Source: Actinomycetota bacterium
GTDB taxonomy: Bacteria; Actinomycetota; Thermoleophilia; Solirubrobacterales; Solirubrobacteraceae
Assembly: GCA_005884115.1 (NCBI GenBank)
Contig: VAXW01000005.1
Coordinates: forward strand, 1,116,001-1,180,000
Reading direction: 5' to 3'
Length of the DNA stretch: 64,000 nucleotides
Under the pieces are notes generated by a model. It ran no database searches. It was given only the letters and a program-made list of their open reading frames with translations, and was not told where the DNA came from. Shown here piece after piece: positions 1-64,000 of the stretch (position 1 is its first letter; each line of letters starts with the position of its first letter). The position numbers were made by a program, and so were the translations under genes.

Positions 1-1
1 T

Positions 2-1147
2 CTCGGCTTCATCGCGATCAGGCTCATCGGTGCCGCGCTGTTCAGCCTCTTCTACTTGCTCCTGACCCCTGCAGCGGTGATCGCGCCGGCGCTTGGGGAC
101 ACCGGCCGGGCCGTGTTTCGCCGCTGGGCAGCGCAGCTGCTGGGAGCCGTGGTGGCGAAGCTCCTCTTCTCGTTCCTGTTGGGCGTGGTGCTCGCGGTCA
201 TCGGAATTCTCGCCGCGTTGCGCGCTCTGGGCTGGTGGACCCAGTGGCTGCTGATGTGCGCGTTCTGGTGGGGGGCATTTGCCCGCCGGCACCAAGCGCT
301 CGCCCTTGCGGGAGGAGCGGTACACCGAGAGCCCTTGGGCACGACTCGCACGGTCCGAGCGCGCGTGCACGATGCGCTGCATCTCCGCCGCACGCTTCGC
401 GAGCAAAGGCGCGCGCGCATAGAACGCGAGGCGCCCCCGCCGGCCACCGCGGAGTCCGCGATCGCGAGGGGGACCGGCCTGCCCGGTGGCGATCGTCCCG
501 GCGAGCTGGCCGACGCGCTGCATGATCGCGGGCAGACCGATCGCGCCGTCGCGAGCGGCGCTCCGGCGCAGGGGCGAGGCCACATCCCGACCGCCGCCGA
601 GGGCGAGCGGGCGGACGATGCGAATGGGCAGCTGCGTGTGTGGGGCAGGCAACTGGAGCGCGTCCTGGCCGAGCACGAGCGCGCGCTCGCAGACGGCGAC
701 AGGCGGCGCGCGGCCGAACTGGGGCACAGGGCTGGCCGCATTCGTGGGGACATCGAGCGCGAGCGCCGGCGCCTGAGCGGCGAGGCGTCGTCCGGGGGCG
801 CCCAACCCCGCCGCACGGCTCAGATCCCGGGCGCGGCGGCGCGAGGGGGCGCGTCCTCGCGCGGCAGCCACGCGGACATCCTCCGAGCGACGCGGCGTGA
901 GCTGGACCGCGAGCTCGACGAGCAGAGCGCGCGTCGGCGCGCCGGCGCCGGGAGGCCGGCTCACCAAGCTGACCGCGGCTCGGTCGTGCAGCCTCCGCGG
1001 AAGCTCCCGCCACGTGAGCCTCAAGGCGCGGCAGGCGGGACGGACGCCGTTGACCGACCTTCGCGAAGCGCGGAATCGAGCGTGATGCGCGACGCCCGCG
1101 AGGTCGAGGCTCGGCGAAAACGCCAGCTGGGCCTCGGCCGCGATTGA
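2..1147 (+). CDS. TrbL/VirB6-like conjugation membrane protein (5' truncated)
   Basis: The reading frame is open from the window edge, so the N-terminus is missing. The visible part starts with three hydrophobic segments (about residues 1-30, 42-72 and 78-95). A long hydrophilic tail of roughly 270 residues follows, rich in Arg, Ala and Glu, with coiled-coil-like heptads. This arrangement resembles the C-terminal half of TrbL/VirB6-type inner-membrane channel proteins of actinobacterial type IV secretion systems. Identification is by architecture, not by a diagnostic motif. The next gene encodes a cell-wall hydrolase of the type found beside such proteins in conjugative elements, which supports the call. 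It could instead be another polytopic protein with a charged cytoplasmic tail. The GC-rich tail also carries long antisense frames that I treat as shadows. Confidence 0.5.
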   Translation, partial: LGFIAIRLIGAALFSLFYLLLTPAAVIAPALGDTGRAVFRRWAAQLLGAVVAKLLFSFLLGVVLAVIGILAALRALGWWTQWLLMCAFWWGAFARRHQALALAGGAVHREPLGTTRTVRARVHDALHLRRTLREQRRARIEREAPPPATAESAIARGTGLPGGDRPGELADALHDRGQTDRAVASGAPAQGRGHIPTAAEGERADDANGQLRVWGRQLERVLAEHERALADGDRRRAAELGHRAGRIRGDIERERRRLSGEASSGGAQPRRTAQIPGAAARGGASSRGSHADILRATRRELDRELDEQSARRRAGAGRPAHQADRGSVVQPPRKLPPREPQGAAGGTDAVDRPSRSAESSVMRDAREVEARRKRQLGLGRD

Positions 1148-1196
1148 CCGTCCGAGCACCTGGCATGGCGAGCCGGCTGCATGCCTGCGCGACCGC

Positions 1197-2345
1197 ATGA
1201 TCATCAACGCGCACGCTCCGCCGAGCTCCCGCGGATGGATCGCGGCGGCTGCGGCCGCCGCCCTGTCCGCTATCGGCTTGCTCGCAGCGACCGTGGCTGC
1301 GATCGGCGGCGTGTCTGTGGACCAGTTCGGTCTGACGAACGCGAGCGACGTCCGTGCGGCTCCTCCCGCTTCTGCCGCGCGCGACATTCCACCTGATTTC
1401 CTGCGCCTGTACGCGCAGGCGGCAGCCTCCTACGGGCTCGACTGGGCAGTTCTGGCTGCGATCGGCAAGGTCGAGTGCGACCACGGGCGCGCGCACGATC
1501 CGTCTTGTACGCGCGAGGGCGCCGTCAATGGTGCGCGCGCAGGCGGGCCGATGCAGTTCATCGAGTCGACCTGGGCCCGCTACGGGCTGGACGCCGACGG
1601 CGACGGACGCGCCAACCGCTGGGACCCGGCCGATGCCATCTATGCGGCTGCCAACTATCTACGTGCCTCGGGGGCTCCGCGGGACTACAGGCGCGCGATC
1701 CTCGCCTACAACCACAGCCGCGCCTATCTCGCCGAGGTCGAAGCCCTCGCTGCCCGCTATCGAGACGCTGCCAGCGCGACGCCGGACGAAGTCGGGTCCG
1801 AAGGCGAGGGTGCAGGTGCCCTCGGCGATGCGCTCGCGGCGAGGACGGCGACGCCAGTCGTGTTCGTAGCTGGCGAACGCGCGATGCTGGTGCCTGGCCA
1901 GGGCCACGTCGCGTTTGTTCCGGCTGACGTCCCAGCAACCGTGCAGGCGATGGTCATCGCGGGCAACGAGCTGCAGGCCCTGCGCTATGGACGAGACGGG
2001 CACCCAGATCCGAGAGGGGCCCTGGAGGCGGACTGCTCGAGCGCGGTCAACTACGTTCTTTACCGCGCCGATGTGCGCCCGATCGAGGAAATCAGGCGCC
2101 AGAACCCCGTCGCGCAGAGCTACGTTGGCTGGGGCCTGCCAGGGCCCGGGAGGTGGGTCAGCATCTACGCGGCGACGGCGCCCTCGAACCACGTTTTCGC
2201 CGTCATCGCCGGTCTACGCCTCGACACGAGCCACCACGGAACAGACGTCGGGCCGAACCGAAACGAGGACGGCCCGCGCTGGCGCATCCTTGGTCACGTC
2301 CCGACCTGGGCGCACTGGTCGGTGCGCCACCCGCAGGGTCTGTGA
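1197..2345 (+). CDS. Two-domain peptidoglycan hydrolase (SLT plus NlpC/P60-like), VirB1-type
   Basis: This 382-residue protein begins with an Ala-rich hydrophobic segment (residues 14-40), a membrane anchor or uncleaved signal. Residues about 64-190 form a lytic transglycosylase (SLT) domain with catalytic Glu93 in GKVECDHGR, then GGPMQFIESTW and an AYNHS segment. The C-terminal part (about 240-375) has Cys280 in EADCSSAVNY and His332 in SNHVFAVIAG, the order of an NlpC/P60-like Cys/His centre. A protein with both activities fits the VirB1-like enzymes that open the wall for a conjugation channel. It lies 49 bp after the TrbL/VirB6-like gene on the same strand. No clear Shine-Dalgarno (SD) precedes ATG 1197, so the exact start is uncertain. 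Confidence 0.75.
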   Translation: MIINAHAPPSSRGWIAAAAAAALSAIGLLAATVAAIGGVSVDQFGLTNASDVRAAPPASAARDIPPDFLRLYAQAAASYGLDWAVLAAIGKVECDHGRAHDPSCTREGAVNGARAGGPMQFIESTWARYGLDADGDGRANRWDPADAIYAAANYLRASGAPRDYRRAILAYNHSRAYLAEVEALAARYRDAASATPDEVGSEGEGAGALGDALAARTATPVVFVAGERAMLVPGQGHVAFVPADVPATVQAMVIAGNELQALRYGRDGHPDPRGALEADCSSAVNYVLYRADVRPIEEIRRQNPVAQSYVGWGLPGPGRWVSIYAATAPSNHVFAVIAGLRLDTSHHGTDVGPNRNEDGPRWRILGHVPTWAHWSVRHPQGL

Positions 2346-2635
2346 GGGGCTGCGCACGGGCTGCGCGATACGGCCGTGTGTCACATCCGTCCCACATCCG
2401 TCCAATCCCCAACACTGGGCGCTCGCGTTCGGCTAGCTTGCGCCGCGCCAGGGCCTGGGGTCGCCGAGGTGACGGGAGCCGGGTCGACGCACGGAGTGCG
2501 CGCGTGGTGAGCGAGCGTGCACACGTAGCGCCGCCTGAGCTTGGCGCACGATCAGCGCGGACGCGCAAACCGTCGACTCGGAACACGCGTACACCGATTT
2601 CCAGGCCGGAGGGCAGGAGGATGATCCGGAGGACC

Positions 2636-2665
2636 GGAGGAGGCCCGCTTCGGCGGGCCTCCTCC
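2636..2665. terminator. Perfect 13-bp hairpin with TTCG tetraloop
   Basis: Arms 2636-2648 and 2653-2665 are exact complements (GGAGGAGGCCCGC and its inverse) closed by TTCG, an exceptionally stable RNA tetraloop. No T-run follows on the plus strand, so it is not a canonical intrinsic terminator. It may be a U-less terminator or an mRNA 3' stabiliser, or the end of a small RNA. Confidence 0.5.
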
Positions 2666-2784
2666 GGGGCGGACGGCTGTGGCAGCGAACCGACGTCCGC
2701 CCACGTGTCCCGTGCGTCGTGCAGGCACCGCGCGCGCCCGCCGAACGAGTGAACGGTCCCGCCTGCCGGGGCGCGCAGGCGGTA

Positions 2785-2790
2785 TAAGGT
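2785..2790 (+). promoter_or_regulatory. TANNNT -10 box, leaderless promoter
   Basis: TAAGGT inside GGTATAAGGT lies 6 nt before ATG 2797. A transcript starting about 7 nt downstream of the box would begin at the start codon. No SD is present, in agreement with a leaderless mRNA. Confidence 0.5.
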
Positions 2791-2796
2791 GGCGCC

Positions 2797-4041
2797 ATGC
2801 CCGACCGCAAGGTCGACTACCTGCTCATCGGGGGTGGTCTCGCCTCGGCGAACTGCGCGCGCTGGCTGCGCGGGTCCGGCGGCGACGGCACGGTGATGCT
2901 CGTGGGCCGTGAGCCTGACCCTCCCTACAACCGGCCGAACTGCTCCAAGGGATATCTGCGCGGCGAGGAGGCGCGCGAGGAGACCTTCTTCCGTCCTGAG
3001 GAGTGGTGGAGCGAGCAGGAAATCGAGCTGCTCACGCGCACCAGCGTGATGGCGCTGGATCCGCAAGCGCGCACCGCGAAGCTCTCGAACAAGCAGGAGG
3101 TGGCGTTCAGCAAGGCCCTGATCGCCACGGGCGCGAACGTCCGCCGGCTGAACGTAGACGGGTGCGAGCTCGAGCAGATCCACTACCTGCGCACGCTCGG
3201 CAACGCGGACGCGATCCGCGAGGGCGTCACCGAGGCCGAGAGCGTTGTGTTGATCGGAGGCTCCTACATCGGCTGCGAGGTCGCAGCGTCGCTGACCAAG
3301 ATCGGCAAGCGCTGCACGATGGTCATGCAGGAGCAGGCGACGCTCGAACGAGGGTTCGGTGCGCGCGTGGGCAGCTTCATCCAGCGGCTACTGGAATCGC
3401 ATGGAGTGACCGTGCATGGGGGGGACGAGCTCGAGCGCTTCGAGGGCGACGGGCGCGTTGCGAAGGTGGTTACCAGGGCCGGCCTGCAGCTCGACGCCGA
3501 AGCGGTCGTAGTCGGGGCCGGCGTCACGCCGGACGTGCAGCTCGCGCAGCGCGCGGGGCTCACGATCGGCGAGCGCGGCGGCGTGCGCTGTTCCTCGCGG
3601 CTCGAGAGCTCCATACCCGGGCTGTTCGCCGCGGGTGACATCTGCGAATACGACTCCGTCGTGCACGCAGGCGATCCCGTGCGCATCGAGCACTGGGACG
3701 TGGCGTTCAACCATGGCAAGACGGCCGCCCTGAACATGCTGGGGCAGGATCTGGCGCACGAGGAGATCCCCTACTTCTTCTCGGTGCTCGCCGATTGGGG
3801 AGAGCTCGAGTACGTCGGACCCGCGTACGAGTGGGATGAGGAAGTCATGCGCGGATCGCTCGAGGAGGCGAGCTTCACCAACTGGTACCTGAAGGACGGC
3901 GTCGTGAAGGCGGCGCTTACGTTCGGGCGCTCCGACGACCTCGACCACGCGCGGCGCCTGATGAGGGACGGGCGCCAGCTCGATGAGCGCGGGCGGGCGG
4001 CGCTGCACGACGAGAGCGTGGACCTCGCCACGCTGTCATAG
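2797..4041 (+). CDS. FAD-dependent NAD(P)H oxidoreductase (ferredoxin reductase/AIF-like)
   Basis: This 414-residue protein has the two-dinucleotide-fold layout of the pyridine nucleotide-disulfide oxidoreductase superfamily. The first Rossmann motif LLIGGGLASANCA (about residues 9-21) binds FAD. The second, VVLIGGSYIGCEVA (about 150-163), binds NAD(P)H. The second FAD contact GLFAAGDICEYDS lies near residue 275. There is no CxxxxC redox disulfide, so it is more like ferredoxin/rubredoxin reductases or apoptosis-inducing-factor-type enzymes than thioredoxin or lipoamide reductases. The roughly 110-residue C-terminal region matches the reductase C-terminal domain of that group. The electron acceptor cannot be told, and no ferredoxin gene is adjacent. 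It is monocistronic with a probable leaderless start. Confidence 0.8.
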   Translation: MPDRKVDYLLIGGGLASANCARWLRGSGGDGTVMLVGREPDPPYNRPNCSKGYLRGEEAREETFFRPEEWWSEQEIELLTRTSVMALDPQARTAKLSNKQEVAFSKALIATGANVRRLNVDGCELEQIHYLRTLGNADAIREGVTEAESVVLIGGSYIGCEVAASLTKIGKRCTMVMQEQATLERGFGARVGSFIQRLLESHGVTVHGGDELERFEGDGRVAKVVTRAGLQLDAEAVVVGAGVTPDVQLAQRAGLTIGERGGVRCSSRLESSIPGLFAAGDICEYDSVVHAGDPVRIEHWDVAFNHGKTAALNMLGQDLAHEEIPYFFSVLADWGELEYVGPAYEWDEEVMRGSLEEASFTNWYLKDGVVKAALTFGRSDDLDHARRLMRDGRQLDERGRAALHDESVDLATLS

Positions 4042-4108
4042 GGACGACTGCCCCGAGCACGGCTGTGGACGCCGTCGTGCCCGAGCGAGCCCGCCGGTGC
4101 GTTTGAAG

Positions 4109-4114
4109 TAGGAT
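4109..4114 (+). promoter_or_regulatory. TANNNT -10 box upstream of cobalamin riboswitch
   Basis: TAGGAT lies so that a transcript would start near 4121, just at the 5' edge of the riboswitch. No recognisable -35 element was found. Confidence 0.4.
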
Positions 4115-4119
4115 CCGAA

Positions 4120-4313
4120 CGTCTAGACGGTCCGTGGTCAAGGGAAGCCGGTGCAAGTCCGGCGCGGACCCGCCACTGTGACCGGGGATGCCAGCCGCGG
4201 TGCGCGATCGTGCGCACAGCCACCAGTTCGCCGCCGGCGAACGGGGAAGGCGCGGAAAGGTAGGCCCGGGAGCCAGGAGACCTGCCACGGCCGAAGCCCA
4301 CAAGCCCTCGTGG
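4120..4313 (+). promoter_or_regulatory. Cobalamin (adenosylcobalamin-type) riboswitch
   Basis: The conserved core is plain: AGGGAAGCCGGTGCAAGTCC at 4141-4160, CCGCCACTGTGACCGGGG from about 4170, and the B12 box AGCCAGGAGACCTGCC at 4271-4286. The element reads on the plus strand and precedes the vitamin transporter operon. Right after the B12 box, CCACG (4286-4290) can pair with CGTGG (4309-4313), which touches the purine-rich Shine-Dalgarno GGAAAGGGG (4312-4320) of the first gene. Such a hairpin could control ribosome access, so translational rather than transcriptional control is likely. No U-tract terminator follows. Expected effect: high cobalamin represses the operon. Confidence 0.95.
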
Positions 4314-4327
4314 AAAGGGGTCGGCTC

Positions 4328-5632
4328 ATGCTCTCATGTCATCGGGTCCTCGCCGGGGACGACGTTGTGCACGCTCGAGGACGCCGCGGTCGAACGCGCA
4401 TGGTCGCCGCGAGCAGGTGGTTCCTGGCTGCGCTCGCAGCCTTATGCGCGCTCACTTCGGTCGCCATCCCAGACGCTGCGCTTGCGACGCCGATCACCGT
4501 GAATCTGCGTGTCGAGGGTTCGACGCGGACGCTCTTCGAAGGCAACGTGACCACGTCCCCCGAGACGATCCAAACCGCCTCGAGCGGTGGCGCACACCCC
4601 TGCAACTACGCCGAAAACGGGCCCTCGGGCGGCTTTGTGCCCGGCGGCAGCCAGTCTGGCACCCCGACGACGGCGCTTCACGATGCCGCGCTGGCGACCG
4701 GACTCTCATTCGACGCGGAATGGTTCGGCAGCGGCGCGGAAAACGGCAACCCCGGCGACTTCTTTGTCAGCCGGGTTGGCAACGACGTCAATCAGACAGA
4801 AGCGCCCTTCGATTCCTGGGGTTACGCGGTCAACTTCACGACCGCCTCCGTGGGCGGGTGCCAGATCGCGCTTGCGCCCGGGAACGAAGTCCTGTGGGCC
4901 TACAACTACTTCAACCTCTCACACCTGCTCAGCGCCGCGGGGCCGGTCAGCGTGAATGCGGGCACGCCTTTCACCGTGCACGTAGCCGACGGCCACACCG
5001 GCGAAGCGATCGCGGGCGCAGCGGTCGAAGAAGCGGTGAGCGGAGTGCCGTCGCCGATCGCGGGCAGCTCTCACAGCGACGCCAATGGGGACTCCACGGT
5101 CGTCCTGAACCAGCCCGGGGTCGTCACCCTGAAGGCCACCCGGGCTGACTCCGTGCGCTCCAACGGGCTCGTCGTCTGCGTGCACGCCGGCAGCGACGGG
5201 ACGTGCGGCTCGACCCTTCCCGCCCCCGCCGCCTCAGGCGGCCCCATCGCCGGCGGCCCGGTCTCGGACGTGGCGCGGATCGCAGGCATCCGCAGCGGAC
5301 GCGTGTACTCGCGGCGCTTCGCTCCGCGGGTGCTGAGCGGCAAGGTTCAAGTCCCGCCGGGAGGCACCCTGCGCGACGTCCGCATCCGCCTGGAACGTCG
5401 CCATGCTGGGCGCTGCTTCTTCTTCAGCGGCTCGAGGGTGCGGTTCGTTCGCACGCGGCGGTGCCGGCCGGCCCCGTTCTTCTCGGTCGGGGGATCACAG
5501 TCATTCAGCTACCTGCTCCCGGCGCGACTGCCCCGCGGGCGCTACGTCTACGACATCGAGGCCATCAGCGCCGACGGCACCGCGACGAAGCTCGTGGACG
5601 GAGTAAGCCATGTGGTGTTCCGCGTGCGGTGA
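4328..5632 (+). CDS. Secreted DUF4430/Ig-like protein of the cobalamin uptake operon
   Basis: First gene behind the riboswitch, 434 residues from ATG 4328. That start is chosen because GGAAAGGGG lies 7 nt upstream. An in-frame ATG at 4400 would give a neater signal peptide and is possible. A signal peptide (hydrophobic core about residues 31-52, ALA-T cleavage) sends it out of the cell. Residues 56-196 look like a DUF4430 beta domain, related to the C-terminal domain of animal transcobalamin, with FFVSRVGND, SWGYAVNF and ALAPGNEVLWAYNYFN in the usual order. An Ig-like or carboxypeptidase-regulatory-like domain (about 200-295) and a beta-rich C-terminal domain follow. No membrane anchor is visible. 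Inferred role: cobalamin or corrinoid binding outside the membrane, handing on to the ECF transporter. Binding is not shown by sequence alone. Confidence 0.75.
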   Translation: MLSCHRVLAGDDVVHARGRRGRTRMVAASRWFLAALAALCALTSVAIPDAALATPITVNLRVEGSTRTLFEGNVTTSPETIQTASSGGAHPCNYAENGPSGGFVPGGSQSGTPTTALHDAALATGLSFDAEWFGSGAENGNPGDFFVSRVGNDVNQTEAPFDSWGYAVNFTTASVGGCQIALAPGNEVLWAYNYFNLSHLLSAAGPVSVNAGTPFTVHVADGHTGEAIAGAAVEEAVSGVPSPIAGSSHSDANGDSTVVLNQPGVVTLKATRADSVRSNGLVVCVHAGSDGTCGSTLPAPAASGGPIAGGPVSDVARIAGIRSGRVYSRRFAPRVLSGKVQVPPGGTLRDVRIRLERRHAGRCFFFSGSRVRFVRTRRCRPAPFFSVGGSQSFSYLLPARLPRGRYVYDIEAISADGTATKLVDGVSHVVFRVR

Positions 5633-6602
5633 TCGTCGGCGGGGCAGGCGCTGCGAGTGGCGAGGCGTTTGCTCCCTCGCGGCAGCGGCTGGCGGCGTGC
5701 TCATGACGAGCCTCACCCTCACCGGGTGCGGTCTCGGCGCCGGCCGTGCGCCGAGCGCGGTGCAGCTGACGGTCACGCGCGAATTCGGCGCGCGCCCACT
5801 GCACGCTTGGCGCGCGCCGCGCGTGCACGGCAAGGAGACGGTCATGAGCCTGCTGATGCGAAACGCCAACGTCACGACCCGCTATGGCGGCGGCTTCGTG
5901 CAGAGCATCGACGGGCTCGCAGGGGGGAGCGAACGCGGGCGGCCCGTCGACTGGTTCTACTACGTGAACGGCGTCGAGGCTCACGAAGGCGCGGCCGAGA
6001 GGAACGTGCGCGCGGGCGATCGTATCTGGTGGGATCGCCACGACTGGAGCCAGACCGACGACGTACCTGCCGTGGTCGGCTCCTTTCCCGAGCCGTTCCT
6101 GCACGGACTCGAAGGCAAGCGCCTGCCCGTCCGGGTCGACTGCGCGAACGTGGGCTCTTCGGCGTGTACCACGGTCACCTCGAGGCTGCGGGCGGCTGGA
6201 GTCCCGGCGGCGGTCGCGGGCATCGGCGCGAGCGGGGGTCCGCAGACGCTGCGCGTGCTCGTCGGCCTGACCGCGGCGCTGCTCGCGGGGCAGGCGAGCG
6301 CGCGAGCGCTCGCCGGCGGCCCCCGCGCGAGCGGCGTCTACACGCGCTTCGCCGCCCGTGGCCGAGCTCTCGAACTGCTCGACCCGGACGGCCGCAGCGT
6401 TCGCACGCTGGGCGCGGGCTCGGGCTTGGTCGCCGCGACGCGCACCGGCTCGGGTGCCCCCGAGTGGGTCGTGACCGGAACGGACAGCGCGGGCGTCGCG
6501 CGTGCGGCCGCTGCGTTCGGCGCGCCGGCGCTTCGTGACCGCTTCGCGCTCGCAGTCACTGCCTCAGGCCAACCGCTCGCGCTGCCACAGGCCGGCGAAT
6601 GA
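5610..6602 (+). CDS. DUF4430 lipoprotein, candidate cobalamin-binding protein
   Basis: This 330-residue protein starts at ATG 5610, overlapping the previous gene by 23 nt. A positively charged N-terminus and a hydrophobic stretch lead to the lipobox LTGC with Cys40, so the mature protein should be lipid-anchored on the outer face of the membrane. Residues about 51-145 are a clear DUF4430 domain: GGGFVQSIDG, then DWFYYVNGVEAHEG, then RAGDRIWWDRHDW. This is the conserved pattern shared with the transcobalamin beta domain. A second domain of about 160 residues (170-330) is of unknown family. Its place between a riboswitch-controlled secreted paralogue and the ECF membrane component suggests a substrate-capture role. 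ATG 5703 inside the signal region is a less likely start, because it would remove the charged N-region. Confidence 0.8.
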   Translation: MWCSACGDRRRGRRCEWRGVCSLAAAAGGVLMTSLTLTGCGLGAGRAPSAVQLTVTREFGARPLHAWRAPRVHGKETVMSLLMRNANVTTRYGGGFVQSIDGLAGGSERGRPVDWFYYVNGVEAHEGAAERNVRAGDRIWWDRHDWSQTDDVPAVVGSFPEPFLHGLEGKRLPVRVDCANVGSSACTTVTSRLRAAGVPAAVAGIGASGGPQTLRVLVGLTAALLAGQASARALAGGPRASGVYTRFAARGRALELLDPDGRSVRTLGAGSGLVAATRTGSGAPEWVVTGTDSAGVARAAAAFGAPALRDRFALAVTASGQPLALPQAGE

Positions 6603-7492
6603 CCAGTTCGGGCCTCTTCATATACCGCCGCCTCGCGAGTCCACTGCACAGCGCGCGAGCCAGCGTCGGCGCGTGCTGGGTGCTTGCGCTGACCGCAGCA
6701 GCGGTGCTGCTCTATAACCCGCTCGCGCTGCTCGCACTGCTGGCGGCGGTCCTCGCGGCGGCCGTCGGCGCAGGCGTGGGGCGCGAGCTCGCCGGCGCTC
6801 TGCGCACTATCGCGTTTGTGGCACTGCCGATCGTGCTCGTCAACGTGCTCGTCTCACGCCAGGGGCTCACAGTCTTCGCCCGTCTCGGCGATCTGGGGCC
6901 ATTCGGACAGGGCGACCTGACGGTCGAGGCGCTCGCATACGGCGCAGACATCGCGCTCAAGGTCTCGGTCGTGATCCTGCTCGCGACCCTGGGCAGCTTG
7001 GCCGTCGACCCGGACGAGCTGCTCCGGGGATTCCGCCGGCTGTCGTTCCGCTCCGCGCTGACAGTGTCGTTGGCCCTCCGCATGATCCCGTTGCTCGCAG
7101 CGGACGCCAGGTGCCTGGGAGAGGCGCAGCGAACCAGGTTGCACCCACCCTCGCATAGAGCACGCGCGCGCGTCGCTCTGCTGGCGGCGATCGTGGCCAG
7201 CTCACTCGATCGTGCGATGGACGTGGCCGCAACGCTCGAGGTGCGCGGCTTCGCAAGCGGCAGCCGCGCCCCCAGGGTGAGACGGCCGCTCTCACGGCAC
7301 GACCTGGCGTTTACGAGCTCCGCCGCCGCCGTGCTAGTGCTCGCCATCGCCGGCCGCCTGTCGGGCGCGCTCTCCTTCGACGCCTATCCACTGCTGGCCA
7401 TGAGGGCGGGCACGGGCACGATCCTCCTTTGTGCTGCCCTCGCAGCAGCGGCGCTGCTCCCGTTCGGCAACCGAAGGGGTGTGGAGCAGTGA
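6599..7492 (+). CDS. ecfT: ECF transporter T component (CbiQ family)
   Basis: A polytopic membrane protein of 297 residues whose ATG overlaps the preceding stop (ATGA). It has several hydrophobic segments. In the C-terminal half it carries the coupling-helix signatures of CbiQ/EcfT proteins: LALRMIPLLAADARCLGEAQ and then AATLEVRGFASGSR, each with the Ala-Arg-Gly-like core that contacts the ATPases. In energy-coupling-factor transporters this subunit links the two ATPases to the substrate-binding S component. Neighbours on both sides (DUF4430 lipoprotein, ATPase, S component) and the riboswitch indicate a corrinoid transporter rather than a cobalt one. Confidence 0.88.
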   Translation: MTSSGLFIYRRLASPLHSARASVGACWVLALTAAAVLLYNPLALLALLAAVLAAAVGAGVGRELAGALRTIAFVALPIVLVNVLVSRQGLTVFARLGDLGPFGQGDLTVEALAYGADIALKVSVVILLATLGSLAVDPDELLRGFRRLSFRSALTVSLALRMIPLLAADARCLGEAQRTRLHPPSHRARARVALLAAIVASSLDRAMDVAATLEVRGFASGSRAPRVRRPLSRHDLAFTSSAAAVLVLAIAGRLSGALSFDAYPLLAMRAGTGTILLCAALAAAALLPFGNRRGVEQ

Positions 7493-9282
7493 GCGTGCCG
7501 CTGCTGCGTTTCAGCGGTGTCACGTACGAATACCCCGGCGTCGACGCGCCAGCGCTCAGCGGGGTCGACTTCGAGCTCCACCCCGGCGAGTTCTGCCTTC
7601 TCGCGGGCCTCTCGGGCCACGGCAAGTCGACGCTGCTGCGGGCGGCGTGCGGGCTCGTGCCGCACTTCTACGGCGGCCGCTTCGCCGGGCACGTCGTGCT
7701 CGCGGGCCTCGACTCGCGCGAGCATGGCCCCGCGAGGCTCGGCGCCGTCTCCGGCGCCCTGTTTCAGGATCCCGAGACGCAGCTCGTCACGAGCTCAGTG
7801 CGCGCGGAGCTCTCGCTGCCGCTTGAATGCCGCGGACATGGCGCGGCGGCGGTGGCTCGTGGGGTGGAGGAGGTGGCGCTCGCTCTCGGCATCGACGCCC
7901 TCCTCGACCGCTCCACTCACGATCTCTCGGGAGGCGAGAAGCAGCGCGTCGCCCTCGCGGCCGCCCTCGCAGGCAGGCCGGAGCTCGTGCTGCTCGACGA
8001 GCCCACCTCGCAGCTTGACCCGGTCGCCGGCGACGAGCTGATCGGTCTGCTGCGCCGGCTCAACCAGGAGTGGGAGACGACGGTCCTGCTGGCCGAGCAC
8101 CGCCTCGAGCGCTGCCTCGCGGCCGCAGATCGCGTGATCGCCCTGCAACACGGGAGCGTTGCCTGCGACGGCGATCCGCACACGTTCCTCACGTGGGCGT
8201 CGCGGCGCGTGCCCACCCTACAGACCCCAGGAGCGAAGCTGTTTGCGCTGGCCGGTCTGGCCGATCAGCCGGTGGGCGTGAGGCAGGCGCGCGCGCAGCT
8301 GCGCGCGCGCGGGCTGCTGGACGCGCGCACCCATCTCGGCCCGGACGCGCGCATCGGCGCTCAGGAGCAGAGAGGCCGCAGGTCCAGCCCGCTGCGCGCG
8401 ATCCGGCGCCGTCGCGGCAAGCCGGCTCCGGCGCTGGAAATGCGCGGCGTCTGGCACGAGCTGCGAAACGGGCCCTCGATCCTTCGCGGCGTAACGCTCA
8501 CCATCGAGCGTGGCGACACGGTTGCGCTGATGGGGCGCAACGGAGCCGGTAAGTCGACGCTGCTGCGCCACGCCGCCGGGCTGCTCGCGCCCACCCGGGG
8601 CCGCATCGAGCGGGCAGGGCGAGTCGCGCTGCTGCTGCAGAACCCGGGCGACTACTTCATCCACGAGCGCGTTTTGGACGAGGCCCCGCCGCGAGCGCTG
8701 CGCGAGGTGGGGCTCGCTGCGATGGCGGAGCGCAACCCGCGCGACCTCTCCGGAGGCGAGCGCCAGCGGCTGGCGCTCGCGATCGTCGGCGCGGGCCGGA
8801 TTGCGCCGGAGGCGGATCTCCTGGCGCCGCCGAGCGCCAGCCTGCGCGGCGCGGATCTGCCTCCGCGCGACGGTGGCGGCGCGGGAGATGCAGCGCTCGC
8901 GCCGCCCGCCGGCGAGCCGGCCGTGCTCGCCCTGGACGAGCCCACGCGCGGGATGGATCGCGCCGCCAAGGCGCAGCTGGCTGCGGAGCTTCGACGCCGG
9001 GCGGCCCGCGGGCTCGCCGTGATCGTGGCCACGCACGACCCCGAGTTCGCCGCCGCCTGCGCTGAGCGCGCCCTTCTGCTCGCTGACGGGTGCGTGATCG
9101 CAGACGGTCCCGCCGCCGAGCTGCTGGCAGGCGGTTGGTACTTTGCGACCGAGACGTCCCGCATCCTCGGCGGCGAGGCTGGCGCCGTGCTTCCCGAGCA
9201 GGGCGCCGAGCTGCTTCGCGCCCGGGCCGCCGCTCTTCCCGCGGAGGACTGCCAGGCGCTCGGCGCGGAGGTCGTGCAGTGA
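7489..9282 (+). CDS. ecfA: ECF transporter double ATP-binding protein (fused EcfA-EcfA')
   Basis: Two ABC ATPase domains lie in one 597-residue chain. GTG 7489 overlaps the preceding stop (GTGA) and follows AAGGGG. Domain 1 has Walker A GLSGHGKSTLL, Q-loop FQDPETQL, signature LSGGEKQRVAL, Walker B LVLLDEPTSQLD and switch His in LLAEHRLER. Domain 2 (from about residue 325) has GRNGAGKSTLL, signature LSGGERQRLAL near 421, LALDEPTRGMD near 481 and ATHDPEF. Both sites look intact. In domain 2 the stretch between signature and Walker B is about 40 residues longer than usual, with an Ala/Pro/Gly-rich insertion (about 435-477). The fused pair powers the CbiQ-type T component encoded immediately upstream. 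Confidence 0.92.
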   Translation: MSVPLLRFSGVTYEYPGVDAPALSGVDFELHPGEFCLLAGLSGHGKSTLLRAACGLVPHFYGGRFAGHVVLAGLDSREHGPARLGAVSGALFQDPETQLVTSSVRAELSLPLECRGHGAAAVARGVEEVALALGIDALLDRSTHDLSGGEKQRVALAAALAGRPELVLLDEPTSQLDPVAGDELIGLLRRLNQEWETTVLLAEHRLERCLAAADRVIALQHGSVACDGDPHTFLTWASRRVPTLQTPGAKLFALAGLADQPVGVRQARAQLRARGLLDARTHLGPDARIGAQEQRGRRSSPLRAIRRRRGKPAPALEMRGVWHELRNGPSILRGVTLTIERGDTVALMGRNGAGKSTLLRHAAGLLAPTRGRIERAGRVALLLQNPGDYFIHERVLDEAPPRALREVGLAAMAERNPRDLSGGERQRLALAIVGAGRIAPEADLLAPPSASLRGADLPPRDGGGAGDAALAPPAGEPAVLALDEPTRGMDRAAKAQLAAELRRRAARGLAVIVATHDPEFAAACAERALLLADGCVIADGPAAELLAGGWYFATETSRILGGEAGAVLPEQGAELLRARAAALPAEDCQALGAEVVQ

Positions 9283-10973
9283 GCTGGCCGCTGGCGTCCT
9301 TCCTGCTCGTGGGTCTCGCGCTCGCCGCGGGCTGGCTCTACTACGAGCGCGCGCGCCCATCGGCGCGGATGGTGGCGGTCGTGGCCACGCTCGCCGCGGT
9401 CGCCGCGCTCGGGCGCGACGCATTTGTCGCGCTGCCCGACGTCAAGCCGATCACCGCGATGACGCTCGTCGTCGGCTATGCGCTCGGTCCACTGCCCGGC
9501 TTCTCCGTCGGCGCGCTGGGAATGTTCGTTTCGAACATCCTCCTCGGCCAGGGTCCCTATACCCCGTGGCAGATGGCAGCCTGGGGGATGGTGGGCCTCG
9601 GCGGTGCCGCGCTCGGCCGGCTCAGCGGGCGCAGCCTCGGCCGGTTGGCGCTGGCGCTCTCGTGCGCTCTGGCCGCGGGCGCCGCAAAGGAGGTCATGAA
9701 CCTCTACACGTGGACGATCGGAGCCAGCCACACGCCCGCCGCCCTGCTCGCGACAGCGGGCGCCGCCGCTCCCTTCGACGTCACCGATGCGGTCGCGAGC
9801 TTTCTATTCGGGCTCGCATTCGGTCCCGAGCTCGGGCGGCTGCTGGGTCGCATGCGCTCGCGCATGGGGATCACGTGGGTGCAGGACGAGGACCCACCCG
9901 AGCGCCCGCGCAGCGGCGGATCGGGGCTGCAGCCGGTCGGCCCTGTCGGACGCCTCGCGGCCCGCGGAGGGCTCGGCACCCCCGGAGCGCTGAGCGTGGC
10001 GGGCGCGACCCTCGCTACGGCAGCGCTGGCGGGCCTCGCCGCGCTCGGGCCCGGTCAGTCGGCGCGGGCGCATCCCGTCCCCGCGGAGCGGCGCACAGCT
10101 GCGACGCCGACGGCCAAGGCCTCGGTCTCGCTCACCCGCCAGGTGTCCTACCTGGTCGGCGCTCAGAACTCCGACGGAGGGTTCGGCGCAGCGCGCGGGC
10201 AGCGCAGCAGCGAGCTGTTCACGGCGTGGAGCGCGATGGGCCTGGCAGCGGCGGGGCGCAGTCCCGCGAAGCTTCGTCGCGGCGGGCGTTCGGTGCTCGA
10301 TTCGCTGCGGCGCGAAGCGTCGACCCTGGCGGGCCTCGGCGACGACGAGCGCACGATCCTCGCGGCGCGTGCGTGCGGAGCCTCTCCATACTCCTTCGCC
10401 GGAACCAACCTCGTGGCGAGCGTGCTGCGAGCGCAACGCCGGGACGGCTCGTTCAACAGCCAGGTCAACCTCACTGCGTTCGCGATCTTCGCGCTGCGCG
10501 CCGTCGGCCACTCGCCGGCGTTCTCGCCCATCCGCCGCGCGGCCGGCTGGATCGAGCGCCAGCAGAACGTCGATGGCGGCTACTCGTTCAGCGTGCGCGG
10601 CACGCCGAGCGACGTCGATGACACCGGCGCTGCGCTGCAGGCGCTGGTCGGTGCGCGCGCTCGCAACGCGCATGCGCTCGCCGCCGCCGTCGGCTTCCTG
10701 TTGCGCTCGCAGAGACCCGACGGGGGATACCCGCAACGCGCCGGCTCCGAATCGAACGCCCAATCGACGGCGTGGGCGGTGCAGGGGCTTCTGGCCGCTG
10801 GCCGCGACCCCGCAGGCGTGCGCCGCCACGGTAGCCGCTCCCCGCTCGCCTACCTGCTGAGCCTGACCGCGCCCGACGGCTCGATCCGCTACTCGCGCAC
10901 CAGCGCGCAGACGCCGGTGTGGGTGACGGCGCAGGCGTTGATCGCGCTTGCCCGGCGGACGTTTCCGGTGTGA
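9279..10973 (+). CDS. ECF S component fused to extracellular prenyltransferase/squalene-cyclase-like repeat domain
   Basis: GTG 9279 overlaps the ATPase stop (GTGA). The 564-residue product has three parts. Residues 1-195 form an S-component-like membrane domain of about six hydrophobic helices (for example VKPITAMTLVVGYALGPLPG and the FDVTDAVASF segment). A hydrophobic segment at about 238-258 ending in SARA would carry the chain across the membrane again. Residues 285-560 hold at least five alpha-hairpin repeats with the hallmark NSDGGFG (297), RRDGSFN (388), NVDGGYSF (430), RPDGGYP (479) and PDGSIRYS (532). These repeats belong to the terpenoid-cyclase/prenyltransferase toroid fold, the same fold as the N-terminal domain of intrinsic factor and transcobalamin. 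Next to two DUF4430 proteins this is best read as a built-in corrinoid-capturing domain. Catalysis is unlikely, as no cyclase DxDD or prenyltransferase zinc ligands were noticed. Confidence 0.85.
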   Translation: MSWPLASFLLVGLALAAGWLYYERARPSARMVAVVATLAAVAALGRDAFVALPDVKPITAMTLVVGYALGPLPGFSVGALGMFVSNILLGQGPYTPWQMAAWGMVGLGGAALGRLSGRSLGRLALALSCALAAGAAKEVMNLYTWTIGASHTPAALLATAGAAAPFDVTDAVASFLFGLAFGPELGRLLGRMRSRMGITWVQDEDPPERPRSGGSGLQPVGPVGRLAARGGLGTPGALSVAGATLATAALAGLAALGPGQSARAHPVPAERRTAATPTAKASVSLTRQVSYLVGAQNSDGGFGAARGQRSSELFTAWSAMGLAAAGRSPAKLRRGGRSVLDSLRREASTLAGLGDDERTILAARACGASPYSFAGTNLVASVLRAQRRDGSFNSQVNLTAFAIFALRAVGHSPAFSPIRRAAGWIERQQNVDGGYSFSVRGTPSDVDDTGAALQALVGARARNAHALAAAVGFLLRSQRPDGGYPQRAGSESNAQSTAWAVQGLLAAGRDPAGVRRHGSRSPLAYLLSLTAPDGSIRYSRTSAQTPVWVTAQALIALARRTFPV

Positions 10974-11112
10974 CCGCCCGCTGCCCTCCGCGCCTCGGCG
11001 GATCGCCGCGTCGGCTGGCGGCGCCAATGGCACCACCCGCGCCTTCACCAGCGCCACAGCCACCACCGGCGCTTTCAGCCGCGCTTTAGCTGCCGCCATA
11101 CCCTCTGTAGGG

Positions 11113-11820
11113 ATGGCCCATCAAGCGTTCACCGCCGCGCCGATGTCCGGGCGTGGCCACGGTCGACGCCGTGAGCTGCCAGGCGCGCGGCAAGCGTTGC
11201 TGCTCGCCGGTCTCTGCCTGATGGCGCTCGCGCTGGTGTGGGTCGTGGCCGAGCTGGTACCGGCCGCCCGCGTGAGGGACGTCGTCGCGCTGCGCGAATT
11301 CACCCAGCTCGACGGGCAAAAGGTGGGTACCGTCGCGCGCTTCGTGTTGCACCTGCTCGACCCTCCGCTGTTCGCGATCTGGGGCGCCGTCCTAGTGCTG
11401 GTCGCGCTAGTGCGCGAGCGGGCGCGCGTGGCGCTGGCGGTCGCGCTCGTGCTCACGCTTGCGCCGCTGAGCGCCGACCGTCTGAAGCCGCTCCTGGCCC
11501 ACCCTCACGCGCGCCTCGGGGAAGTTACGATCGGCGCCGCATCCTGGCCCAGCGGTCACGCCACCGCGGCGGCGGCGCTGGCGCTGTGTGCGGTGCTCGT
11601 CGCCCCCAAGCGAATGCAGCTCCACGTGGGCGCGCTCGGTGCAGCGTTCGCGCTCGCCGCCGGCTGCGCGATCCTGATTCAGCAGTGGCACTTGCCCAGC
11701 GATGTGCTGGGCGGTTACCTCATGGCTGGGCTGTGGACAGCGCTCGCGGTCGCGGGAGTGGGTTTCAGCGAACGGCGCCGCTCGAGTACCGCGCGAGCGA
11801 CCGCGGCGCCCGCGCGGTAG
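11113..11820 (+). CDS. PAP2-superfamily membrane protein with divergent active site
   Basis: About 235 residues with five or six hydrophobic helices. The PAP2 central motif is clear (WPSGHATAA), and the downstream His and Asp are kept in QQWHLPSDVLGGY. The Ser-Arg that normally starts motif 3 is replaced by hydrophobic residues, and the motif 1 region reads LKPLLAHPHAR in place of a KxxxxxxRP. Phosphatase activity is therefore doubtful, or the substrate differs from phosphatidic acid or undecaprenyl pyrophosphate. ATG 11113 is the chosen start; ATG 11146 is an alternative, and neither has a good SD. It follows the cobalamin transporter operon after 139 bp and may or may not be co-transcribed. 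Confidence 0.7.
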   Translation: MAHQAFTAAPMSGRGHGRRRELPGARQALLLAGLCLMALALVWVVAELVPAARVRDVVALREFTQLDGQKVGTVARFVLHLLDPPLFAIWGAVLVLVALVRERARVALAVALVLTLAPLSADRLKPLLAHPHARLGEVTIGAASWPSGHATAAAALALCAVLVAPKRMQLHVGALGAAFALAAGCAILIQQWHLPSDVLGGYLMAGLWTALAVAGVGFSERRRSSTARATAAPAR

Positions 11821-11822
11821 CG

Positions 11823-11893
11823 GCCTCAGGCGCTGCCAGAGCCTGGGCGCTTCCAGAGCCTCGGGCGCTTTCCGACCCTCAGGCGCTTTCGGA
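11823..11893. repeat. Four degenerate 17-18 bp tandem repeats
   Basis: Units at 11823-11840, 11841-11857, 11858-11875 and 11876-11893 share the consensus GCCTCxGGCGCTTTCCGA. They fill the gap between two convergent genes. The last unit contains the final codons and stop of the minus-strand adenosyltransferase. On that strand the repeats read SESA, stop, GSESA, RGSGSA, so the stop lies inside a Ser/Ala repeat tail. Confidence 0.6.
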
Positions 11894-12529
11894 CCGCGGC
11901 TCGGTGGGGGGCGGATCGGGACCCGAGTCGTGTGCGCCCGGCTTCCACAGCGGCTCGGCGCCCTGGTCTTCGCGGTCTTGAACGTTGACGGCGCGGCTGA
12001 GGATGAACAGCAGGTCAGACAGCCTGTTCAGATAGCGCACCACCTCCGGGCTGCACGCTTCCACGGCGATGGCGCGGCGCTCGGCCCTGCGGCAGACGGT
12101 GCGTGCGAGGTGCAGGTGCGCTCCCGCGGGGGTGCCACCGGGGATCACGAACGAGCGCAGCGGCTCGAGCTTGGCGTTGACCTCATCGCAGGCATGCTCG
12201 AGCCACTCGGTGTAGGCCGGCAGCACGCGCAGCCGCTCGCGTGCGGCGCCCGAGGAGTCCTCCGCCTCCGAGCTCCCCGCGGGTGGCTGAGGCACGGACA
12301 GATCCGCGCCCACGTCGAGCAGATCGTTCTGCACCCGCCGCAGCCACTGCGCGAACTGCTCTGGCAGGCCAGGCTGCAACAGGACGATGCCGATCGCCGC
12401 GTTGAGCTCATCGACGGTCCCGTACGCCTCCACGCGTGGGTGCAGCTTCGAGACCCGGCTCATGTCGCCCAGGTGGGTCTCACCGCCGTCACCGAGCTTG
12501 GTGTAGATGCGCGTGAGGTTGACCGTCAT
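11879..12529 (-). CDS. Cob(I)alamin adenosyltransferase, PduO type
   Basis: A 216-residue enzyme that transfers the adenosyl group of ATP to cob(I)alamin to give adenosylcobalamin. The N-terminal ATP-binding motif IYTKLGDGGETHLGD follows the start, then RVEAYGTVDELNAAIG, and the second conserved block RTVCRRAERRAIAVE with NRLSDLLFILSR near the C-terminus. This is the PduO/MMAB family, not CobA/BtuR. The length is normal for the family, with a short acidic insertion (around residue 90) and a low-complexity tail. It converges on the PAP2 gene, and its location 1 kb from the riboswitch-controlled transporter gives a capture-import-adenosylation neighbourhood. No riboswitch precedes this gene. 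Confidence 0.92.
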   Translation of the reverse strand: MTVNLTRIYTKLGDGGETHLGDMSRVSKLHPRVEAYGTVDELNAAIGIVLLQPGLPEQFAQWLRRVQNDLLDVGADLSVPQPPAGSSEAEDSSGAARERLRVLPAYTEWLEHACDEVNAKLEPLRSFVIPGGTPAGAHLHLARTVCRRAERRAIAVEACSPEVVRYLNRLSDLLFILSRAVNVQDREDQGAEPLWKPGAHDSGPDPPPTEPRSESA

Positions 12530-12557
12530 GGCTCGCCGCCCGAAGGGCGCTGTGATG

Positions 12558-12563
12558 ATGATA
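12558..12563 (-). promoter_or_regulatory. TANNNT -10 box for adenosyltransferase gene
   Basis: TATCAT on the minus strand, about 28 nt before the start codon at 12529. It would give a short leader of about 20 nt. Confidence 0.35.
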
Positions 12564-12681
12564 GGCGCGCCGTCCGGACCAGCGCGCGGCCGGCGAGATC
12601 GCGCACGCCGCCCCCGGCCGGCTCGTGCTTCGCTGCGTCGCGCGCGAGCACGCCGCGCTGCCGCCGCCGTCCGCGATGGGA

Positions 12682-12687
12682 TACGTT
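12682..12687 (+). promoter_or_regulatory. TANNNT -10 box for pnt operon
   Basis: TACGTT lies 11 nt before ATG 12699. A transcript from here would have at most a few leader nucleotides, and no SD is visible. Confidence 0.35.
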
Positions 12688-12698
12688 GCCGCCCGCAA

Positions 12699-13829
12699 AT
12701 GCAGATCGGCGTTCCGAAGGAGACCGCGGCCGGCGAGCATCGTGTGGCGCTCGTGCCCGAGGTGGTCGGCAAGCTGAAGGGCAAAGGGACCGAGATCGTC
12801 GTGCAGAGCGGCGCCGGCTCGGAGGCGCTGCTGCCCGATGACGCTTACGTGCAGGCGGGCGCGCGCACGACGGACGACGCGGCTGAGGTGTGGCGCAGCG
12901 ACGTGGTCCTGAAGATCTCGCCGCCCGATGAGGGCGAAGTGCGCGCTCTCGGCGCGGGCTCGATCCTGATCGGCTTCCTCGCACCGCTCAGCAGTCCCTC
13001 GACCACGCGCGCCCTCGCCGACGCCGGGGCCACGGCGTTCGCGATGGAGGCGATCCCGCGCATCTCGCGCGCGCAGTCGATGGACGCGCTGTCCTCGCAG
13101 AGCAACGTCGCCGGCTACCGCGCCGCGCTCCTGGGCGCGGAGGAGATGGGGAGGTTCTACCCGATGCTGATGACCGCCGCGGGGACAATCCCGCCGGCCA
13201 AGGTCCTGGTGCTAGGCGTCGGCGTGGCGGGCTTGCAGGCGCTCGCCACCGCCAAGCGGCTGGGCGCGCGCACGACCGGCTATGACGTGCGGCCCGAGGT
13301 CGCCGAGCAGGTGCACTCGCTCGGCGCACAGTGGCTCGATCTCGGCGTGGAGGCGAGCGGCGAGGGCGGCTACGCGCGCGAGCTGAGCGCGGAGGAGCGC
13401 GAGCGCCAGCAGCAGGCGCTGACGGATGCGATAAAGGGCTTCGACGTGGTGATCACGACGGCGCTCGTTCCCGGCCGCCCGGCGCCGCGCCTGGTCACGG
13501 CCGAGGCCGTGCAGGGCATGAAGCCGGGCTCCGTGATCGTCGACCTCGCGGGCGAGGCTGGCGGCAACTGTGAGCTGACCGAGCCCGGCCAAACGGTGGT
13601 GCGCGAAGACGTGAAGATCGTCGCGCCGCTGAATCTGCCTGCGAGCATGGCCGAGCACTCCTCGCAGCTGTTCGCGCGAAACGTCCTGGCGCTGATGGAG
13701 CTGCTGATCGGCGAGGATGGCGCGCTGCATCTTGACTTCGAGGATGAGATCGTCAGCGGCGCGTGCATCGTGCGCGCGGGCGAGATCGTGCACGCCGGAG
13801 CGAAGTCCACGCTACAGGACGCCGCGTGA
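12699..13829 (+). CDS. pntAA: NAD(P) transhydrogenase subunit alpha part 1
   Basis: NAD(H)-binding domain I of the proton-translocating transhydrogenase, 376 residues, starting MQIGVPKETAAGEHRVAL, the standard N-terminus of the alanine dehydrogenase/PntA family. RAQSMDALSSQSNVAGYRA and the Rossmann glycine motif LVLGVGVAGLQALATAKRLG (about residues 170-190) are followed by the mobile-loop region and KIVAPLNLPASMAEHSSQLFA. The enzyme exchanges hydride between NADH and NADP+ using the proton gradient. As in many actinobacteria and Rhodospirillum, alpha is split, and the membrane part is the next gene. Confidence 0.95.
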   Translation: MQIGVPKETAAGEHRVALVPEVVGKLKGKGTEIVVQSGAGSEALLPDDAYVQAGARTTDDAAEVWRSDVVLKISPPDEGEVRALGAGSILIGFLAPLSSPSTTRALADAGATAFAMEAIPRISRAQSMDALSSQSNVAGYRAALLGAEEMGRFYPMLMTAAGTIPPAKVLVLGVGVAGLQALATAKRLGARTTGYDVRPEVAEQVHSLGAQWLDLGVEASGEGGYARELSAEERERQQQALTDAIKGFDVVITTALVPGRPAPRLVTAEAVQGMKPGSVIVDLAGEAGGNCELTEPGQTVVREDVKIVAPLNLPASMAEHSSQLFARNVLALMELLIGEDGALHLDFEDEIVSGACIVRAGEIVHAGAKSTLQDAA

Positions 13830-14194
13830 TCCTCGCCAGCACGCTCACGACAAACCTGGCGATCCTCGTGCTGGCCGGGTTCATCGGCTTCGTCGTCATC
13901 TCGAAGGTCCCCAACACCCTGCACACGCCGCTGATGTCGGGGACCAACGCGATTCACGGGATCGTGCTGCTCGGGGGCCTGTTGATCGTCGGGCTGTCGG
14001 GCAACGGCGCCTTCAACAAGGTGATCCTCGTGATCGCGATCGCTTTCGGCACGATCAACATCGTCGGCGGGTTCCTGGTCACCGACCGCATGCTCGAGAT
14101 GTTCAAGTCCAAGCCCAAACGCGAGAGCGCGGCGGCGAGCGAGGATGGCTCCGGGAACGATCCCCCCACCGGCGGAACGGCGGGCGGACAGTGA
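13826..14194 (+). CDS. pntAB: NAD(P) transhydrogenase subunit alpha part 2 (membrane)
   Basis: A 122-residue protein with three or four membrane helices, including NLAILVLAGFIGFVVISKVP and the NAIHGIVLLGGLLIVG segment typical of PntAB. GTG 13826 overlaps the pntAA stop (GTGA), and its own stop overlaps the pntB start in the same way. The C-terminal 25 residues are a Gly/Ser-rich tail. It contributes part of the proton channel of domain II. An upstream in-frame ATG at 13763 lies inside pntAA and is not needed. Confidence 0.93.
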   Translation: MILASTLTTNLAILVLAGFIGFVVISKVPNTLHTPLMSGTNAIHGIVLLGGLLIVGLSGNGAFNKVILVIAIAFGTINIVGGFLVTDRMLEMFKSKPKRESAAASEDGSGNDPPTGGTAGGQ

Positions 14195-15609
14195 CCCTCG
14201 CCACCTCCTTTCTGCAGGAACGGAGCTTCCTCGACGTCCTCTACATCATCGCCTTCGCGCTCTTCATCCAGGGCCTGCGCGGTCTGTCGGGCCCCACGAC
14301 GGCGGTGCGCGGCAACCGCATCGCCGCGGTCGGCATGGCGATCGCCTTCATCGCGACCCTGCTCAACCGCTCCGAGGGCAACTGGGGCCTGATCGCGGCG
14401 GGCATCGCGATCGGCACGGCGGTCGGCGTGCCCGCGGCCAGGCAGGTGAGGATGACCGCCATGCCGCAGATGGTGGCGCTCTTCAACGGCGTCGGCGGCG
14501 GCGCGTCGTTTTTGATCGCCTGGTCTGAGTTCAGGCTCACGGATGGCTACAGCAGCACCGCGACGTACATCGCGATCTTTTCGCTGTTCGCCGCGATCGT
14601 CGGCTCGGTGTCGTTCTGGGGATCGAACATCGCCTTCGGCAAGCTCCAGGAACTCATCCCCGGACGCCCGCTCACGCTGGGCCGGGCCCAGCAGTCGGTG
14701 AACTTCACGCTGCTCGGGCTCGCGCTCGCGGCCGGCGTGGCGATCGCCGCGGGCAGCCACTCGGAGGGGATCTTCATAGGCATGCTCGTGTGCGCGGCGC
14801 TGCTCGGCAATGCGGTGGTGCTGCCGATCGGAGGCGCCGACATGCCGGTCGTGATCTCGCTGCTGAACGCGTTCACGGGCCTCTCCGCGGCGGCCACCGG
14901 GATCGCGCTCAACAACACCGCGCTGATCGTCGCGGGCATGATCGTCGGCGCTTCCGGCTCGATCCTTACCAACCTGATGGCCAAGGCGATGAACCGCTCG
15001 ATCCCGGCGATCGTCGCCGGCGGCTTCGGCGGCGGCGGCGTCGTCGAGGGCGCGGCGGGCGCGGGCGAGCACGCCGGCACGGTGCGCTCGACGAGCGCCG
15101 CCGACGCCGCGATCCAGCTCGCCTACGCAAGCCGTGTGGTGGTCGTTCCGGGCTACGGCATGGCGGTCGCGCAGGCGCAGCACGCGGTGCGCGAGCTCAC
15201 CAAAGAGCTCGAGGGGCGCGGCGTCGAGATCAGCTACGCGATCCACCCGGTCGCAGGGCGCATGCCCGGGCACATGAACGTCCTGCTGGCCGAGGCCGAC
15301 GTGCCCTACGACCAGCTCAAGGAGATGGACGACGCCAACCCCGAGTTCCAGCGCACGGACGTCTCGCTGGTCATCGGCGCTAACGACGTCACCAACCCCG
15401 CGGCCAAGAACACGCCCACGTCGCCCATCTACGGCATGCCGATCCTCGAAGTCGCCGACAGCCGCTCGATCATCGTCATCAAGCGCTCGATGAACCCCGG
15501 CTTTGCGGGCATCGAGAACGAGCTCTACTACGACCCAAAGACCGCGATGCTGTTCGGGGATGCGAAGTCGGCGGTCAGCGACATCGCCGCCGAGCTGGCG
15601 CAGCTGTAG
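14191..15609 (+). CDS. pntB: NAD(P) transhydrogenase subunit beta
   Basis: The protein has 472 residues. The first 270 or so contain about nine membrane helices, and the last 180 are the NADP(H)-binding domain III: YASRVVVVPGYGMAVAQAQH, then YAIHPVAGRMPGHMNVLLAE, then VIGANDVTNPAA. All canonical motifs of PntB are present. Start GTG 14191 overlaps the pntAB stop. Together the three subunits supply NADPH. The antisense strand of this gene is open for more than 700 codons, which I treat as a high-GC shadow. Confidence 0.96.
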   Translation: MTLATSFLQERSFLDVLYIIAFALFIQGLRGLSGPTTAVRGNRIAAVGMAIAFIATLLNRSEGNWGLIAAGIAIGTAVGVPAARQVRMTAMPQMVALFNGVGGGASFLIAWSEFRLTDGYSSTATYIAIFSLFAAIVGSVSFWGSNIAFGKLQELIPGRPLTLGRAQQSVNFTLLGLALAAGVAIAAGSHSEGIFIGMLVCAALLGNAVVLPIGGADMPVVISLLNAFTGLSAAATGIALNNTALIVAGMIVGASGSILTNLMAKAMNRSIPAIVAGGFGGGGVVEGAAGAGEHAGTVRSTSAADAAIQLAYASRVVVVPGYGMAVAQAQHAVRELTKELEGRGVEISYAIHPVAGRMPGHMNVLLAEADVPYDQLKEMDDANPEFQRTDVSLVIGANDVTNPAAKNTPTSPIYGMPILEVADSRSIIVIKRSMNPGFAGIENELYYDPKTAMLFGDAKSAVSDIAAELAQL

Positions 15610-15675
15610 GGCGGGCGAGGCCAGCCGCGTGCCGGCGCCGCCGGGCGTTGCCGCGGGGCCTGACACACTGCGAGC

Positions 15676-17400
15676 GTGATCGCACGCAGCCAAGCTCTCT
15701 CGGCCCTCGTGCAGGACGAGTTCGACGTGATCGTGATCGGCGGCGGCATCACTGGCGCGGGCGTGGCGCTCGACGCCGCCGCACGCGGCTACAGCGTGGC
15801 GCTGCTCGAGCGCGCCGACTACGCCTCGGGGACGTCGAGCCGCTCGAGCAAGCTCGTGCATGGGGGGTTGCGCTACCTGCAGAACTTCGACCTGGGGCTG
15901 GTGCGCGAGGCGCTGCTCGAGCGCCAGCTCATGGTCGCGCTCGCTCCGCATCTCGTGCGACCTCTGCCGCTGGTGGTGCCGGCGTTCGACGGAGCGCGGC
16001 CCGACCGCCTCATGGGCGTCGGGCTGAACCTCTACGACGTGATGTCCGTGGACCGCGAGCGCCTGCGCGGGCGCCGCTCCAGGCGGGGCCGGGGCGCCGA
16101 TCGCAAGAGCGCGGGCGAGTCCGGCGCGAGCAAGAACGGCGGCGAGGAGGCTCCCTCGTGGAGCCCCGAGCGCCACCGCGTGATCTCCGGCGAGGAGGTG
16201 CTCGAGCTGCTGCCCGCGCTCACGCAGCGCGGGCCCACCAGCGGCTACCTCTTCTACGACTGCCAGACCGACGACGCACGGCTCGTGCTCACGGTGCTCG
16301 GAGAGGCCGAGCGCTTCGGCGCCGTGTGCGCGAACCGCGTGGAGGCCAGCGCGCTACTCGAGCGCGATGGGCAGCTCCAGGGCGTGGAGGCGCTCGACGG
16401 CGAGAGCGGCGAGCGCTTCCAGGTGCGCGGCGCCAACGTGATCAACGCAACCGGCGTGTGGGCCGACCAGCTGCGCCCGCAGGAGCTGCACGACGAGGTC
16501 GAGCTGCCGCGGATACGGCCGAGCCGTGGAACCCACGTGACGCTCGATCAGAAGGACTTGCCACTCGCCGCCGGGGCTATCGTGCCGGCGGGAGAGGGGC
16601 GCACGATCTTCGCGCTTCCGTGGCTCGGGCGCACGCTCGTGGGGACCACGGACGTCGACTACGACGGGCCGCTGGAGCACATCAAGGCTTCCGAGGCCGA
16701 CGTCGAGTACCTGCTCGACGCCGTCAACCGCTTCTTCGGCACGTCCCTGGGCGCTGCAGACCTGACGGGCACGTTCGCGGGCGTGCGGCCGCTGATCTCG
16801 ACCGGCGATCCCAAGAAGTCGGTCGACATCTCGCGCAAGGCAGAGCTGTATGAGACCTCCTCGGGGATGATCACGATCACGGGCGGCAAGCTGACGACGT
16901 GGCGGCGCATGGCCAAGATGACGGTCGACCGGCTGGTCGAGCGCGAAGCGCGCGACGCCCCCTGCCGCACGCACGAGATCCCGCTCGGGCAGGCAGTGGC
17001 CGTCGATGAGCTCCCGCAGGTGGAGGGCGTTCCGGCGGAGTCCTATCCGGCGCTCGCCGCGCGCTACGGACACGCGGCGCACGATGTGCTGGCGCTCGCG
17101 GCCGAGCGCGGCGAGCTCGCCCAGCCGATCATCGCGGGGATGCCAGATCTGCTCGCCGAGGCCGCGCTTGCCGTCCGGCGCGAGCAGGCGCGAAGCGTGG
17201 GCGACGTCCTGCTGCGGCGAACCCGCCTGGGGCTGCTTGGAGCGCGAAGCCTCACGCGGGGGCAGGCGCATGACGCTGGGCCGGCGGACCGCGTGGCCTC
17301 GGTGCTCGCCCGGGAGCTCGGATGGGACTCTGCGCGCGTTCGCAGCGAGGTCGAGGCGTTTCGTCTCGAGGCCCGCGAAGAGGGGCTCGAGCTGGCGTGA
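15676..17400 (+). CDS. glpD: Aerobic glycerol-3-phosphate dehydrogenase
   Basis: FAD enzyme oxidising sn-glycerol-3-phosphate to dihydroxyacetone phosphate at the membrane, passing electrons to quinone. The N-terminus has the dinucleotide motif DVIVIGGGITGAGVALDAA, then SGTSSRSSKLVHGGLRYLQ, the signature of GlpD. FALPWLGRTLVGTTDVDYDG and GVRPLISTGD follow. The C-terminal alpha-helical domain (about 400-574) is complete. A short Arg/Lys/Gly-rich insertion lies at about residues 130-158, between otherwise conserved blocks, and is probably a surface loop. GTG 15676 is used; a near-match CACACT box lies 6 nt upstream. There is no glpF or glpK in the window. Confidence 0.94.
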   Translation: MIARSQALSALVQDEFDVIVIGGGITGAGVALDAAARGYSVALLERADYASGTSSRSSKLVHGGLRYLQNFDLGLVREALLERQLMVALAPHLVRPLPLVVPAFDGARPDRLMGVGLNLYDVMSVDRERLRGRRSRRGRGADRKSAGESGASKNGGEEAPSWSPERHRVISGEEVLELLPALTQRGPTSGYLFYDCQTDDARLVLTVLGEAERFGAVCANRVEASALLERDGQLQGVEALDGESGERFQVRGANVINATGVWADQLRPQELHDEVELPRIRPSRGTHVTLDQKDLPLAAGAIVPAGEGRTIFALPWLGRTLVGTTDVDYDGPLEHIKASEADVEYLLDAVNRFFGTSLGAADLTGTFAGVRPLISTGDPKKSVDISRKAELYETSSGMITITGGKLTTWRRMAKMTVDRLVEREARDAPCRTHEIPLGQAVAVDELPQVEGVPAESYPALAARYGHAAHDVLALAAERGELAQPIIAGMPDLLAEAALAVRREQARSVGDVLLRRTRLGLLGARSLTRGQAHDAGPADRVASVLARELGWDSARVRSEVEAFRLEAREEGLELA

Positions 17401-18344
17401 GCCAGACACGTCAGACGTCGATGGCTCCCGCCTCGCCGGCCTCCTCGCGGCGGCTCGAGGCGGGCGGGAGCGTGCTCGAGCTCGGGCAGCGCCCCTGGCT
17501 GATGGGGATCGTCAACGCCTCGCCGGACTCCTTCAGCGATGCCGGCAGGCATCCCGCGCTTGAGGACCAGCTGCGCCTGGCGCGGAAGCTGTGCGAGGCG
17601 GGGGCCGACATGCTCGACATCGGGGGCGAGTCCGCCAGCACGCTCCGGCCGCCCGTCGGCGCGGAGGAGGAGTGCGAACGGGTCGTGCCGCTGATCGAGA
17701 AGGCGGTCGCGGAGTTCGGCGCGATCGTCTCCGTCGACACCTACAAGCCCGAGGTTGCGCGGGCCGCGATTGCAGCGGGCGCGAGCATCGTCAACGACGT
17801 CAGCGGGCTGCGCGATCTCGAGCTCGCGCGGGTGTGCGCGCGAAGCGGGGCGGCGCTCGTGCTCATGCACACGCGAGCGGCGCCGCGGCAGCGCCTGCAG
17901 GACCCTGACCTCTACGGCGACATCGTCGAGGAGGTGCTCGACTTCCTGCGCGGGCGCATGCAGCTCGCGCTGGAGGCCGGGGTCGCGCGCGAGCAGCTGA
18001 TCGTCGATCCGGGTCCCGACTTCGCAAAGACGCCAGCGCAGAGCGTCGATCTGCTCGCACGGGTCGAGCGCCTGCACGAGCTTGGCCGCCCGCTGCTGAT
18101 GGCGATCTCCCGCAAGGACTTCATCGGAGCGCTGACCGACCGCCCGCCCTCTCAGCGCCTCGCGGGGACGCTGGCGGCCCTCGCTCACGGTCTCGACGCT
18201 GGAGCGAGCATCTTCCGCGTCCACGATGTGGCAGCGGCAAGTGACTACCTGCGCGTGCGAGCGGCGCTGTCAGGCGCCTGCCCGCCCGCGCGCGACCTCG
18301 CGCTCGGCGAGGACCTGCGACACGAGGGCGCCGGCCGGCGCTGA
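17397..18344 (+). CDS. folP: Dihydropteroate synthase
   Basis: TIM-barrel folate enzyme joining p-aminobenzoate to dihydropterin pyrophosphate. Motifs in order: LMGIVNASPDSFSDAG, DMLDIGGESASTLRPP, SVDTYKPEV, IVNDVSGLRD, VLMHTRAAP, IVDPGPDFAKT and AISRKDFIGAL. All pterin and pABA contacts typical of FolP are present. GTG 17397 overlaps the glpD stop (GTGA); ATG 17421 is an alternative lacking an SD. The last 30 residues go beyond the usual end and are low complexity. No other folate genes lie nearby, so its place after glpD probably reflects shared transcription only. Confidence 0.93.
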   Translation: MSQTRQTSMAPASPASSRRLEAGGSVLELGQRPWLMGIVNASPDSFSDAGRHPALEDQLRLARKLCEAGADMLDIGGESASTLRPPVGAEEECERVVPLIEKAVAEFGAIVSVDTYKPEVARAAIAAGASIVNDVSGLRDLELARVCARSGAALVLMHTRAAPRQRLQDPDLYGDIVEEVLDFLRGRMQLALEAGVAREQLIVDPGPDFAKTPAQSVDLLARVERLHELGRPLLMAISRKDFIGALTDRPPSQRLAGTLAALAHGLDAGASIFRVHDVAAASDYLRVRAALSGACPPARDLALGEDLRHEGAGRR

Positions 18345-18390
18345 AGCTCGAATCGTCCGCTCCCGCCCGGGCAGCGACTGCTGCACCCGC

Positions 18391-18396
18391 TAGTCT
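18391..18396 (+). promoter_or_regulatory. TANNNT -10 box upstream of rho-like gene
   Basis: TAGTCT in the 127-bp gap before the rho-like gene. A transcript from about 18403 would have a 70-nt leader carrying AAGGAG (18460s) as SD. Confidence 0.4.
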
Positions 18397-18471
18397 GAAG
18401 CGGTCACGGGTGCCGGCCGCTGTGCAACGCGGACGGATGCGCACCGCCCAGTCCAACGCAAGGAGTCCCAC

Positions 18472-19707
18472 ATGACAGTGCTCGAGCGCAGCGAGCTTGA
18501 GGCGAGCCCTCTGGCCGACCTGCACGCAATTGCCGATCAGCTCGGCCTCGATGGCTTTCGTCGCCTGCGCAAGGGCGACCTGGTCGACGCGATCCTCACG
18601 CATGAGGGCGAGGGCGCCGGAGATGCAGGCGCCCCCGAGCCCGAGGAGCCTCGGGGCAGGCGCGGAGTCGCCGCGCGCCGGCGCCGGGACGGCAGGAGCT
18701 CGACCGCGCGCTCGCGCAGGTCGGAGCGGGCCGCGCCTGCGCAGGCCGACGTCGAGGAGCAGCAGGAGCTGGACCGCGAGGACGGCGCGGCCGGGGAGCG
18801 CGCCGTGGCGGAGGGCGTGGTAGAGCTGCTCGGCAACGGCTCGGCCTTCCTGCGCGTGCACCCGCCGGAGCCCTCCGACGAGGACGTCTACATCTCCGCG
18901 GCGCAGGTGCGCCGCTGCGAGCTCGTCTCCGGCGACAGCGTGAGCGGACCCGTCCGCACCCCGCGTCGTTCCGAGCGCTACCCCTCGCTGGTGCGTGTGG
19001 AGACGATCAACGGAGAGCCCGCAGAGAGCGTGTCCGACGGCGCCCGCTACGAGGACCTGCCGGTCGCCTACCCGAGCACGCGGCTCGTGCTGGGCGTGGC
19101 AGATCAAACCCTCGAGGCGATCGAATGGCTTACGCCGCTGGGCCTCGGCTCGAGAGCGACGATCGTCGGCGCGGCCCGCTCGGGCAAGACCGAGACCATG
19201 CACGCGATCCTCGCGGCGCTCGCCGGACGCGATGAGCTTGCGGTCACGCTCGTGCTGCTCGGCGTGCGTCCCGAGGAGATCGCGCGAGCCCAGGAGGGGC
19301 CCGTCGCGCCGGCCGCGGCTCTGACCTTTGCCGCCTCCGCTGACGTGCAGGGGCAGGCGCTGGAACGCGCCGTCGAGGAAGGCAGGCGCGTGGCGGCGCG
19401 CGGGGGAGACGCGCTGCTGCTGATCGACTGCCTGGACGGCGTGCATCCGCACGCCGCGCGCAAGGCGCTGGCGTCGGCTCGAAACCTGCGCGAGGCGGGC
19501 TCTTTGACGATCGTCGCGACGGCCGCGCGTCCGTTCGGGGGCGAGAGCACGGTGATCGCCCTCGATGTCGCCCTCACCTCCACCGGGCGTCGCCCGATCC
19601 TCGACCTGCTCGCCAGCGGCACCCTGGAGCCGGAGCTGCTAGTCGGGGAGGACGGCGCACGAGCGATCGCCCAGGCACGGGCCACCGCGCTCGAGTCCGC
19701 CGGCTGA
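18472..19707 (+). CDS. Divergent Rho-like termination factor
   Basis: A 411-residue protein with the Rho layout. It has an N-terminal Rho_N/SAP-like helix bundle (LADLHAIADQLGLDGFRRL, residues about 13-45), an Arg/Glu-rich linker, an RNA-binding cold-shock-like domain (about 105-165) and a RecA-type ATPase. The P-loop is GAARSGKTETM, in place of the canonical Rho PPKAGKT. VTLVLLGVRPEEIA stands for the Rho block VLLIDERPEEV, and the Walker B region is DALLLIDCLDGV. The last segment SLTIVATAARPFGGES replaces SLTIIATALIDTGS. The secondary RNA site (Q and R loops) is much altered, so it is either a fast-evolving Rho or a paralogue with another task. A good SD (AAGGAG) precedes ATG 18472. Confidence 0.78.
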   Translation: MTVLERSELEASPLADLHAIADQLGLDGFRRLRKGDLVDAILTHEGEGAGDAGAPEPEEPRGRRGVAARRRRDGRSSTARSRRSERAAPAQADVEEQQELDREDGAAGERAVAEGVVELLGNGSAFLRVHPPEPSDEDVYISAAQVRRCELVSGDSVSGPVRTPRRSERYPSLVRVETINGEPAESVSDGARYEDLPVAYPSTRLVLGVADQTLEAIEWLTPLGLGSRATIVGAARSGKTETMHAILAALAGRDELAVTLVLLGVRPEEIARAQEGPVAPAAALTFAASADVQGQALERAVEEGRRVAARGGDALLLIDCLDGVHPHAARKALASARNLREAGSLTIVATAARPFGGESTVIALDVALTSTGRRPILDLLASGTLEPELLVGEDGARAIAQARATALESAG

Positions 19708-19717
19708 GGGACAGCCG

Positions 19718-20182
19718 CTAGCGGCGATAAGCGACCCGGCCCCATGAGGGCTCGGGTGCGAGCTCGATCGGCTCTCCGTCCGAGCTGGAGCCGCCGGGCT
19801 GCACGTAGGCGAATCCACCCGTCTCCTCCTCGAAGGCGATGCTCAGCTCGCCTTCGTTGACGCGCTGGTCGAGCCACGCTCCGCGGAAGATGAGGCGGCG
19901 CAGCCAGTGCACGAGCGAGCGCTCGGCGGGACCGACGAGCTCGGGCCAGCAGTCGTTGACGTGCTCCCCGAGCGCCGACGCCGGCTCCGAGATCTCGCCG
20001 TTGACGGCCAGGTTCACCAGGTCTTCGAGCTCCTCCTCGCCGAGCCTGCCCCCCACGAAGCCGACCTTGATCGCAGCCTGCTCGCAACGCTCGGAGAAGT
20101 CGCCCTCGTTGAACGTGAAGCGAAGCTCGCCGTATTCAAGGACGAAATCCTCCCCCGAGTCGTAGTTTCCGCGCCGCGACAT
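19718..20182 (-). CDS. Conserved-looking hypothetical protein
   Basis: 154 residues, acidic, no signal peptide or membrane segment. The N-terminal half has an EYGELRFTFNEGDFSERC segment and a helical part (LGEEELEDLVNLAVNG), followed by a Trp-rich middle (HVNDCWPELVGPAERSLVHW) and a Gly/Pro-rich tail. I recognise no family. The composition and third-position GC bias are those of a true gene, and a TATGAT box lies upstream. It is convergent with the rho-like gene with 10 bp between the stops. Confidence 0.6.
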   Translation of the reverse strand: MSRRGNYDSGEDFVLEYGELRFTFNEGDFSERCEQAAIKVGFVGGRLGEEELEDLVNLAVNGEISEPASALGEHVNDCWPELVGPAERSLVHWLRRLIFRGAWLDQRVNEGELSIAFEEETGGFAYVQPGGSSSDGEPIELAPEPSWGRVAYRR

Positions 20183-20226
20183 TCAGATTCCCCAGTGCCC
20201 GAGTCGCCACGCGAGCGGGCGTCGTG

Positions 20227-20232
20227 ATCATA
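20227..20232 (-). promoter_or_regulatory. TATGAT -10 box for minus-strand hypothetical gene
   Basis: Minus-strand TATGAT about 45 nt upstream of the start at 20182. It is the best promoter match for that gene. Confidence 0.4.
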
Positions 20233-20239
20233 CGGCCGC

Positions 20240-20626
20240 TTCCTGCCTAGCCGGCTGCCCTGAATGGGATTTTGCAGGCCCGGCGCGTTCTCCGCGCCGA
20301 CGAGTGGCGGCTCGCGCCCGCGCGGCTCGCGCAGCGCAGCGAGCGCGCTCATGCGGTGGCCCGAAGAGCTTGAGACGCTGGCGCGTGGGTAGTCCCTAGC
20401 TAGCGGCACGGCCCAGCCCAACGCAGCCGCCGCCCGGCGTGCCGGGTGGCGGCCCACGATGGGGCGCTCCCGCACTGGGAGCGGGCTCGGGACGTGCCGC
20501 GAGCTAGGAGCAAGCAGGCTCGATCGCGAGACCCGCGCAGGGCGCGCCGCGAGCGACGATCAGGTGCGCGCGCTCGGCCTCGGCGCTGGCCCGCCATTAG
20601 GTGAGGGATGCCGTACCTGGCCGGTA
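20240..20626. other. Long divergent intergenic region with two strong hairpins
   Basis: About 390 bp without a gene. It contains a 13-bp hairpin (arms 20426-20438 and 20441-20453, one G-T pair) and, 11 bp on, a 7-bp hairpin (20465-20471 and 20477-20483). Neither has a T-run. They lie about 160 bp upstream of a permease gene that appears to have its own leaderless promoter. Function is unknown; I looked for c-di-AMP (ydaO) riboswitch core sequences and could not match them. Confidence 0.4.
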
Positions 20627-20632
20627 TACGCT
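20627..20632 (+). promoter_or_regulatory. TANNNT -10 box, leaderless promoter
   Basis: TACGCT, within GGTATACGCT, lies 7 nt before ATG 20640, placing the transcript start at the start codon. Confidence 0.5.
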
Positions 20633-20639
20633 CCGCGAC

Positions 20640-22550
20640 ATGGCGCGGCTGACCCAGCACGGACTGCGACGGGTGCTCGGCACCAGCGCGCTCTTCTCCA
20701 CGGCCTACGGCAACGTGGGCTCCTCCATCTACTACGCGCTAGGGCTCGTCGCCTCCTACGCCCTCGGCCTGACGCCGATCGTGTTCCTGATCACGGGCGT
20801 GATCTTCTACCTCACGGCAGCGACGTATGCCGAGGCCACAGCGATGTTCCCCGAGGCGGGCGGATCCTCGAGCTTCGCGCGCCACGCGTTCAACGAGCTG
20901 TGGTCGTTCTTCGCCGCCTGGGCGCAGATGCTCAACTACACGATCACGATCGCCATCTCGGCGTTCTTCGTGCCTCACTACCTCGGCGGCCTCTTCTCCT
21001 CCTCACTGCTGCACGCGCCCGGGGATGTGCTGTTCGGAATCGGCGTCGTGGCGCTGCTGTCCGCGATCAACGTCATCGGCGTGCGAGAGGCAGCGGGGCT
21101 GAACATCGTGCTCGCCGTCACCGACCTCGCCACGCAGCTGCTGCTGGTGGTGGTCGGCATCACGCTCGTCCTTTCACCAGAAGTGCTGATCGACAACATC
21201 CATCTCGGCGTCGCGCCGACATGGAAGAGCGCGCTGATCGCGATCCCGATCGGCATGATCGCCTACACCGGTATAGAGACGATCTCCAACATGGCCGAGG
21301 AGGCTCGCGAAGAGACGCGGACCGTGCCGGCGGCCATACGCGGCGTGGTGGGCGCCGTATTCGCGATCTACGCCGCGCTGCCCCTGGTCGCGCTCTCGGC
21401 GCTTCCGGTCCACCGGGACAACGGCGGCCACTACAGCACGCTGCTCGGAACCAGCGAGGCCCACGGCGGGTTCGCGGGCGACCCCGTGCTCGGCATCGTC
21501 AAGCACCTGCACCTCGGGGCGCTGCAGTCGGCGGGCGAGATATACGTCGGCCTGCTCGCCTCGACGATCCTCTTCATCGCCGCCAACGCCGGCATCATCG
21601 GCGCGTCGCGGCTGGTGTACTCGATGGGCCTGCACAGGCAGGTTCCCGACAGGCTCAGCCGCCTGCACCCTCGCTTCAGCACGCCCTGGGTGGGGATCCT
21701 GGTGTTCGGCGGGATCGCCTGCTTGACGATCATCCCGGGGAAGGCCGAATTCCTGGGCAACATGTACGCGTTCGGGGCCATGCTCTCCTTCAGCATGGCC
21801 CACCTGTCGGTGATCCGCCTGCGCGTCAAGGATCCCGGCCGGCCGCGACCGTACCGCGGCCCGGGGACGATCCGCGCGGCCGGGCTCGAGCTGCCGGCCT
21901 TCGCGGTGCTCGGGCTGCTGGGCACCGGCCTTGCGTTCGTCGTCGTGACGATCCTGCACCTAAGCGTGACCGTGGCAGGCGTCGCGTGGCTCGCGCTTGG
22001 GATCGCGCTGTACGTCTCCTACCGCCGCCAGCACGGCCTCGACCTCAGCAGCACCACGCGCGCCGAGCGCCCAGAGCGCCCGCCCGAATTCGCCGAGTTC
22101 GACTACCGCACCGCGCTCGTGCCGATCTTCGGCTCCGACATCAGCGCAAGTTCCCTCACCAGCGCCGCCAAGCTGATCGGCTCGGACGGGGTCGTCTACG
22201 CGGTCTTCGTGCTGCCCGTCCCCAGCCAGCTCTCGCTCGAGGAGGGCCTCGAGGAGGAGGAGGCGCAGGGCCGCTCGGTGCTCGAGAGCGCTCGCATCCA
22301 GGCCCGCCGCGCCGGCATCAAGATCCACACGGGCCTGATCCGCACGCGCAACCCCGGCGCCGCGCTCGTCGAGGAAGCGCAGCGCGTGGGCGCCGACGTG
22401 ATCTACTGGTCCACAATCCACGCGCCCTCCGGCGAGCAGCGCATCGGCCCCACGGCCGCCTATCTGCTCAGCAAGCGCCCCTGCCGCGTGATCATCGAGA
22501 CCGAGAACTTCAAGCCGCCCGCCCGCGCGCCCGCCGTGGCGGGCGTCTGA
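20640..22550 (+). CDS. APC-superfamily permease with C-terminal universal stress protein domain (copy 1)
   Basis: A 636-residue transporter. Residues about 10-455 contain about twelve membrane helices with APC hallmarks: FSTAYGNVGSSIYYALGL in helix 1, MFPEAGGSSSFARHAFNE after helix 2, and GMIAYTGIETISNMAEEA in helix 6. Residues about 476-620 form a cytoplasmic Usp-like domain (TALVPIFGSDISASSL to PTAAYLLSKRPCRVIIE). APC transporters with a Usp tail include the potassium importer KimA; the KdpD/KdpE-like genes just downstream make ion or osmotic control a reasonable guess, but amino acid transport is equally allowed. A second permease at 24922 is a close paralogue. Confidence 0.82.
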   Translation: MARLTQHGLRRVLGTSALFSTAYGNVGSSIYYALGLVASYALGLTPIVFLITGVIFYLTAATYAEATAMFPEAGGSSSFARHAFNELWSFFAAWAQMLNYTITIAISAFFVPHYLGGLFSSSLLHAPGDVLFGIGVVALLSAINVIGVREAAGLNIVLAVTDLATQLLLVVVGITLVLSPEVLIDNIHLGVAPTWKSALIAIPIGMIAYTGIETISNMAEEAREETRTVPAAIRGVVGAVFAIYAALPLVALSALPVHRDNGGHYSTLLGTSEAHGGFAGDPVLGIVKHLHLGALQSAGEIYVGLLASTILFIAANAGIIGASRLVYSMGLHRQVPDRLSRLHPRFSTPWVGILVFGGIACLTIIPGKAEFLGNMYAFGAMLSFSMAHLSVIRLRVKDPGRPRPYRGPGTIRAAGLELPAFAVLGLLGTGLAFVVVTILHLSVTVAGVAWLALGIALYVSYRRQHGLDLSSTTRAERPERPPEFAEFDYRTALVPIFGSDISASSLTSAAKLIGSDGVVYAVFVLPVPSQLSLEEGLEEEEAQGRSVLESARIQARRAGIKIHTGLIRTRNPGAALVEEAQRVGADVIYWSTIHAPSGEQRIGPTAAYLLSKRPCRVIIETENFKPPARAPAVAGV

Positions 22551-22633
22551 AGGCCCGGCCGGGCAACGAGGCGCCTTCGTCGCTCGCGGCGCCGTTGGCC
22601 GCCGCGCGCCGATGGAGGCATCATTAGCGGTAC

Positions 22634-24076
22634 ATGAGCTCGCCGGCGCTAGCCCCCCTGCTGCTCAGATCCGATCGGCCGTCGCGCCTCGCCGGGGTGC
22701 TCGCGGCCATCGCAGGGGTGGGTCTGGCGACGGCCGCCGTGTATCCGCTCAAGCGAGTGGCTCCCGTCGTGTCGCTCGGGGTGCTGTACGTGCTCGCCGT
22801 GGTCGTCGTCTCCACCTTCTGGGGGCTCTACCTCGGGATCGGCACCAGCATCCTGAGCGCGGCCGCGTTCAACTTCTTCCACCTCCCGCCCCACGGACGC
22901 TTTGAGCTCGCCGACGAACGCGATTGGGTCGCGCTGCTGGTGTTCGTCGTCGTCGCGATCGCGACCGGCTCGGTCGCCGAGCTCGCGCGAGCGCGCAGCC
23001 GCGAGAGCGCACAGCGCCGCGAGGAGGCCGACCTCGCGGCCGAGATGGCGCAGCTGCTGCTCGGCAGCGCCGATCTCGATGCGGCGCTGGTGCGCTCCGG
23101 CGAGCGCCTGGCGGCGGCCCTCGGCGTGCCCTGGGCGGCGCTCGCGCTCGGCGATGTCCCTCCCGGCGTCGATTCGACCGCCTTCCCCCTGCACGGCGAC
23201 GGCTCGCGCGTCGGGACGCTGCTGCTGCCGGCAACTCTCACGCAGGCCGAACGCGCGCGGACAGCAGAGCGCGTCGTGCCCCCGCTCGAGTCCGTACTCG
23301 CCGCCGCGCTGCACAGGACCGAGCTTCAAGCCGAGGTGGTCGAGACCGCTGCGCTGCGGCGCAGCGACGAGCTCAAGACCGCCGTGCTGCGCTCCGTCTC
23401 CCATGACCTGCGCACTCCGCTGACGGCGATCATGATGGCCGCAGCGGCGCTCGATGCGACGCGGCCGACGAGCGCAAAGGTGAGCGAGGTTCGCGAGCAG
23501 GTGCTCGCCGCCGCCACGCGCCTGGGACGGCTGATCGAGAAGCTCCTCGACCTCTCCCTGCTGCAGGCGGGAGGCGCCGAGCCGCGGCTGGTGTGGTACT
23601 CGATCGACGAGGTCCTCGCCGAGGCGGTCGAGCAGCTGAGCGCCGGCGACGTCGTGTTCAAGCTGTCCGTCGAAGAGGGCTTGCCACTGCTGCAGGGTGA
23701 TCCCGCGCAGCTCGAGCGGGCGTTTGCGAACGTGCTCGAGAACGCCGCGCGCCATAGCGACGGCAAGCCCGTGTCGGTGCGCGCGCGAGTGATCCGCGAG
23801 CGCATCCGCGTGCTCGTATCAGACCAGGGGCCCGGGATCCCCGCCAGCGAGCACGAGCGCATCTTCCTTCCCTTCTACCGCGTTCCAGGCTCGAGCGCGC
23901 ACGACTCGAGCTCCGGCTTGGGGCTGGCGATCACGAGGGGGTTCCTGGAGCTCAACGGCGGCCGCGTGAGGGTCGAGTCGACACCTCCCGCCGGCACAAC
24001 CTTCGTGGTCGAGTTCCCGCTTCCCGAGCGCGAGCTCGCGCCCGCCGCAGCCCCGTCCGCCGCCGTCCCCGACTGA
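22634..24076 (+). CDS. KdpD-like sensor histidine kinase lacking the KdpD/Usp N-terminus
   Basis: 480 residues. Residues about 15-115 match the DUF4118 four-helix membrane domain of KdpD, with the signature SAAAFNFFHLPPHGRF between helices. A GAF-like domain (about 130-235), HisKA with phosphoacceptor His257 in SVSHDLRTPLTAI, and a HATPase domain (NVLENAARHS, SDQGPGIP, GLGLAITRGFLE) follow. Classical KdpD carries KdpD and Usp domains in front of DUF4118; here they are absent, while Usp domains are attached to the two neighbouring permeases. It lies 84 bp after permease 1 and 2 bp before the response regulator gene. Confidence 0.88.
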   Translation: MSSPALAPLLLRSDRPSRLAGVLAAIAGVGLATAAVYPLKRVAPVVSLGVLYVLAVVVVSTFWGLYLGIGTSILSAAAFNFFHLPPHGRFELADERDWVALLVFVVVAIATGSVAELARARSRESAQRREEADLAAEMAQLLLGSADLDAALVRSGERLAAALGVPWAALALGDVPPGVDSTAFPLHGDGSRVGTLLLPATLTQAERARTAERVVPPLESVLAAALHRTELQAEVVETAALRRSDELKTAVLRSVSHDLRTPLTAIMMAAAALDATRPTSAKVSEVREQVLAAATRLGRLIEKLLDLSLLQAGGAEPRLVWYSIDEVLAEAVEQLSAGDVVFKLSVEEGLPLLQGDPAQLERAFANVLENAARHSDGKPVSVRARVIRERIRVLVSDQGPGIPASEHERIFLPFYRVPGSSAHDSSSGLGLAITRGFLELNGGRVRVESTPPAGTTFVVEFPLPERELAPAAAPSAAVPD

Positions 24077-24078
24077 GC

Positions 24079-24759
<681 letters not shown>

Positions 24760-24857
24760 AACTCACCTCGGGCTGCCGATCACCAGCAGCGACTCATCTT
24801 TTTGAAATCTGAATACCGAGCAGGTGATTCTTGATGCCAGCTTGACGGGCTCGCGCC

Positions 24858-24863
24858 TAGCCT
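24858..24863 (+). promoter_or_regulatory. TANNNT -10 box upstream of second permease
   Basis: TAGCCT in the 162-bp gap after the response regulator gene. The gap is locally AT-rich (around 24790-24840). The predicted transcript would have a leader of about 50 nt, so this permease is not leaderless, unlike copy 1. Confidence 0.35.
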
Positions 24864-24921
24864 GAAATGCGTGTACAGCGTCACCGTCGCGACCGCACGC
24901 GGCGCACCGAACCGGCGCTAG

Positions 24922-26862
24922 ATGGCGCGCCTGACCGAGCGTGGGCTGCGACGGTCCGTCGGCGTTCCCGGCCTGTTCGCCACCGCCTACGGGAACGTCG
25001 GCTCATCGATCTATTACGCGCTCGGGCTCGTCGCGGCGCACGCCCTGGGGCTCACTCCGCTGGTGTTCATGTTTGCCGGCGCGCTGTTCGTGCTCACGGC
25101 CAAGACCTACGCCGAGGGCGCGTCGATGTTCCCCGAAGCCGGCGGCTCCTCCTCGTTCGCGCGCCACGCCTTTGACGATGTCGTCTCCTTCTTCGCCGGC
25201 TGGGCGCTGAGCCTCGACTACATCATCACGATCGCCATCTCGGCGTTCTTCGTCCCGCACTACCTCGGCGCGTTCTTCCCCAGCCTCACGCACAGCCCCG
25301 GAGACATCATCGGCGGGCTCGTCACGATCGCGTTGCTGGCCGCGCTCAACATCCGCGGCCTCGGCGAGTCGGCGAAGCTCAACCTCTTTCTGGCCATCAC
25401 CGACCTGTGCACGCAGGTGCTGCTGGTGGTGGTCGGGTTCATTCTCGTGCTGAACCCCACGCTGCTCGTCGACCAGGTGCACCTCGGCATCGCTCCGAGC
25501 TGGACGCAGGTGATCTTCGCGCTGTCGGTGGCGATGGTCGCCTACACGGGCATCGAGACCGTCTCCAACATGGCCGAGGAGGCCAAGGACCCCGGTCACG
25601 ACGTTCCGCGCTCGGTCAACCTCGTGCTCGTCGCCGTGCTCGGCGTCTACGCCGGGATCTCGGTCGTCGCGCTCTCCGCGCTGCCCGTCATTCACCACGC
25701 TGCCGGCTACAGCCCGGCCCTGGGGGAAAGCTTCCACCACGCCGGGTATGCGACCGCCCTCGGAGGCCACTTCGAAAACGACCCCGTGCTCGGCATCGTC
25801 GGGCGGCTGGGCCTGCACGGCGCGGTGCTGACAGTGGCCAAAGACTACGTCGGCGTGCTCGCCGCGACGATCCTCTTCATCGCCGCCAACGCCGGGCTGA
25901 TCGGGATCTCGCGCCTGTCGTGGTCGCTCGCCGAGCACCGCCAGCTGCCGACGATCTTCTCGCAGCTGCACCCGTCCTTCCGCACGCCGTGGTTCACGAT
26001 CGTCTTCTTCTCGATCCTCGCGGGCCTCCTGATCCTGCCGGGGGAAACAACGCTGCTCGGGAACCTCTACTCCTTCGGCGCGATGCTCTCCTTCACCACC
26101 GCGCACGTCTCGGTGCTGGCGCTGCGTGTACGAGAGCCCGACCGCGAGCGTCCCTACAAGCTGCCCTGGAACCTCGCCATCCGCGGGCGTGAGATCCCGC
26201 TCACGGCCGTGCTCGGCGGGCTGGGGACGTTTGCCGCCTGGTGCTCAGTCGTGGCCCTGCACGGCGAGGCGCGCACGATCGGCGTTCCCTGGATGCTCGC
26301 CGGGATGGTCGGCTACTACGTGTATAGAAAGCGCCACGGCCTCGACCCGCGCAAGCACTACCGCATCGAACGCCCAGAGCGCCCACCCGACTTCGCCGAG
26401 TTCGAGTACCGCACGGCGCTCGTGCCGATCTTCGGCTCCGACGTCAGCGCCAGCTCCCTCACCGGCGCCGCCAAGCTGATCGGCTCAGACGGCGTCGTCT
26501 ACGCGATCTTCGTGCTGCCCGTCCCCAGCCAGCTCTCGCTCGAGGCGGGTCTGGAGGAGGAGGAGGCGCAGGGGCGCTCGGTGCTCGAGAGCGCTCGCAT
26601 CCAGGCGCGCCGCGCCGGCATCAAGATCCACACGGGCCTGATCCGCACGCGCAATCCCGGAGCCGCCTTAGTCGAGGAAGCGCAGCGCGTGGGCGCCGAC
26701 GTGATCTACTGGTCGACCATCCACGCCCCGGCCGGCGAGCGGGGGATCGGCCCCACGGCCGCCTACCTGCTCAGCAGGCGCCCGTGCCGCGTGATCATCG
26801 AGAGCGAACCCGCGGGCCGCCAGGCACCCGCGCGCGAGCCGGCCGTCGCGGCCACGCTGTGA
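24922..26862 (+). CDS. APC-superfamily permease with C-terminal universal stress protein domain (copy 2)
   Basis: 646 residues with the same architecture as the gene at 20640. It has about twelve helices (ATAYGNVGSSIYYALGLVAA, MFPEAGGSSSFARHAFDD, AMVAYTGIETVSNMAEEA) and a Usp-like cytoplasmic tail. The membrane domains of the two copies have clearly diverged. The tails are almost identical in protein and even in nucleotide sequence (22065-22499 against 26368-26802). Two permeases around one two-component system suggest paralogous transporters answering the same signal. The substrate is unknown; a KimA-like potassium role is a hypothesis. Start ATG 24922 lacks a strong SD. Confidence 0.82.
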   Translation: MARLTERGLRRSVGVPGLFATAYGNVGSSIYYALGLVAAHALGLTPLVFMFAGALFVLTAKTYAEGASMFPEAGGSSSFARHAFDDVVSFFAGWALSLDYIITIAISAFFVPHYLGAFFPSLTHSPGDIIGGLVTIALLAALNIRGLGESAKLNLFLAITDLCTQVLLVVVGFILVLNPTLLVDQVHLGIAPSWTQVIFALSVAMVAYTGIETVSNMAEEAKDPGHDVPRSVNLVLVAVLGVYAGISVVALSALPVIHHAAGYSPALGESFHHAGYATALGGHFENDPVLGIVGRLGLHGAVLTVAKDYVGVLAATILFIAANAGLIGISRLSWSLAEHRQLPTIFSQLHPSFRTPWFTIVFFSILAGLLILPGETTLLGNLYSFGAMLSFTTAHVSVLALRVREPDRERPYKLPWNLAIRGREIPLTAVLGGLGTFAAWCSVVALHGEARTIGVPWMLAGMVGYYVYRKRHGLDPRKHYRIERPERPPDFAEFEYRTALVPIFGSDVSASSLTGAAKLIGSDGVVYAIFVLPVPSQLSLEAGLEEEEAQGRSVLESARIQARRAGIKIHTGLIRTRNPGAALVEEAQRVGADVIYWSTIHAPAGERGIGPTAAYLLSRRPCRVIIESEPAGRQAPAREPAVAATL

Positions 26863-26878
26863 GGGCGCGACGGTTGCC

Positions 26879-27811
26879 TCACGCGGACGCGAGCGCAGAG
26901 CGCAGCGCCTCCTCGAGCTGCGGGTGCGAGAAGCGGTAGCCGAGCACCAGAGCCTTGGCCGGCATCACCCGCGCTCCCGACGTGAGCGCGCTCGACATCT
27001 CGCCGTAGGCGGCGCGCAGGGCCAGCGCCGGCAGGGGCATCAGCGCGGGGCGCTTGAGCGCCCGGCCGAGCGCCCGCGAGAACGCCCGATTGGACACCGG
27101 CTCGGGAGCCGTCGCGTTGACGGCGCCGCTCCAGCGCGTGTCGCCGAGGGCCGCCACCATGATCCCGGTCAAGTCAGCGTGGTGGATCCATGACATGTAC
27201 TGGCGACCACCCGCAATCGGCCCACCGAGGCCGAGCCGGAAGGGCGGCAGCATGCGCTTCAGCGCCCCGCCGGCGCGATCGAGCACGATGCCCGTGCGGA
27301 TCACGACCACCCGCAGGCCGAGCGCGCCCGCCCGCTGCGCCTCCTGCTCCCACGACGTGCAAAGCTGCGCGAGGAAGTCGCCGCCCGCCGGGGCCTCCTC
27401 GTCGAGCGGCTCCTCGCCGTGAGGGCCGTAGTAGCCGACGCCCGAGGCGCTCACGAGCGTGTGCGGGCGCGGCTCGACGCCGGCCAGCGCAGTGATCAGG
27501 TTGCGCGTGCCGAGCACGCGGCTGTCCCAGATCGCGCGCTTGGCCGTCGCGCTCCAGCGCTGGTCGATCCTCGCGCCCGCCAGGTGCACGACCGCGTCGC
27601 GGCCCGCGAGCGCCTGCGCGGGCGCCAGCTCGCCGCTCGGCTCCCACGCGAACGCCTGCGCCGGCGCGGCCCCGATCGCGCCGAGCTTGGAGGTGGCGCG
27701 CACCGGATCGCGCGAGAGGACCGTCACCTCGTCAGCGGAGCCAGCGTCGCGAAGCGCGCCCAGCAGCCGCTGTCCGACCACGCCCGTGGCGCCGGTGACG
27801 CAGAGCCTCAC
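26879..27811 (-). CDS. TIGR01777-family NAD(P)-dependent epimerase
   Basis: 310 residues, extended short-chain dehydrogenase fold, starting MRLCVTGATGVVGQRLLGAL with the nucleotide motif TGATGVVG. DAVVHLAGARIDQRWSATAKRAIWDSR, SASGVGYYG and YMSWIHHADLTGIMV are the marks of the YfcH/SulA-type family. The C-terminal DUF1731-like segment (LGYRFSHPQLEEALRSAL) is complete. Substrate and reaction are unknown for the family. It follows the malic enzyme gene on the same strand, 21 bp downstream of its stop. Confidence 0.88.
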   Translation of the reverse strand: MRLCVTGATGVVGQRLLGALRDAGSADEVTVLSRDPVRATSKLGAIGAAPAQAFAWEPSGELAPAQALAGRDAVVHLAGARIDQRWSATAKRAIWDSRVLGTRNLITALAGVEPRPHTLVSASGVGYYGPHGEEPLDEEAPAGGDFLAQLCTSWEQEAQRAGALGLRVVVIRTGIVLDRAGGALKRMLPPFRLGLGGPIAGGRQYMSWIHHADLTGIMVAALGDTRWSGAVNATAPEPVSNRAFSRALGRALKRPALMPLPALALRAAYGEMSSALTSGARVMPAKALVLGYRFSHPQLEEALRSALASA

Positions 27812-27832
27812 AGGGTCGGCCTGCCGGGCATC

Positions 27833-29323
27833 TCAGCCGTGACCGTCGAGGGGCGCCGGCGAGCCGCCGGTGATCGTGTCGCCGTGGGCGAAGCCCACCT
27901 CCTGACCCGCGCGAGCGGTTCCGTCCGCCCGCGCCTCGCGCGCCACCGCCGCGGCCACGGCCGGGGCGACGTCGCGATTGAAGACCGAGGGGATGATGTA
28001 GTCCTCGCGCAGCTCGCTCTCCTCGACGATGTCAGCGATCGCATGCGCGGCGGCCATCTTCATGTGCTCGGTGATCGCCGGAGCGCGCACGTCGAGCGCG
28101 CCCCTGAAGATTCCCGGGAAGCAGAGCACGTTGTTGATCTGGTTGGGGTAATCGGAGCGGCCCGTCGCGACGATGCGCGCGTACGGCGCCGCCTCCTCGG
28201 GGCGGACCTCCGGATTGGGGTTGGCCATCGCAAACACCATCGCGTCAGCGTTCATGCGCGCCAGCGCATCAGCCGGCAACGCCCGCGCGCCGGACACGCC
28301 AATCAACAGGTCCGTTCCCTCGATCACATCGGCCGGTGAGCCGGCGCGGCAGCCGGGGTTCGTCAGCTCGGCGAACCAGCGCTTGAGGTCGTTCATCGAG
28401 CCGTCGAGGTAGTCCTCGCGGCGGACATGCAGCGCCCCGCGTGAATCGGCTCCGATGATGTTGCGCACGCCGGCCGCCAGCAGGATCTTCGTGACGGCGA
28501 TTCCCGCCGCTCCCAGGCCGATCACCAGCACGCTCAGCTGCGGAAGCGACCGGCCCGTGAGCTTGACCGCGTTCAGCAGCGCCGCCATCACCACCACCGC
28601 GGTCCCATGCTGGTCGTCGTGGAAGACCGGGATGTCGAGCTCCTCTTTGAGCTGCTGCTCGACCTGAAAGCAGCGCGGCGCAGAGATGTCCTCGAGGTTG
28701 ATGCCGCCGAAGGCCGGTGCGATCAGCTTGACGCTGCGAACGATCTCCTCCGGGTCAGTCGAGTCCAGGCAGATGGGAAACGCGTCGACCCCCCCGAACT
28801 CCTTGAACAGGCAGCACTTGCCCTCCATCACCGGCAGCGCAGCGAGCGGCCCGATCGACCCGAGGCCGAGCACGGCGCTGCCGTCGGAGACGACCGCCAC
28901 GGTGTTGCGCTTGATCGTGTACTGGAAGGCCTTGTCTTCGTCGTCTGCGATCGCCCTGCACACGCGCGCCACGCCTGGCGTGTAGGCCATCGAGAGGTCG
29001 TCCCGGGTCTTGAGCGGGTGCTTGTTGTGCTGTTCGATCTTGCCGCCCACGTGCAGCAGGAAGGTGCGGTCGGTGGTGTCGATCACCTGGGCCCCGCTCA
29101 CGCCTTCGATCGCCGAGATGATCTGCGCCCAGTGCTCGCGATCGGACGCGTCCACCACGATGTCGCGCAAGCTCTGCGGGCCGTCGACCTCGACCAGGTC
29201 GACCGCGCCGACGACCCCGCCCGCCTCGCCGATCGCGCCCGTGAGCGCCCCCAGCGCGCCGTGGGCGTCGTCGATCTTCACGCGAATCGTGAGACGGTAC
29301 TGTGCGCTTGGCGTGGCGCTCAC
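27833..29323 (-). CDS. NAD-dependent malic enzyme with N-terminal ACT domain
   Basis: 496 residues from GTG 29323, preceded by CAGGAG. Residues about 5-85 are an ACT regulatory domain ([20 protein letters not shown]). The malic enzyme core follows: [72 protein letters not shown] and the Rossmann motif [15 protein letters not shown]. It converts malate to pyruvate and CO2. The ACT domain suggests allosteric control by a small ligand. The family is of the bacterial short type without a phosphotransacetylase tail. It is divergent from polA over 149 bp. Confidence 0.92.
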
Positions 29324-29458
29324 CGGTCGGGCTCCTGGTTCATGGGCGGGAGGGCATGTTAGGCGCACGGCCGTGCACGCGTGCCGCGGCCGAGCGCGCG
29401 CGCCGCGCGCGAGCCCCCGTGCGTGCGCCGCGAGCGCTCGCCAGGGATGCCGTGCCCC

Positions 29459-29464
29459 TAGAGT
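29459..29464 (+). promoter_or_regulatory. TANNNT -10 box, leaderless promoter of polA
   Basis: TAGAGT ends 8 nt before ATG 29473, with no SD between. It predicts a leaderless polA mRNA. Confidence 0.5.
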
Positions 29465-29472
29465 GACCCACG

Positions 29473-32154
29473 ATGGCCGGAAGCAGTCCCCGCACCAGCG
29501 CCGCACGCGCCGCCTCCGACGGCGAGCCGCGCCGCCTGTTCCTGATCGACGGCCCGAGCCTCGTCTACCGCGCCTTCTTCGCGCTGCCCGAGTCGATCGC
29601 GACCTCGACCGGCGTGGCCACCAACGCGATCTTCGGGTTCGCCTCGATGCTGGTGAAGATCGTGACCGACTACGGGGTGCGGCCCACCGTCGTCGCCTGG
29701 GACGCCGGCAGCTCGGGCCGCACCGAGCTGTTCTCCGAATACAAGGCGCAGCGGCGTTCGCGCCCGGACCTGCTCAAGCAGCAGTGGCCGGCAATGGAAC
29801 CGCTGGTCGAAGCGTTCGGGTACCGCAACGTGCGCGTCGAGGGATACGAGGCCGACGACGTCATCGGCTCGCTCGCCGAGCGCGCGCTGCGCTGCGAGCC
29901 GCCAGTGCCCGTGATGATCGTGACCGGCGATCGCGATGTCTTCCAGCTGATCGACTCCGACGGGCTCGTCCAGGTGATGGCGACCTCACGCGGAATCACA
30001 GACACCAAGATCTACGATCGCCAGGCGGTGCTCGACCGCTACGGGATCCCGCCCGAGCTGATCCCCGACTTCTATGGCCTGAAGGGCGACACCTCCGACA
30101 ACATCCCGGGCGTGCCGGGGATCGGGGACAAGACCGCCAGCGAGCTGCTCACGAGCTACGGATCGCTCGAGCAGGTGCTCGCGAGCGTCGAGGCGATCAG
30201 CGGAGCCAAGCGCAAAGAGAATCTCCGCAGCCATGCCGACGACGCGCGCGTCTCCAAGCGTCTGGCGACGGTGATGCGCGACGTCGAGGTCGACCTCGAC
30301 GTCGCCGCCGAGGCCGCGCGCGAGCCCGACCGGGCGCGCCTGCGCGATGTGTTTCGTACCTACGAGCTGCGCGACCCGCTGCGGCGCCTGGAAGAAGCGC
30401 TCGGCGGGGCCGAGCAGGCTGCCCCCGTGCCAAGCGGCGCCGTTCAGCTGAGCGCGCGCGTGCGCAGCGGTTCCGTATCCGACATCGCGGGCCTCGCCGC
30501 GGGCGAGGAGCACGCCGAGCTGTACGTCGTGGCGCGAGCTGTGGCTGCGCCCGAGGGAGCGCTCTTCGCGGAGGGCGCTCCGTGGCGCTTCGCGGTCGTG
30601 GCGGCTGCCCGTGGTGAGGGCTCCGATGGCGCCGCGCCGGGGCTCGCCGAGGTGCTCGTGGGGGAGTGCGCCGGACCCGAGGAGGTGGTGGCAGCCTGCG
30701 GTGCGCGCCCCGTCATCGCACACGACGCCAAGGCGCTCGCGCTCGTGCCCCCGGGCCTCTGCCACGACACGCTGCTCGGCGCCTACCTGCTGGAGCCCGC
30801 GCGGCGCGGGTACCCGTTCTCGGAGCTGTGTGAAGAGAGGGGTCTCGAAGCCGCCGTCGAGGATGCCGAGGGCGCCGACGCCGTCAAGCTTCGCGCGCTC
30901 GCAGCGTGGCAGCGCGAGCAGATCGCCGAGCGTGGCCTCGAGCGATTGATGCGCGAGATCGAGCTGCCCCTGGTCGCCGTTCTGCGCGAGATGGAGCTCC
31001 TCGGCGTGCGCCTCGACCTCGAGCGCCTCGCGGAGATCACCGCGCGCGTGCGCGAGGAGATCGCGGGGCTCGAACGCGACATCTACGCGCTGGCTGACGA
31101 GGAGTTCTTGATCGCCTCGCCCCAGCAGCTCGGCGAGATCCTGTTCACCAAGCTCGGGCTCACGCACAAGCGTCGCGGCAAGACCGGCTACTCGACCGAT
31201 GCGCGCGTCCTGCAGGCGATCCGGCACGAGCACGAGATCGTCCCCAAGATCGAGCGCTGGCGCGAGCTCTCGACCCTGACCAAGACATATCTCGACGTGC
31301 TCCCATCGCTCGTCGATGAGAGCTCGCGCATCCACACGACCTTCCTGCAAGCCGTCGCGCAGACGGGCCGCCTCTCGAGCACCAGCCCCAACATGCAGAA
31401 CGTCCCCATCCGCACTCCGCTTGGACGCGAGATCCGCGGCTGCTTCGAGGCCGCCGAGGGCATGGAGCTGATGGCAGCCGACTACTCGCAGATCGAGCTT
31501 CGCGTGCTCGCCCACGTCGCCGACGAGCCGGCGCTCAAGGAGATCTTCCGGCGCGGCGAAGACGTGCACGCGGCGACCGCGTCGCAGGTCTTCTCAGTCT
31601 CGCCCGACGCCATCGACCACGGCATGCGTTCGAAGGCCAAGATGATCAACTTCGGCATCGTCTACGGGCTCTCCGACTACGGCCTCGCCGATCGTCTGAA
31701 CATCCCGCGCGAGGAGGCCAAGGAGTTCATCGACGCCTACCTCGAGCGCTTCCCGCGCGTGGCCGCGTTCGTCGAGGACACGATCGCGCGCGCCCGCGAG
31801 CAGGGCCATGTGCAGACGCTCTGGAACCGGCGCCGCCAGATCCCTGAGCTGCGGGCCCGCAACTACCAGGTGCGGACGCTGGGCGAACGCCTGGCCGTCA
31901 ACACCGTGATCCAGGGCACCGCCGCCGACATCCTCAAGCTCGCCATGATCCGCTGCCAGCACGCGCTCGTGCGCGACGGGCTCTCCACCAGGCTGATCCT
32001 CACGATCCACGACGAGCTGCTGTTCGAGGGCCCCGCGGCGGAGATGGAGCGGGCGCGCGAGCTGGTCGAGCGAGAGATGTGCGGCGTGTGGGATCGCGAC
32101 CCGCCGCTCGCGGTCGACATCGGCGTAGGGCATACGTGGCTGGAGGCGAAGTGA
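29473..32154 (+). CDS. polA: DNA polymerase I
   Basis: 893 residues. Residues about 20-310 are the 5'-3' exonuclease/flap domain (FLIDGPSLVYRAFFALP, YEADDVIGSLAERA, TGDRDVFQLI, GLKGDTSDNIPGVPGIGDKTA). About 330-520 is a shrunken 3'-5' exonuclease fold in which the acidic metal ligands are not recognisable, so proofreading is probably lost, as in Taq and many actinobacterial Pol I. The polymerase domain has motif A DYSQIELRVLAHV, motif B RSKAKMINFGIVYGLS (Phe in the O-helix) and motif C LTIHDELLFE. It serves in Okazaki fragment maturation and excision repair. Confidence 0.96.
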   Translation: MAGSSPRTSAARAASDGEPRRLFLIDGPSLVYRAFFALPESIATSTGVATNAIFGFASMLVKIVTDYGVRPTVVAWDAGSSGRTELFSEYKAQRRSRPDLLKQQWPAMEPLVEAFGYRNVRVEGYEADDVIGSLAERALRCEPPVPVMIVTGDRDVFQLIDSDGLVQVMATSRGITDTKIYDRQAVLDRYGIPPELIPDFYGLKGDTSDNIPGVPGIGDKTASELLTSYGSLEQVLASVEAISGAKRKENLRSHADDARVSKRLATVMRDVEVDLDVAAEAAREPDRARLRDVFRTYELRDPLRRLEEALGGAEQAAPVPSGAVQLSARVRSGSVSDIAGLAAGEEHAELYVVARAVAAPEGALFAEGAPWRFAVVAAARGEGSDGAAPGLAEVLVGECAGPEEVVAACGARPVIAHDAKALALVPPGLCHDTLLGAYLLEPARRGYPFSELCEERGLEAAVEDAEGADAVKLRALAAWQREQIAERGLERLMREIELPLVAVLREMELLGVRLDLERLAEITARVREEIAGLERDIYALADEEFLIASPQQLGEILFTKLGLTHKRRGKTGYSTDARVLQAIRHEHEIVPKIERWRELSTLTKTYLDVLPSLVDESSRIHTTFLQAVAQTGRLSSTSPNMQNVPIRTPLGREIRGCFEAAEGMELMAADYSQIELRVLAHVADEPALKEIFRRGEDVHAATASQVFSVSPDAIDHGMRSKAKMINFGIVYGLSDYGLADRLNIPREEAKEFIDAYLERFPRVAAFVEDTIARAREQGHVQTLWNRRRQIPELRARNYQVRTLGERLAVNTVIQGTAADILKLAMIRCQHALVRDGLSTRLILTIHDELLFEGPAAEMERARELVEREMCGVWDRDPPLAVDIGVGHTWLEAK

Positions 32155-32176
32155 GCACGCCGGTGCGGGGCCTGGC

Positions 32177-32620
32177 GTGAGCCGCGGCATCGCGGTGCTG
32201 CTGGGCGTCGGGGCCGGCTGCCTCGTGGGGATGCAGGCGCCGGTGAACTCGCGCCTGAAGGACACGCTCGGCGGCGTGCAGGCCGCGACCTTCTCGTTCC
32301 TCGTCGGCACCGCCGCGCTCGTGCTCGTGGCAGTGGTCCTGCGCGGCGGCCTGGCCAGCCTCGGCCACGTCGGCCGCGTTCCCTGGTGGGCGCTCGTCGG
32401 CGGCCTGTTCGGCGCCGTGTATGTGTTCGTGGCGCTCGAAGCCGTGCGCACGCTCGGCGTCAGCGGCCTCACCGCCGTCGTGATCGCGGGGCAGCTCACG
32501 ATCTCGGTCGTGATCGATCGCTTCGGCCTGCTCGGCGTGGCCAAGCAGCAGATCGGCCTGGCGCGCATCGTAGGCCTCGTGCTGCTCGCCGCGGGCGTGG
32601 TTCTGGTCGTGCGCAAGTAG
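32177..32620 (+). CDS. YdcZ/DUF606-type small DMT transporter
   Basis: 147 residues with five hydrophobic helices. It begins RGIAVLLGVGAGCLVGMQAP, with the NSRL segment after helix 1, then WWALVGGLFGAVYVF and TAVVIAGQLTISVVIDRFGLL, all typical of the half-size DUF606 branch of the drug/metabolite transporter superfamily. Such half-size proteins act as homo- or heterodimers. Start GTG 32177 follows polA by 22 bp. The substrate is unknown. Confidence 0.82.
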   Translation: MSRGIAVLLGVGAGCLVGMQAPVNSRLKDTLGGVQAATFSFLVGTAALVLVAVVLRGGLASLGHVGRVPWWALVGGLFGAVYVFVALEAVRTLGVSGLTAVVIAGQLTISVVIDRFGLLGVAKQQIGLARIVGLVLLAAGVVLVVRK

Positions 32621-32716
32621 GGTCAGGCGAGCTGGCGGGCTTCGGCGCGCGCGTCGCCAAAGCCCTCGCGCAAAGGCGCCAGCGCGTGTGCTCGGCCCGC
32701 AGCCCGGCTGGGGTCC

Positions 32717-33652
32717 CTAGTCGAGTGCGTCGCGAAAGCCCTCGCGCCAGCTGGCGTGTACCGGCTCCCAGCCGAGCTCGGCCTTGGCGAGCCGGTTTGA
32801 GGCGCCCTGCGCCTTCGTCATGATCTCCACGCCGTAGGCACCGGCGGCGAAGCGCGCGATGAACGCCGGCGCGCGCAGCGGTCGCGGCGCTCCCAGCGCC
32901 TGCGCCAGAGCCGGCAGCCACTGCGAGACCGGCGCGGGCTCGTCGTCGACGATGTTGTACGCGCCCGAGCGCCCGCGCGAGAGAGCGGCGACCGTCGCGC
33001 GCGCCGCGTCGTCGATGTGGATGAACGACCACACCCCGCCGCCCGAGCCCACGATCGGCATGCGCCGCCGCGCGAGGTCCTCGCCCATCGATCCCTCGCG
33101 CGAGATCGCGCTGCCGGGGCCGTAGAAGTAGCCGTATCGCAGCACCACGCCCTCCGCCCCGAGCACCGCCCGCTCGAGTTCTCGGACCGCGCGAGCCGTG
33201 CGCTGGAACGCTTTTGGCGCCCCCTCGTCGAGGAGCGGGTCGCTCTCGGCGTGCAGCGTGCCCGCGGGGCCGCGCGCGTACATGAACGCGATGCTCTGCG
33301 CGATGATGCGCCGCGCGCCGGCCTGCTGGGCAGACGCGACGAGGATCCGCGTTCCCTCGCTGCGCAGCCTGTCGTTGAGCTCGAAGTCGCGCTCGATGCG
33401 GCGCGGGTCGATGCGCTGCGGCAACGCCGTGAGCTCATGGATTACGGCCTCGGGGCGCGCCGTCGCGACCGCCTCGCGCACAGCGTCAGCATCGAGCGCG
33501 TCGGCGACCGCCGGCTCCGCGCCCAGTGCACGCAGCGCATCCGCTCTGGCGGGCGAGCGTGTCATGCCCGTCACCTGATGGCCGGCTGACTTCAGCAGCG
33601 GAACCAGGCGCCGCCCGATGGCGCCGGTCGCGCCGGCGACGAATACCCTCAT
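32717..33652 (-). CDS. NAD(P)-dependent epimerase/dehydratase family protein
   Basis: 311 residues, starting MRVFVAGATGAIGRRLVPLL with the Rossmann GATGAIG motif; ATG 33652 is chosen as it gives the family's usual N-terminus. DAVREAVATARPEAVIHELTAL, RIIAQSIAFMYA and VLRYGYFYGPGSAI (the YxxxK-like region is altered to an atypical form) follow, and SFIHIDDAARATVAAL closes the binding domain. It is an extended SDR of unknown substrate, perhaps a nucleoside-sugar or atypical type. Its start overlaps the stop of the AhpD-like gene upstream (ATGA), so the three minus-strand genes 34814-32717 form an operon. Confidence 0.8.
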   Translation of the reverse strand: MRVFVAGATGAIGRRLVPLLKSAGHQVTGMTRSPARADALRALGAEPAVADALDADAVREAVATARPEAVIHELTALPQRIDPRRIERDFELNDRLRSEGTRILVASAQQAGARRIIAQSIAFMYARGPAGTLHAESDPLLDEGAPKAFQRTARAVRELERAVLGAEGVVLRYGYFYGPGSAISREGSMGEDLARRRMPIVGSGGGVWSFIHIDDAARATVAALSRGRSGAYNIVDDEPAPVSQWLPALAQALGAPRPLRAPAFIARFAAGAYGVEIMTKAQGASNRLAKAELGWEPVHASWREGFRDALD

Positions 33653-34332
33653 CCGCTGCGCGCGGCAAGCGGCGAGGACGCGGGTGCTATCGGCTCGTCC
33701 TGCGTCCGTGGCGGAGCCGGCGCGACGGCCGCGGCCGGCCGGGCGACGGCGTCCGGCTCGGGGACAGCGCACACCATGCCCTCGCTGAATTCGGCGTCAC
33801 CGATCCCGAAAGCGAGGTTGAAGCGCCCGCGCATGTTCTCGAGCGCGATCACGCTCGTGAGCTCCACGAGCTGCGCCTCGTCGAGGTGCTCGCGCAGCGC
33901 GGCGAACAGCTCATCGGGTACCTCCACCGGCGTGCGGCTCATACCGACCGCGTAGTCGAGCACGAGCTTCTCGAGCTCGTCGAACTCCTCGCTGTCGTGG
34001 TAGCGCGGGAGCGCGATCAGCTGGGCTTCTCCGACGCCTGCCCGGCGCGCGATCGTCGACCCGATGTCGATGCAGTACTCGCACGTCGTCATCGTCGCCG
34101 CCTTCAGCTCCGCCAGGATCTTCAGCCGCGCCGGGACCCGGCTGACCTTGGCGGTGGCTTCCTCGAACATCCCGTAGCCGACCAGTAGGCGCGGGACGTG
34201 GGCGTACGCTTCGAGCGGCTCGATCATGCGCTCGGTCTCGCGGCCGGCAGCCTTGGCCGTCGCCCGGCGCGCGAGCCTGAGCAGCAGGCGGGTGAAGGGG
34301 CTGGGGCGCTTGGGTGATTCGATGCGGCTCAT
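33649..34332 (-). CDS. Carboxymuconolactone decarboxylase/AhpD-like protein
   Basis: 227 residues. The conserved core TMTTCEYCIDIGSTIARRAG contains the CxxC redox pair of AhpD-like proteins, preceded by RVPARLKILAELK, and followed by LVLDYAVGMSRTPVEVPDE and the helix ALENMRGRFNLAF. The His two turns after CxxC in AhpD is absent (IGST follows), so a peroxidase cycle is unproven. The C-terminal 40 residues are Ala/Pro-rich. AAGGAG precedes ATG 34332, and the start overlaps the stop of the membrane protein upstream. It is transcribed in the middle of a three-gene operon. Confidence 0.82.
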   Translation of the reverse strand: MSRIESPKRPSPFTRLLLRLARRATAKAAGRETERMIEPLEAYAHVPRLLVGYGMFEEATAKVSRVPARLKILAELKAATMTTCEYCIDIGSTIARRAGVGEAQLIALPRYHDSEEFDELEKLVLDYAVGMSRTPVEVPDELFAALREHLDEAQLVELTSVIALENMRGRFNLAFGIGDAEFSEGMVCAVPEPDAVARPAAAVAPAPPRTQDEPIAPASSPLAARSG

Positions 34333-34814
34333 CGCTTGGCTCCTTTCATGCGCAGGCGCTGCGGGAGGCGCTCCGCGCTCTGGTCGGCCGCCGCCAGGCG
34401 CAGCAGCCCGATGATCAGCATGGTGCTGACGGCGAGTGAGAAGAAGTCGAAGTACCCCGTCCAGACGGGGTGTGCGCCGTCGATGTCGACGAGGTGGTTG
34501 ACGCTGTGCAGGGCGAACTGGGCAGCCGCGACCGTCAGCATCGGAACGCGCCAAGTGGCGCGGCGCACGGCCGCGGCGAGGCCGATCCCGATCGCCGCGC
34601 TGAAGGTCGCGGTGTCTCGTATGTAGTGGTCGTTGCGCACTCCGAACGGACCCACGGCGGAGTAGAACGCGCGCGGCGCGATCGCCATGAACAGCGCCAG
34701 GACGATGCTGTAGGCGGCCAGCAGGACCACGCCGGCCGTCACCAGCTCGGCCGGGGTCACGTACGCCCGGCGCCGGACCGAGAGGCGGGGCTGGGGCGAC
34801 TCCTGCACGGACAT
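34329..34814 (-). CDS. Four-helix membrane protein of unknown function
   Basis: 161 residues with four predicted membrane helices (about 24-48, 70-88, 93-112 and 121-142). HYIRDTATFSAAIGIGLAA and ALHSVNHLVDIDGAHP carry conserved-looking polar residues in the membrane (His, Asp, Asn). The pattern resembles DUF4345/DoxX-like small membrane proteins, but I cannot assign a family. Being the first gene of an operon with an AhpD-like protein suggests a redox or detoxification role. A leaderless-type box lies upstream. Confidence 0.65.
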   Translation of the reverse strand: MSVQESPQPRLSVRRRAYVTPAELVTAGVVLLAAYSIVLALFMAIAPRAFYSAVGPFGVRNDHYIRDTATFSAAIGIGLAAAVRRATWRVPMLTVAAAQFALHSVNHLVDIDGAHPVWTGYFDFFSLAVSTMLIIGLLRLAAADQSAERLPQRLRMKGAKR

Positions 34815-34821
34815 CGAGATC

Positions 34822-34827
34822 AGGATA
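34822..34827 (-). promoter_or_regulatory. TANNNT -10 box, leaderless promoter of AhpD operon
   Basis: Minus-strand TATCCT, exactly 7 nt before the ATG at 34814. No SD is present. Confidence 0.5.
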
Positions 34828-34846
34828 TGCTCTCGGTGGAGCCCGG

Positions 34847-34889
34847 TACAGTGCCAATTGGAGGATGATTTTGGGGACCAATTCGTTGG
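34847..34889 (+). promoter_or_regulatory. Promoter and CCAA/TTGG operator-like pair of mocR-type gene
   Basis: A TACAGT -10 box (34847-34852) is followed by the palindrome CCAATTGG (34854-34861) and, 26 bp centre to centre, CCAATTCGTTGG (34878-34889). The two inverted CCAA/TTGG sites straddle the start codon. MocR-type regulators commonly autoregulate from paired sites near their promoter, so these are candidate binding sites. This is an inference from position. Confidence 0.4.
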
Positions 34890-36292
34890 GACGCCCAGGG
34901 GCCCTCGCGAGCGGCCCCGAGCTGCTGGTCGAGCTGCGACGCGAGCAGCGCCGGCCGCTGCGCGCGCAGCTGGAGGACGGCCTGAGGCAGGCCACCCGCG
35001 CCGGGCGCCTGTGCGCCGGCGCGAGGCTCCCGGCGACCCGCGTCCTGGCCGCCGATCTCGGCGTCTCGCGCAGGCTCGTGGTCGACGCCTACCAGCAGCT
35101 GATCGCCGAGGGCTATCTCGTCTCCCAGAGGGGGGCCGGCACGTTTGTCGCCGCCGCCGGCGCGGCGAGCGCGCCCGCGCAGGAGCGGGCGCCGGAGCCG
35201 CCGCGCTTCGACTTCTTCCCGGGCCACCCCGACCTGTCCTCGTTCCCGCGCCGGCAGTGGCTGAAGGCCATGCGCGAGACGCTTGCGGCGACGCCCGACC
35301 GGAGCCTCGGCTATCCCGACGCGCGCGGCGCCGCCGAGCTGCGGCGGGCGCTGGCCGAGCACCTGCGCCGCGTGCGCGGAGTCGCCGTCGACGCGCAGCG
35401 GATCGTCGTCTGCTCCGGCACCGCGCAGGGCCTTGCGCTGCTCGCGCGCGCCCTCGATCGCCCGCATATGGCCGTCGAGGATCCGGGGCTGCCTCCGCAT
35501 CATGCGATCCTCCTCGCGCACGGCGCGAGGCTGAGCGCCATGGCGGTCGACGGCGAAGGAGCGAAGGTCGAAACTTTGCCCGCGCTGGCCGCGCGCGGCG
35601 GGGCGATCGACGCGGCGTTCGTCACCCCGTCCCACCAGTCGCCGACCGGGGCAGCGCTTACGCCTGCGCGCCGTGCGTCGCTGCTCGAGTGGGCGGCCTC
35701 GACGGCTGGACTCGTGATCGAGGACGACTACGACGCCGAGTTCCGCTATGACCGAGCGCCACTGGGCGCGCTTCAGGGCCTTGCGCCAGATCGCGTCGTC
35801 TACATGGGCACCACGAGCAAGACCCTGGCGCCCGCGCTGCGCCTGGGGTGGATGGTGCTCCCGCCGGCTCTGCTCGAGCGCGTGGCCGAACAGCGCAGCC
35901 TCGCAGATCACGGCGCGCCCACGCTCGAGCAGCTGGCGCTCGCCCGCCTGATCGAGAGCGGCGCCTACGACCGCCACCTGCGCCAGGCACGCCGGCGCTA
36001 CCGCGCGCGACGCGACGCGCTCGTGCACGCGCTCTCGCGCCATCTGCCCAGCGCTCGCGTCACGGGTGTCGCCGCCGGCCTGCACGCCGTCGTACGCCTC
36101 GATCGCGCGGTGGACGGATCCGAGCTGGTGCTCGCGGCGCTGCGACGCTCGCTAGGCGTGTATCCGCTCGGCTACGCGTTCATGGAGCCGAGGCCGGTCC
36201 ACGACGAGCTCGTGCTCGGCTACGCAAACCTCTCAGAGACGGCCATCGAGGAGGGCATTCGCCTGCTCGCGCTGGTGCTCGCCGAGCTGTAG
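34865..36292 (+). CDS. MocR/PdxR-family transcription regulator (GntR wHTH plus aminotransferase domain)
   Basis: 475 residues. Residues about 25-100 are a GntR winged helix (LRAQLEDGLRQATRAGRLCAG, LAADLGVSRRLVVDAYQQLIAEG). The rest is a fold-type I aminotransferase-like domain with HQSPTGAALTPARR, EDDYDAEFRYD and the PLP-binding Lys in GTTSKTLAPALRLGW. Regulators of this kind sense PLP or amino compounds and often control a divergent gene. The divergent operon here encodes the four-helix membrane protein, the AhpD-like protein and an epimerase, which makes it a likely target. ATG 34865 has GGAGG directly upstream. Confidence 0.88.
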   Translation: MILGTNSLGRPGALASGPELLVELRREQRRPLRAQLEDGLRQATRAGRLCAGARLPATRVLAADLGVSRRLVVDAYQQLIAEGYLVSQRGAGTFVAAAGAASAPAQERAPEPPRFDFFPGHPDLSSFPRRQWLKAMRETLAATPDRSLGYPDARGAAELRRALAEHLRRVRGVAVDAQRIVVCSGTAQGLALLARALDRPHMAVEDPGLPPHHAILLAHGARLSAMAVDGEGAKVETLPALAARGGAIDAAFVTPSHQSPTGAALTPARRASLLEWAASTAGLVIEDDYDAEFRYDRAPLGALQGLAPDRVVYMGTTSKTLAPALRLGWMVLPPALLERVAEQRSLADHGAPTLEQLALARLIESGAYDRHLRQARRRYRARRDALVHALSRHLPSARVTGVAAGLHAVVRLDRAVDGSELVLAALRRSLGVYPLGYAFMEPRPVHDELVLGYANLSETAIEEGIRLLALVLAEL

Positions 36293-36379
36293 CGATCGGG
36301 TGGATCGCCGGTGCCGCCGTCGCAGCGCCGGCTCTGAGCGCACCGCGCTCGCGGGCGCCGCTGCCACCGCGCCCGGCGC

Positions 36380-37534
36380 TCAGCCGGCCGCGCTCGCCAA
36401 CACCCGCGCCCGAGCCGCCGAGGGCGCGGCGGGAGCCGCCGCGAAGGAGGGTGGCGCGATCGCGAGGTAGTGGTTGAAGGCCCAGCGCGCCAAGCGCTCG
36501 CGCTCGACGCAGCGCACGGCAGCGGTGACTGCGCGGCTGGGAGTCAGGAGCCCGACGAGGCGCTGCGCGGACAGCAGCCAGCGAAACTTCCTCGCGTGCG
36601 AGTCCGAGAAGGCGCCATAGCGGCGCAGCGCCTGCTCGCGATCGCGGCCCCTAGCCACGACGGCCCGCAGCTCGCGCCCCGCGGCCAAACCGAAGTACAG
36701 CGCCGTGCGGATGCCCTCGGCGGTGAGCGGCAGGCAGTGCCCGGCGGAATCCCCGACGAAGAACACACCGTCCTCGACAGCTGCGCGCAGCTGGTGAGGT
36801 ATCCAGTTTCCCTGATAGCCGACCGGCTCGAGCTCCAGCTCGCGCGCGAGACGCACCGTCGGCTCCTTGACGTGGTGCGAGGGCCAGAAAGACCCGACGC
36901 CGACACGTAGCTCGTCGCGCGCGGGGAAGTTCCAGCTGTAGCCCGCGCGGATGTAACTCTCATCGATCCACAGCTCCATCTCGGAGCCCTTCCCCGGCGG
37001 GTGCACCTCGAGCCCGCGCGACAGGCGCGCGTTCGGCGGCTGGATCGTGCGCCCGTTGGAGAGCACGCGGCGCCAGCCGAGCGCGTCGACGATCAGCGGG
37101 GCGGTGATCGGCCCGCGGTCGGTGTGCACGGTGTCGCCGTCGCGGCCTCTCACGGTCGCCGTGTGCAACTCGACCTGGCCGTCGTCCGCCTGGTCCCACA
37201 AGAGCGCGCACAGCTCGCGGTAGTCGAAGGTCGAGAACGTCCACGGCAGCGACCAGCGGGCACTTGCAAACGGAGTGTGCACGACCAGCTCGTCGAAGCT
37301 CTGGCGCAGCGAGCTCATCACACCAAGCGCCTGCATCCACACGGTCGGCATCGCGCACGCGGACGTCTGGCGCTCGCCGAGCTCGTAGCGGTCGATGACG
37401 AGAACGCGCGCGCCTGATGCGCGCAGTTCGCGCGCCACGGCGAGCCCAGCGAAGCTGGCTCCGCACACGAGCACGTCGCAGTCGCGCTCCAAGCGGGTGC
37501 GCGCCGCTCCCCGCTTGGTCGCTCGAGTGGGCAT
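36380..37534 (-). CDS. FAD-dependent oxidoreductase, geranylgeranyl reductase-like
   Basis: 384 residues from ATG 37534. The FAD motif CDVLVCGASFAGLAVARELR opens the protein and RVLVIDRYELGE follows. GVFFVGDSAGHCLPLTAEGI near residue 270 is the second FAD contact characteristic of the geranylgeranyl reductase/digeranylgeranylglycerophospholipid reductase family and related group A flavin monooxygenases. The C-terminal region is helical. The substrate could be an isoprenoid, a fatty acyl group or an aromatic compound. The gene is divergent from rpsA with only 36 bp between the starts. Confidence 0.82.
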   Translation of the reverse strand: MPTRATKRGAARTRLERDCDVLVCGASFAGLAVARELRASGARVLVIDRYELGERQTSACAMPTVWMQALGVMSSLRQSFDELVVHTPFASARWSLPWTFSTFDYRELCALLWDQADDGQVELHTATVRGRDGDTVHTDRGPITAPLIVDALGWRRVLSNGRTIQPPNARLSRGLEVHPPGKGSEMELWIDESYIRAGYSWNFPARDELRVGVGSFWPSHHVKEPTVRLARELELEPVGYQGNWIPHQLRAAVEDGVFFVGDSAGHCLPLTAEGIRTALYFGLAAGRELRAVVARGRDREQALRRYGAFSDSHARKFRWLLSAQRLVGLLTPSRAVTAAVRCVERERLARWAFNHYLAIAPPSFAAAPAAPSAARARVLASAAG

Positions 37535-37543
37535 TGCCCGACA

Positions 37544-37549
37544 ATGATA
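37544..37549 (-). promoter_or_regulatory. TATCAT -10 box, leaderless promoter of oxidoreductase gene
   Basis: Minus-strand TATCAT, 9 nt before the start at 37534. It is back-to-back with the rpsA promoter. Confidence 0.5.
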
Positions 37550-37558
37550 CGGCTGCGC

Positions 37559-37564
37559 TAGGCT
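37559..37564 (+). promoter_or_regulatory. TANNNT -10 box, leaderless promoter of rpsA
   Basis: TAGGCT, 6 nt before GTG 37571. The two divergent boxes are only 9 bp apart, so the promoters must exclude or influence each other. Confidence 0.45.
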
Positions 37565-37570
37565 TCGCCA

Positions 37571-39010
37571 GTGCATACGGCGATGGACAAACCTGAAGCC
37601 CGAGTGGTCGAGGGGTCCAACGGACTCCTGCTGGAGGTAGACGGCGAGATCGTCCCAAATTACGACGCCACGTTCAGGACGATCGAGGAGGGCGAAGTCG
37701 TCACCGGGCACGTCGTACGGATCGACAAGGACGAGGTCCTCGTAGACATCGGTTACAAGTCCGAGGGCGTCATCCCCGCAGGCGAGCTGTCAATCCGCAA
37801 GTCGGTCGACCCCAAGGACGAGGTGCATCTCGGCGAGGAGGTCGACGCGATGGTCCTCACCAAGGAGGACCAGGACGGGCGCCTGATCATGTCCAAGAAG
37901 CGCGCCCGCTTCGAGAAGGCGTGGCGACGCATCGAAACGGCCGCCGAGTCGGGCGAGCCGGTCGAGGGCACCGTGATCGAGGTCGTCAAGGGCGGACTGA
38001 TCATCGACCTGGGCGTGCGCGGCTTCCTGCCAGCGTCGCTGGTTGACATCCGCCGCGTCCCCAACCTCGACGAGTACATGGGCACGAAGATCGAGACCAA
38101 GGTGATCGAGCTCAACCGCTCGCGCAACAACGTCGTCCTCTCGCGGCGCGCCGTGCTGGAGGAGGAGCGCAAGGAGGTGCGCCAGCAGATCCTCGATCGC
38201 CTGCAGCCGGGTCTCGTGGTCGAAGGCCAGATCTCGAACATCGTCGATTTCGGAGCGTTCGTGGACCTCGACGGCATCGACGGCCTGATCCACATCTCCG
38301 AGCTGTCGTGGTCGCACGTCAACCATCCCAGCGAGATCCTCACGATCGGCGACACGGTCAAGGTCAAGGTGCTGGACATCGATCGCGAGCGCCAGCGCAT
38401 CTCGCTTGGGCTCAAGCAGACGCAGGAGGATCCGTGGCAGCGGATCGTCGATACGTACAACGTCGGCGACGAGCTCGAGGGCAAGGTGACGAAGGTGGTG
38501 ACGTTCGGCGCGTTCGTCGAGATCCTCGACGGCGTCGAGGGCCTCGTCCACATCTCGGAGCTGGCGCAACATCACGTCGAGAGCCCGCGCGAGATCGTGC
38601 ATCCAGGGGATGAGATCCGGGTCAAGATCCTTGAGATCGACTCCGAGCGCAGGCGCCTGTCGCTGTCGGCCAAGCGCGTAGAGGACCAGGTCCTGCCCGT
38701 GTCGCGTCCCGCCACGGCGGACGCCGAAGCGGCCGACGAAGGCGAGGCAGCGGACGCGTCCCCGGAGGAGCCGCGAGAGCAGGCCGCGGACGCCGAGGCG
38801 CTGGCCGGCGCCGAGACGGCCGGCGAGGTCGCTCAGGAGGCTCAGCAGGAGAGCGAGGGGGCGGGCGCAGACGGCGAGGCCGAGGTGCAGGTCGCCGCGC
38901 AGGAGGCGACCACGAACGCCGAGGATCCCCCCGCAGCGCCCGCCGCATCCGATGGCGAGGGCTCGCGAGGCGAGGACGGCGACGCCCAGCCGCCGGAAGA
39001 GACCACCTAA
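37571..39010 (+). CDS. rpsA: 30S ribosomal protein S1
   Basis: 479 residues with four S1 (OB-fold) repeats at roughly 35-105, 120-190, 207-278 and 293-365. Characteristic phrases are GHVVRIDKDEVLVDIGYKSEG, GTVIEVVKGGLIIDLGVRGF, GQISNIVDFGAFVDLDGIDG and GKVTKVVTFGAFVEILDGVEG. The last 110 residues are a Glu/Ala-rich acidic tail. It binds mRNA on the small subunit and aids initiation. Actinobacterial S1 usually has four repeats, as here. GTG 37571 agrees with the leaderless box; ATG 37583 is an alternative. The order rpsA-coaE is common in actinobacteria. Confidence 0.95.
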   Translation: MHTAMDKPEARVVEGSNGLLLEVDGEIVPNYDATFRTIEEGEVVTGHVVRIDKDEVLVDIGYKSEGVIPAGELSIRKSVDPKDEVHLGEEVDAMVLTKEDQDGRLIMSKKRARFEKAWRRIETAAESGEPVEGTVIEVVKGGLIIDLGVRGFLPASLVDIRRVPNLDEYMGTKIETKVIELNRSRNNVVLSRRAVLEEERKEVRQQILDRLQPGLVVEGQISNIVDFGAFVDLDGIDGLIHISELSWSHVNHPSEILTIGDTVKVKVLDIDRERQRISLGLKQTQEDPWQRIVDTYNVGDELEGKVTKVVTFGAFVEILDGVEGLVHISELAQHHVESPREIVHPGDEIRVKILEIDSERRRLSLSAKRVEDQVLPVSRPATADAEAADEGEAADASPEEPREQAADAEALAGAETAGEVAQEAQQESEGAGADGEAEVQVAAQEATTNAEDPPAAPAASDGEGSRGEDGDAQPPEETT

Positions 39011-39050
39011 GACCACGAGCTCCGAGGGCGTAGCCGAGCCGGGGCCGGTC

Positions 39051-39653
39051 GTGCCGTTCATCGGCCTGACGGGCGGCATGGGGGCAGGGAAGTCGACCGC
39101 ACTGGCGGTCCTAGAGCGCCTCGGAGCTGCCGTGCTGTCGACCGACGCGATCGTGCACGAGCTATACGAGGATGAGGAGCTGCGCGAAGCACTGCGCGAG
39201 CGCTTCGGGGCGCAGGCGGTGCCTGGTGGCCGCGTCGATCGCGCGGCGGTGGCGGCACGGGCCTTCGCCAGCGAGGAGGATCGCGCGTGGCTCGAGGCGC
39301 TGCTCTGGCCGCTCGTGGGGGGCCGCGTGCTGGCGTGGCTGCAGCGTGTGCGCGCGGGCAGCGAGCGCGCATGTAACGGGGCCAGGCCTCGAGCCGCCGT
39401 CGTCGAGGTCCCGCTGCTGTTCGAGGCGGGCATGGAGGAAGTCTTCGACGCAACGATCGCCGTTGTCGCGCGCGAGGAGCTGCGCCGCGAGCGAGCCGCG
39501 CGGCGCGGACACGCGCTCGAAGACGAGCGCGCCGCGCGCCAGCTCGCTCAGGACGCCAAGGCACAGCGGGCCACGTTCGTGGTGCACAACGACGGCAGCG
39601 AGCTCGCGCTCGAGCGAGAGCTGTCGGAGATCCTTGCCAAGCTAGCGCGATGA
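39051..39653 (+). CDS. coaE: Dephospho-CoA kinase
   Basis: 200 residues from GTG 39051, giving the normal N-terminus [16 protein letters not shown] with its P-loop. [16 protein letters not shown] holds the substrate-binding Asp, [16 protein letters not shown] the LLFE motif, and [18 protein letters not shown] the Arg-rich lid. It phosphorylates dephospho-CoA in the last step of CoA synthesis, which links it to the panBCD genes 11 kb away. A longer frame begins inside rpsA, but the family length supports the short form. No strong SD precedes GTG, so translation may be coupled to rpsA. Confidence 0.92.
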
Positions 39654-40228
39654 GCCGACGCGCATTGGTGGCGACCGCGTGGGTGCTCGGCGCGGTCATG
39701 CTCGGTGCGCTCGTCGTGTCGCAGATCAACAATGCCACGCGCCGGTTTGGGCTGCCGCTGAGCAACGCCGCGGTGATCCGTACGCAGGCGAGCGCCAAGC
39801 GCCTGGACCCAGCGCTGATCGCGGCGGTGATCTACGCGGAGACGAAGTTCGACCCGCGCCCCTCCGCGGCCGGAGCGCAGGGCCTGATGCAGATCCTGCC
39901 CGAAACGGCCTACTTCATCGCGAGGCGCTCCGGGGGAACGCGTTTCCAGGCCAGCGACCTGGCTCGGCCGAGCGTCAACGTCGCCTACGGCAGCTACTAC
40001 CTCAGATACCTGCTCGACCACTACGCCGGCAACGAGATGCTCGCGGTTGCCGCGTACAACGCTGGCCTCACCAACGTGGACCGCTGGGTGTCCGACGCGC
40101 GCACGAACGGACAGCCCCTGAGCGAGGCTGCGATCCCGTTCCCGGAGACGCGCGAATACGTCCAGCGCGTGCTCGGCGCCGAGCTCGACTACCGCGTCGC
40201 CTACCGCCGCGAGCTGGGCCTCGGCTAG
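39650..40228 (+). CDS. Membrane-anchored lytic transglycosylase (SLT domain)
   Basis: 192 residues. An N-terminal hydrophobic anchor (about 4-25) is followed by a complete SLT domain: catalytic Glu in [33 protein letters not shown], then [19 protein letters not shown] and [16 protein letters not shown]. It cleaves peptidoglycan between MurNAc and GlcNAc with 1,6-anhydro formation. ATG overlaps the coaE stop (ATGA). It is of the Slt70/MltE-like short type and a housekeeping protein in this context, unlike the larger two-domain enzyme at 1197. Confidence 0.9.
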
Positions 40229-40269
40229 GGCGGGGGGCGTGGCGCGGAGGCTACTGTAGGAGGGCGCGC

Positions 40270-42342
40270 ATGCCCGCCTTCAAGCTCGACTCCGTTTTCA
40301 CCCCCACCGCCGACCAGCCGGCCGCGATCGATGCGCTCGCCGACGGCGTTCGCGCGGGCGAGCGTTTCCAGACGTTGCTGGGTGCCACCGGCACGGGCAA
40401 GACGCTGACAATGGCCGGCGTGATCGAGCAGGTGCAGCGCCCGGCGCTCGTGATCGCCCACAACAAGACGTTGGCCGCGCAGCTGTGCAACGAGTTCCGG
40501 ACATTCTTCCCACACAACGCGGTCGAGTACTTCGTCTCCTACTACGACTACTACCAGCCCGAGGCGTACGTCCCCAGCCGGGACCTGTACATCGAGAAGG
40601 ACTCGGCCATCAACCAGGAGGTCGACCGCCTGCGCCACGCCGCAACCGCGGCCGTGTTCGCGCGCCGCGACGTGATCGTGGTCGCCTCCGTCTCCTGCAT
40701 CTACGGGCTGGGCTCACCGGAGACGTACGAGATGAACATGCAGATCCTCAGGCGCGGTGAGGAGATCGATCGCGACCAGCTGCTGCGCAAGCTCGTCTCG
40801 ATCCAGTACACGCGCAACGACTCGGTGCTCTCGCGGGGGACGTTCCGCGTTCGCGGGGAGACGCTCGAGGTCTTCCCGGCGTATGCCGAGAGCGCGTTCC
40901 GCGCGGTCATGTTCGGCGATGAGGTCGAGCGTCTGCAGCACTTCGACCCGCTGACCGGCGAGCTCATCGAGGAGGACCTCGAGCATGTCGCGATCTGGCC
41001 GGCGACGCACTACAACGTCAAGGAGGGCACGATCGAGGATGGCGTGGCCGAGATCGGCCGCGAGCTGGACGAGCGCTGCGCGCAGCTCGAGTCCGAAGGC
41101 AAGCTGCTCGAGTCGCACAGGCTGCGCCAGCGCACGCAGTACGACATGGAGATGCTGCGCGAGGTCGGCTTCTGCTCGGGCATCGAGAACTACTCGCGCA
41201 TCCTCGACAAACGGCGTCAAGGCGAGCGGCCGTACTGCCTGATCGACTACTTCCCCAGCGACTTCATCTGCTTCATCGACGAGTCCCACCAGACGGTGCC
41301 GCAGATCGGGGGCATGTACGAGGGCGACCGCTCGCGCAAGCAGACGCTCGTCGACTACGGCTTCAGGCTGCCAAGCGCGCTCGACAACCGCCCGCAGCGC
41401 TTCGACGAGTTTCTCTCCATCACCCCGCAGATGATGTTCGTGTCGGCCACGCCAGGCGAATACGAGCGCACGCAGGCGCAGCGCGTGGTCGAGCAAATCG
41501 TGCGGCCGACCGGGATCGTCGATCCACAGGTACAGGTGCGCCAGACGAAGAACCAGATCGATGACCTCATGAACGAGGTCCGCCGCCGGACCGAGCGCGA
41601 CGAGCGCGTGCTGGTGACCACGCTGACCAAGAAAATGTCCGAGGACCTCTCGCAGTACCTGCTCGAGATGGGTTTCAAGACGCGCTACCTGCACTCCGAG
41701 ATCGACACGCTGGAACGAATCCAGATCATTCGCGATCTGCGTCTTGGCGAGTACGACGTGCTCGTCGGCGTGAACCTCCTGCGCGAGGGGCTCGACCTAC
41801 CCGAGGTCTCGCTCGTGGCGATCCTCGATGCCGACAAGGAGGGCTTCCTGCGTGGCGAGACCTCGCTGATCCAGACGATCGGACGCGCCGCGCGCAACGT
41901 CGAAGGGGCGGTGATCATGTACGCCGACCACGAGACGCAGGCGATGCGTGCGGCGATCTCCGAGACCAGCCGCCGGCGCGAGATCCAGCTCGCCTACAAC
42001 GAGCGGCACGGGATCACCGCCGCGACGATCGTCAAGGGGATCTCCGACATCGCGGAGTTCCTTCAGACCGAGTCCAAGGTTCCGAGCGCTCGCAGGCGGT
42101 CCAGCGCGCGCCGGCGCCCGTCCGCCGAGCTCCCACGGCACGAGCTCGAGCGCATGGCAGTCGAGCTCGAGGAGGAGATGATGGCCGCGGCGGAGGACCT
42201 GCGTTTCGAGTACGCCGCGCAGATACGCGACGAGCTTCGCGACCTGCGGCGCGAGCTGCGCGAGATCCACACGAGCGAGGCGCGTTCCGGAGCGGATTCG
42301 CGCGGCGCCCAAGACGGGTCCCGAGTCCGTACGGGCAGCTAG
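40270..42342 (+). CDS. uvrB: Excinuclease ABC subunit B
   Basis: 690 residues starting at ATG 40270, behind TAGGAGGG. Helicase motifs: [13 protein letters not shown] (Walker A), the beta-hairpin [60 protein letters not shown] and [12 protein letters not shown]. The C-terminal UVR motif (about 625-660) that contacts UvrC is present ([25 protein letters not shown] shortened here for length). It is the damage-verifying helicase of nucleotide excision repair. No SOS box was seen in the 41-bp gap upstream. A longer frame upstream overlaps the transglycosylase gene and is not real. Confidence 0.96.
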
Positions 42343-42597
42343 CGCAGACGTCGCCTGAAGGGCCCGCCAGGCGGGCGGCGAGCGAGGATCGTGCAGCGAC
42401 GGCCGCCCTGAGGTAGAGTCCGACTGCGCCTCTCGAAGGGTCACCTACAGCTTTGCCCACGGATGGGACCCTGACCGGGGGGTCAGCGCGGGGTCAAGAT
42501 GGCGAAGCGTGGAGCAGGAGGTGGGGTGATGAGGCGGAGAGAGAGGTGGCTCCCGGGATACGGGCCCGGACCACAGCGTCCATACAGGGGGAGAAAG
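42343..42597 (+). promoter_or_regulatory. Promoter and structured leader of the DUF11 gene
   Basis: About 255 bp. A small hairpin after uvrB (42362-42376) may end that transcript. A TAGAGT box (42414-42419) predicts a start near 42426 and a leader of about 170 nt. Within it, CTGACC (42471-42476) and GGTCAG (42481-42486) form a hairpin with a GGGG loop, extended by GACC/GGTC pairs. GGGGGAGAAAG precedes ATG 42598 as SD. Confidence 0.4.
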
Positions 42598-44325
42598 ATG
42601 CGCAAGCTCACGGTCATCCTGGCGGTGGGGATCGCGTTCGCCGGCTTCGGCACCGCGAACGCCTCCGCGCAGCCGAAGGTCACGAACACGTTCTCGTGCC
42701 ACGAAGTCACGTGGACATACACGCAATTTCCCGACCTTGAAGTGACCGGCAAAGAGCGGGTGGTGCTCGACGGCGTCAAGATCCTCAAAAAGGAATTCAA
42801 ATTCTTCGGCCCGTCCGCGTTCGACTCCGTCAAAATCACGGTCCCGCCCGGTCACCACGAAATAAGCGCGCACGTCGAGTACTACTGGGAAGGCGTCAAA
42901 CACGGCGAGGCAGACCACAAAGCCGTGGGCGGCATCACGTGTGCGGCCGAACCGTCCTTCACGATCGAAAAGCTGCAGAAGATCGCCGGTGACGGCGGAT
43001 ACACGCCGGACGAACTCAGCGGCAAAACGGGCCAGACGGTGGACTACGAGATCATCGTGAAGAACACGGGCAACACCACACTTACGTTCGGCAACTTCAC
43101 GGACGAAGAATGCGAAGCGATCACAGGCGGACCGACCGAACCGGTTGCGGCCGGCAAATCGACGACCTACTTCTGCAAACACATGCTGGCGGAACCGGGG
43201 TGTCACACGAACACCGCGACCGTGACCGGGACACCGCCTGAAGGCCAAGGCGAACCCATCACGGAGAACTCGAACGCCGTAAAGGTGTGCGTACCTGCAG
43301 AACCCGCCTTCACGATCGCCAAGAAGCAGGAAATCGCGGGCAGCGGCACCGGCTACACGACAGAAGTCTACAAAGGCGCAGTCGGCCAGACGGTCAACTA
43401 CCAGATCACGGTGAAAAACACCGGCAACACGAAACTCAAATTCATCAACTTCACCGATGAAAAGTGCGATGAAGGGACGATCGCCGGCGGGCCCGGTGAA
43501 GCCTATGTTGCCCCGGGCGAATCCACGGTCTACACGTGCACGCACAAAATCACCGAAGCCGACAAGACTTCGACTGTGATCGAAAACAACGCGACTGACA
43601 CGGGAGTCCCGCCCGAAGGCCAGGGCGAACCCGCGACGAACACCTCGAACACGGTGTACGTCGCGTTTCCGAAACCGAAAGGCAGCATCACCTTTACGTG
43701 TACATCCGTGACCTTCAAATTCACCGGATTCCCCAATGTCCCCAACAACAAAGTGGTCGAGCGTATCTTCTTGGATGGCGTCCGGATCTTCAGGGAAACG
43801 TTCTACTTCAACGGCCCAACCTTCGAAAACACGGTGAAAATCACGGTACCCCCGGGCACACACAAACTGAATGCCCATGCCGAGTACAAAAAAGTAAACG
43901 GCATCAGCGGCGAGACCGACAGGTCGATCATCATCACCTGCAGCGCCGAACCCGAATTCACGATGCAGAAGTCGCAGAAGATCGACGGCTCGAGCGAACC
44001 GTTCACAACATCGACGATCGTAGGACACGTCGGAGATCAGGTCGACTACCAGGTCGTCGTCACGAACACCGGCAACGTGCCCTTGAAATACAGCAACTTC
44101 ACGGACGAAAAATGCGATGAAGGCACGATCGCCGGCGGCCCGGGCGAAGAACAGGTGGCGCCCAAAGGGACGACAACGTATACGTGCGACCATGTGCTCA
44201 CGCTGTTGGATTTCGCGGCGGGGACCTATACGAACTCGGCGACCGTCACCGGCACGCCCCCCGAAGGCCAGGGCGAACCCGTGACGAACACCTCCAACAC
44301 GGTCGAAGCCGAAGTCCAGGAATAG
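42598..44325 (+). CDS. Secreted DUF11-repeat protein with duplicated modules and atypical codon use
   Basis: 575 residues from ATG 42598 (SD GGGGGAG), with a clean signal peptide ending ASA-Q. Two kinds of module alternate. A head module (about 25-115 and 355-440) has the phrases KxVVExxFLDGVxIx and VKITVPPGxHxxxAHxEY. A DUF11-like beta module occurs three times (about 117-235, 238-355 and 440-570), each with AEPxFTIxK, VxNTGNxxL, NFTDEKCDEGTIAGG and TGTPPEGQGEPxTNTSNTV. The order is head-DUF11-DUF11-head-DUF11. No LPXTG, membrane anchor or enzyme motif is visible. Codon choice differs from every neighbour: AAA and GAA are preferred over AAG and GAG, and GC is lower. Either recent transfer or adaptation of an abundant surface protein could explain this. 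Confidence 0.82.
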   Translation: MRKLTVILAVGIAFAGFGTANASAQPKVTNTFSCHEVTWTYTQFPDLEVTGKERVVLDGVKILKKEFKFFGPSAFDSVKITVPPGHHEISAHVEYYWEGVKHGEADHKAVGGITCAAEPSFTIEKLQKIAGDGGYTPDELSGKTGQTVDYEIIVKNTGNTTLTFGNFTDEECEAITGGPTEPVAAGKSTTYFCKHMLAEPGCHTNTATVTGTPPEGQGEPITENSNAVKVCVPAEPAFTIAKKQEIAGSGTGYTTEVYKGAVGQTVNYQITVKNTGNTKLKFINFTDEKCDEGTIAGGPGEAYVAPGESTVYTCTHKITEADKTSTVIENNATDTGVPPEGQGEPATNTSNTVYVAFPKPKGSITFTCTSVTFKFTGFPNVPNNKVVERIFLDGVRIFRETFYFNGPTFENTVKITVPPGTHKLNAHAEYKKVNGISGETDRSIIITCSAEPEFTMQKSQKIDGSSEPFTTSTIVGHVGDQVDYQVVVTNTGNVPLKYSNFTDEKCDEGTIAGGPGEEQVAPKGTTTYTCDHVLTLLDFAAGTYTNSATVTGTPPEGQGEPVTNTSNTVEAEVQE

Positions 44326-44348
44326 GCAGCGAACGCAAGTGATGGGCA

Positions 44349-44378
44349 GGGGCCCCGGCCATCGCGGCCGGGGCCCTT
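44349..44378 (+). terminator. Intrinsic terminator-like hairpin after DUF11 gene
   Basis: Arms GGGCCCCGGCC (44350-44360) and GGCCGGGGCCC (44366-44376) pair perfectly over 11 bp, loop ATCGC, followed by TT. It is correctly placed 25 bp after the stop. Confidence 0.65.
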
Positions 44379-44458
44379 GACGGAGCCCGGTGGAGCCGCG
44401 CCGCTACGCGCGCTCAGCGGACGAGCCCGCGCCGGCGCTGTGCGCGAGTGGCATCGCC

Positions 44459-44464
44459 TAGGAT
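44459..44464 (+). promoter_or_regulatory. TANNNT -10 box, leaderless promoter
   Basis: TAGGAT lies 7 nt before GTG 44472. Because the box overlaps the in-frame ATG 44463, that ATG would fall outside the transcript. Confidence 0.45.
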
Positions 44465-44471
44465 GGCCGTC

Positions 44472-45359
44472 GTGGACCTCGACCGCCAGAGGATCGAACG
44501 GCGTGACTTTCCGGTGAGCCGCCGCGGTTATGACCCCGCGGCCGTGGACGCCCACCTGCGGGATCTGGCCGACGCTTTCCAGGAGCGGGAGCGGCAGCTC
44601 GCCGCCAGCGGACCGCCCTCGCTCGCGGCCGAGGCCTCGGCGCAGGTGCAAAGCATCCTCGCCGCGGCGGAGGCGGCGGCCGCGGACATCGAGCGCCAGG
44701 CGCTCGAGAGCGCGACGGCCGAGCGCGAGCAAGCCGCGCGGGACGCGGCCCGCACGCGCGAGGAGGCGATCGAGCATGCCCGCTCGCACGTCGCAGCCGT
44801 CTCAGACGCCGCTTCCGCGCTGCTCGAGCGCGTGGGCTCGATGGACGCCGAGGTGGGCTCGCTTCTCGAGAGCGTGCGTGCGAGCGCCGCGCGGCTCGGC
44901 AGCGAGCTGCGCGCCGTGGACGTGAACATGGGGGAGCTGTATGACGCCGCATCCGGTCGCGCCCGCGAAGCGACCGACGCGGTCGCCAAGAGCGAGCCGA
45001 CGGCGCCCGCCAAAGGCACGCCACTTCCGGGGCCGCCGACGGGTCCCGCATTTCCGGAGCCTCCCACCCCGAGCGCCCCCTCCAAGAGTGCGGCGGCGCG
45101 CACCGCGCGCGGCAGCTCAGCACGGCGCGCGACCCGCGCGCCGGCGCGGGACTCGGGCGCCGGCGAGGGCGGTGGCGAGAGCGGCGCCGGGGACGAGGGC
45201 GCGGAGGGCGGCGACCTCGACAGCGCGCGGCTGGTGGCGCTCAACATGGCGCTCAACGGCGAGTCGAGAGCGAGCACCGACCGTTACCTCGCGGAGAACT
45301 TCAGGCTGGCCGAGCGCCAGAAGCTGATCGATGAGGTGTACGCCGCGATCGAGGCGTGA
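44472..45359 (+). CDS. DivIVA-domain coiled-coil protein
   Basis: 295 residues from GTG 44472. The N-terminal segment [20 protein letters not shown] (about 8-27) is the DivIVA membrane-curvature motif, followed by a long Ala/Glu/Arg coiled coil (about 30-150). A Pro/Ala-rich linker comes next, and a C-terminal helix ([19 protein letters not shown] to VYAAIEA) that resembles the conserved end of actinobacterial DivIVA-like proteins. It probably localises at septum or poles and recruits partners. It is short for Wag31/DivIVA proper and may be a paralogue. The next gene, uvrA, has its own SOS promoter. Confidence 0.75.
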
Positions 45360-45370
45360 GAAAGCCTGGG

Positions 45371-45384
45371 CGAACATCTGTTCG
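45371..45384. promoter_or_regulatory. LexA (SOS) box upstream of uvrA
   Basis: CGAACATCTGTTCG matches the Gram-positive/actinobacterial LexA consensus CGAAC-N4-GTTCG exactly. It lies 7 bp upstream of the uvrA -10 box, where LexA would block RNA polymerase. Confidence 0.85.
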
Positions 45385-45390
45385 CCCACG

Positions 45391-45396
45391 TATCAT
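45391..45396 (+). promoter_or_regulatory. TATCAT -10 box of uvrA
   Basis: TATCAT, 9 nt before ATG 45406, no SD. It predicts a leaderless or nearly leaderless uvrA mRNA under LexA control. Confidence 0.6.
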
Positions 45397-45405
45397 GGGT
45401 GCTCG

Positions 45406-48392
<2,987 letters not shown>

Positions 48393-48396
<4 letters not shown>

Positions 48397-48977
48397 GCCG
48401 GGCGAGGCAGGTGAGGCTGTGGGCGCAGAAGTGGCGCTGGTATGAGCGCAACTCGCTGCCCTGGAACCGGGCGCTGATCCACCGGGAGTTCATGCGCCGC
48501 GAAGCCTTCGTGCGCTGGCCCGTGCACGGCAACGTGCTCGAGGCCCTGCGGCAGGGGCGCCTCGAGGTCGGCGCCGGGACGCTGCTCGAGCCCGACGTGT
48601 GGATCACCGCTCCGGGCGAGGCGCGCGTGCGCGTCGGGGCGGGGACCTTTCTGAACCTCGGCGTGATGGTGGCGGCCGAGCGGCTGGTCGAGATCGGGGA
48701 TCACTGCATGCTCGCCAACGGGTGCTTCGTGAGCGATTCCAGCCACCGCTACGAAGATCTCGAGCAGCCGATCACCTGGCAGGGCTTTCACAGCAAGGGG
48801 CCGACGCGGATCGGCGACAACTGCTGGCTTGGCGCGCACACGGTCGTAACCAGCGGCGTCACGATCGGCGAGCGCTGCGTGGTCGGCGCGAACAGCGTCG
48901 TGACGGCCGACATCGAGCCCTTCTCGGTGGCCGCGGGCGCGCCCGCGCGGGTGATCAGGCGTATCGAGCATCGATAG
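48393..48977 (+). CDS. Hexapeptide-repeat acyltransferase
   Basis: 194 residues. GTG 48393 overlaps the uvrA stop (GTGA). A left-handed beta-helix of hexapeptide repeats occupies about 55-190: [60 protein letters not shown] and [20 protein letters not shown]. The ending [12 protein letters not shown] is the usual cap of the LbetaH acyltransferase family. A catalytic His is likely in the SSHRYED loop, where an excursion is typical. The acceptor is unknown, and acetyl-CoA is the probable donor. Co-transcription with uvrA is likely but functionally unexplained. Confidence 0.85.
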
Positions 48978-48988
48978 GGTGCTGGCAG

Positions 48989-49639
48989 ATGGAGCTGTAT
49001 GAGGCGATGCGCTGCACCCCCGCCACCAGGCGCTTTCGCAGCGAGCCGATACCGCGCGAGATCCTGCGCCGGGTGCTCGACGCGGCCCGCTTCGCGCCGA
49101 GCGGCGGCAACCGCCAGGGATGGCGCGTGATCGCCGTAGAGGACGAGGACACGCGCAGGTCGCTGCGCGACCTCTACCTGCCGCACTGGCGCGAGTACAT
49201 GCAGCGCACCGGCGCCGCGGCGCTGCTCGCGCAGGCCGGCGATCGCGCCGATCCCCGGGTGCGCATGCTCAAGCGCGCGGATGAGTTCGCCCAGCGGCTT
49301 GATGAGGTGCCGCTGCACCTCGTCGTGTGCGTGGTGCTCGAGGACCTGGCGATCGTCGACGCCGGGCTCGAGCGGCCGAGCATCGTCGGCGGCGCCTCGA
49401 TCTATCCGTTCGTCCAGAACATCCTGCTGGCGCTGCGCTCGGAGGACCTCGGGGCGGCGCTGACCACACTGCTGACGCCCGCCGAGGCGCAAGTCAAGGA
49501 GCTGCTCGGGATCCCCGATGGCGTGATCCTCGCTGCGTACGTGCTCGCCGGCCGCCGCGCGGAGCGCTGGCCGGCCCGGCTCTCGCGACGTCCGCTCGAG
49601 GAGTTCGCGTTCGCCGAGCGCTTTGGCGAGGCCCTCTAG
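48989..49639 (+). CDS. Nitroreductase family FMN oxidoreductase
   Basis: 216 residues from ATG 48989, starting with MELYEAMRCTPATRRFRSEP, the family's FMN-phosphate-binding opening. AARFAPSGGNRQGWRVIAVE provides the NRQ/SxxN-type flavin contacts, ASIYPFVQNILLALRSEDLG the central helix, and LGIPDGVILAAYVLAGR the GIPxG-like loop near the C-terminus. It uses NAD(P)H to reduce nitro compounds, quinones or other acceptors. Physiological substrates are unknown. It lies 11 bp after the acyltransferase gene and directly before the isochorismatase-like gene. Confidence 0.9.
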   Translation: MELYEAMRCTPATRRFRSEPIPREILRRVLDAARFAPSGGNRQGWRVIAVEDEDTRRSLRDLYLPHWREYMQRTGAAALLAQAGDRADPRVRMLKRADEFAQRLDEVPLHLVVCVVLEDLAIVDAGLERPSIVGGASIYPFVQNILLALRSEDLGAALTTLLTPAEAQVKELLGIPDGVILAAYVLAGRRAERWPARLSRRPLEEFAFAERFGEAL

Positions 49640-49643
49640 GCGC

Positions 49644-50369
49644 GTGCACGAGGACCCCTACACCGCCCCCGATCTCACAGCCGCGGCGCTGATCACGATC
49701 GACACGCAGCGCGACGTGCTCGATGGCGGCTCGCTCGAGATCCCCGGCACCTCCGCCGTCCTGCCGCAGATGGCCCTCCTGCTGAGCTGCTTTCGCGAGC
49801 TGGGGGCCCAGATCGTGCACGTCGTGCGCCTGTACAGGCCCGATGGGAGCAACGCCGACCTGTGCAGGCGCAGCATGCTCGAGCGGGGCGCGCCGATCCT
49901 GCAGCCCGGAGTCGACGGGACACAGCTCGCCGAGGAGCTCCTGCCCGAAACGAGCCTGCGCCTCGACGACGAGCTGCTGCTAGCCGGCGGCGTGCAGCCG
50001 CTCGGCGCTCGCGAGGTCGCGATCTACAAGCCGCGCTGGGGCGCCTTCTACCGCACGCCGCTCGAGCAGCACCTGCGCGAGCGCAAGGTCACGACGCTCG
50101 TCTTCTGCGGCTGCAACTTCCCCAACTGCCCGCGCACCTCGATCTATGAGGCCAGCGAGCGCGACTTCCGTGTGGTCGTCGCGGCCGACGCCGTGTCCGG
50201 GCTCTACGAGCGCGGTGAGCGGGAGCTCGAGGGCATCGGCGTGCGGCTGATGAGCAGCGATGACCTCGTTGACGCCATGCGCGGCGCACGTCGCGGCCCC
50301 GGGGATCGGGGCGTTCCGGCGGAAGTACCGTCGCCTGCGGCGGAGCCGGCACAGACCGGCGAGCGCTAG
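49644..50369 (+). CDS. Isochorismatase-family cysteine hydrolase
   Basis: About 241 residues from GTG 49644; TTG 49623, overlapping the previous gene, is also possible. The catalytic triad of the family can be seen: Asp in LITIDTQRDVL, Lys in VAIYKPRWGAFYRT and Cys in FPNCPRTSIYEASERD. The loop before the Cys, FCGCNFPNCP, is richer in cysteine than usual, where GxxTxxCVxxT is common. Members hydrolyse amides such as nicotinamide, biuret or oxamate, or vinyl ethers, so a substrate cannot be given. It ends a same-strand run of four genes starting at uvrA. Confidence 0.85.
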   Translation: MHEDPYTAPDLTAAALITIDTQRDVLDGGSLEIPGTSAVLPQMALLLSCFRELGAQIVHVVRLYRPDGSNADLCRRSMLERGAPILQPGVDGTQLAEELLPETSLRLDDELLLAGGVQPLGAREVAIYKPRWGAFYRTPLEQHLRERKVTTLVFCGCNFPNCPRTSIYEASERDFRVVVAADAVSGLYERGERELEGIGVRLMSSDDLVDAMRGARRGPGDRGVPAEVPSPAAEPAQTGER

Positions 50370-50438
50370 CCGCGGCGAGGGACGCCGGCAGGCGAAGGCT
50401 GGACGCGACCGGCGCGCCCGCGCGCGGCGCGGCGCGGC

Positions 50439-51326
50439 TCAGCTCAGCAGCAGGCGCAGCTGAGCGAGCTCGTCGGGGTCGATCGAGTACGTATGCTCTG
50501 GCGCCGGGTAGCGACGCGCGCGCACGTCCTCTGCGAACGCCGAGACGCCCGCGTCCATCTCCTGCTGGAGGTTCGCGTAGCGCTTGACGAACCGCGGGCC
50601 GAGGCCCTCGCGGATCCCGAGCAGGTCGTGAAACACGAGCACCTGCCCGTCGGTCGCTGGGCCCGCGCCGATTCCGATCACCGGCACCTCGATCGACGGC
50701 ATCAGCTCCTCGGTGACCGCGCTCGGGATCGCCTCGAACACGAGCGCGAAGCAACCCGCCCGCTGCAGCGCGAGCGCCTCCTCAGCGATGCGCATCGCGG
50801 CCTGCGCGGTGCGCCCCTGGGCCTTCCATCCCCCGAGGGCGGTGGAGGTCTGCGGCGTCAGCCCCACGTGGCCCATCACCGGGATTCCCGCGCCCACGAT
50901 CGCGCGGACCCGCCGCACGGAGGCCTCACCGCCGCCCTCGAGCTTGACGACCTCGCAGCCAGCCTCCTTGACCATGCGCATGGCCGTGCTGATCGCTTGC
51001 TCGTCGGAGACCTCATAGGATCCGAACGGCAGATCGCCGATGAGCAGCGGCGTGCGCAACCCGCGGCGCACCGCGCGCGCCAGGACGAGCATCTCCTCCA
51101 GCTCGACGGGAGTCGTTGCGTTGTGCCCGAGCACCGTCGTGGCGGCCGAGTCGCCGACGAGCACGAGATCGACTCCGGCCGCCTCAGCCGCGCGTGCGCT
51201 CGGGTAGTCGTACGCCGTGACCATCACGATCGGATCGCCCAGCCGCTTCTTCTCCATCAGCAGCGGCAGCGTCATCGGCAGCCTGCCTGGGTCCGGCGGT
51301 GCCTGGATGTTGGGGTTAGCTGACAT
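50439..51326 (-). CDS. panB: 3-methyl-2-oxobutanoate hydroxymethyltransferase
   Basis: 295 residues from ATG 51326 with AGAGGA upstream. TIM-barrel enzyme adding a hydroxymethyl group to alpha-ketoisovalerate to form ketopantoate, the first step to pantothenate. Motifs: VMVTAYDYPSARAAEAAGVD, LVLVGDSAATTVLGHNATTP (metal-binding Asp), LLIGDLPFGSYEVS, VKLEGGGEASVRRV, VMGHVGLTPQTSTALGGWKAQG and VFEAIPSAVTEEL, with the IGIGAGPATDGQVLVFHDLL block. All are canonical. It is the last gene of the panC-panD-panB operon. Confidence 0.96.
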   Translation of the reverse strand: MSANPNIQAPPDPGRLPMTLPLLMEKKRLGDPIVMVTAYDYPSARAAEAAGVDLVLVGDSAATTVLGHNATTPVELEEMLVLARAVRRGLRTPLLIGDLPFGSYEVSDEQAISTAMRMVKEAGCEVVKLEGGGEASVRRVRAIVGAGIPVMGHVGLTPQTSTALGGWKAQGRTAQAAMRIAEEALALQRAGCFALVFEAIPSAVTEELMPSIEVPVIGIGAGPATDGQVLVFHDLLGIREGLGPRFVKRYANLQQEMDAGVSAFAEDVRARRYPAPEHTYSIDPDELAQLRLLLS

Positions 51327-51363
51327 GTAGTTCCTCTCTGACGCAGGTTGACCCGCTGCCCGG

Positions 51364-51747
51364 CTAGCCGAGCAGGGTGGCCACCTCGTCGTCGACCGAC
51401 ACGATGCGGTTGGTTTTTGCCTCGACGTGCACGACGCGAGGCTCGTAGTGCTGAAGCTCGGCGGCGTCGTAGCTCGCATAGGAGACCACGATGATCGTGT
51501 CGCCCTCGTGAACCAGACGCGCCGCGGCGCCGTTGATCTGCATCGCGCCCGAGCCGGGCTCGCCGGCGATCGTGTACGTCTCGAAGCGCGCGCCGTTGTC
51601 GATGTCGAGCACGTGCACCTGCTCGTGCTCGAGGATGTCCGCCGCCCGCAAGAGCTCGGAGTCGATCGTGACCGACCCGACGTAGTGGAGATCGCAGCCG
51701 GTGATCGTCGCTCGGTGGATCTTTGACTTCAGCATCACGCGTTGCAT
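51364..51747 (-). CDS. panD: Aspartate 1-decarboxylase
   Basis: 127 residues. The proenzyme self-cleaves between Gly24 and Ser25 in [13 protein letters not shown], giving the pyruvoyl group on the alpha chain; the sequence is intact. Also conserved: [44 protein letters not shown] and [14 protein letters not shown]. It supplies beta-alanine for pantothenate. The ATG overlaps the panC stop (ATGA). The usual acetyltransferase activator PanZ is absent from actinobacteria, and none is seen here. Confidence 0.96.
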
Positions 51748-52637
51748 CAGGCGAGAACCTCTCTTGGCGTTTGACTTGGCGCGGCCACGGCCGCCGGTTG
51801 CAGTTCGATGTTGTCGATCAGCCGCACCGCGCCCACGCGTGCAGCGACGACGAGCAGTGCTGAGCGCGCGAGCCGCTCGCGCGGCTCGAAGCTGTCGGGG
51901 TCCACGAGCTCGAGATACTCGGGCTCCACGCCACGCTCGAGCATCTCCTCGCGCGCGCTCTTTAGGAGCTCCTCGGCCGAGCGCGCTCCGCGCCGCGCCA
52001 GCTCGTTTGCTGCGCGCAGGCCCGCAGGCAGGGCCAGGGCACGGCTGCGCTCCTCGCTCGAGAGCAGCACGTTGCGGCTCGAGGCAGCGAGGCCGTCCGG
52101 CTCGCGAACGGTCGGAGCGCACTCGATCGCCACCGGCAGGTTCAAATCCGCCACCAGGCGCCTGATGACAGCGAGCTGCTGAGCGTCCTTCTGGCCGAAG
52201 AACGCCACCTGCGGCGCGGTCATGCACAGCAGCTTGGTCACCACCGTCGCCACCCCGCGAAAGTGAGCCGCGCCGCGCGCGGCGCCCTCGAGACGATCGG
52301 TCAGGCCGATGACTTCGACCGCCGTCGCGAACTCCGGCGGGTACATCTCGGCGACCGACGGGGTGAACAGCACATCGGCGCCTGTCGCAGCGGCGAGCTC
52401 GATGTCGCGACGCTCGTCGCGCGGGTAGCGCTCGAGGTCGGCGTGCTCCTCGAACTGCGACGGGTTGACGAACAGCGAGACGACGACCGCCTCGCAGCGG
52501 GCGCGAGCCAGCCGGATGAGCGACAGGTGGCCGTCATGAAAGGCGCCCATCGTCGGCACGAGCCCGATCATCCGGCGCTCGTTGCGCGGGCGCTCCAGCG
52601 CCGCCGCCAGCTCCGCGAGAGTGCGCACCACTCTCAT
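51747..52637 (-). CDS. panC: Pantothenate synthetase
   Basis: 296 residues. Ligates pantoate and beta-alanine with ATP. Nucleotidyltransferase motifs: [17 protein letters not shown] (HIGH-like), [22 protein letters not shown] (shortened here), [27 protein letters not shown] and [13 protein letters not shown] (KMSKS-like region). It is the first gene of the panCDB operon. About 240 bp separate its start from the neighbouring carboxyltransferase stop; I see no strong promoter motif in that gap. Confidence 0.96.
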
Positions 52638-52874
52638 GCGGCCAATGGGAGGTAGCGGGTGTGGCTCATCGCTCGTCCAGTTCCCTGCGGATACCGGCGT
52701 GAATTCAAAAACGGTGCTGCGTGCGGCTCAGGGTCCACCTCGAGCGAGCTCGTTGACGGCCCGCGGCCATCATACAGATCGCGGACACGGTCGAGCCGTC
52801 CAGATCGCAGGGACGGTCGAGCCGCCGCCGCTACGACGGCGCCGGGGCGGCGAGCGCGCGGGCCTCCCGCGCAC

Positions 52875-54713
52875 CTACCAGGCGTCGACGAATGCGTGCT
52901 TCTTGCCCGCCCGCCGCGACCAGTGCGTAGCGCCATCGCTGAACAGCGTCGCGATCCAGCGGCGCGACTCGGCCGGGTCGATGACGTCGTCGATCTCGCC
53001 GTAGGAAGCCATGTTCAGGCCCTTGCCGCGCTCGTACGCGGCCTCGACGGTGGCCGCGAAGGCACGCTCGCGCTCCTGCGGGTCCTCGATCGCCTCCAGC
53101 TCGCGCCGCATGCCCAAGCGCACCGCGCCCTCGAGCCCCATGGCTCCGAACTCCGAGGTCGGCCAAGCGACCGTGAAGAGCGGCGCCTTGAAGCCCCCGC
53201 CCGCCATCGCCTGCGCGCCAAGCCCGTAGCCCTTTCTCAGCACGATCGTGCCCGCGGGCACGCTCAGGTTCGCCCCCGCCAGGAACATGCGCGCGAAGTG
53301 GCGCACGCTCGCCATCCGCTCGGCGGCCGGGCCGACCATGAACCCGGGCGTGTCGCAGAGAAAGAGCAGCGGCAGCTCGAACGCGTCGCACAGGCCCATG
53401 AAGTGCGCCGCCTTGTCGGCCGCGGGGGCATCGATCGCGCCGCCGAGGTGCGTGGAGTCGTTGGCGACGATGCCGAGCGACCGACCCTCGATGCGCACCA
53501 GCGCGGTCACGATCCCCTTTCCGAAGCCCGAGCGGAGCTCGAGCACCGAGCCCTCGTCGCAGAGGGTGTCGATCACGCGGCGCACGTCGTAAGCGCGCTT
53601 TCGCTGTTCGGGGACGAGTTGGCGCAGAACGCCCTGGTCGGGCACGGGCCCCGGCGAGACGGCCTGGCGGAAGTAGGAGAGGTAGCGCCGCGCAGCGTCC
53701 ACCGCCTCGGCGTCGTCGCGTGCGCGCAGGTCGACGACCCCGTTTGCATGCTGCATCTCGATCGGCCCCACTTCGCCTGGCTCGAACACCCCGAGCCCGC
53801 CCCCCTCGATCATCGCGGGACCGCCCATCCCGATGCTCGAATCCTCGGTCGCGATGACAACGTCGCAGCACCCCAGCAGCGCCGCGTTGCCCGCGAAGCA
53901 GTAGCCCGACGCGATACCCACCAGCGGAACCAGGCCGCTGAGGCGCGCGAACAGCGCGAAGGCGCGGCAATCGAGCCCCGCGACGATCGGCATGTCGACG
54001 TCCCCCGGCCGCCCGCCGCCACCCTCCGCGAACAGCACGAGCGGCAGCCTGCGGCGCTCGGCGATCTCGAAGAGGCGGTCCTTCTTGAGGTGGTTGCGCA
54101 TGCCCTGGGTGCCGGCCAGCACCGTGTAGTCGTAGGACATCGCCACGCACGGCTCACCGTCGATCTCGCCGATGCCCGCCACGAGACCGTCCGCGGGCGT
54201 GCGCGCGATCAGCTCCTCGCGCGAGCGGCGAGCCTCCTGAGCAGCAAACAGCAGCGGCCCATACTCGACGAAGCTGCCCTCGTCGAGCAGGTCCTCGAGG
54301 TTCTCGCGGGCAGTGCGCCGCCCGCGCTCGTGCCGCCGCGCAACAGCAACGGGCCGCGCGGGGTCGAGCGTGAGCGCGTGGCGCTCTTGCACCTCGTCGA
54401 GGTCCGCGCGCGCCGCCCGCTCCTCCGGCGGGAGCTCGCCGACGCCGTCTCGGGAGGCGTCCTCGATGCTCGCGTGCGCCAGTCTCACGAGCACCTGGCC
54501 CTCCTCAACCGCGTCGCCCACCGCGACCTCCACGCTGCGCACGATCCCTCCGGACTGCGCGAGCACCTCGTGCTCCATCTTCATCGCCTCGAGCACGACC
54601 ACGGCCGCGCCGGCGCCGACGAGCTCATCGGTCTGGCGCGCGATCGACACCACGACGCCGGCGAACGGCGCCGTGATCGCGACATCGGCGGAGTCGGGCA
54701 TCGGCATGATCAT
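52875..54713 (-). CDS. Acyl-CoA carboxylase: fused biotinyl domain and carboxyltransferase
   Basis: 612 residues from ATG 54713 (other in-frame ATGs at 54707 and 54701). Residues about 8-85 are a biotinyl/lipoyl-attachment domain with the biotinylation site EAMKMEHEVL. The remainder (about 110-612) is a PccB/AccD5-type carboxyltransferase in two crotonase halves, with MSYDYTVLAGTQG, LFAEGGGGRPGD, GIASGYCFAGNAALLG in the first and GIVANDSTHLGGAIDA, PLLFLCDTPGFMVG, VLRKGYGLGAQAM in the second. Normally the biotin domain sits on the carboxylase subunit or a separate protein. No biotin carboxylase is adjacent, so a partner must be encoded elsewhere. The acyl-CoA substrate is unknown. Confidence 0.88.
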   Translation of the reverse strand: MIMPMPDSADVAITAPFAGVVVSIARQTDELVGAGAAVVVLEAMKMEHEVLAQSGGIVRSVEVAVGDAVEEGQVLVRLAHASIEDASRDGVGELPPEERAARADLDEVQERHALTLDPARPVAVARRHERGRRTARENLEDLLDEGSFVEYGPLLFAAQEARRSREELIARTPADGLVAGIGEIDGEPCVAMSYDYTVLAGTQGMRNHLKKDRLFEIAERRRLPLVLFAEGGGGRPGDVDMPIVAGLDCRAFALFARLSGLVPLVGIASGYCFAGNAALLGCCDVVIATEDSSIGMGGPAMIEGGGLGVFEPGEVGPIEMQHANGVVDLRARDDAEAVDAARRYLSYFRQAVSPGPVPDQGVLRQLVPEQRKRAYDVRRVIDTLCDEGSVLELRSGFGKGIVTALVRIEGRSLGIVANDSTHLGGAIDAPAADKAAHFMGLCDAFELPLLFLCDTPGFMVGPAAERMASVRHFARMFLAGANLSVPAGTIVLRKGYGLGAQAMAGGGFKAPLFTVAWPTSEFGAMGLEGAVRLGMRRELEAIEDPQERERAFAATVEAAYERGKGLNMASYGEIDDVIDPAESRRWIATLFSDGATHWSRRAGKKHAFVDAW

Positions 54714-54882
54714 TGCGCAAGGGGCGCAGCTGCGGCGGGCGTTGGGGACCACGGCCCCGTCGTGCGCCGGCCCGCGTGCGCCGCAGCCGGGCGGCGCACT
54801 GCGCCGCGCACGCGGTTCGCTGCGCCCGGCGCGGCGCTGAGCGCCCAGGGCGGCGTCGAGTCCAGGCCTCGGCGTCAAGAAC

Positions 54883-54888
54883 TACCAT
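54883..54888 (+). promoter_or_regulatory. TANNNT -10 box, leaderless promoter of uracil-DNA glycosylase gene
   Basis: TACCAT, 6 nt before GTG 54895, no SD. Confidence 0.45.
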
Positions 54889-54894
54889 CGGGCC

Positions 54895-55662
54895 GTGTCC
54901 GCAGCCCAGCGCGACGCCCCAGCCGCCGAGCGGCGCGAGGCCCTGAAGCAGGTGTTCGCCGAAGCGAGCGCGTGCACGCGCTGCACCGAGCTGGCGGCGA
55001 CGCGCAAGACCGTGGTGTTCGGCGCCGGCAACGCCGACGCGGAGCTCATGTTCGTCGGCGAGGCGCCGGGAGCCAGCGAGGATGAGCAGGGCCTGCCGTT
55101 CGTGGGGCGGGCGGGTCAGCTGCTGGACCAGCTGCTCGAGGAGATCGGGATGAGGCGCTCGGATGTGTTTGTCTGCAACGTCTTAAAGTGCCGGCCCCCC
55201 GGCAATCGCGATCCGCTGCCGAGCGAGATCGAGAACTGCAGCGGCTACCTATCGCGCCAGGTCGACCTGATCGCGCCGAACGTGATCTGCACGCTAGGCA
55301 ACTTCTCGACCAAGCTGCTGCGGGAAGACCCGACCGGGATCACGCGCCTGCACGGCCGCGAGGAGGTGCGCACGCTCGGTCATCGATCGGTGCGGCTCTA
55401 TCCGATCTATCACCCGGCAGCGGCCCTCTACACACCGCGCATGCTCGAAACCCTGCGCCAGGACTTTGCGCGCCTTCCCGAGCTGCTCGCGATGGGCGCG
55501 CCCCCGCAGCCAGCCGCGACCGAGGAGGGCGAGCGGGAGCTGGCGAGCGAGGCCTTCGAGGCGGTTGCGCGGGGCCAGCGGGAGCCGCGAGCAGAGAAGA
55601 GCTCTGGCGATTCGGCGACCGGCGAGGCACCTTCCGGATCCGATCAGCTGGGCTTGTTCTAG
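54895..55662 (+). CDS. Uracil-DNA glycosylase, family 4 (iron-sulfur)
   Basis: 255 residues from GTG 54895. Motif 1 [20 protein letters not shown] binds uracil and the 4Fe-4S cluster ligands are in [10 protein letters not shown] and in [12 protein letters not shown] and ENCSGYL. Motif 3, [11 protein letters not shown], carries the active-site His. This is the thermophile/actinobacterial type 4 enzyme that starts base excision repair at deaminated cytosine, well suited to a GC-rich genome. The C-terminal 50 residues are low-complexity Glu/Ala. It is monocistronic with hairpins downstream. Confidence 0.92.
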
Positions 55663-55677
55663 ACGCCCTCTGGACGC

Positions 55678-55704
55678 TTTTTCGCCTTATTTTCCGGCGA
55701 AAAA
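55678..55704. terminator. AT-rich inverted repeat after uracil-DNA glycosylase gene
   Basis: TTTTTCGCC (55678-55686) and GGCGAAAAA (55696-55704) pair perfectly over 9 bp around a 9-nt loop. There is no T-run beyond the second arm. It may act as a terminator in either direction or as a protein-binding palindrome. Confidence 0.45.
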
Positions 55705-55744
55705 GGGAATTTGCGCCGTATGTCGAACTTTTTCGCTCAAGGTC

Positions 55745-55837
55745 TAAAGTCGCAGCCCATCGCTGTCGATAACGGCTTTGTCTCCATCCCTCCAGAAGTA
55801 ACGGCCGGCCCGCGCCCCTTTCTCCCGCGGGCCGGTC
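55745..55837 (+). ncRNA. Candidate small transcript between promoter-like box and hairpin
   Basis: A TAAAGT box (55745-55750) is followed about 55 bp later by a GC hairpin of at least 10 bp (55805-55814 with 55826-55835, extendable by two pairs). The interval is less GC-rich than all surrounding DNA and has no convincing ORF (only a 60-codon frame from ATG 55720 running into tsaE). A short RNA of about 80 nt is possible. This is a weak, position-based call. Confidence 0.25.
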
Positions 55838-55872
55838 GCGTTAAGGGACGGGTACGCGCAGGCGCTTGGCTC

Positions 55873-55878
55873 TACAGT
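55873..55878 (+). promoter_or_regulatory. TANNNT -10 box, leaderless promoter of tsaE operon
   Basis: TACAGT ends 7 nt before GTG 55886, favouring that start over GTG 55880. No SD is present. Confidence 0.5.
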
Positions 55879-55885
55879 CGTGTCC

Positions 55886-56305
55886 GTGCACGTCGTTGAA
55901 ACGTCGGATCCCGCGGCGACCGAAGCGCTTGGCGCGCAGCTCGCGGCCGACCTTCACGACGGAGACATCGTCCTCGTCCGGGGCGAGCTCGGGACCGGCA
56001 AGACGACGCTCGTGCGCGGCGCAGCACGCGCGCTGGGGGTGCGAGACCCCGTGACGAGCCCGAGCTTCAGCATCGGACATCGCTATCGCGCGCGTGGCAC
56101 CTACGTCTCGCACCTTGACCTATACCGCCTCGGCCCGCTCGCGCACGAGGAGGCGGAGCTGCTCTCGGATTACCTCGGGCCGGGCTCGATCGCCTTCGTC
56201 GAGTGGCCGCGCGAGTCCGAGCCAGAGTTCGCGGGCGCGCGCCTGCTTGTCTCGCTCGCTCATCGCGGGGCCGACCGCCGGCGCATCAAGGTCGAGCGCG
56301 GATGA
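55886..56305 (+). CDS. tsaE: tRNA t6A biosynthesis ATPase TsaE
   Basis: 139 residues from GTG 55886, the start matching the leaderless box (GTG 55880 is 2 codons earlier). P-loop GELGTGKTTLVRGAARALG, then VTSPSFSIGHRY and VSHLDLYRL, and FVEWPRESEPEF with the family's W and acidic residues. It hydrolyses ATP to recycle the TsaB-TsaD complex in threonylcarbamoyladenosine formation on tRNA. It starts a five- or six-gene operon with tsaB, rimI and tsaD. Confidence 0.93.
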   Translation: MHVVETSDPAATEALGAQLAADLHDGDIVLVRGELGTGKTTLVRGAARALGVRDPVTSPSFSIGHRYRARGTYVSHLDLYRLGPLAHEEAELLSDYLGPGSIAFVEWPRESEPEFAGARLLVSLAHRGADRRRIKVERG

Positions 56306-57066
56306 TCGTGCTCGGCTTCGACACCGCGACGCATGCCACGGCGGTGGGCCTGCGCCTGCCAGACGGGCGCGCGTTGGAGGCGCGCGATGACCCCGACGCA
56401 CGGGCGCACCCGGGGCACGCCACCCGACTGCTGGCGATGGCCGGCGAGCTTCTGGCCGAGGCGTGTCTGCGCTGGAGCGCGCTCGATCGAATAGCGGTGG
56501 GGGTGGGTCCGGGTCGCTTCACGGGCCTGCGCGTGGGCATCGCCACCGCGCGCGGCCTCGCCCAGGCGCTATCGGCGGATCTCGCCGGCGTCAACAGCCT
56601 AGATGCTCTCGCCGCCGGGACCGTGAGAGCCGAGCCCGGGCCGGCCTGCGCGCTCGCGGTGATCGACGCGCGTCGCGGCGAGGTCTTCGCGCGTCCCTAC
56701 GAGCTCCAGTTCGGAACCGACGAGATCGCCGGCTCGGCGCGAGCGCTGCTCGAGGCGCGCCTGCTGCGCCCGGAGGAGCTCGGTGGCACCGTGGAGCTGG
56801 CCGCAGCGGCTGCGGGGGCGCGGGCACGGTGCGTGGCCGTCGGCGACGGGGCTGTGCGCTACCGCACCGAGCTCGAGCGCGCCGGAATGCTCGTTCCGCC
56901 CGACGGCTCGCCGCTGCACGGAATCAGCGGTGCCGCGGTGTGCCGGCTGGGATCGCTCGCGGCGCCGGCGGTTGCGCTCGAGGAGGTCGCGCCCCTGTAC
57001 ATGCGCGAGGCCGACGCCGAGCGCGCCCGCGAGCCGCTCGCCGCAGCGCAGGGATCGCCCGCGTGA
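56302..57066 (+). CDS. tsaB: tRNA t6A biosynthesis protein TsaB
   Basis: 254 residues, ASKHA fold, from ATG 56302 overlapping the tsaE stop (ATGA). MIVLGFDTATHATAVGLRLP is the N-terminal phosphate-loop-like strand. DRIAVGVGPGRFTGLRVGIA and ARGLAQALSADLAGVNSLDA are the family marks. CALAVIDARRGEVFARPYE follows. It is a non-catalytic partner of TsaD. Residues 170-254 are more variable and Ala-rich. Confidence 0.93.
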   Translation: MIVLGFDTATHATAVGLRLPDGRALEARDDPDARAHPGHATRLLAMAGELLAEACLRWSALDRIAVGVGPGRFTGLRVGIATARGLAQALSADLAGVNSLDALAAGTVRAEPGPACALAVIDARRGEVFARPYELQFGTDEIAGSARALLEARLLRPEELGGTVELAAAAAGARARCVAVGDGAVRYRTELERAGMLVPPDGSPLHGISGAAVCRLGSLAAPAVALEEVAPLYMREADAERAREPLAAAQGSPA

Positions 57067-57623
57067 GCGAGACCTCGCCAGCCGGGCTGGACAGCGCCCT
57101 CGAAGCGCAGCTCGAGGTGCGCACGCTGCAGTACCCCGACCTGCCCGAGGTGCTGGCGATCGAGCGGCGCGTGTTCCCGACGCCATGGTCGCTCGCCATG
57201 TTCGTGCTCGAGCTCTCAAAGCAGACCGGCATCTGCCTCGCCGCTACGGAGCCCGTCGAAGGCGCGCCTCGAGAGCCCGGCGAGGCGCGGCGCCTGGTCG
57301 GCTACCTGATCTGCTCGCGCTATGACACCGTGTGGCACATCATGAACGTGGCGGTCGACACCGACCGCCAGCGCATGGGGCTCGCGTCGCGGCTACTGCA
57401 GGAGCTGTACGCGCGCGTTGGCGACGACGGCGCGCGCTACACGCTCGAGGTGCGCTGCTCGAACACGGTCGCCATCCACCTGTACGAGCGCGAGGGCTTT
57501 CGCGCGGCTGGGACCCGGCGGCGCTACTACCAGGACAACGGCGAGGACGCGCTCGTGATGTGGCGCACGCCAGCGACGCGCGCGGGATCGCTCGAGGATG
57601 TGCCCAATGTGGGGGGGCAATGA
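57063..57623 (+). CDS. rimI: Ribosomal-protein alanine N-acetyltransferase (RimI-type GNAT)
   Basis: 186 residues from GTG 57063, overlapping tsaB (GTGA). GNAT motifs: VLAIERRVFPTPWSLAMFVL, HIMNVAVDTDRQRMGLASRL (acetyl-CoA loop RxxGxA-like: QRMGLA) and LEVRCSNTVAIHLYEREGFR, with RRRYYQDNGEDALVMW at the end. Its position between tsaB and tsaD is the classical one for RimI. N-terminal extension of about 20 residues. It acetylates S18 or other N-termini. Confidence 0.9.
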   Translation: MSETSPAGLDSALEAQLEVRTLQYPDLPEVLAIERRVFPTPWSLAMFVLELSKQTGICLAATEPVEGAPREPGEARRLVGYLICSRYDTVWHIMNVAVDTDRQRMGLASRLLQELYARVGDDGARYTLEVRCSNTVAIHLYEREGFRAAGTRRRYYQDNGEDALVMWRTPATRAGSLEDVPNVGGQ

Positions 57624-58672
57624 GCGTCCTCGCGATCGAGACGAGCTGCGACGACACCTGCGCGGCGCTCGTGGAGCCCGGCGGGCGCATGCTCTCCAAC
57701 GTGATCTCCTCGCAGGGGGTTCACGACCGCTTCGGCGGCGTCGTCCCCGAGATCGCCTCGCGCCACCATCTGCGGATCGTCAACGCGGTCGTGAACAGCG
57801 CGCTGTCGCAGGCCGGCGCGACGCTCGACGAGGTGGAGCTGGTGGGGGCCACGCAAGGCCCAGGGCTCGTCGGCGCGCTGCTCGTGGGGCTGTCGACGGC
57901 CAAGGCGCTGGCGGCGGCGCGAGAGCTTCCCTTCGCGGCCGTCGACCACCTCCAGGGCCACGTGGCAGCCAACTTCCTCTCGGGCAACGGGACGGACGAG
58001 GGTGGGGCCGCCTTCGAGCCCCCGTTCGTCTGCCTGATCGCCAGCGGCGGCCACACGCTGCTGGCGTTGGTCGAAGATCACGACGGATTCGAGGTGCTGG
58101 GGCGCACGCTCGACGATGCGGCCGGAGAGGCATTCGACAAGGGCGCCCGGCTGCTCGGGCTCGGCTATCCCGGCGGCGCGGCGCTCGAGCGCCTGGCCGC
58201 CGATGGAGACCGCGAGGCGTTCGCGTTCCCGGGTTCCGCGGCCGCCCGCGCGCGGGGCGGCAGGGGCAGCGCGCGCGAAGGCTTCGCGCGTGGGCTCGAT
58301 TTCTCCTTCGCGGGGGTCAAGACGGCTCTGCTGTACACGGTGCGCGAGCTCTCCGAAGGCGAGCTGCGCGAGCGCGCGGCGGACCTCGCCGCCTCATACC
58401 AGGCCGCAATCGTCGAGAGCTTGGTCGAACGCGCCGAGCGGGCGCTCGAGCAAACCGGCCTCGATCGCCTCGCCGTCGGCGGCGGCGTGGCGGCCAACGG
58501 GGCGCTGCGGCGGGGTCTGGCGCGCCTGGGCGCGACGCTGCACGTGCCAGCCAGCGAGCTATGCACCGACAACGCGGCGATGATCGCGAGCGCGGCGCGC
58601 TTTGCCCGGCGGCTGCGCTATCCCGAGTACCTCGGCCTGGACGCCTACGCGAGCGGGGAGCGCCCGCGATGA
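57620..58672 (+). CDS. tsaD: tRNA N6-adenosine threonylcarbamoyltransferase
   Basis: 350 residues from ATG 57620. LAIETSCDDTCAALVEPGG opens the ASKHA fold. The metal-binding histidines lie in VDHLQGHVAANF. LIASGGHTLLAL, DDAAGEAFDKGARLLGLGYPGG and LDFSFAGVKTALLY follow, and LAVGGGVAANGALRR and CTDNAAMIASAA complete it. It transfers the threonylcarbamoyl group to A37 of ANN-decoding tRNAs. The start overlaps rimI and the stop overlaps the next gene. A short Gly/Arg loop (around residue 210) is the only insertion. Confidence 0.96.
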   Translation: MSVLAIETSCDDTCAALVEPGGRMLSNVISSQGVHDRFGGVVPEIASRHHLRIVNAVVNSALSQAGATLDEVELVGATQGPGLVGALLVGLSTAKALAAARELPFAAVDHLQGHVAANFLSGNGTDEGGAAFEPPFVCLIASGGHTLLALVEDHDGFEVLGRTLDDAAGEAFDKGARLLGLGYPGGAALERLAADGDREAFAFPGSAAARARGGRGSAREGFARGLDFSFAGVKTALLYTVRELSEGELRERAADLAASYQAAIVESLVERAERALEQTGLDRLAVGGGVAANGALRRGLARLGATLHVPASELCTDNAAMIASAARFARRLRYPEYLGLDAYASGERPR

Positions 58673-58911
58673 GCGTGCTGACCGTCTACTCCAAGCCGGA
58701 CTGCCACCTGTGCGAGGAAGCCATGATCGTCCTGCGCTCGCTGCAGTCCGAGCTCGTCTTCACGCTCGTCGAGCGGGACATCACCGACGACGAGGCGCTT
58801 CATCGCGCGTACTTCGATCGCATACCCGTGGTGACGCTCGACGGCGCGGAGCTGTCGCACTTCTTCGTCGATGAGGCGCTCGTGCGAGAGCGACTAGAGT
58901 CACGGCGATGA
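58669..58911 (+). CDS. Glutaredoxin-like (DUF836) thiol protein
   Basis: 80 residues from ATG 58669 (ATGA overlap with tsaD). The redox motif is CHLC in VYSKPDCHLCEEAMIVLRSL, and the cis-Pro lies in DRIPVVTLDG. Small proteins of this kind (glutaredoxin/DUF836 type) are probably thiol-disulfide carriers. The next gene is the redox sensor rex, so the pair may share a redox role. Confidence 0.85.
   Translation: MSVLTVYSKPDCHLCEEAMIVLRSLQSELVFTLVERDITDDEALHRAYFDRIPVVTLDGAELSHFFVDEALVRERLESRR
58895..58900 (+). promoter_or_regulatory. TANNNT -10 box inside the glutaredoxin-like gene, upstream of rex
   Basis: TAGAGT, 7 nt before ATG 58908, lies within the last codons of the preceding gene. It could give rex an independent leaderless transcript. 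Confidence 0.35.
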
Positions 58912-59591
58912 CCACCGGTCAGGCCGGGCAGGCGACGCAGCCATACGGGCAGGTGCGGGAGGCCACGCCTGCTGCCGAGCGCCTATCGCTGGGCGTCGCG
59001 GCTCGCCTGTCCCGTTATCTGCAGGTGCTCACGCAGGCGAAGAAGATGGGCAAGGAGACGATCTCCTCACAGGAGCTTTCGGACTACACGCACGTCAACT
59101 CCACCCAGATCCGCCGCGATCTCTCCGGGTTCGGCAAGTTCGGCAAGCGCGGAGTCGGCTACAACGTCGAGGCTCTCGTCTCGCAGATCCGAAAGATCCT
59201 GCGCACCGCGGGCCAGCACAACATCGCGCTGCTGGGCGCCGGGCACCTGGGTAAAGCGATCGCGTCCTCGGATATCTTCGCCGACCACGGCTTCCGCGTC
59301 GTCGCGATCTTCGACGTAGATCCCGAGAAGGTTGGCTCGACGGTCGGCAATCAGGCGGTTCGGCACACCGACGAACTACGCCAGCTGGTACAGGATGAGG
59401 ACATCGTCGTGGGGGTGCTCGCCGTGCCCACGCACGCCGCCCAGGGCCTCGCGGACGAGCTCGTCGAGGCGGGCGTGAAGATCATCTTCAACTACTCCGA
59501 GTCGCTGCTGGTGGTGCCGCCAGAGGTCACCGTGCACACCTCCAGCCCCGCGGTCGACCTGCTCTACGCGCTGTACTTCTACCTCACCTGA
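58908..59591 (+). CDS. rex: Redox-sensing transcriptional repressor Rex
   Basis: 227 residues from ATG 58908. N-terminal winged helix (about 25-95): AARLSRYLQVLTQAKKMGKE, ISSQELSDYTHVNSTQIRRDLS (shortened). The NADH-binding Rossmann domain has ALLGAGHLGKAIASSDIFAD, VVAIFDVDPEKVGSTVG and IVVGVLAVPTHAAQGLADEL. The C-terminal domain-swap helix SSPAVDLLYALYFYLT is present. It represses respiratory genes when NADH/NAD+ is low and releases DNA on NADH binding. In actinobacteria rex is often followed by hem genes; here the next gene is a GCS2-type ligase. Confidence 0.96.
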   Translation: MTTGQAGQATQPYGQVREATPAAERLSLGVAARLSRYLQVLTQAKKMGKETISSQELSDYTHVNSTQIRRDLSGFGKFGKRGVGYNVEALVSQIRKILRTAGQHNIALLGAGHLGKAIASSDIFADHGFRVVAIFDVDPEKVGSTVGNQAVRHTDELRQLVQDEDIVVGVLAVPTHAAQGLADELVEAGVKIIFNYSESLLVVPPEVTVHTSSPAVDLLYALYFYLT

Positions 59592-59660
59592 GAACGCCGC
59601 CGACACGCGTCACACTGGATCCGAACGCTTCCTCGCCGCACACCGACGCAGACACCAGCG

Positions 59661-60809
59661 ATGACCCCCATCGACCTCGACCGCGCCGCCCACCGATTCG
59701 AGGAAGCCAGCGACTTCACGGTCGGCGTGGAGGAGGAGTTCGCGATCCTCGATCCGCGCACACTGGACCTGATCCCGCGCTTCGAGCAGCTGAACGCTGC
59801 GGCGGAAGCCGACGCCTGCCTGCGCGAGGCGGTAACGGGCGAGCTGATCTCCTCGGAGATCGAGATCATCTCGGGCGCCGGCGAGGACCTCAGGGACGCG
59901 ATCGAACGCCAGCGCGAGCGCCGCAGGCGCCTGTTCGCGCTCGCAGACGCCCACGGGGTGACGCTCGGGGCGACCGGGACGCACCCGTGGGCCGACTACC
60001 GCGAACAGCCGATCATCGACACCGAGCACTACCGGCGGGTCGAGGAGGGGCTGAAGTACGTCGCCTGGCGCAACAACACGTTCAGTCTGCACATCCACGT
60101 CGGCGTCCACGGCATCGACCGGGCCGTACGCGCGTGCGACCGCCTGCGCCCCGTCCTGCCGCTGCTGCTCGCCATCTCGGCAAACTCGCCGTATCTCGAC
60201 GGCCGCGACTCCGGCCTGCACTCTGCGCGCACGCAGAGCTTCACCAAGAGCTTCCCGCGCTGCGGGGTCCCCGACGTCTTCGGAGGCTGGCGCTCCTACC
60301 GCGAGTACATCGAGTTCCTGCAGCGGAGTAACTCGATCGTCGAGTTCACGCAGGTGTGGTGGTCGGTGCGGCCACACTTCAGCTTCGGCACGGTCGAGGT
60401 GCGCATATGCGACGCGCAGGCCAGCGCGCCCGAGTCGGAGGCGCTCGCGTCCTTGATGGTGGCGTGCATCGCCCAGGCGCTTCGCGACGTGGACGAGGGC
60501 GTGCCACTCGCGCACCCAGCCCCGCGGCTCGTGGAGGAGAACATGTGGCGGGCCATCCGCCACGGGCTCGACGGGCGCCTCGTCGACCTCGACAGCGGCG
60601 ATGAGTACCCCGCGCGCGCCGCGATCGATCGCCTCGCAGCCTGGAGCGCGCCGATGCGCGCGGAGCTGGGGATCGAGTTCGCGTTCCCGGAGCGAAACGG
60701 CGCGCAGCGACAGCGGCAGATGATCGAGGCGGGGGCCTCCCGTGAGGAGGTGTTTGCGGCGTCCGTCGGCGAGACCCGCCAGACGTACGCCCAGGAGGTG
60801 GTCGTGTGA
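59661..60809 (+). CDS. Carboxylate-amine ligase, glutamate-cysteine ligase 2 (YbdK) family
   Basis: 382 residues. DFTVGVEEEFAILDPRTLDL is the N-terminal ATP/Mg-binding strand of the GCS2 family. SSEIEIISGAGEDLRDAIER, GATGTHPWADYREQP and NNTFSLHIHVGVHGIDRAVR, with its pair of histidines, follow, then LLLAISANSPYLDGRDSGLHSAR and FGTVEVRICDAQASAPES. It forms a gamma-glutamyl or similar amide bond. YbdK-type members have weak glutamate-cysteine ligase activity, so glutathione synthesis should not be assumed. ATG 59661, 69 bp after rex. Confidence 0.9.
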   Translation: MTPIDLDRAAHRFEEASDFTVGVEEEFAILDPRTLDLIPRFEQLNAAAEADACLREAVTGELISSEIEIISGAGEDLRDAIERQRERRRRLFALADAHGVTLGATGTHPWADYREQPIIDTEHYRRVEEGLKYVAWRNNTFSLHIHVGVHGIDRAVRACDRLRPVLPLLLAISANSPYLDGRDSGLHSARTQSFTKSFPRCGVPDVFGGWRSYREYIEFLQRSNSIVEFTQVWWSVRPHFSFGTVEVRICDAQASAPESEALASLMVACIAQALRDVDEGVPLAHPAPRLVEENMWRAIRHGLDGRLVDLDSGDEYPARAAIDRLAAWSAPMRAELGIEFAFPERNGAQRQRQMIEAGASREEVFAASVGETRQTYAQEVVV

Positions 60810-61387
60810 GAGAGCAATCAAAGCCCGGTGGCGCGCCCGGGCCGGACGCCGCGACCGACGCTGCGGGCACAGCTGCGGGCGGCGCAGCGGCAGGCGCGCA
60901 CCCAGGTGGCGCGCCTAGGCCTGCGGCCGGCGAGCCCAGCGAGGCGGAGCTGCGAGCCGCCTACGAAGAGGAGCTGAGCCGCATCTCGAGCGCCGACATG
61001 ATGCTGCAGGCGACGGTCTCGCTGCTCAACATCGGTCGTCTGCGCCTCGGTGCCGGCGGCGGGCAGGCCGGCGAGGACGAGAGCGGCGGGGCCGGCACGG
61101 TCGACCTCGAGCAGGTGCGCGACGCTATTGACGGCGCGCGGGCACTGCTGGGCGTGCTCGATCGCCGCTTCGCCAAGGAGCTTGCGCCGCTGCGCGACGC
61201 GCTCTCGCAGCTGCAGCTTGCCTACGCTCGCGAAGCCGCCGCCGCCGCGGCGCATGGGGCGGCCTCCGAGAAGGCGCAGCAGGGGCCCGGCGAGAGCGCC
61301 TCCGCCGGCGAGGGCCAGGAGAAGCCTGAGCAGCGCGGTCCGGGTCCGGCCGAGGCCAGCGGACGCCTGTGGGTGCCCGGGAGCTGA
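60806..61387 (+). CDS. DUF1844-like helical protein with low-complexity ends
   Basis: 193 residues from GTG 60806, overlapping the ligase stop (GTGA). The first 50 and last 60 residues are Gly/Ala/Pro/Glu low complexity. The middle (about 52-145) is helical: LMLQATVSLLNIGRLRLG-like, then VDLEQVRDAIDGARALLGVLDRRFA (shortened). This resembles the DUF1844 core, a short helical domain of unknown function seen in many bacteria. Only the central part is likely folded. It lies between a ligase gene and hppA. Confidence 0.65.
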   Translation: MREQSKPGGAPGPDAATDAAGTAAGGAAAGAHPGGAPRPAAGEPSEAELRAAYEEELSRISSADMMLQATVSLLNIGRLRLGAGGGQAGEDESGGAGTVDLEQVRDAIDGARALLGVLDRRFAKELAPLRDALSQLQLAYAREAAAAAAHGAASEKAQQGPGESASAGEGQEKPEQRGPGPAEASGRLWVPGS

Positions 61388-61470
61388 GCCTCCGGATGAT
61401 GAGCGCGCGGGCGCGCCGGGCGTCGCGCACGGGGCGTGCAGGGCAGCCGCCCTTCTGCCTGCCGGCACGA

Positions 61471-61476
61471 TAGACT
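61471..61476 (+). promoter_or_regulatory. TANNNT -10 box upstream of hppA
   Basis: TAGACT about 107 nt upstream of the hppA start. The predicted leader carries GGAGGA (61572-61577) as SD, so this gene is not leaderless. Confidence 0.35.
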
Positions 61477-61582
61477 GCGCGCGCGTTTGCACCGGGCGGC
61501 CGGCTCTATGTGGCCGTAGTGGCGACAAATGTGCGCGCGAAGATCCTCGCGCGGCACGCAAATCAGACCGCGGAGGATTTTC

Positions 61583-63667
61583 TTGAGCAGCTTTCTGACG
61601 AACCATGGGGTCGTCGTCGCGCTCGTTTGCGGCGCGTGTGCGGTGGTCTACGGCCTGGTCACGACTCGATCACTGCTCGCCCTGTCGCCTGGCAACGAGC
61701 GCATGCAGAGCATCTCGCGGGCGGTCCAGCAGGGGGCGGGCGCGTACCTCAACCGCCAGTACACGACGATCGCGTTCGTCGGCGTGATCCTGTTCATCGC
61801 GCTGATCTTCGTGCAAAACATCGCCGTTGCCTGTGGGTTCGCGCTCGGCGGGGTGCTGTCGGGCTCGGCGGGGTACATCGGCATGACCGTGTCCGTGCGC
61901 GCCAATGCGCGCGTGGCCGAGGCCGCGCGGGGCGGTGTCGCGCCCGCCCTCAGCGTCGCCTTCAGGGGCGGCGCCATCACGGGCCTGCTCGTGGTCGGGC
62001 TCGCGCTGCTGGGCGCCGCCGGGTACTACGGACTGCTCACGGCGGTCTTCAACGACAGCCAGAAAACGGGCGTGGACGCGCTCATCGGCGTCGGCTTCGG
62101 CGGCTCTTTGATCTCGGTGTTCGCCCGACTCGGGGGCGGCATCTTCACCAAGGCCGCCGACGTGGGCGCCGACCTGGTGGGCAAGATCGAGGCCGGGATT
62201 CCCGAGGACGACCCCCGCAACCCGGCGACGATCGCCGACAACGTCGGCGACAACGTGGGCGACTGCGCGGGCATGGCGGCCGATCTGTTCGAGACCTACG
62301 TCGTCAGCGCCGTGGGCGTGATGCTGCTCGGCGTGCTGACCTTCCACGAGGCCACGCGCGTGGCGCTGTATCCGCTCGTGCTGGGCGCGGTGGCGATCAT
62401 CGCCTCGATCATCGGCACGTTCGCCGTGCGCTCGCGCGGCGGCAACGTCGAGCGGGCCCTCTACCAGGGCCTCGTCCTGTCGGGTGCGATCGCGGCGGGG
62501 GCCTTTGCGCCGATCACCTACTGGATGATGCGCAACCTCAGCTTCACCCAGGTCGGAAGCGATGTGAACACGCCGGCGTGGGGCAAACTGTACCTCTGCT
62601 CGCTGATCGGAATCGCCGTCACGGCGCTTCTGTTCCTGATCACCGACTATTACACCTCGACGAGGTTCTCATCGGTCAAGAAGACCGCTCGCGCGTCGGT
62701 GACCGGCCACGCCACCAACATCATTCAGGGCTTCGCATCGGGGCTGCAGGCGACGGCGCTGCCCGCGCTCGTGCTGGTGCTCGGCGTGTTCGGCTCGTGG
62801 AAGCTCGCCGGCGGCGGCACGACGGGCATCTACGGAATCGGCGTGGCGCTGATGGCGCAGCTATCGCTGACCGGCTTGATCGTCGCGCTGGATGCGTTCG
62901 GGCCGATCACCGACAACGCGGGCGGGATCGCGGAGATGGCGGACCTGCCGCATGAGGTTCGCAACGTGACAGACCGCCTGGACGCCGTCGGCAACACGAC
63001 CAAGGCGGTGACCAAGGGCTATGCGATCGGCTCAGCGGTGCTCGCCGCCGTGGTCCTGTTCGCGGGCTTCCGGCAGGAACTCGCCGACCACAGCCACAAA
63101 GCGATCGAAGCGCTCGTCTTCGGCATCAACGAACCTCCGGTCCTGATCGGCCTGATCCTCGGTGGCCTGATGGTGTGCCTGTTCGCCTCGCTCTCGATCG
63201 AGGCCGTCGGGCGCGCGGGCGGTGGGGTGGTGGAGGAGGTGCGCAGGCAGTTCCGCGAGCACCCCGGCATCATGGAGGGCACTGAAGACCCCGACTATGC
63301 GACGTGCGTCGACATCGTCACGCGCACAGCGCAACGCGAGATGATCCTTCCCTCGCTGCTGCCGATCGGCCTGCCGCTGATCGTCGGGCTGATCGACGAG
63401 AAGGCGCTCGGCGGGCTGCTGATCGGCGTGATCGTGGTGGGCTTCTTCTTCGCCGTGCTGATGACCGCAGGGGGTGGCGCGTGGGACAACGCAAAGAAGC
63501 TGATCGAGGACGGCGCCTTCGGCGGCAAGGGATCCGACGCGCATGCTGCCGGGGTCACGGGCGACACGGTGGGGGACCCCTTCAAGGACACCGCTGGGCC
63601 CGCGATCAATCCGATGATCAAGGTCGCGAATATCGTCGCGATCCTGATCATCCCGCTCATAACCTGA
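61583..63667 (+). CDS. hppA: Membrane-bound proton-translocating pyrophosphatase
   Basis: 694 residues from TTG 61583, chosen because GGAGGA lies 6 nt upstream and the product then begins at the family's first helix; an ATG at 61529 is less likely. About sixteen helices. Pyrophosphate-binding acidic cluster: [20 protein letters not shown] and [20 protein letters not shown]. Third site: [36 protein letters not shown] has Lys where K+-dependent enzymes have Ala, so it should be the K+-independent type. It pumps protons by hydrolysing PPi from biosynthesis. Confidence 0.95.
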
Positions 63668-63740
63668 CGGGAACGCTCGCCGGCCTGGGCCGCGCTCGCC
63701 ACGGCGCGCGCTGCCCGCGAGGAAGAGCTGGCGCGACGCG

Positions 63741-63746
63741 TAAGCT
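63741..63746 (+). promoter_or_regulatory. TANNNT -10 box, leaderless promoter
   Basis: TAAGCT, 9 nt before ATG 63756. Confidence 0.4.
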
Positions 63747-63755
63747 CACCTGGAG

Positions 63756-63947
63756 ATGAGCGGAAGGGAAATACATCGCGTGGGCACGCTCGTGCTCTCT
63801 CTGCTGATGGCAATCATCGGCATCGCGCTGATCGTCCAGGCCGCAGCTGGCGACGGTGGGGTCGCTTCCTCGCTGCTGGGGGCACTCTTCCTGGCGGGCG
63901 GCCTCGGCAGGGTGTATGTCGAGCGCAAGCGGGGCCGCCGCACGTGA
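63756..63947 (+). CDS. Small two-helix membrane protein
   Basis: 63 residues: a short N-terminal part, a first helix LVLSLLMAIIGIALIVQAA, a Gly/Ser turn, a second helix SSLLGALFLAGGLGRVYV, and a basic tail RKRGRRT that would sit in the cytoplasm. I recognise no family, though short two-helix proteins of this kind are common in actinobacteria. Its stop overlaps the start of the next gene (GTGA), so the two are probably co-transcribed. Confidence 0.7.
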   Translation: MSGREIHRVGTLVLSLLMAIIGIALIVQAAAGDGGVASSLLGALFLAGGLGRVYVERKRGRRT

Positions 63948-64000
63948 GCAGGGCCGAGGACGGCGGGGGCGAGCGGGTCAGCTCGGAGATCACCGCGAGG
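63944..64000 (+). CDS. Start of a further gene (3' truncated)
   Basis: GTG 63944 overlaps the preceding stop, and the frame stays open to the window end, reading MSRAEDGGGERVSSEITAR. Nineteen residues are too few for identification. Confidence 0.4.
   Translation, partial: MSRAEDGGGERVSSEITAR

Follow-up and report, generated by a model that had tools for sequence, protein, structure and literature searches.

The window analysed here is a 64 kb stretch of a Solirubrobacterales genome (Actinomycetota bacterium), and "the order" in the counts below means Solirubrobacterales. It contains an operon in which a cobalamin riboswitch is followed by two extracellular DUF4430-type proteins, an EcfT, a fused double EcfA and an S component with an attached toroid. 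This gene set had been proposed in a first-pass annotation and was confirmed by Rfam, Pfam and sequence motifs. The features, with the evidence for each, are:

4118..4303, + strand: cobalamin riboswitch RF00174 (cmscan 72.1 bits, E 8e-16, full model 1-189)
4400..5632, + strand: secreted DUF4430-like protein 1, 410 aa (Pfam DUF4430 18.5 bits, below the 23.8 cut-off; start by eye)
5610 (ATG) or 5667 (GTG) to 6602, + strand: DUF4430 lipoprotein 2 (Pfam DUF4430 47 bits; lipobox-like LTGC by eye)
6599..7492, + strand: EcfT transmembrane component, CbrV-like (Pfam CbiQ 76.9 bits; hydrophobic segments)
7489..9282, + strand: CbrU-like fused double EcfA ATPase (ABC_tran 145.7 bits over two stretches; Walker A, LSGGE and Walker B each present twice)
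9279..9893, + strand: S-component domain, CbrT family, residues 1-205 (profile A1 match to 6fnp_A)
9990..10046, + strand: additional hydrophobic helix that separates S domain and toroid, residues 238-256 (hydropathy; model helix 241-255, low confidence)
10134..10949, + strand: alpha/alpha toroid, residues 286-557 (AlphaFold model, fold matches to alpha/alpha toroids)
11879..12784, - strand: PduO-type cob(I)alamin adenosyltransferase, operon neighbour on the opposite strand (Pfam Cob_adeno_trans 196 bits; TIGR00636 165.7 bits)

S domain, helix and toroid are encoded by one gene (9279-10973, + strand), for which Pfam reported SQHop_cyclase_C at 47.3 bits and ECF_trnsprt at 19 bits, the latter below cut-off. 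Four-base overlaps were found between DUF4430 protein 2 and EcfT, between EcfT and the double ATPase, and between the double ATPase and the S component. The RF00174 element was the sole match in the window at Rfam gathering thresholds and the only match listed for the whole genome under stricter filters. The true start codon of the PduO-type neighbour probably lies within the open reading frame given.

The S domain was compared to the PDB with a family profile (A1) that has the window's S domain as its first row. The sole good match was the CbrT chain 6fnp_A (2e-27), a 182-residue chain of the ECF-CbrT entry; the next rows were an unrelated protein at 0.77 and an S-component chain at 2.4, and S components for riboflavin or cobalt were absent at E <= 10. 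Used as a single sequence, the S domain reached 6fnp_A at E 0.0014. The operon thus has what characterizes a CbrT-type ECF transporter, as in ECF-CbrT/CbrUVT: a CbrT-related S component, an EcfT and two ECF ATPases, with corrinoid transport predicted from sequence. ECF-CbrT is a proven importer of B12 and cobinamide according to PMC5997447, and the ECF core of the operon is of this already known kind. The nrdJ-cbrS-cbrT-pduO cluster described for L. delbrueckii in the same paper (PMC5997447) also has a PduO gene close by, but there CbrT is reported to share its energising module with other S components, whereas the window operon brings its own. Unlike ECF-CbrT, the window system further has fused ATPases, a cobalamin riboswitch, a helix and toroid on the S component, and two extracellular DUF4430 proteins.

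DUF4430 protein 1 contains a single strongly hydrophobic stretch, located at the N terminus (signal). It was matched at 1.7e-10 by an iterated DUF4430 profile seeded with protein 2 and two relatives, into which relatives of protein 1 had been included by then; this profile gave no third match among the 588 frames of the window, and phmmer with protein 1 as query gave no match. In animal intrinsic factor and transcobalamin, an N-terminal alpha/alpha toroid and a C-terminal DUF4430-related beta domain are joined in one protein and hold cobalamin between them. The homology of DUF4430 to this C-terminal domain, claimed beforehand, was supported by a profile of 33 bacterial domains with the window's as first row, whose best PDB matches were transcobalamin-1 (7.7e-5) and transcobalamin-2 (1.2e-4). 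A smaller profile of six rows did not match intrinsic factor or transcobalamin in the PDB up to E 10. At E 0.01, 83 of the 101 genomes of the relatives search had a DUF4430 match, and at E 0.001 half of the Anaerovirgula-class genomes did (74 of 148).

The toroid was modelled by AlphaFold with block means mostly at 95-98 from residue 290 onward. It would lie outside the cell, since in relatives the toroid occurs on proteins that have a signal-like N terminus, an LPXTG motif or S-layer domains. Taken alone, the window toroid was closest to squalene-hopene cyclases by both Foldseek and VIA-align, with neither intrinsic factor nor transcobalamin among the 50 matches listed. A toroid profile likewise placed squalene cyclases first in the PDB, and the animal carriers were absent among the 60 matches listed. 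E-values of the iterated toroid profile are inflated, since it had incorporated its own matches. A specific likeness of the toroid to that of intrinsic factor was therefore not upheld.

Toroid and DUF4430 are encoded by separate genes in the window. Among relatives, three proteins (L146, L149 and L228) carry S-layer domains and match both DUF4430 and toroid-type models within a single chain, the toroid-type Pfam match of L146 being below cut-off; single-chain fusions come from the named strains Anaerovirgula multivorans and Thermosediminibacter litoriperuensis. The L146 fusion was modelled with a pLDDT of 90.6, on an alignment (A6) that includes three divergent rows, L039, L041 and L045. Foldseek ranks 1-14 for this model were all transcobalamin, haptocorrin or intrinsic factor (8.8e-10 to 5.6e-7, about 430 columns). 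Against transcobalamin the whole-chain rmsd was about 22 A with TM-scores of 0.38-0.47; domain placement was therefore not reproduced. Neither intrinsic factor nor transcobalamin appeared among the 50 VIA-align matches listed, the list being filled by toroid matches, and phmmer with one fusion reached a best E of 0.13. Of the 51 Anaerovirgula-class genomes matched by the fusion query, at least 47 have DUF4430 on the same strand no more than 5 kb away, counting those in which it is fused. The natural fusions, together with the carriers ranking first for the fusion model, support the earlier view that the two halves belong together. The divergent proteins of L039, L041 and L045 were rejected as fusions, as the DUF4430 profile gave whole-protein E-values of 2.7, 0.58 and 0.1, and Pfam saw no DUF4430 in those of L039 and L041. 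An alignment with DUF4430-only rows (A4) was dropped because those rows were misaligned.

Gene order was assessed at the 80 best-matching S loci from a genome scan. Where the sequence extended 4.5 kb or more upstream, EcfT and the double ATPase preceded the S component in 50/50 loci and DUF4430 protein 2 in 49/50; where it extended 1.1 kb or more downstream, 67 of 72 loci had a toroid starting no more than 600 bases past the S domain. The conserved order suggests that the arrangement is more than chance. In the remaining five of the 72, and in L274-L277 and L279, no toroid was found behind the S component, and DUF4430 was not detected at three S loci, L278-L280; neither part therefore seems obligatory. 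In a plasmid search, the S-toroid protein gave one match and DUF4430 protein 2 none.

A cobalamin riboswitch was present on the same strand within 4 kb upstream in 73 of the 83 DUF4430-bearing genomes of the order, and upstream of 132 of 146 DUF4430 matches (RF00174); none was seen nearby in the other 10 genomes. B12 riboswitches, including class AdoCbl-II, also lie upstream in Clostridia and other actinobacterial classes. In Clostridia, all seven loci picked for good fusion matches had one, as did 10 of 20 sampled toroid loci, with none seen near the other 10. The 20 were drawn from 25 genomes taken at every second place of the match list; three of these were already among the earlier-chosen loci, with riboswitch, and two (G242, G249) were left out. 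No B12 riboswitch was found near 6 of 11 other actinobacterial loci or at the Latilactobacillus locus. Among 14 control genomes, two had DUF4430 (Lactococcus lactis, Methanosarcina acetivorans) and eight had RF00174, without overlap between the sets.

The window's own genome (G000, 87.8% complete) contains five B12-binding domain matches, four of which were assigned to MetH, methylmalonyl-CoA mutase (two) and lysine 5,6-aminomutase. In this genome CbiC was not found, and no FecCD/BtuC-type permease was matched (PF01032, E <= 0.001). Across 61 genomes, those with the S operon tended to lack CbiC (p 0.0013) and strong FecCD matches (p 0.0066), relatedness being ignored and the 1e-40 threshold for "strong" chosen after seeing the table. 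The proposal that the module replaces BtuF draws on the lack of a BtuC match in the 88%-complete genome and on this correlation. RF00174, the PduO neighbour and the 73/83 genomes constitute a regulatory and genomic tie to cobalamin; cobalamin as ligand is supported by the riboswitches in those genomes, the CbrT match and the B12-dependent enzymes in a genome where CbiC and a BtuC-type permease were not found.

Computation establishes the gene set, the riboswitch, the kinship of the S domain with CbrT and of DUF4430 with transcobalamin, and natural fusions under B12 riboswitches. We consider it probable (about 0.7) that the operon encodes a riboswitch-controlled corrinoid importer of the ECF-CbrT type with a two-part extracellular capture module akin to intrinsic factor and transcobalamin. 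The overall interpretation of the first-pass annotation is retained in its cobalamin link, DUF4430 homology and pairing of the halves, and not supported as to a toroid specifically resembling that of intrinsic factor. As proposed, the operon would be expressed at low AdoCbl, and the DUF4430 proteins, one lipid-anchored and one secreted, would capture extracellular cobalamin and, jointly with the toroid, enclose it; the toroid would be tethered to the S component via the additional membrane helix. The corrinoid would then be passed to the S component, with EcfT and the double ATPase powering its entry. Adenosylation by the PduO-type enzyme encoded next to the operon may follow, supplying methylmalonyl-CoA mutase and lysine 5,6-aminomutase, and MetH would use the methyl form.

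The same capture mechanism could serve other corrinoids or precursors first (cobinamide, cobyrinate-type), with cobalamin as one ligand of several and a different preferred ligand. ECF-CbrT is reported to move cobinamide as well as cobalamin (PMC5997447), and a review pairs cbrUVT with "cobyrinate diamide uptake" (PMC8123684); we regard this as possible but unlikely. Rather improbable in our view is a CbrT-type B12 importer whose toroid and DUF4430 are structural or adhesive surface parts (wall or S-layer anchor, glycan binding) that hold no corrinoid. It would suit the Firmicutes toroids on S-layer or LPXTG proteins, a fold common to sugar epimerases and glycoside hydrolases, and the S loci without toroid or DUF4430. 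However, DUF4430 is related in sequence to the C-terminal domain of the cobalamin carriers, only such carriers fill the first 14 Foldseek ranks of the fusion, and the pair stays together, often beside B12 riboswitches, in two phyla.

That the genes track another vitamin or a metal (riboflavin, cobalt), the riboswitch link being peculiar to some lineages, appears very unlikely. Weak Pfam matches of the S component include the riboflavin S family, EcfT falls in the CbiQ family, and the riboswitch was not seen at 10 of the 20 clostridial toroid loci sampled or in either DUF4430-bearing control; the S profile nevertheless matches CbrT, with S components for riboflavin or cobalt absent among its matches at E <= 10, and the B12 riboswitches extend to Clostridia and other actinobacterial classes. 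We give scarcely any credence to the toroid being a class II terpene cyclase-like enzyme acting on membrane lipid, placed in the operon incidentally. The cyclases are its top fold and profile matches, and DVDDT stands at the cyclase motif position, but among 34 aligned toroids just three, including that of the window, have the full DxDD. The relatives are surface proteins fused to DUF4430, a toroid follows the S component at 67 of the 72 loci with enough downstream sequence, and unlike class II terpene cyclases it would lie outside the membrane, tied to DUF4430 and an ECF transporter.

The window's proposed capture module shares with intrinsic factor, transcobalamin and haptocorrin an alpha/alpha toroid and a sequence-related DUF4430-type domain, and a fused relative matches these carriers first by Foldseek. 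Unlike in these soluble carriers, the halves in the window are spread over three proteins and tied to a membrane transporter, and domain placement is not reproduced in the fusion model. Like BtuF-BtuCD, the proposed system would combine extracytoplasmic capture with ATP-driven import. BtuG, BtuH and DUF4465 (BtuJ) of Bacteroidetes are likewise extracellular B12-binding proteins, binding by the window's module being predicted. They serve BtuB-type uptake. DUF4465 is described as a beta-jellyroll (PMC13398666), unlike the window module, and ECF-CbrT as unrelated to BtuCDF (PMC5997447), FecCD/BtuC not being matched in the window's genome. A full-text literature search found no toroid/DUF4430 module as B12 binder. 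One gene module bears both on how bacteria of the Gram-positive type capture extracellular B12 and on the origin of the animal B12 carriers, and makes the two questions testable.

More tentatively, and with somewhat less than even odds, the bacterial relatives of the animal carriers may be alike in function too. A widespread toroid-DUF4430 surface module of Actinomycetota and Clostridia, fused or split, would feed corrinoids to CbrT-type ECF transporters, the animal gene would be descended or acquired from such a fusion, and the window would represent the split form, in which the transporter itself incorporates the toroid. The module further hints at a function for DUF4430 and for surface proteins whose only present matches are to models of the squalene cyclase type, and the single-chain fusions from named strains offer proteins for measuring corrinoid binding and structure.

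The riboswitch-controlled five-gene operon described in the first-pass annotation was recovered in the window at 4109–10973: RF00174 scored 72.1 bits, five genes were identified on the same strand, and the last four overlap by 4 bases each.

4118–4303, plus strand: cobalamin riboswitch RF00174, the sole match in the window at Rfam gathering thresholds
4400–5632, plus strand: secreted DUF4430-like protein (protein 1; Pfam DUF4430 18.5 bits, below the cut-off of 23.8)
to 6602, plus strand: DUF4430 lipoprotein (protein 2)
6599–7492, plus strand: EcfT
7489–9282, plus strand: fused double ATPase (EcfAA)
9279–10973, plus strand: S component continuing into an alpha/alpha toroid

Protein 1 was recovered at 1.7e-10 by an iterated DUF4430 profile, which was seeded with protein 2 and two relatives and by then included relatives of both proteins; among the 588 frames of the window this profile found no third DUF4430 match. 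A PduO-type cobalamin adenosyltransferase lies directly downstream on the opposite strand. Further neighbors are a ferredoxin-reductase-type flavoprotein ahead of the operon (2797–4041) and transhydrogenase genes (AlaDh/PNT, PNTB_4TM, and PNTB) after it (12507–15606).

A profile of the S domain, with the window's as first row, gave one good match in the whole PDB, chain A of the ECF-CbrT entry 6FNP (2e-27); the next two were an unrelated chain (0.77) and an S-component chain (2.4). From its length of 182 residues we read chain A as CbrT, and the window's S component resembles that of ECF-CbrT and belongs to the CbrT family. CbrT serves as S component in a transporter for which import of both cobalamin and cobinamide has been demonstrated (PMC5997447); an E. 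coli strain without btuF, btuC, and metE was used in that work. Metabolic reconstructions and a paper on plasmids likewise give CbrUVT as a B12 transporter (PMC6593275, PMC8123684, PMC6722938). The genome itself contains five B12-binding domain matches, of which four could be assigned: two to methylmalonyl-CoA mutase and one each to MetH and lysine 5,6-aminomutase. Neither CbiC nor a FecCD/BtuC-type permease was found at E 0.001 in this 87.8% complete assembly. Across 61 genomes, with kinship ignored, CbiC was present in 5 of 51 genomes with the S operon vs. 6 of 10 without it (p = 0.0013), and strong FecCD matches (1e-40 or better) in 8 of 51 vs. 6 of 10 (p = 0.0066).

In the relatives search, covering 101 genomes of the order Solirubrobacterales, DUF4430 was matched in 83 at E 0.01, with 82 of them exceeding the Pfam cut-off, and cobalamin riboswitches occurred in 89 at E 0.001. 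A riboswitch lay within 4 kb upstream of DUF4430 on the same strand in 73 of the 83 DUF4430-bearing genomes, and contig ends explain at least two of the ten exceptions (G004 and G012). Counted by element over the 101 genomes, 132 of 146 DUF4430 matches had such a riboswitch, and 77 of 146 riboswitches preceded DUF4430. Four loci with Firmicutes titles (L138, L142, L146, and L149) were among the 80 best S-domain relatives, out of at least 585, and all four carried a same-strand RF00174 ahead of the operon. The tie to cobalamin that had been claimed at the outset held in the order and in 7 of 7 clostridial loci chosen for a good match to a fusion query (six RF00174, one AdoCbl-II), but not throughout Clostridia: among 20 further loci sampled at regular steps, RF00174 was present in 10 (8 upstream on the same strand, 2 divergent) and absent from the fetched stretch of the other 10. 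A B12 riboswitch was also found in 5 of 11 hand-picked actinobacterial S loci of other classes or families, and none was found at a Latilactobacillus locus, whose genes run toroid, DUF4430, EcfT, ATPase, S. Among 14 control genomes, two had DUF4430 (Lactococcus lactis and Methanosarcina acetivorans) and eight others RF00174. From these counts, the link between DUF4430 and B12 is strong in the window's order and frequent in Clostridia, and it is not universal for DUF4430. At the clostridial locus L228 an AdoCbl-II riboswitch (RF01689, 6743–6815) replaces RF00174 ahead of a toroid-DUF4430-SLH gene, and counts of RF00174 therefore understate the link.

Several loci showed unusual riboswitch arrangements. 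In L138, from a MAG labelled Dethiobacter alkaliphilus, a tandem pair of cobalamin riboswitches (2005–2543) precedes an operon whose first gene encodes a 1178-residue chain with two toroids and, by eye, a DUF4430-type stretch. Divergent cobalamin riboswitch pairs stand before a second unit in L039 (plus strand, 11869–14184) and L041 (plus strand, 5587–7740), which encodes a large protein with collagen-like repeats and, in L041, a toroid-like stretch. In the clostridial operon of L231, a sodium riboswitch (RF03071, 2578–2636) follows the S gene at a short distance.

The proposed relation of DUF4430 to the transcobalamin beta domain was borne out by a 33-row profile of bacterial domains drawn from lipoproteins, fusions, and secreted proteins, whose best PDB matches were transcobalamin-1 (4kki, 7.7e-5) and transcobalamin-2 (5no0, 1.2e-4); with a smaller six-row profile, transcobalamins were not among the PDB matches. 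A published account likewise assigns transcobalamins a C-terminal DUF4430 (PMC4350170). The third match of the larger profile was the DUF4430-like 3u7z (RUMGNA_00854; 1.9e-4), a solved structure titled "putative metal binding protein", which might conceivably be a corrinoid binder.

In animal carriers, cobalamin sits between their two domains. In Clostridia, toroid and DUF4430 share a single chain in L146 (Anaerovirgula multivorans), L149, and L228, all three of which also carry S-layer domains, and in L142 DUF4430 is ahead of the toroid (DUF4430 match weak, toroid by tblastn). Thermosediminibacter is among the sources of such single-chain fusions. The window toroid directly matched that of L146 (35% over residues 95–294 of the query stretch). 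Of 148 genomes sampled from its class, 51 gave matches to the L146 fusion, nearly all in the toroid part, and at least 47 of these 51 had a same-strand DUF4430 no more than 5 kb away, with fusions included in the count. The AlphaFold model of this fusion (402 residues, 35 rows; pLDDT 90.6, pTM 0.75) was matched first by intrinsic factor, transcobalamin, and haptocorrin entries, which occupied Foldseek ranks 1–14 (E 8.8e-10 to 5.6e-7, about 430 columns); terpene cyclases followed from rank 15 (2.2e-5).

In the window's S-toroid protein the S domain ends around residue 200; next comes a hydrophobic segment (238–256) with some basic residues ahead of it, and the toroid starts at 286. The toroid would lie outside the cell, in agreement with the toroid proteins of relatives: that of L039, by eye, starts with a signal-like segment and has a hydrophobic stretch at its C terminus, those of L031 and L142 an LPXTG anchor, and those of L146, L149, L228, and L138 S-layer domains. 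Such a placement, together with the DUF4430 partner, makes it unlikely that the window toroid is a terpene-cyclase-like enzyme, even though it has DVDDT at the cyclase DxDD position; among the 34 toroids aligned, just 3 keep the full motif, and one of these is the window's.

The best-supported scheme is that low AdoCbl would open the riboswitch, the DUF4430 proteins and the toroid would catch the corrinoid outside the cell, the S component would take it over, EcfT and the double ATPase would drive its release inside, and PduO would adenosylate it. Within this scheme we infer the capture step, the toroid-DUF4430 contact, and the hand-over. The ECF core belongs to an already known kind of transporter, and annotation systems have a role "additional lipoprotein component of predicted cobalamin ECF transporter", which may denote the DUF4430 lipoprotein. 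Three features look new: a toroid acting as partner, its fusion with DUF4430 into an intrinsic-factor-like chain, and its incorporation into the S component itself. A full-text literature search that covered a minority of subscription papers found no description of a bacterial toroid-DUF4430 module as B12 binder.

The S-toroid protein was matched in 78 of the 101 Solirubrobacterales genomes, and 108 of the 296 genomes in a phylum sample had the S family. Among the best 80 of the at least 585 relatives from an S-domain scan of named genomes, 50 loci extended 4.5 kb or more upstream of S; EcfT and EcfAA preceded S in all of them, and the DUF4430 lipoprotein did so in 49. Downstream sequence of 1.1 kb or more was available for 72 loci, and in 67 of these a toroid started no more than 600 bases past the S domain. 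The variation in toroid placement is informative. No toroid was found beside S in G063, G066, G069, and G075, all of one family, and toroid-like stretches occurred on other contigs in G066, G072, and G075. At L278 and L280 a toroid gene is grouped with a double ATPase and a more divergent S component, with no DUF4430 detected at either locus. The toroid is a separate gene between both DUF4430 genes in G041 and G058, and it occupies its own open frame directly behind S in three loci of other classes (L270–L272). The window's S-toroid protein also partly matched the NCBIfam SCO2321 family (100.5 bits, below the cut-off of 300), which could perhaps be the toroid protein of L278 and L280.
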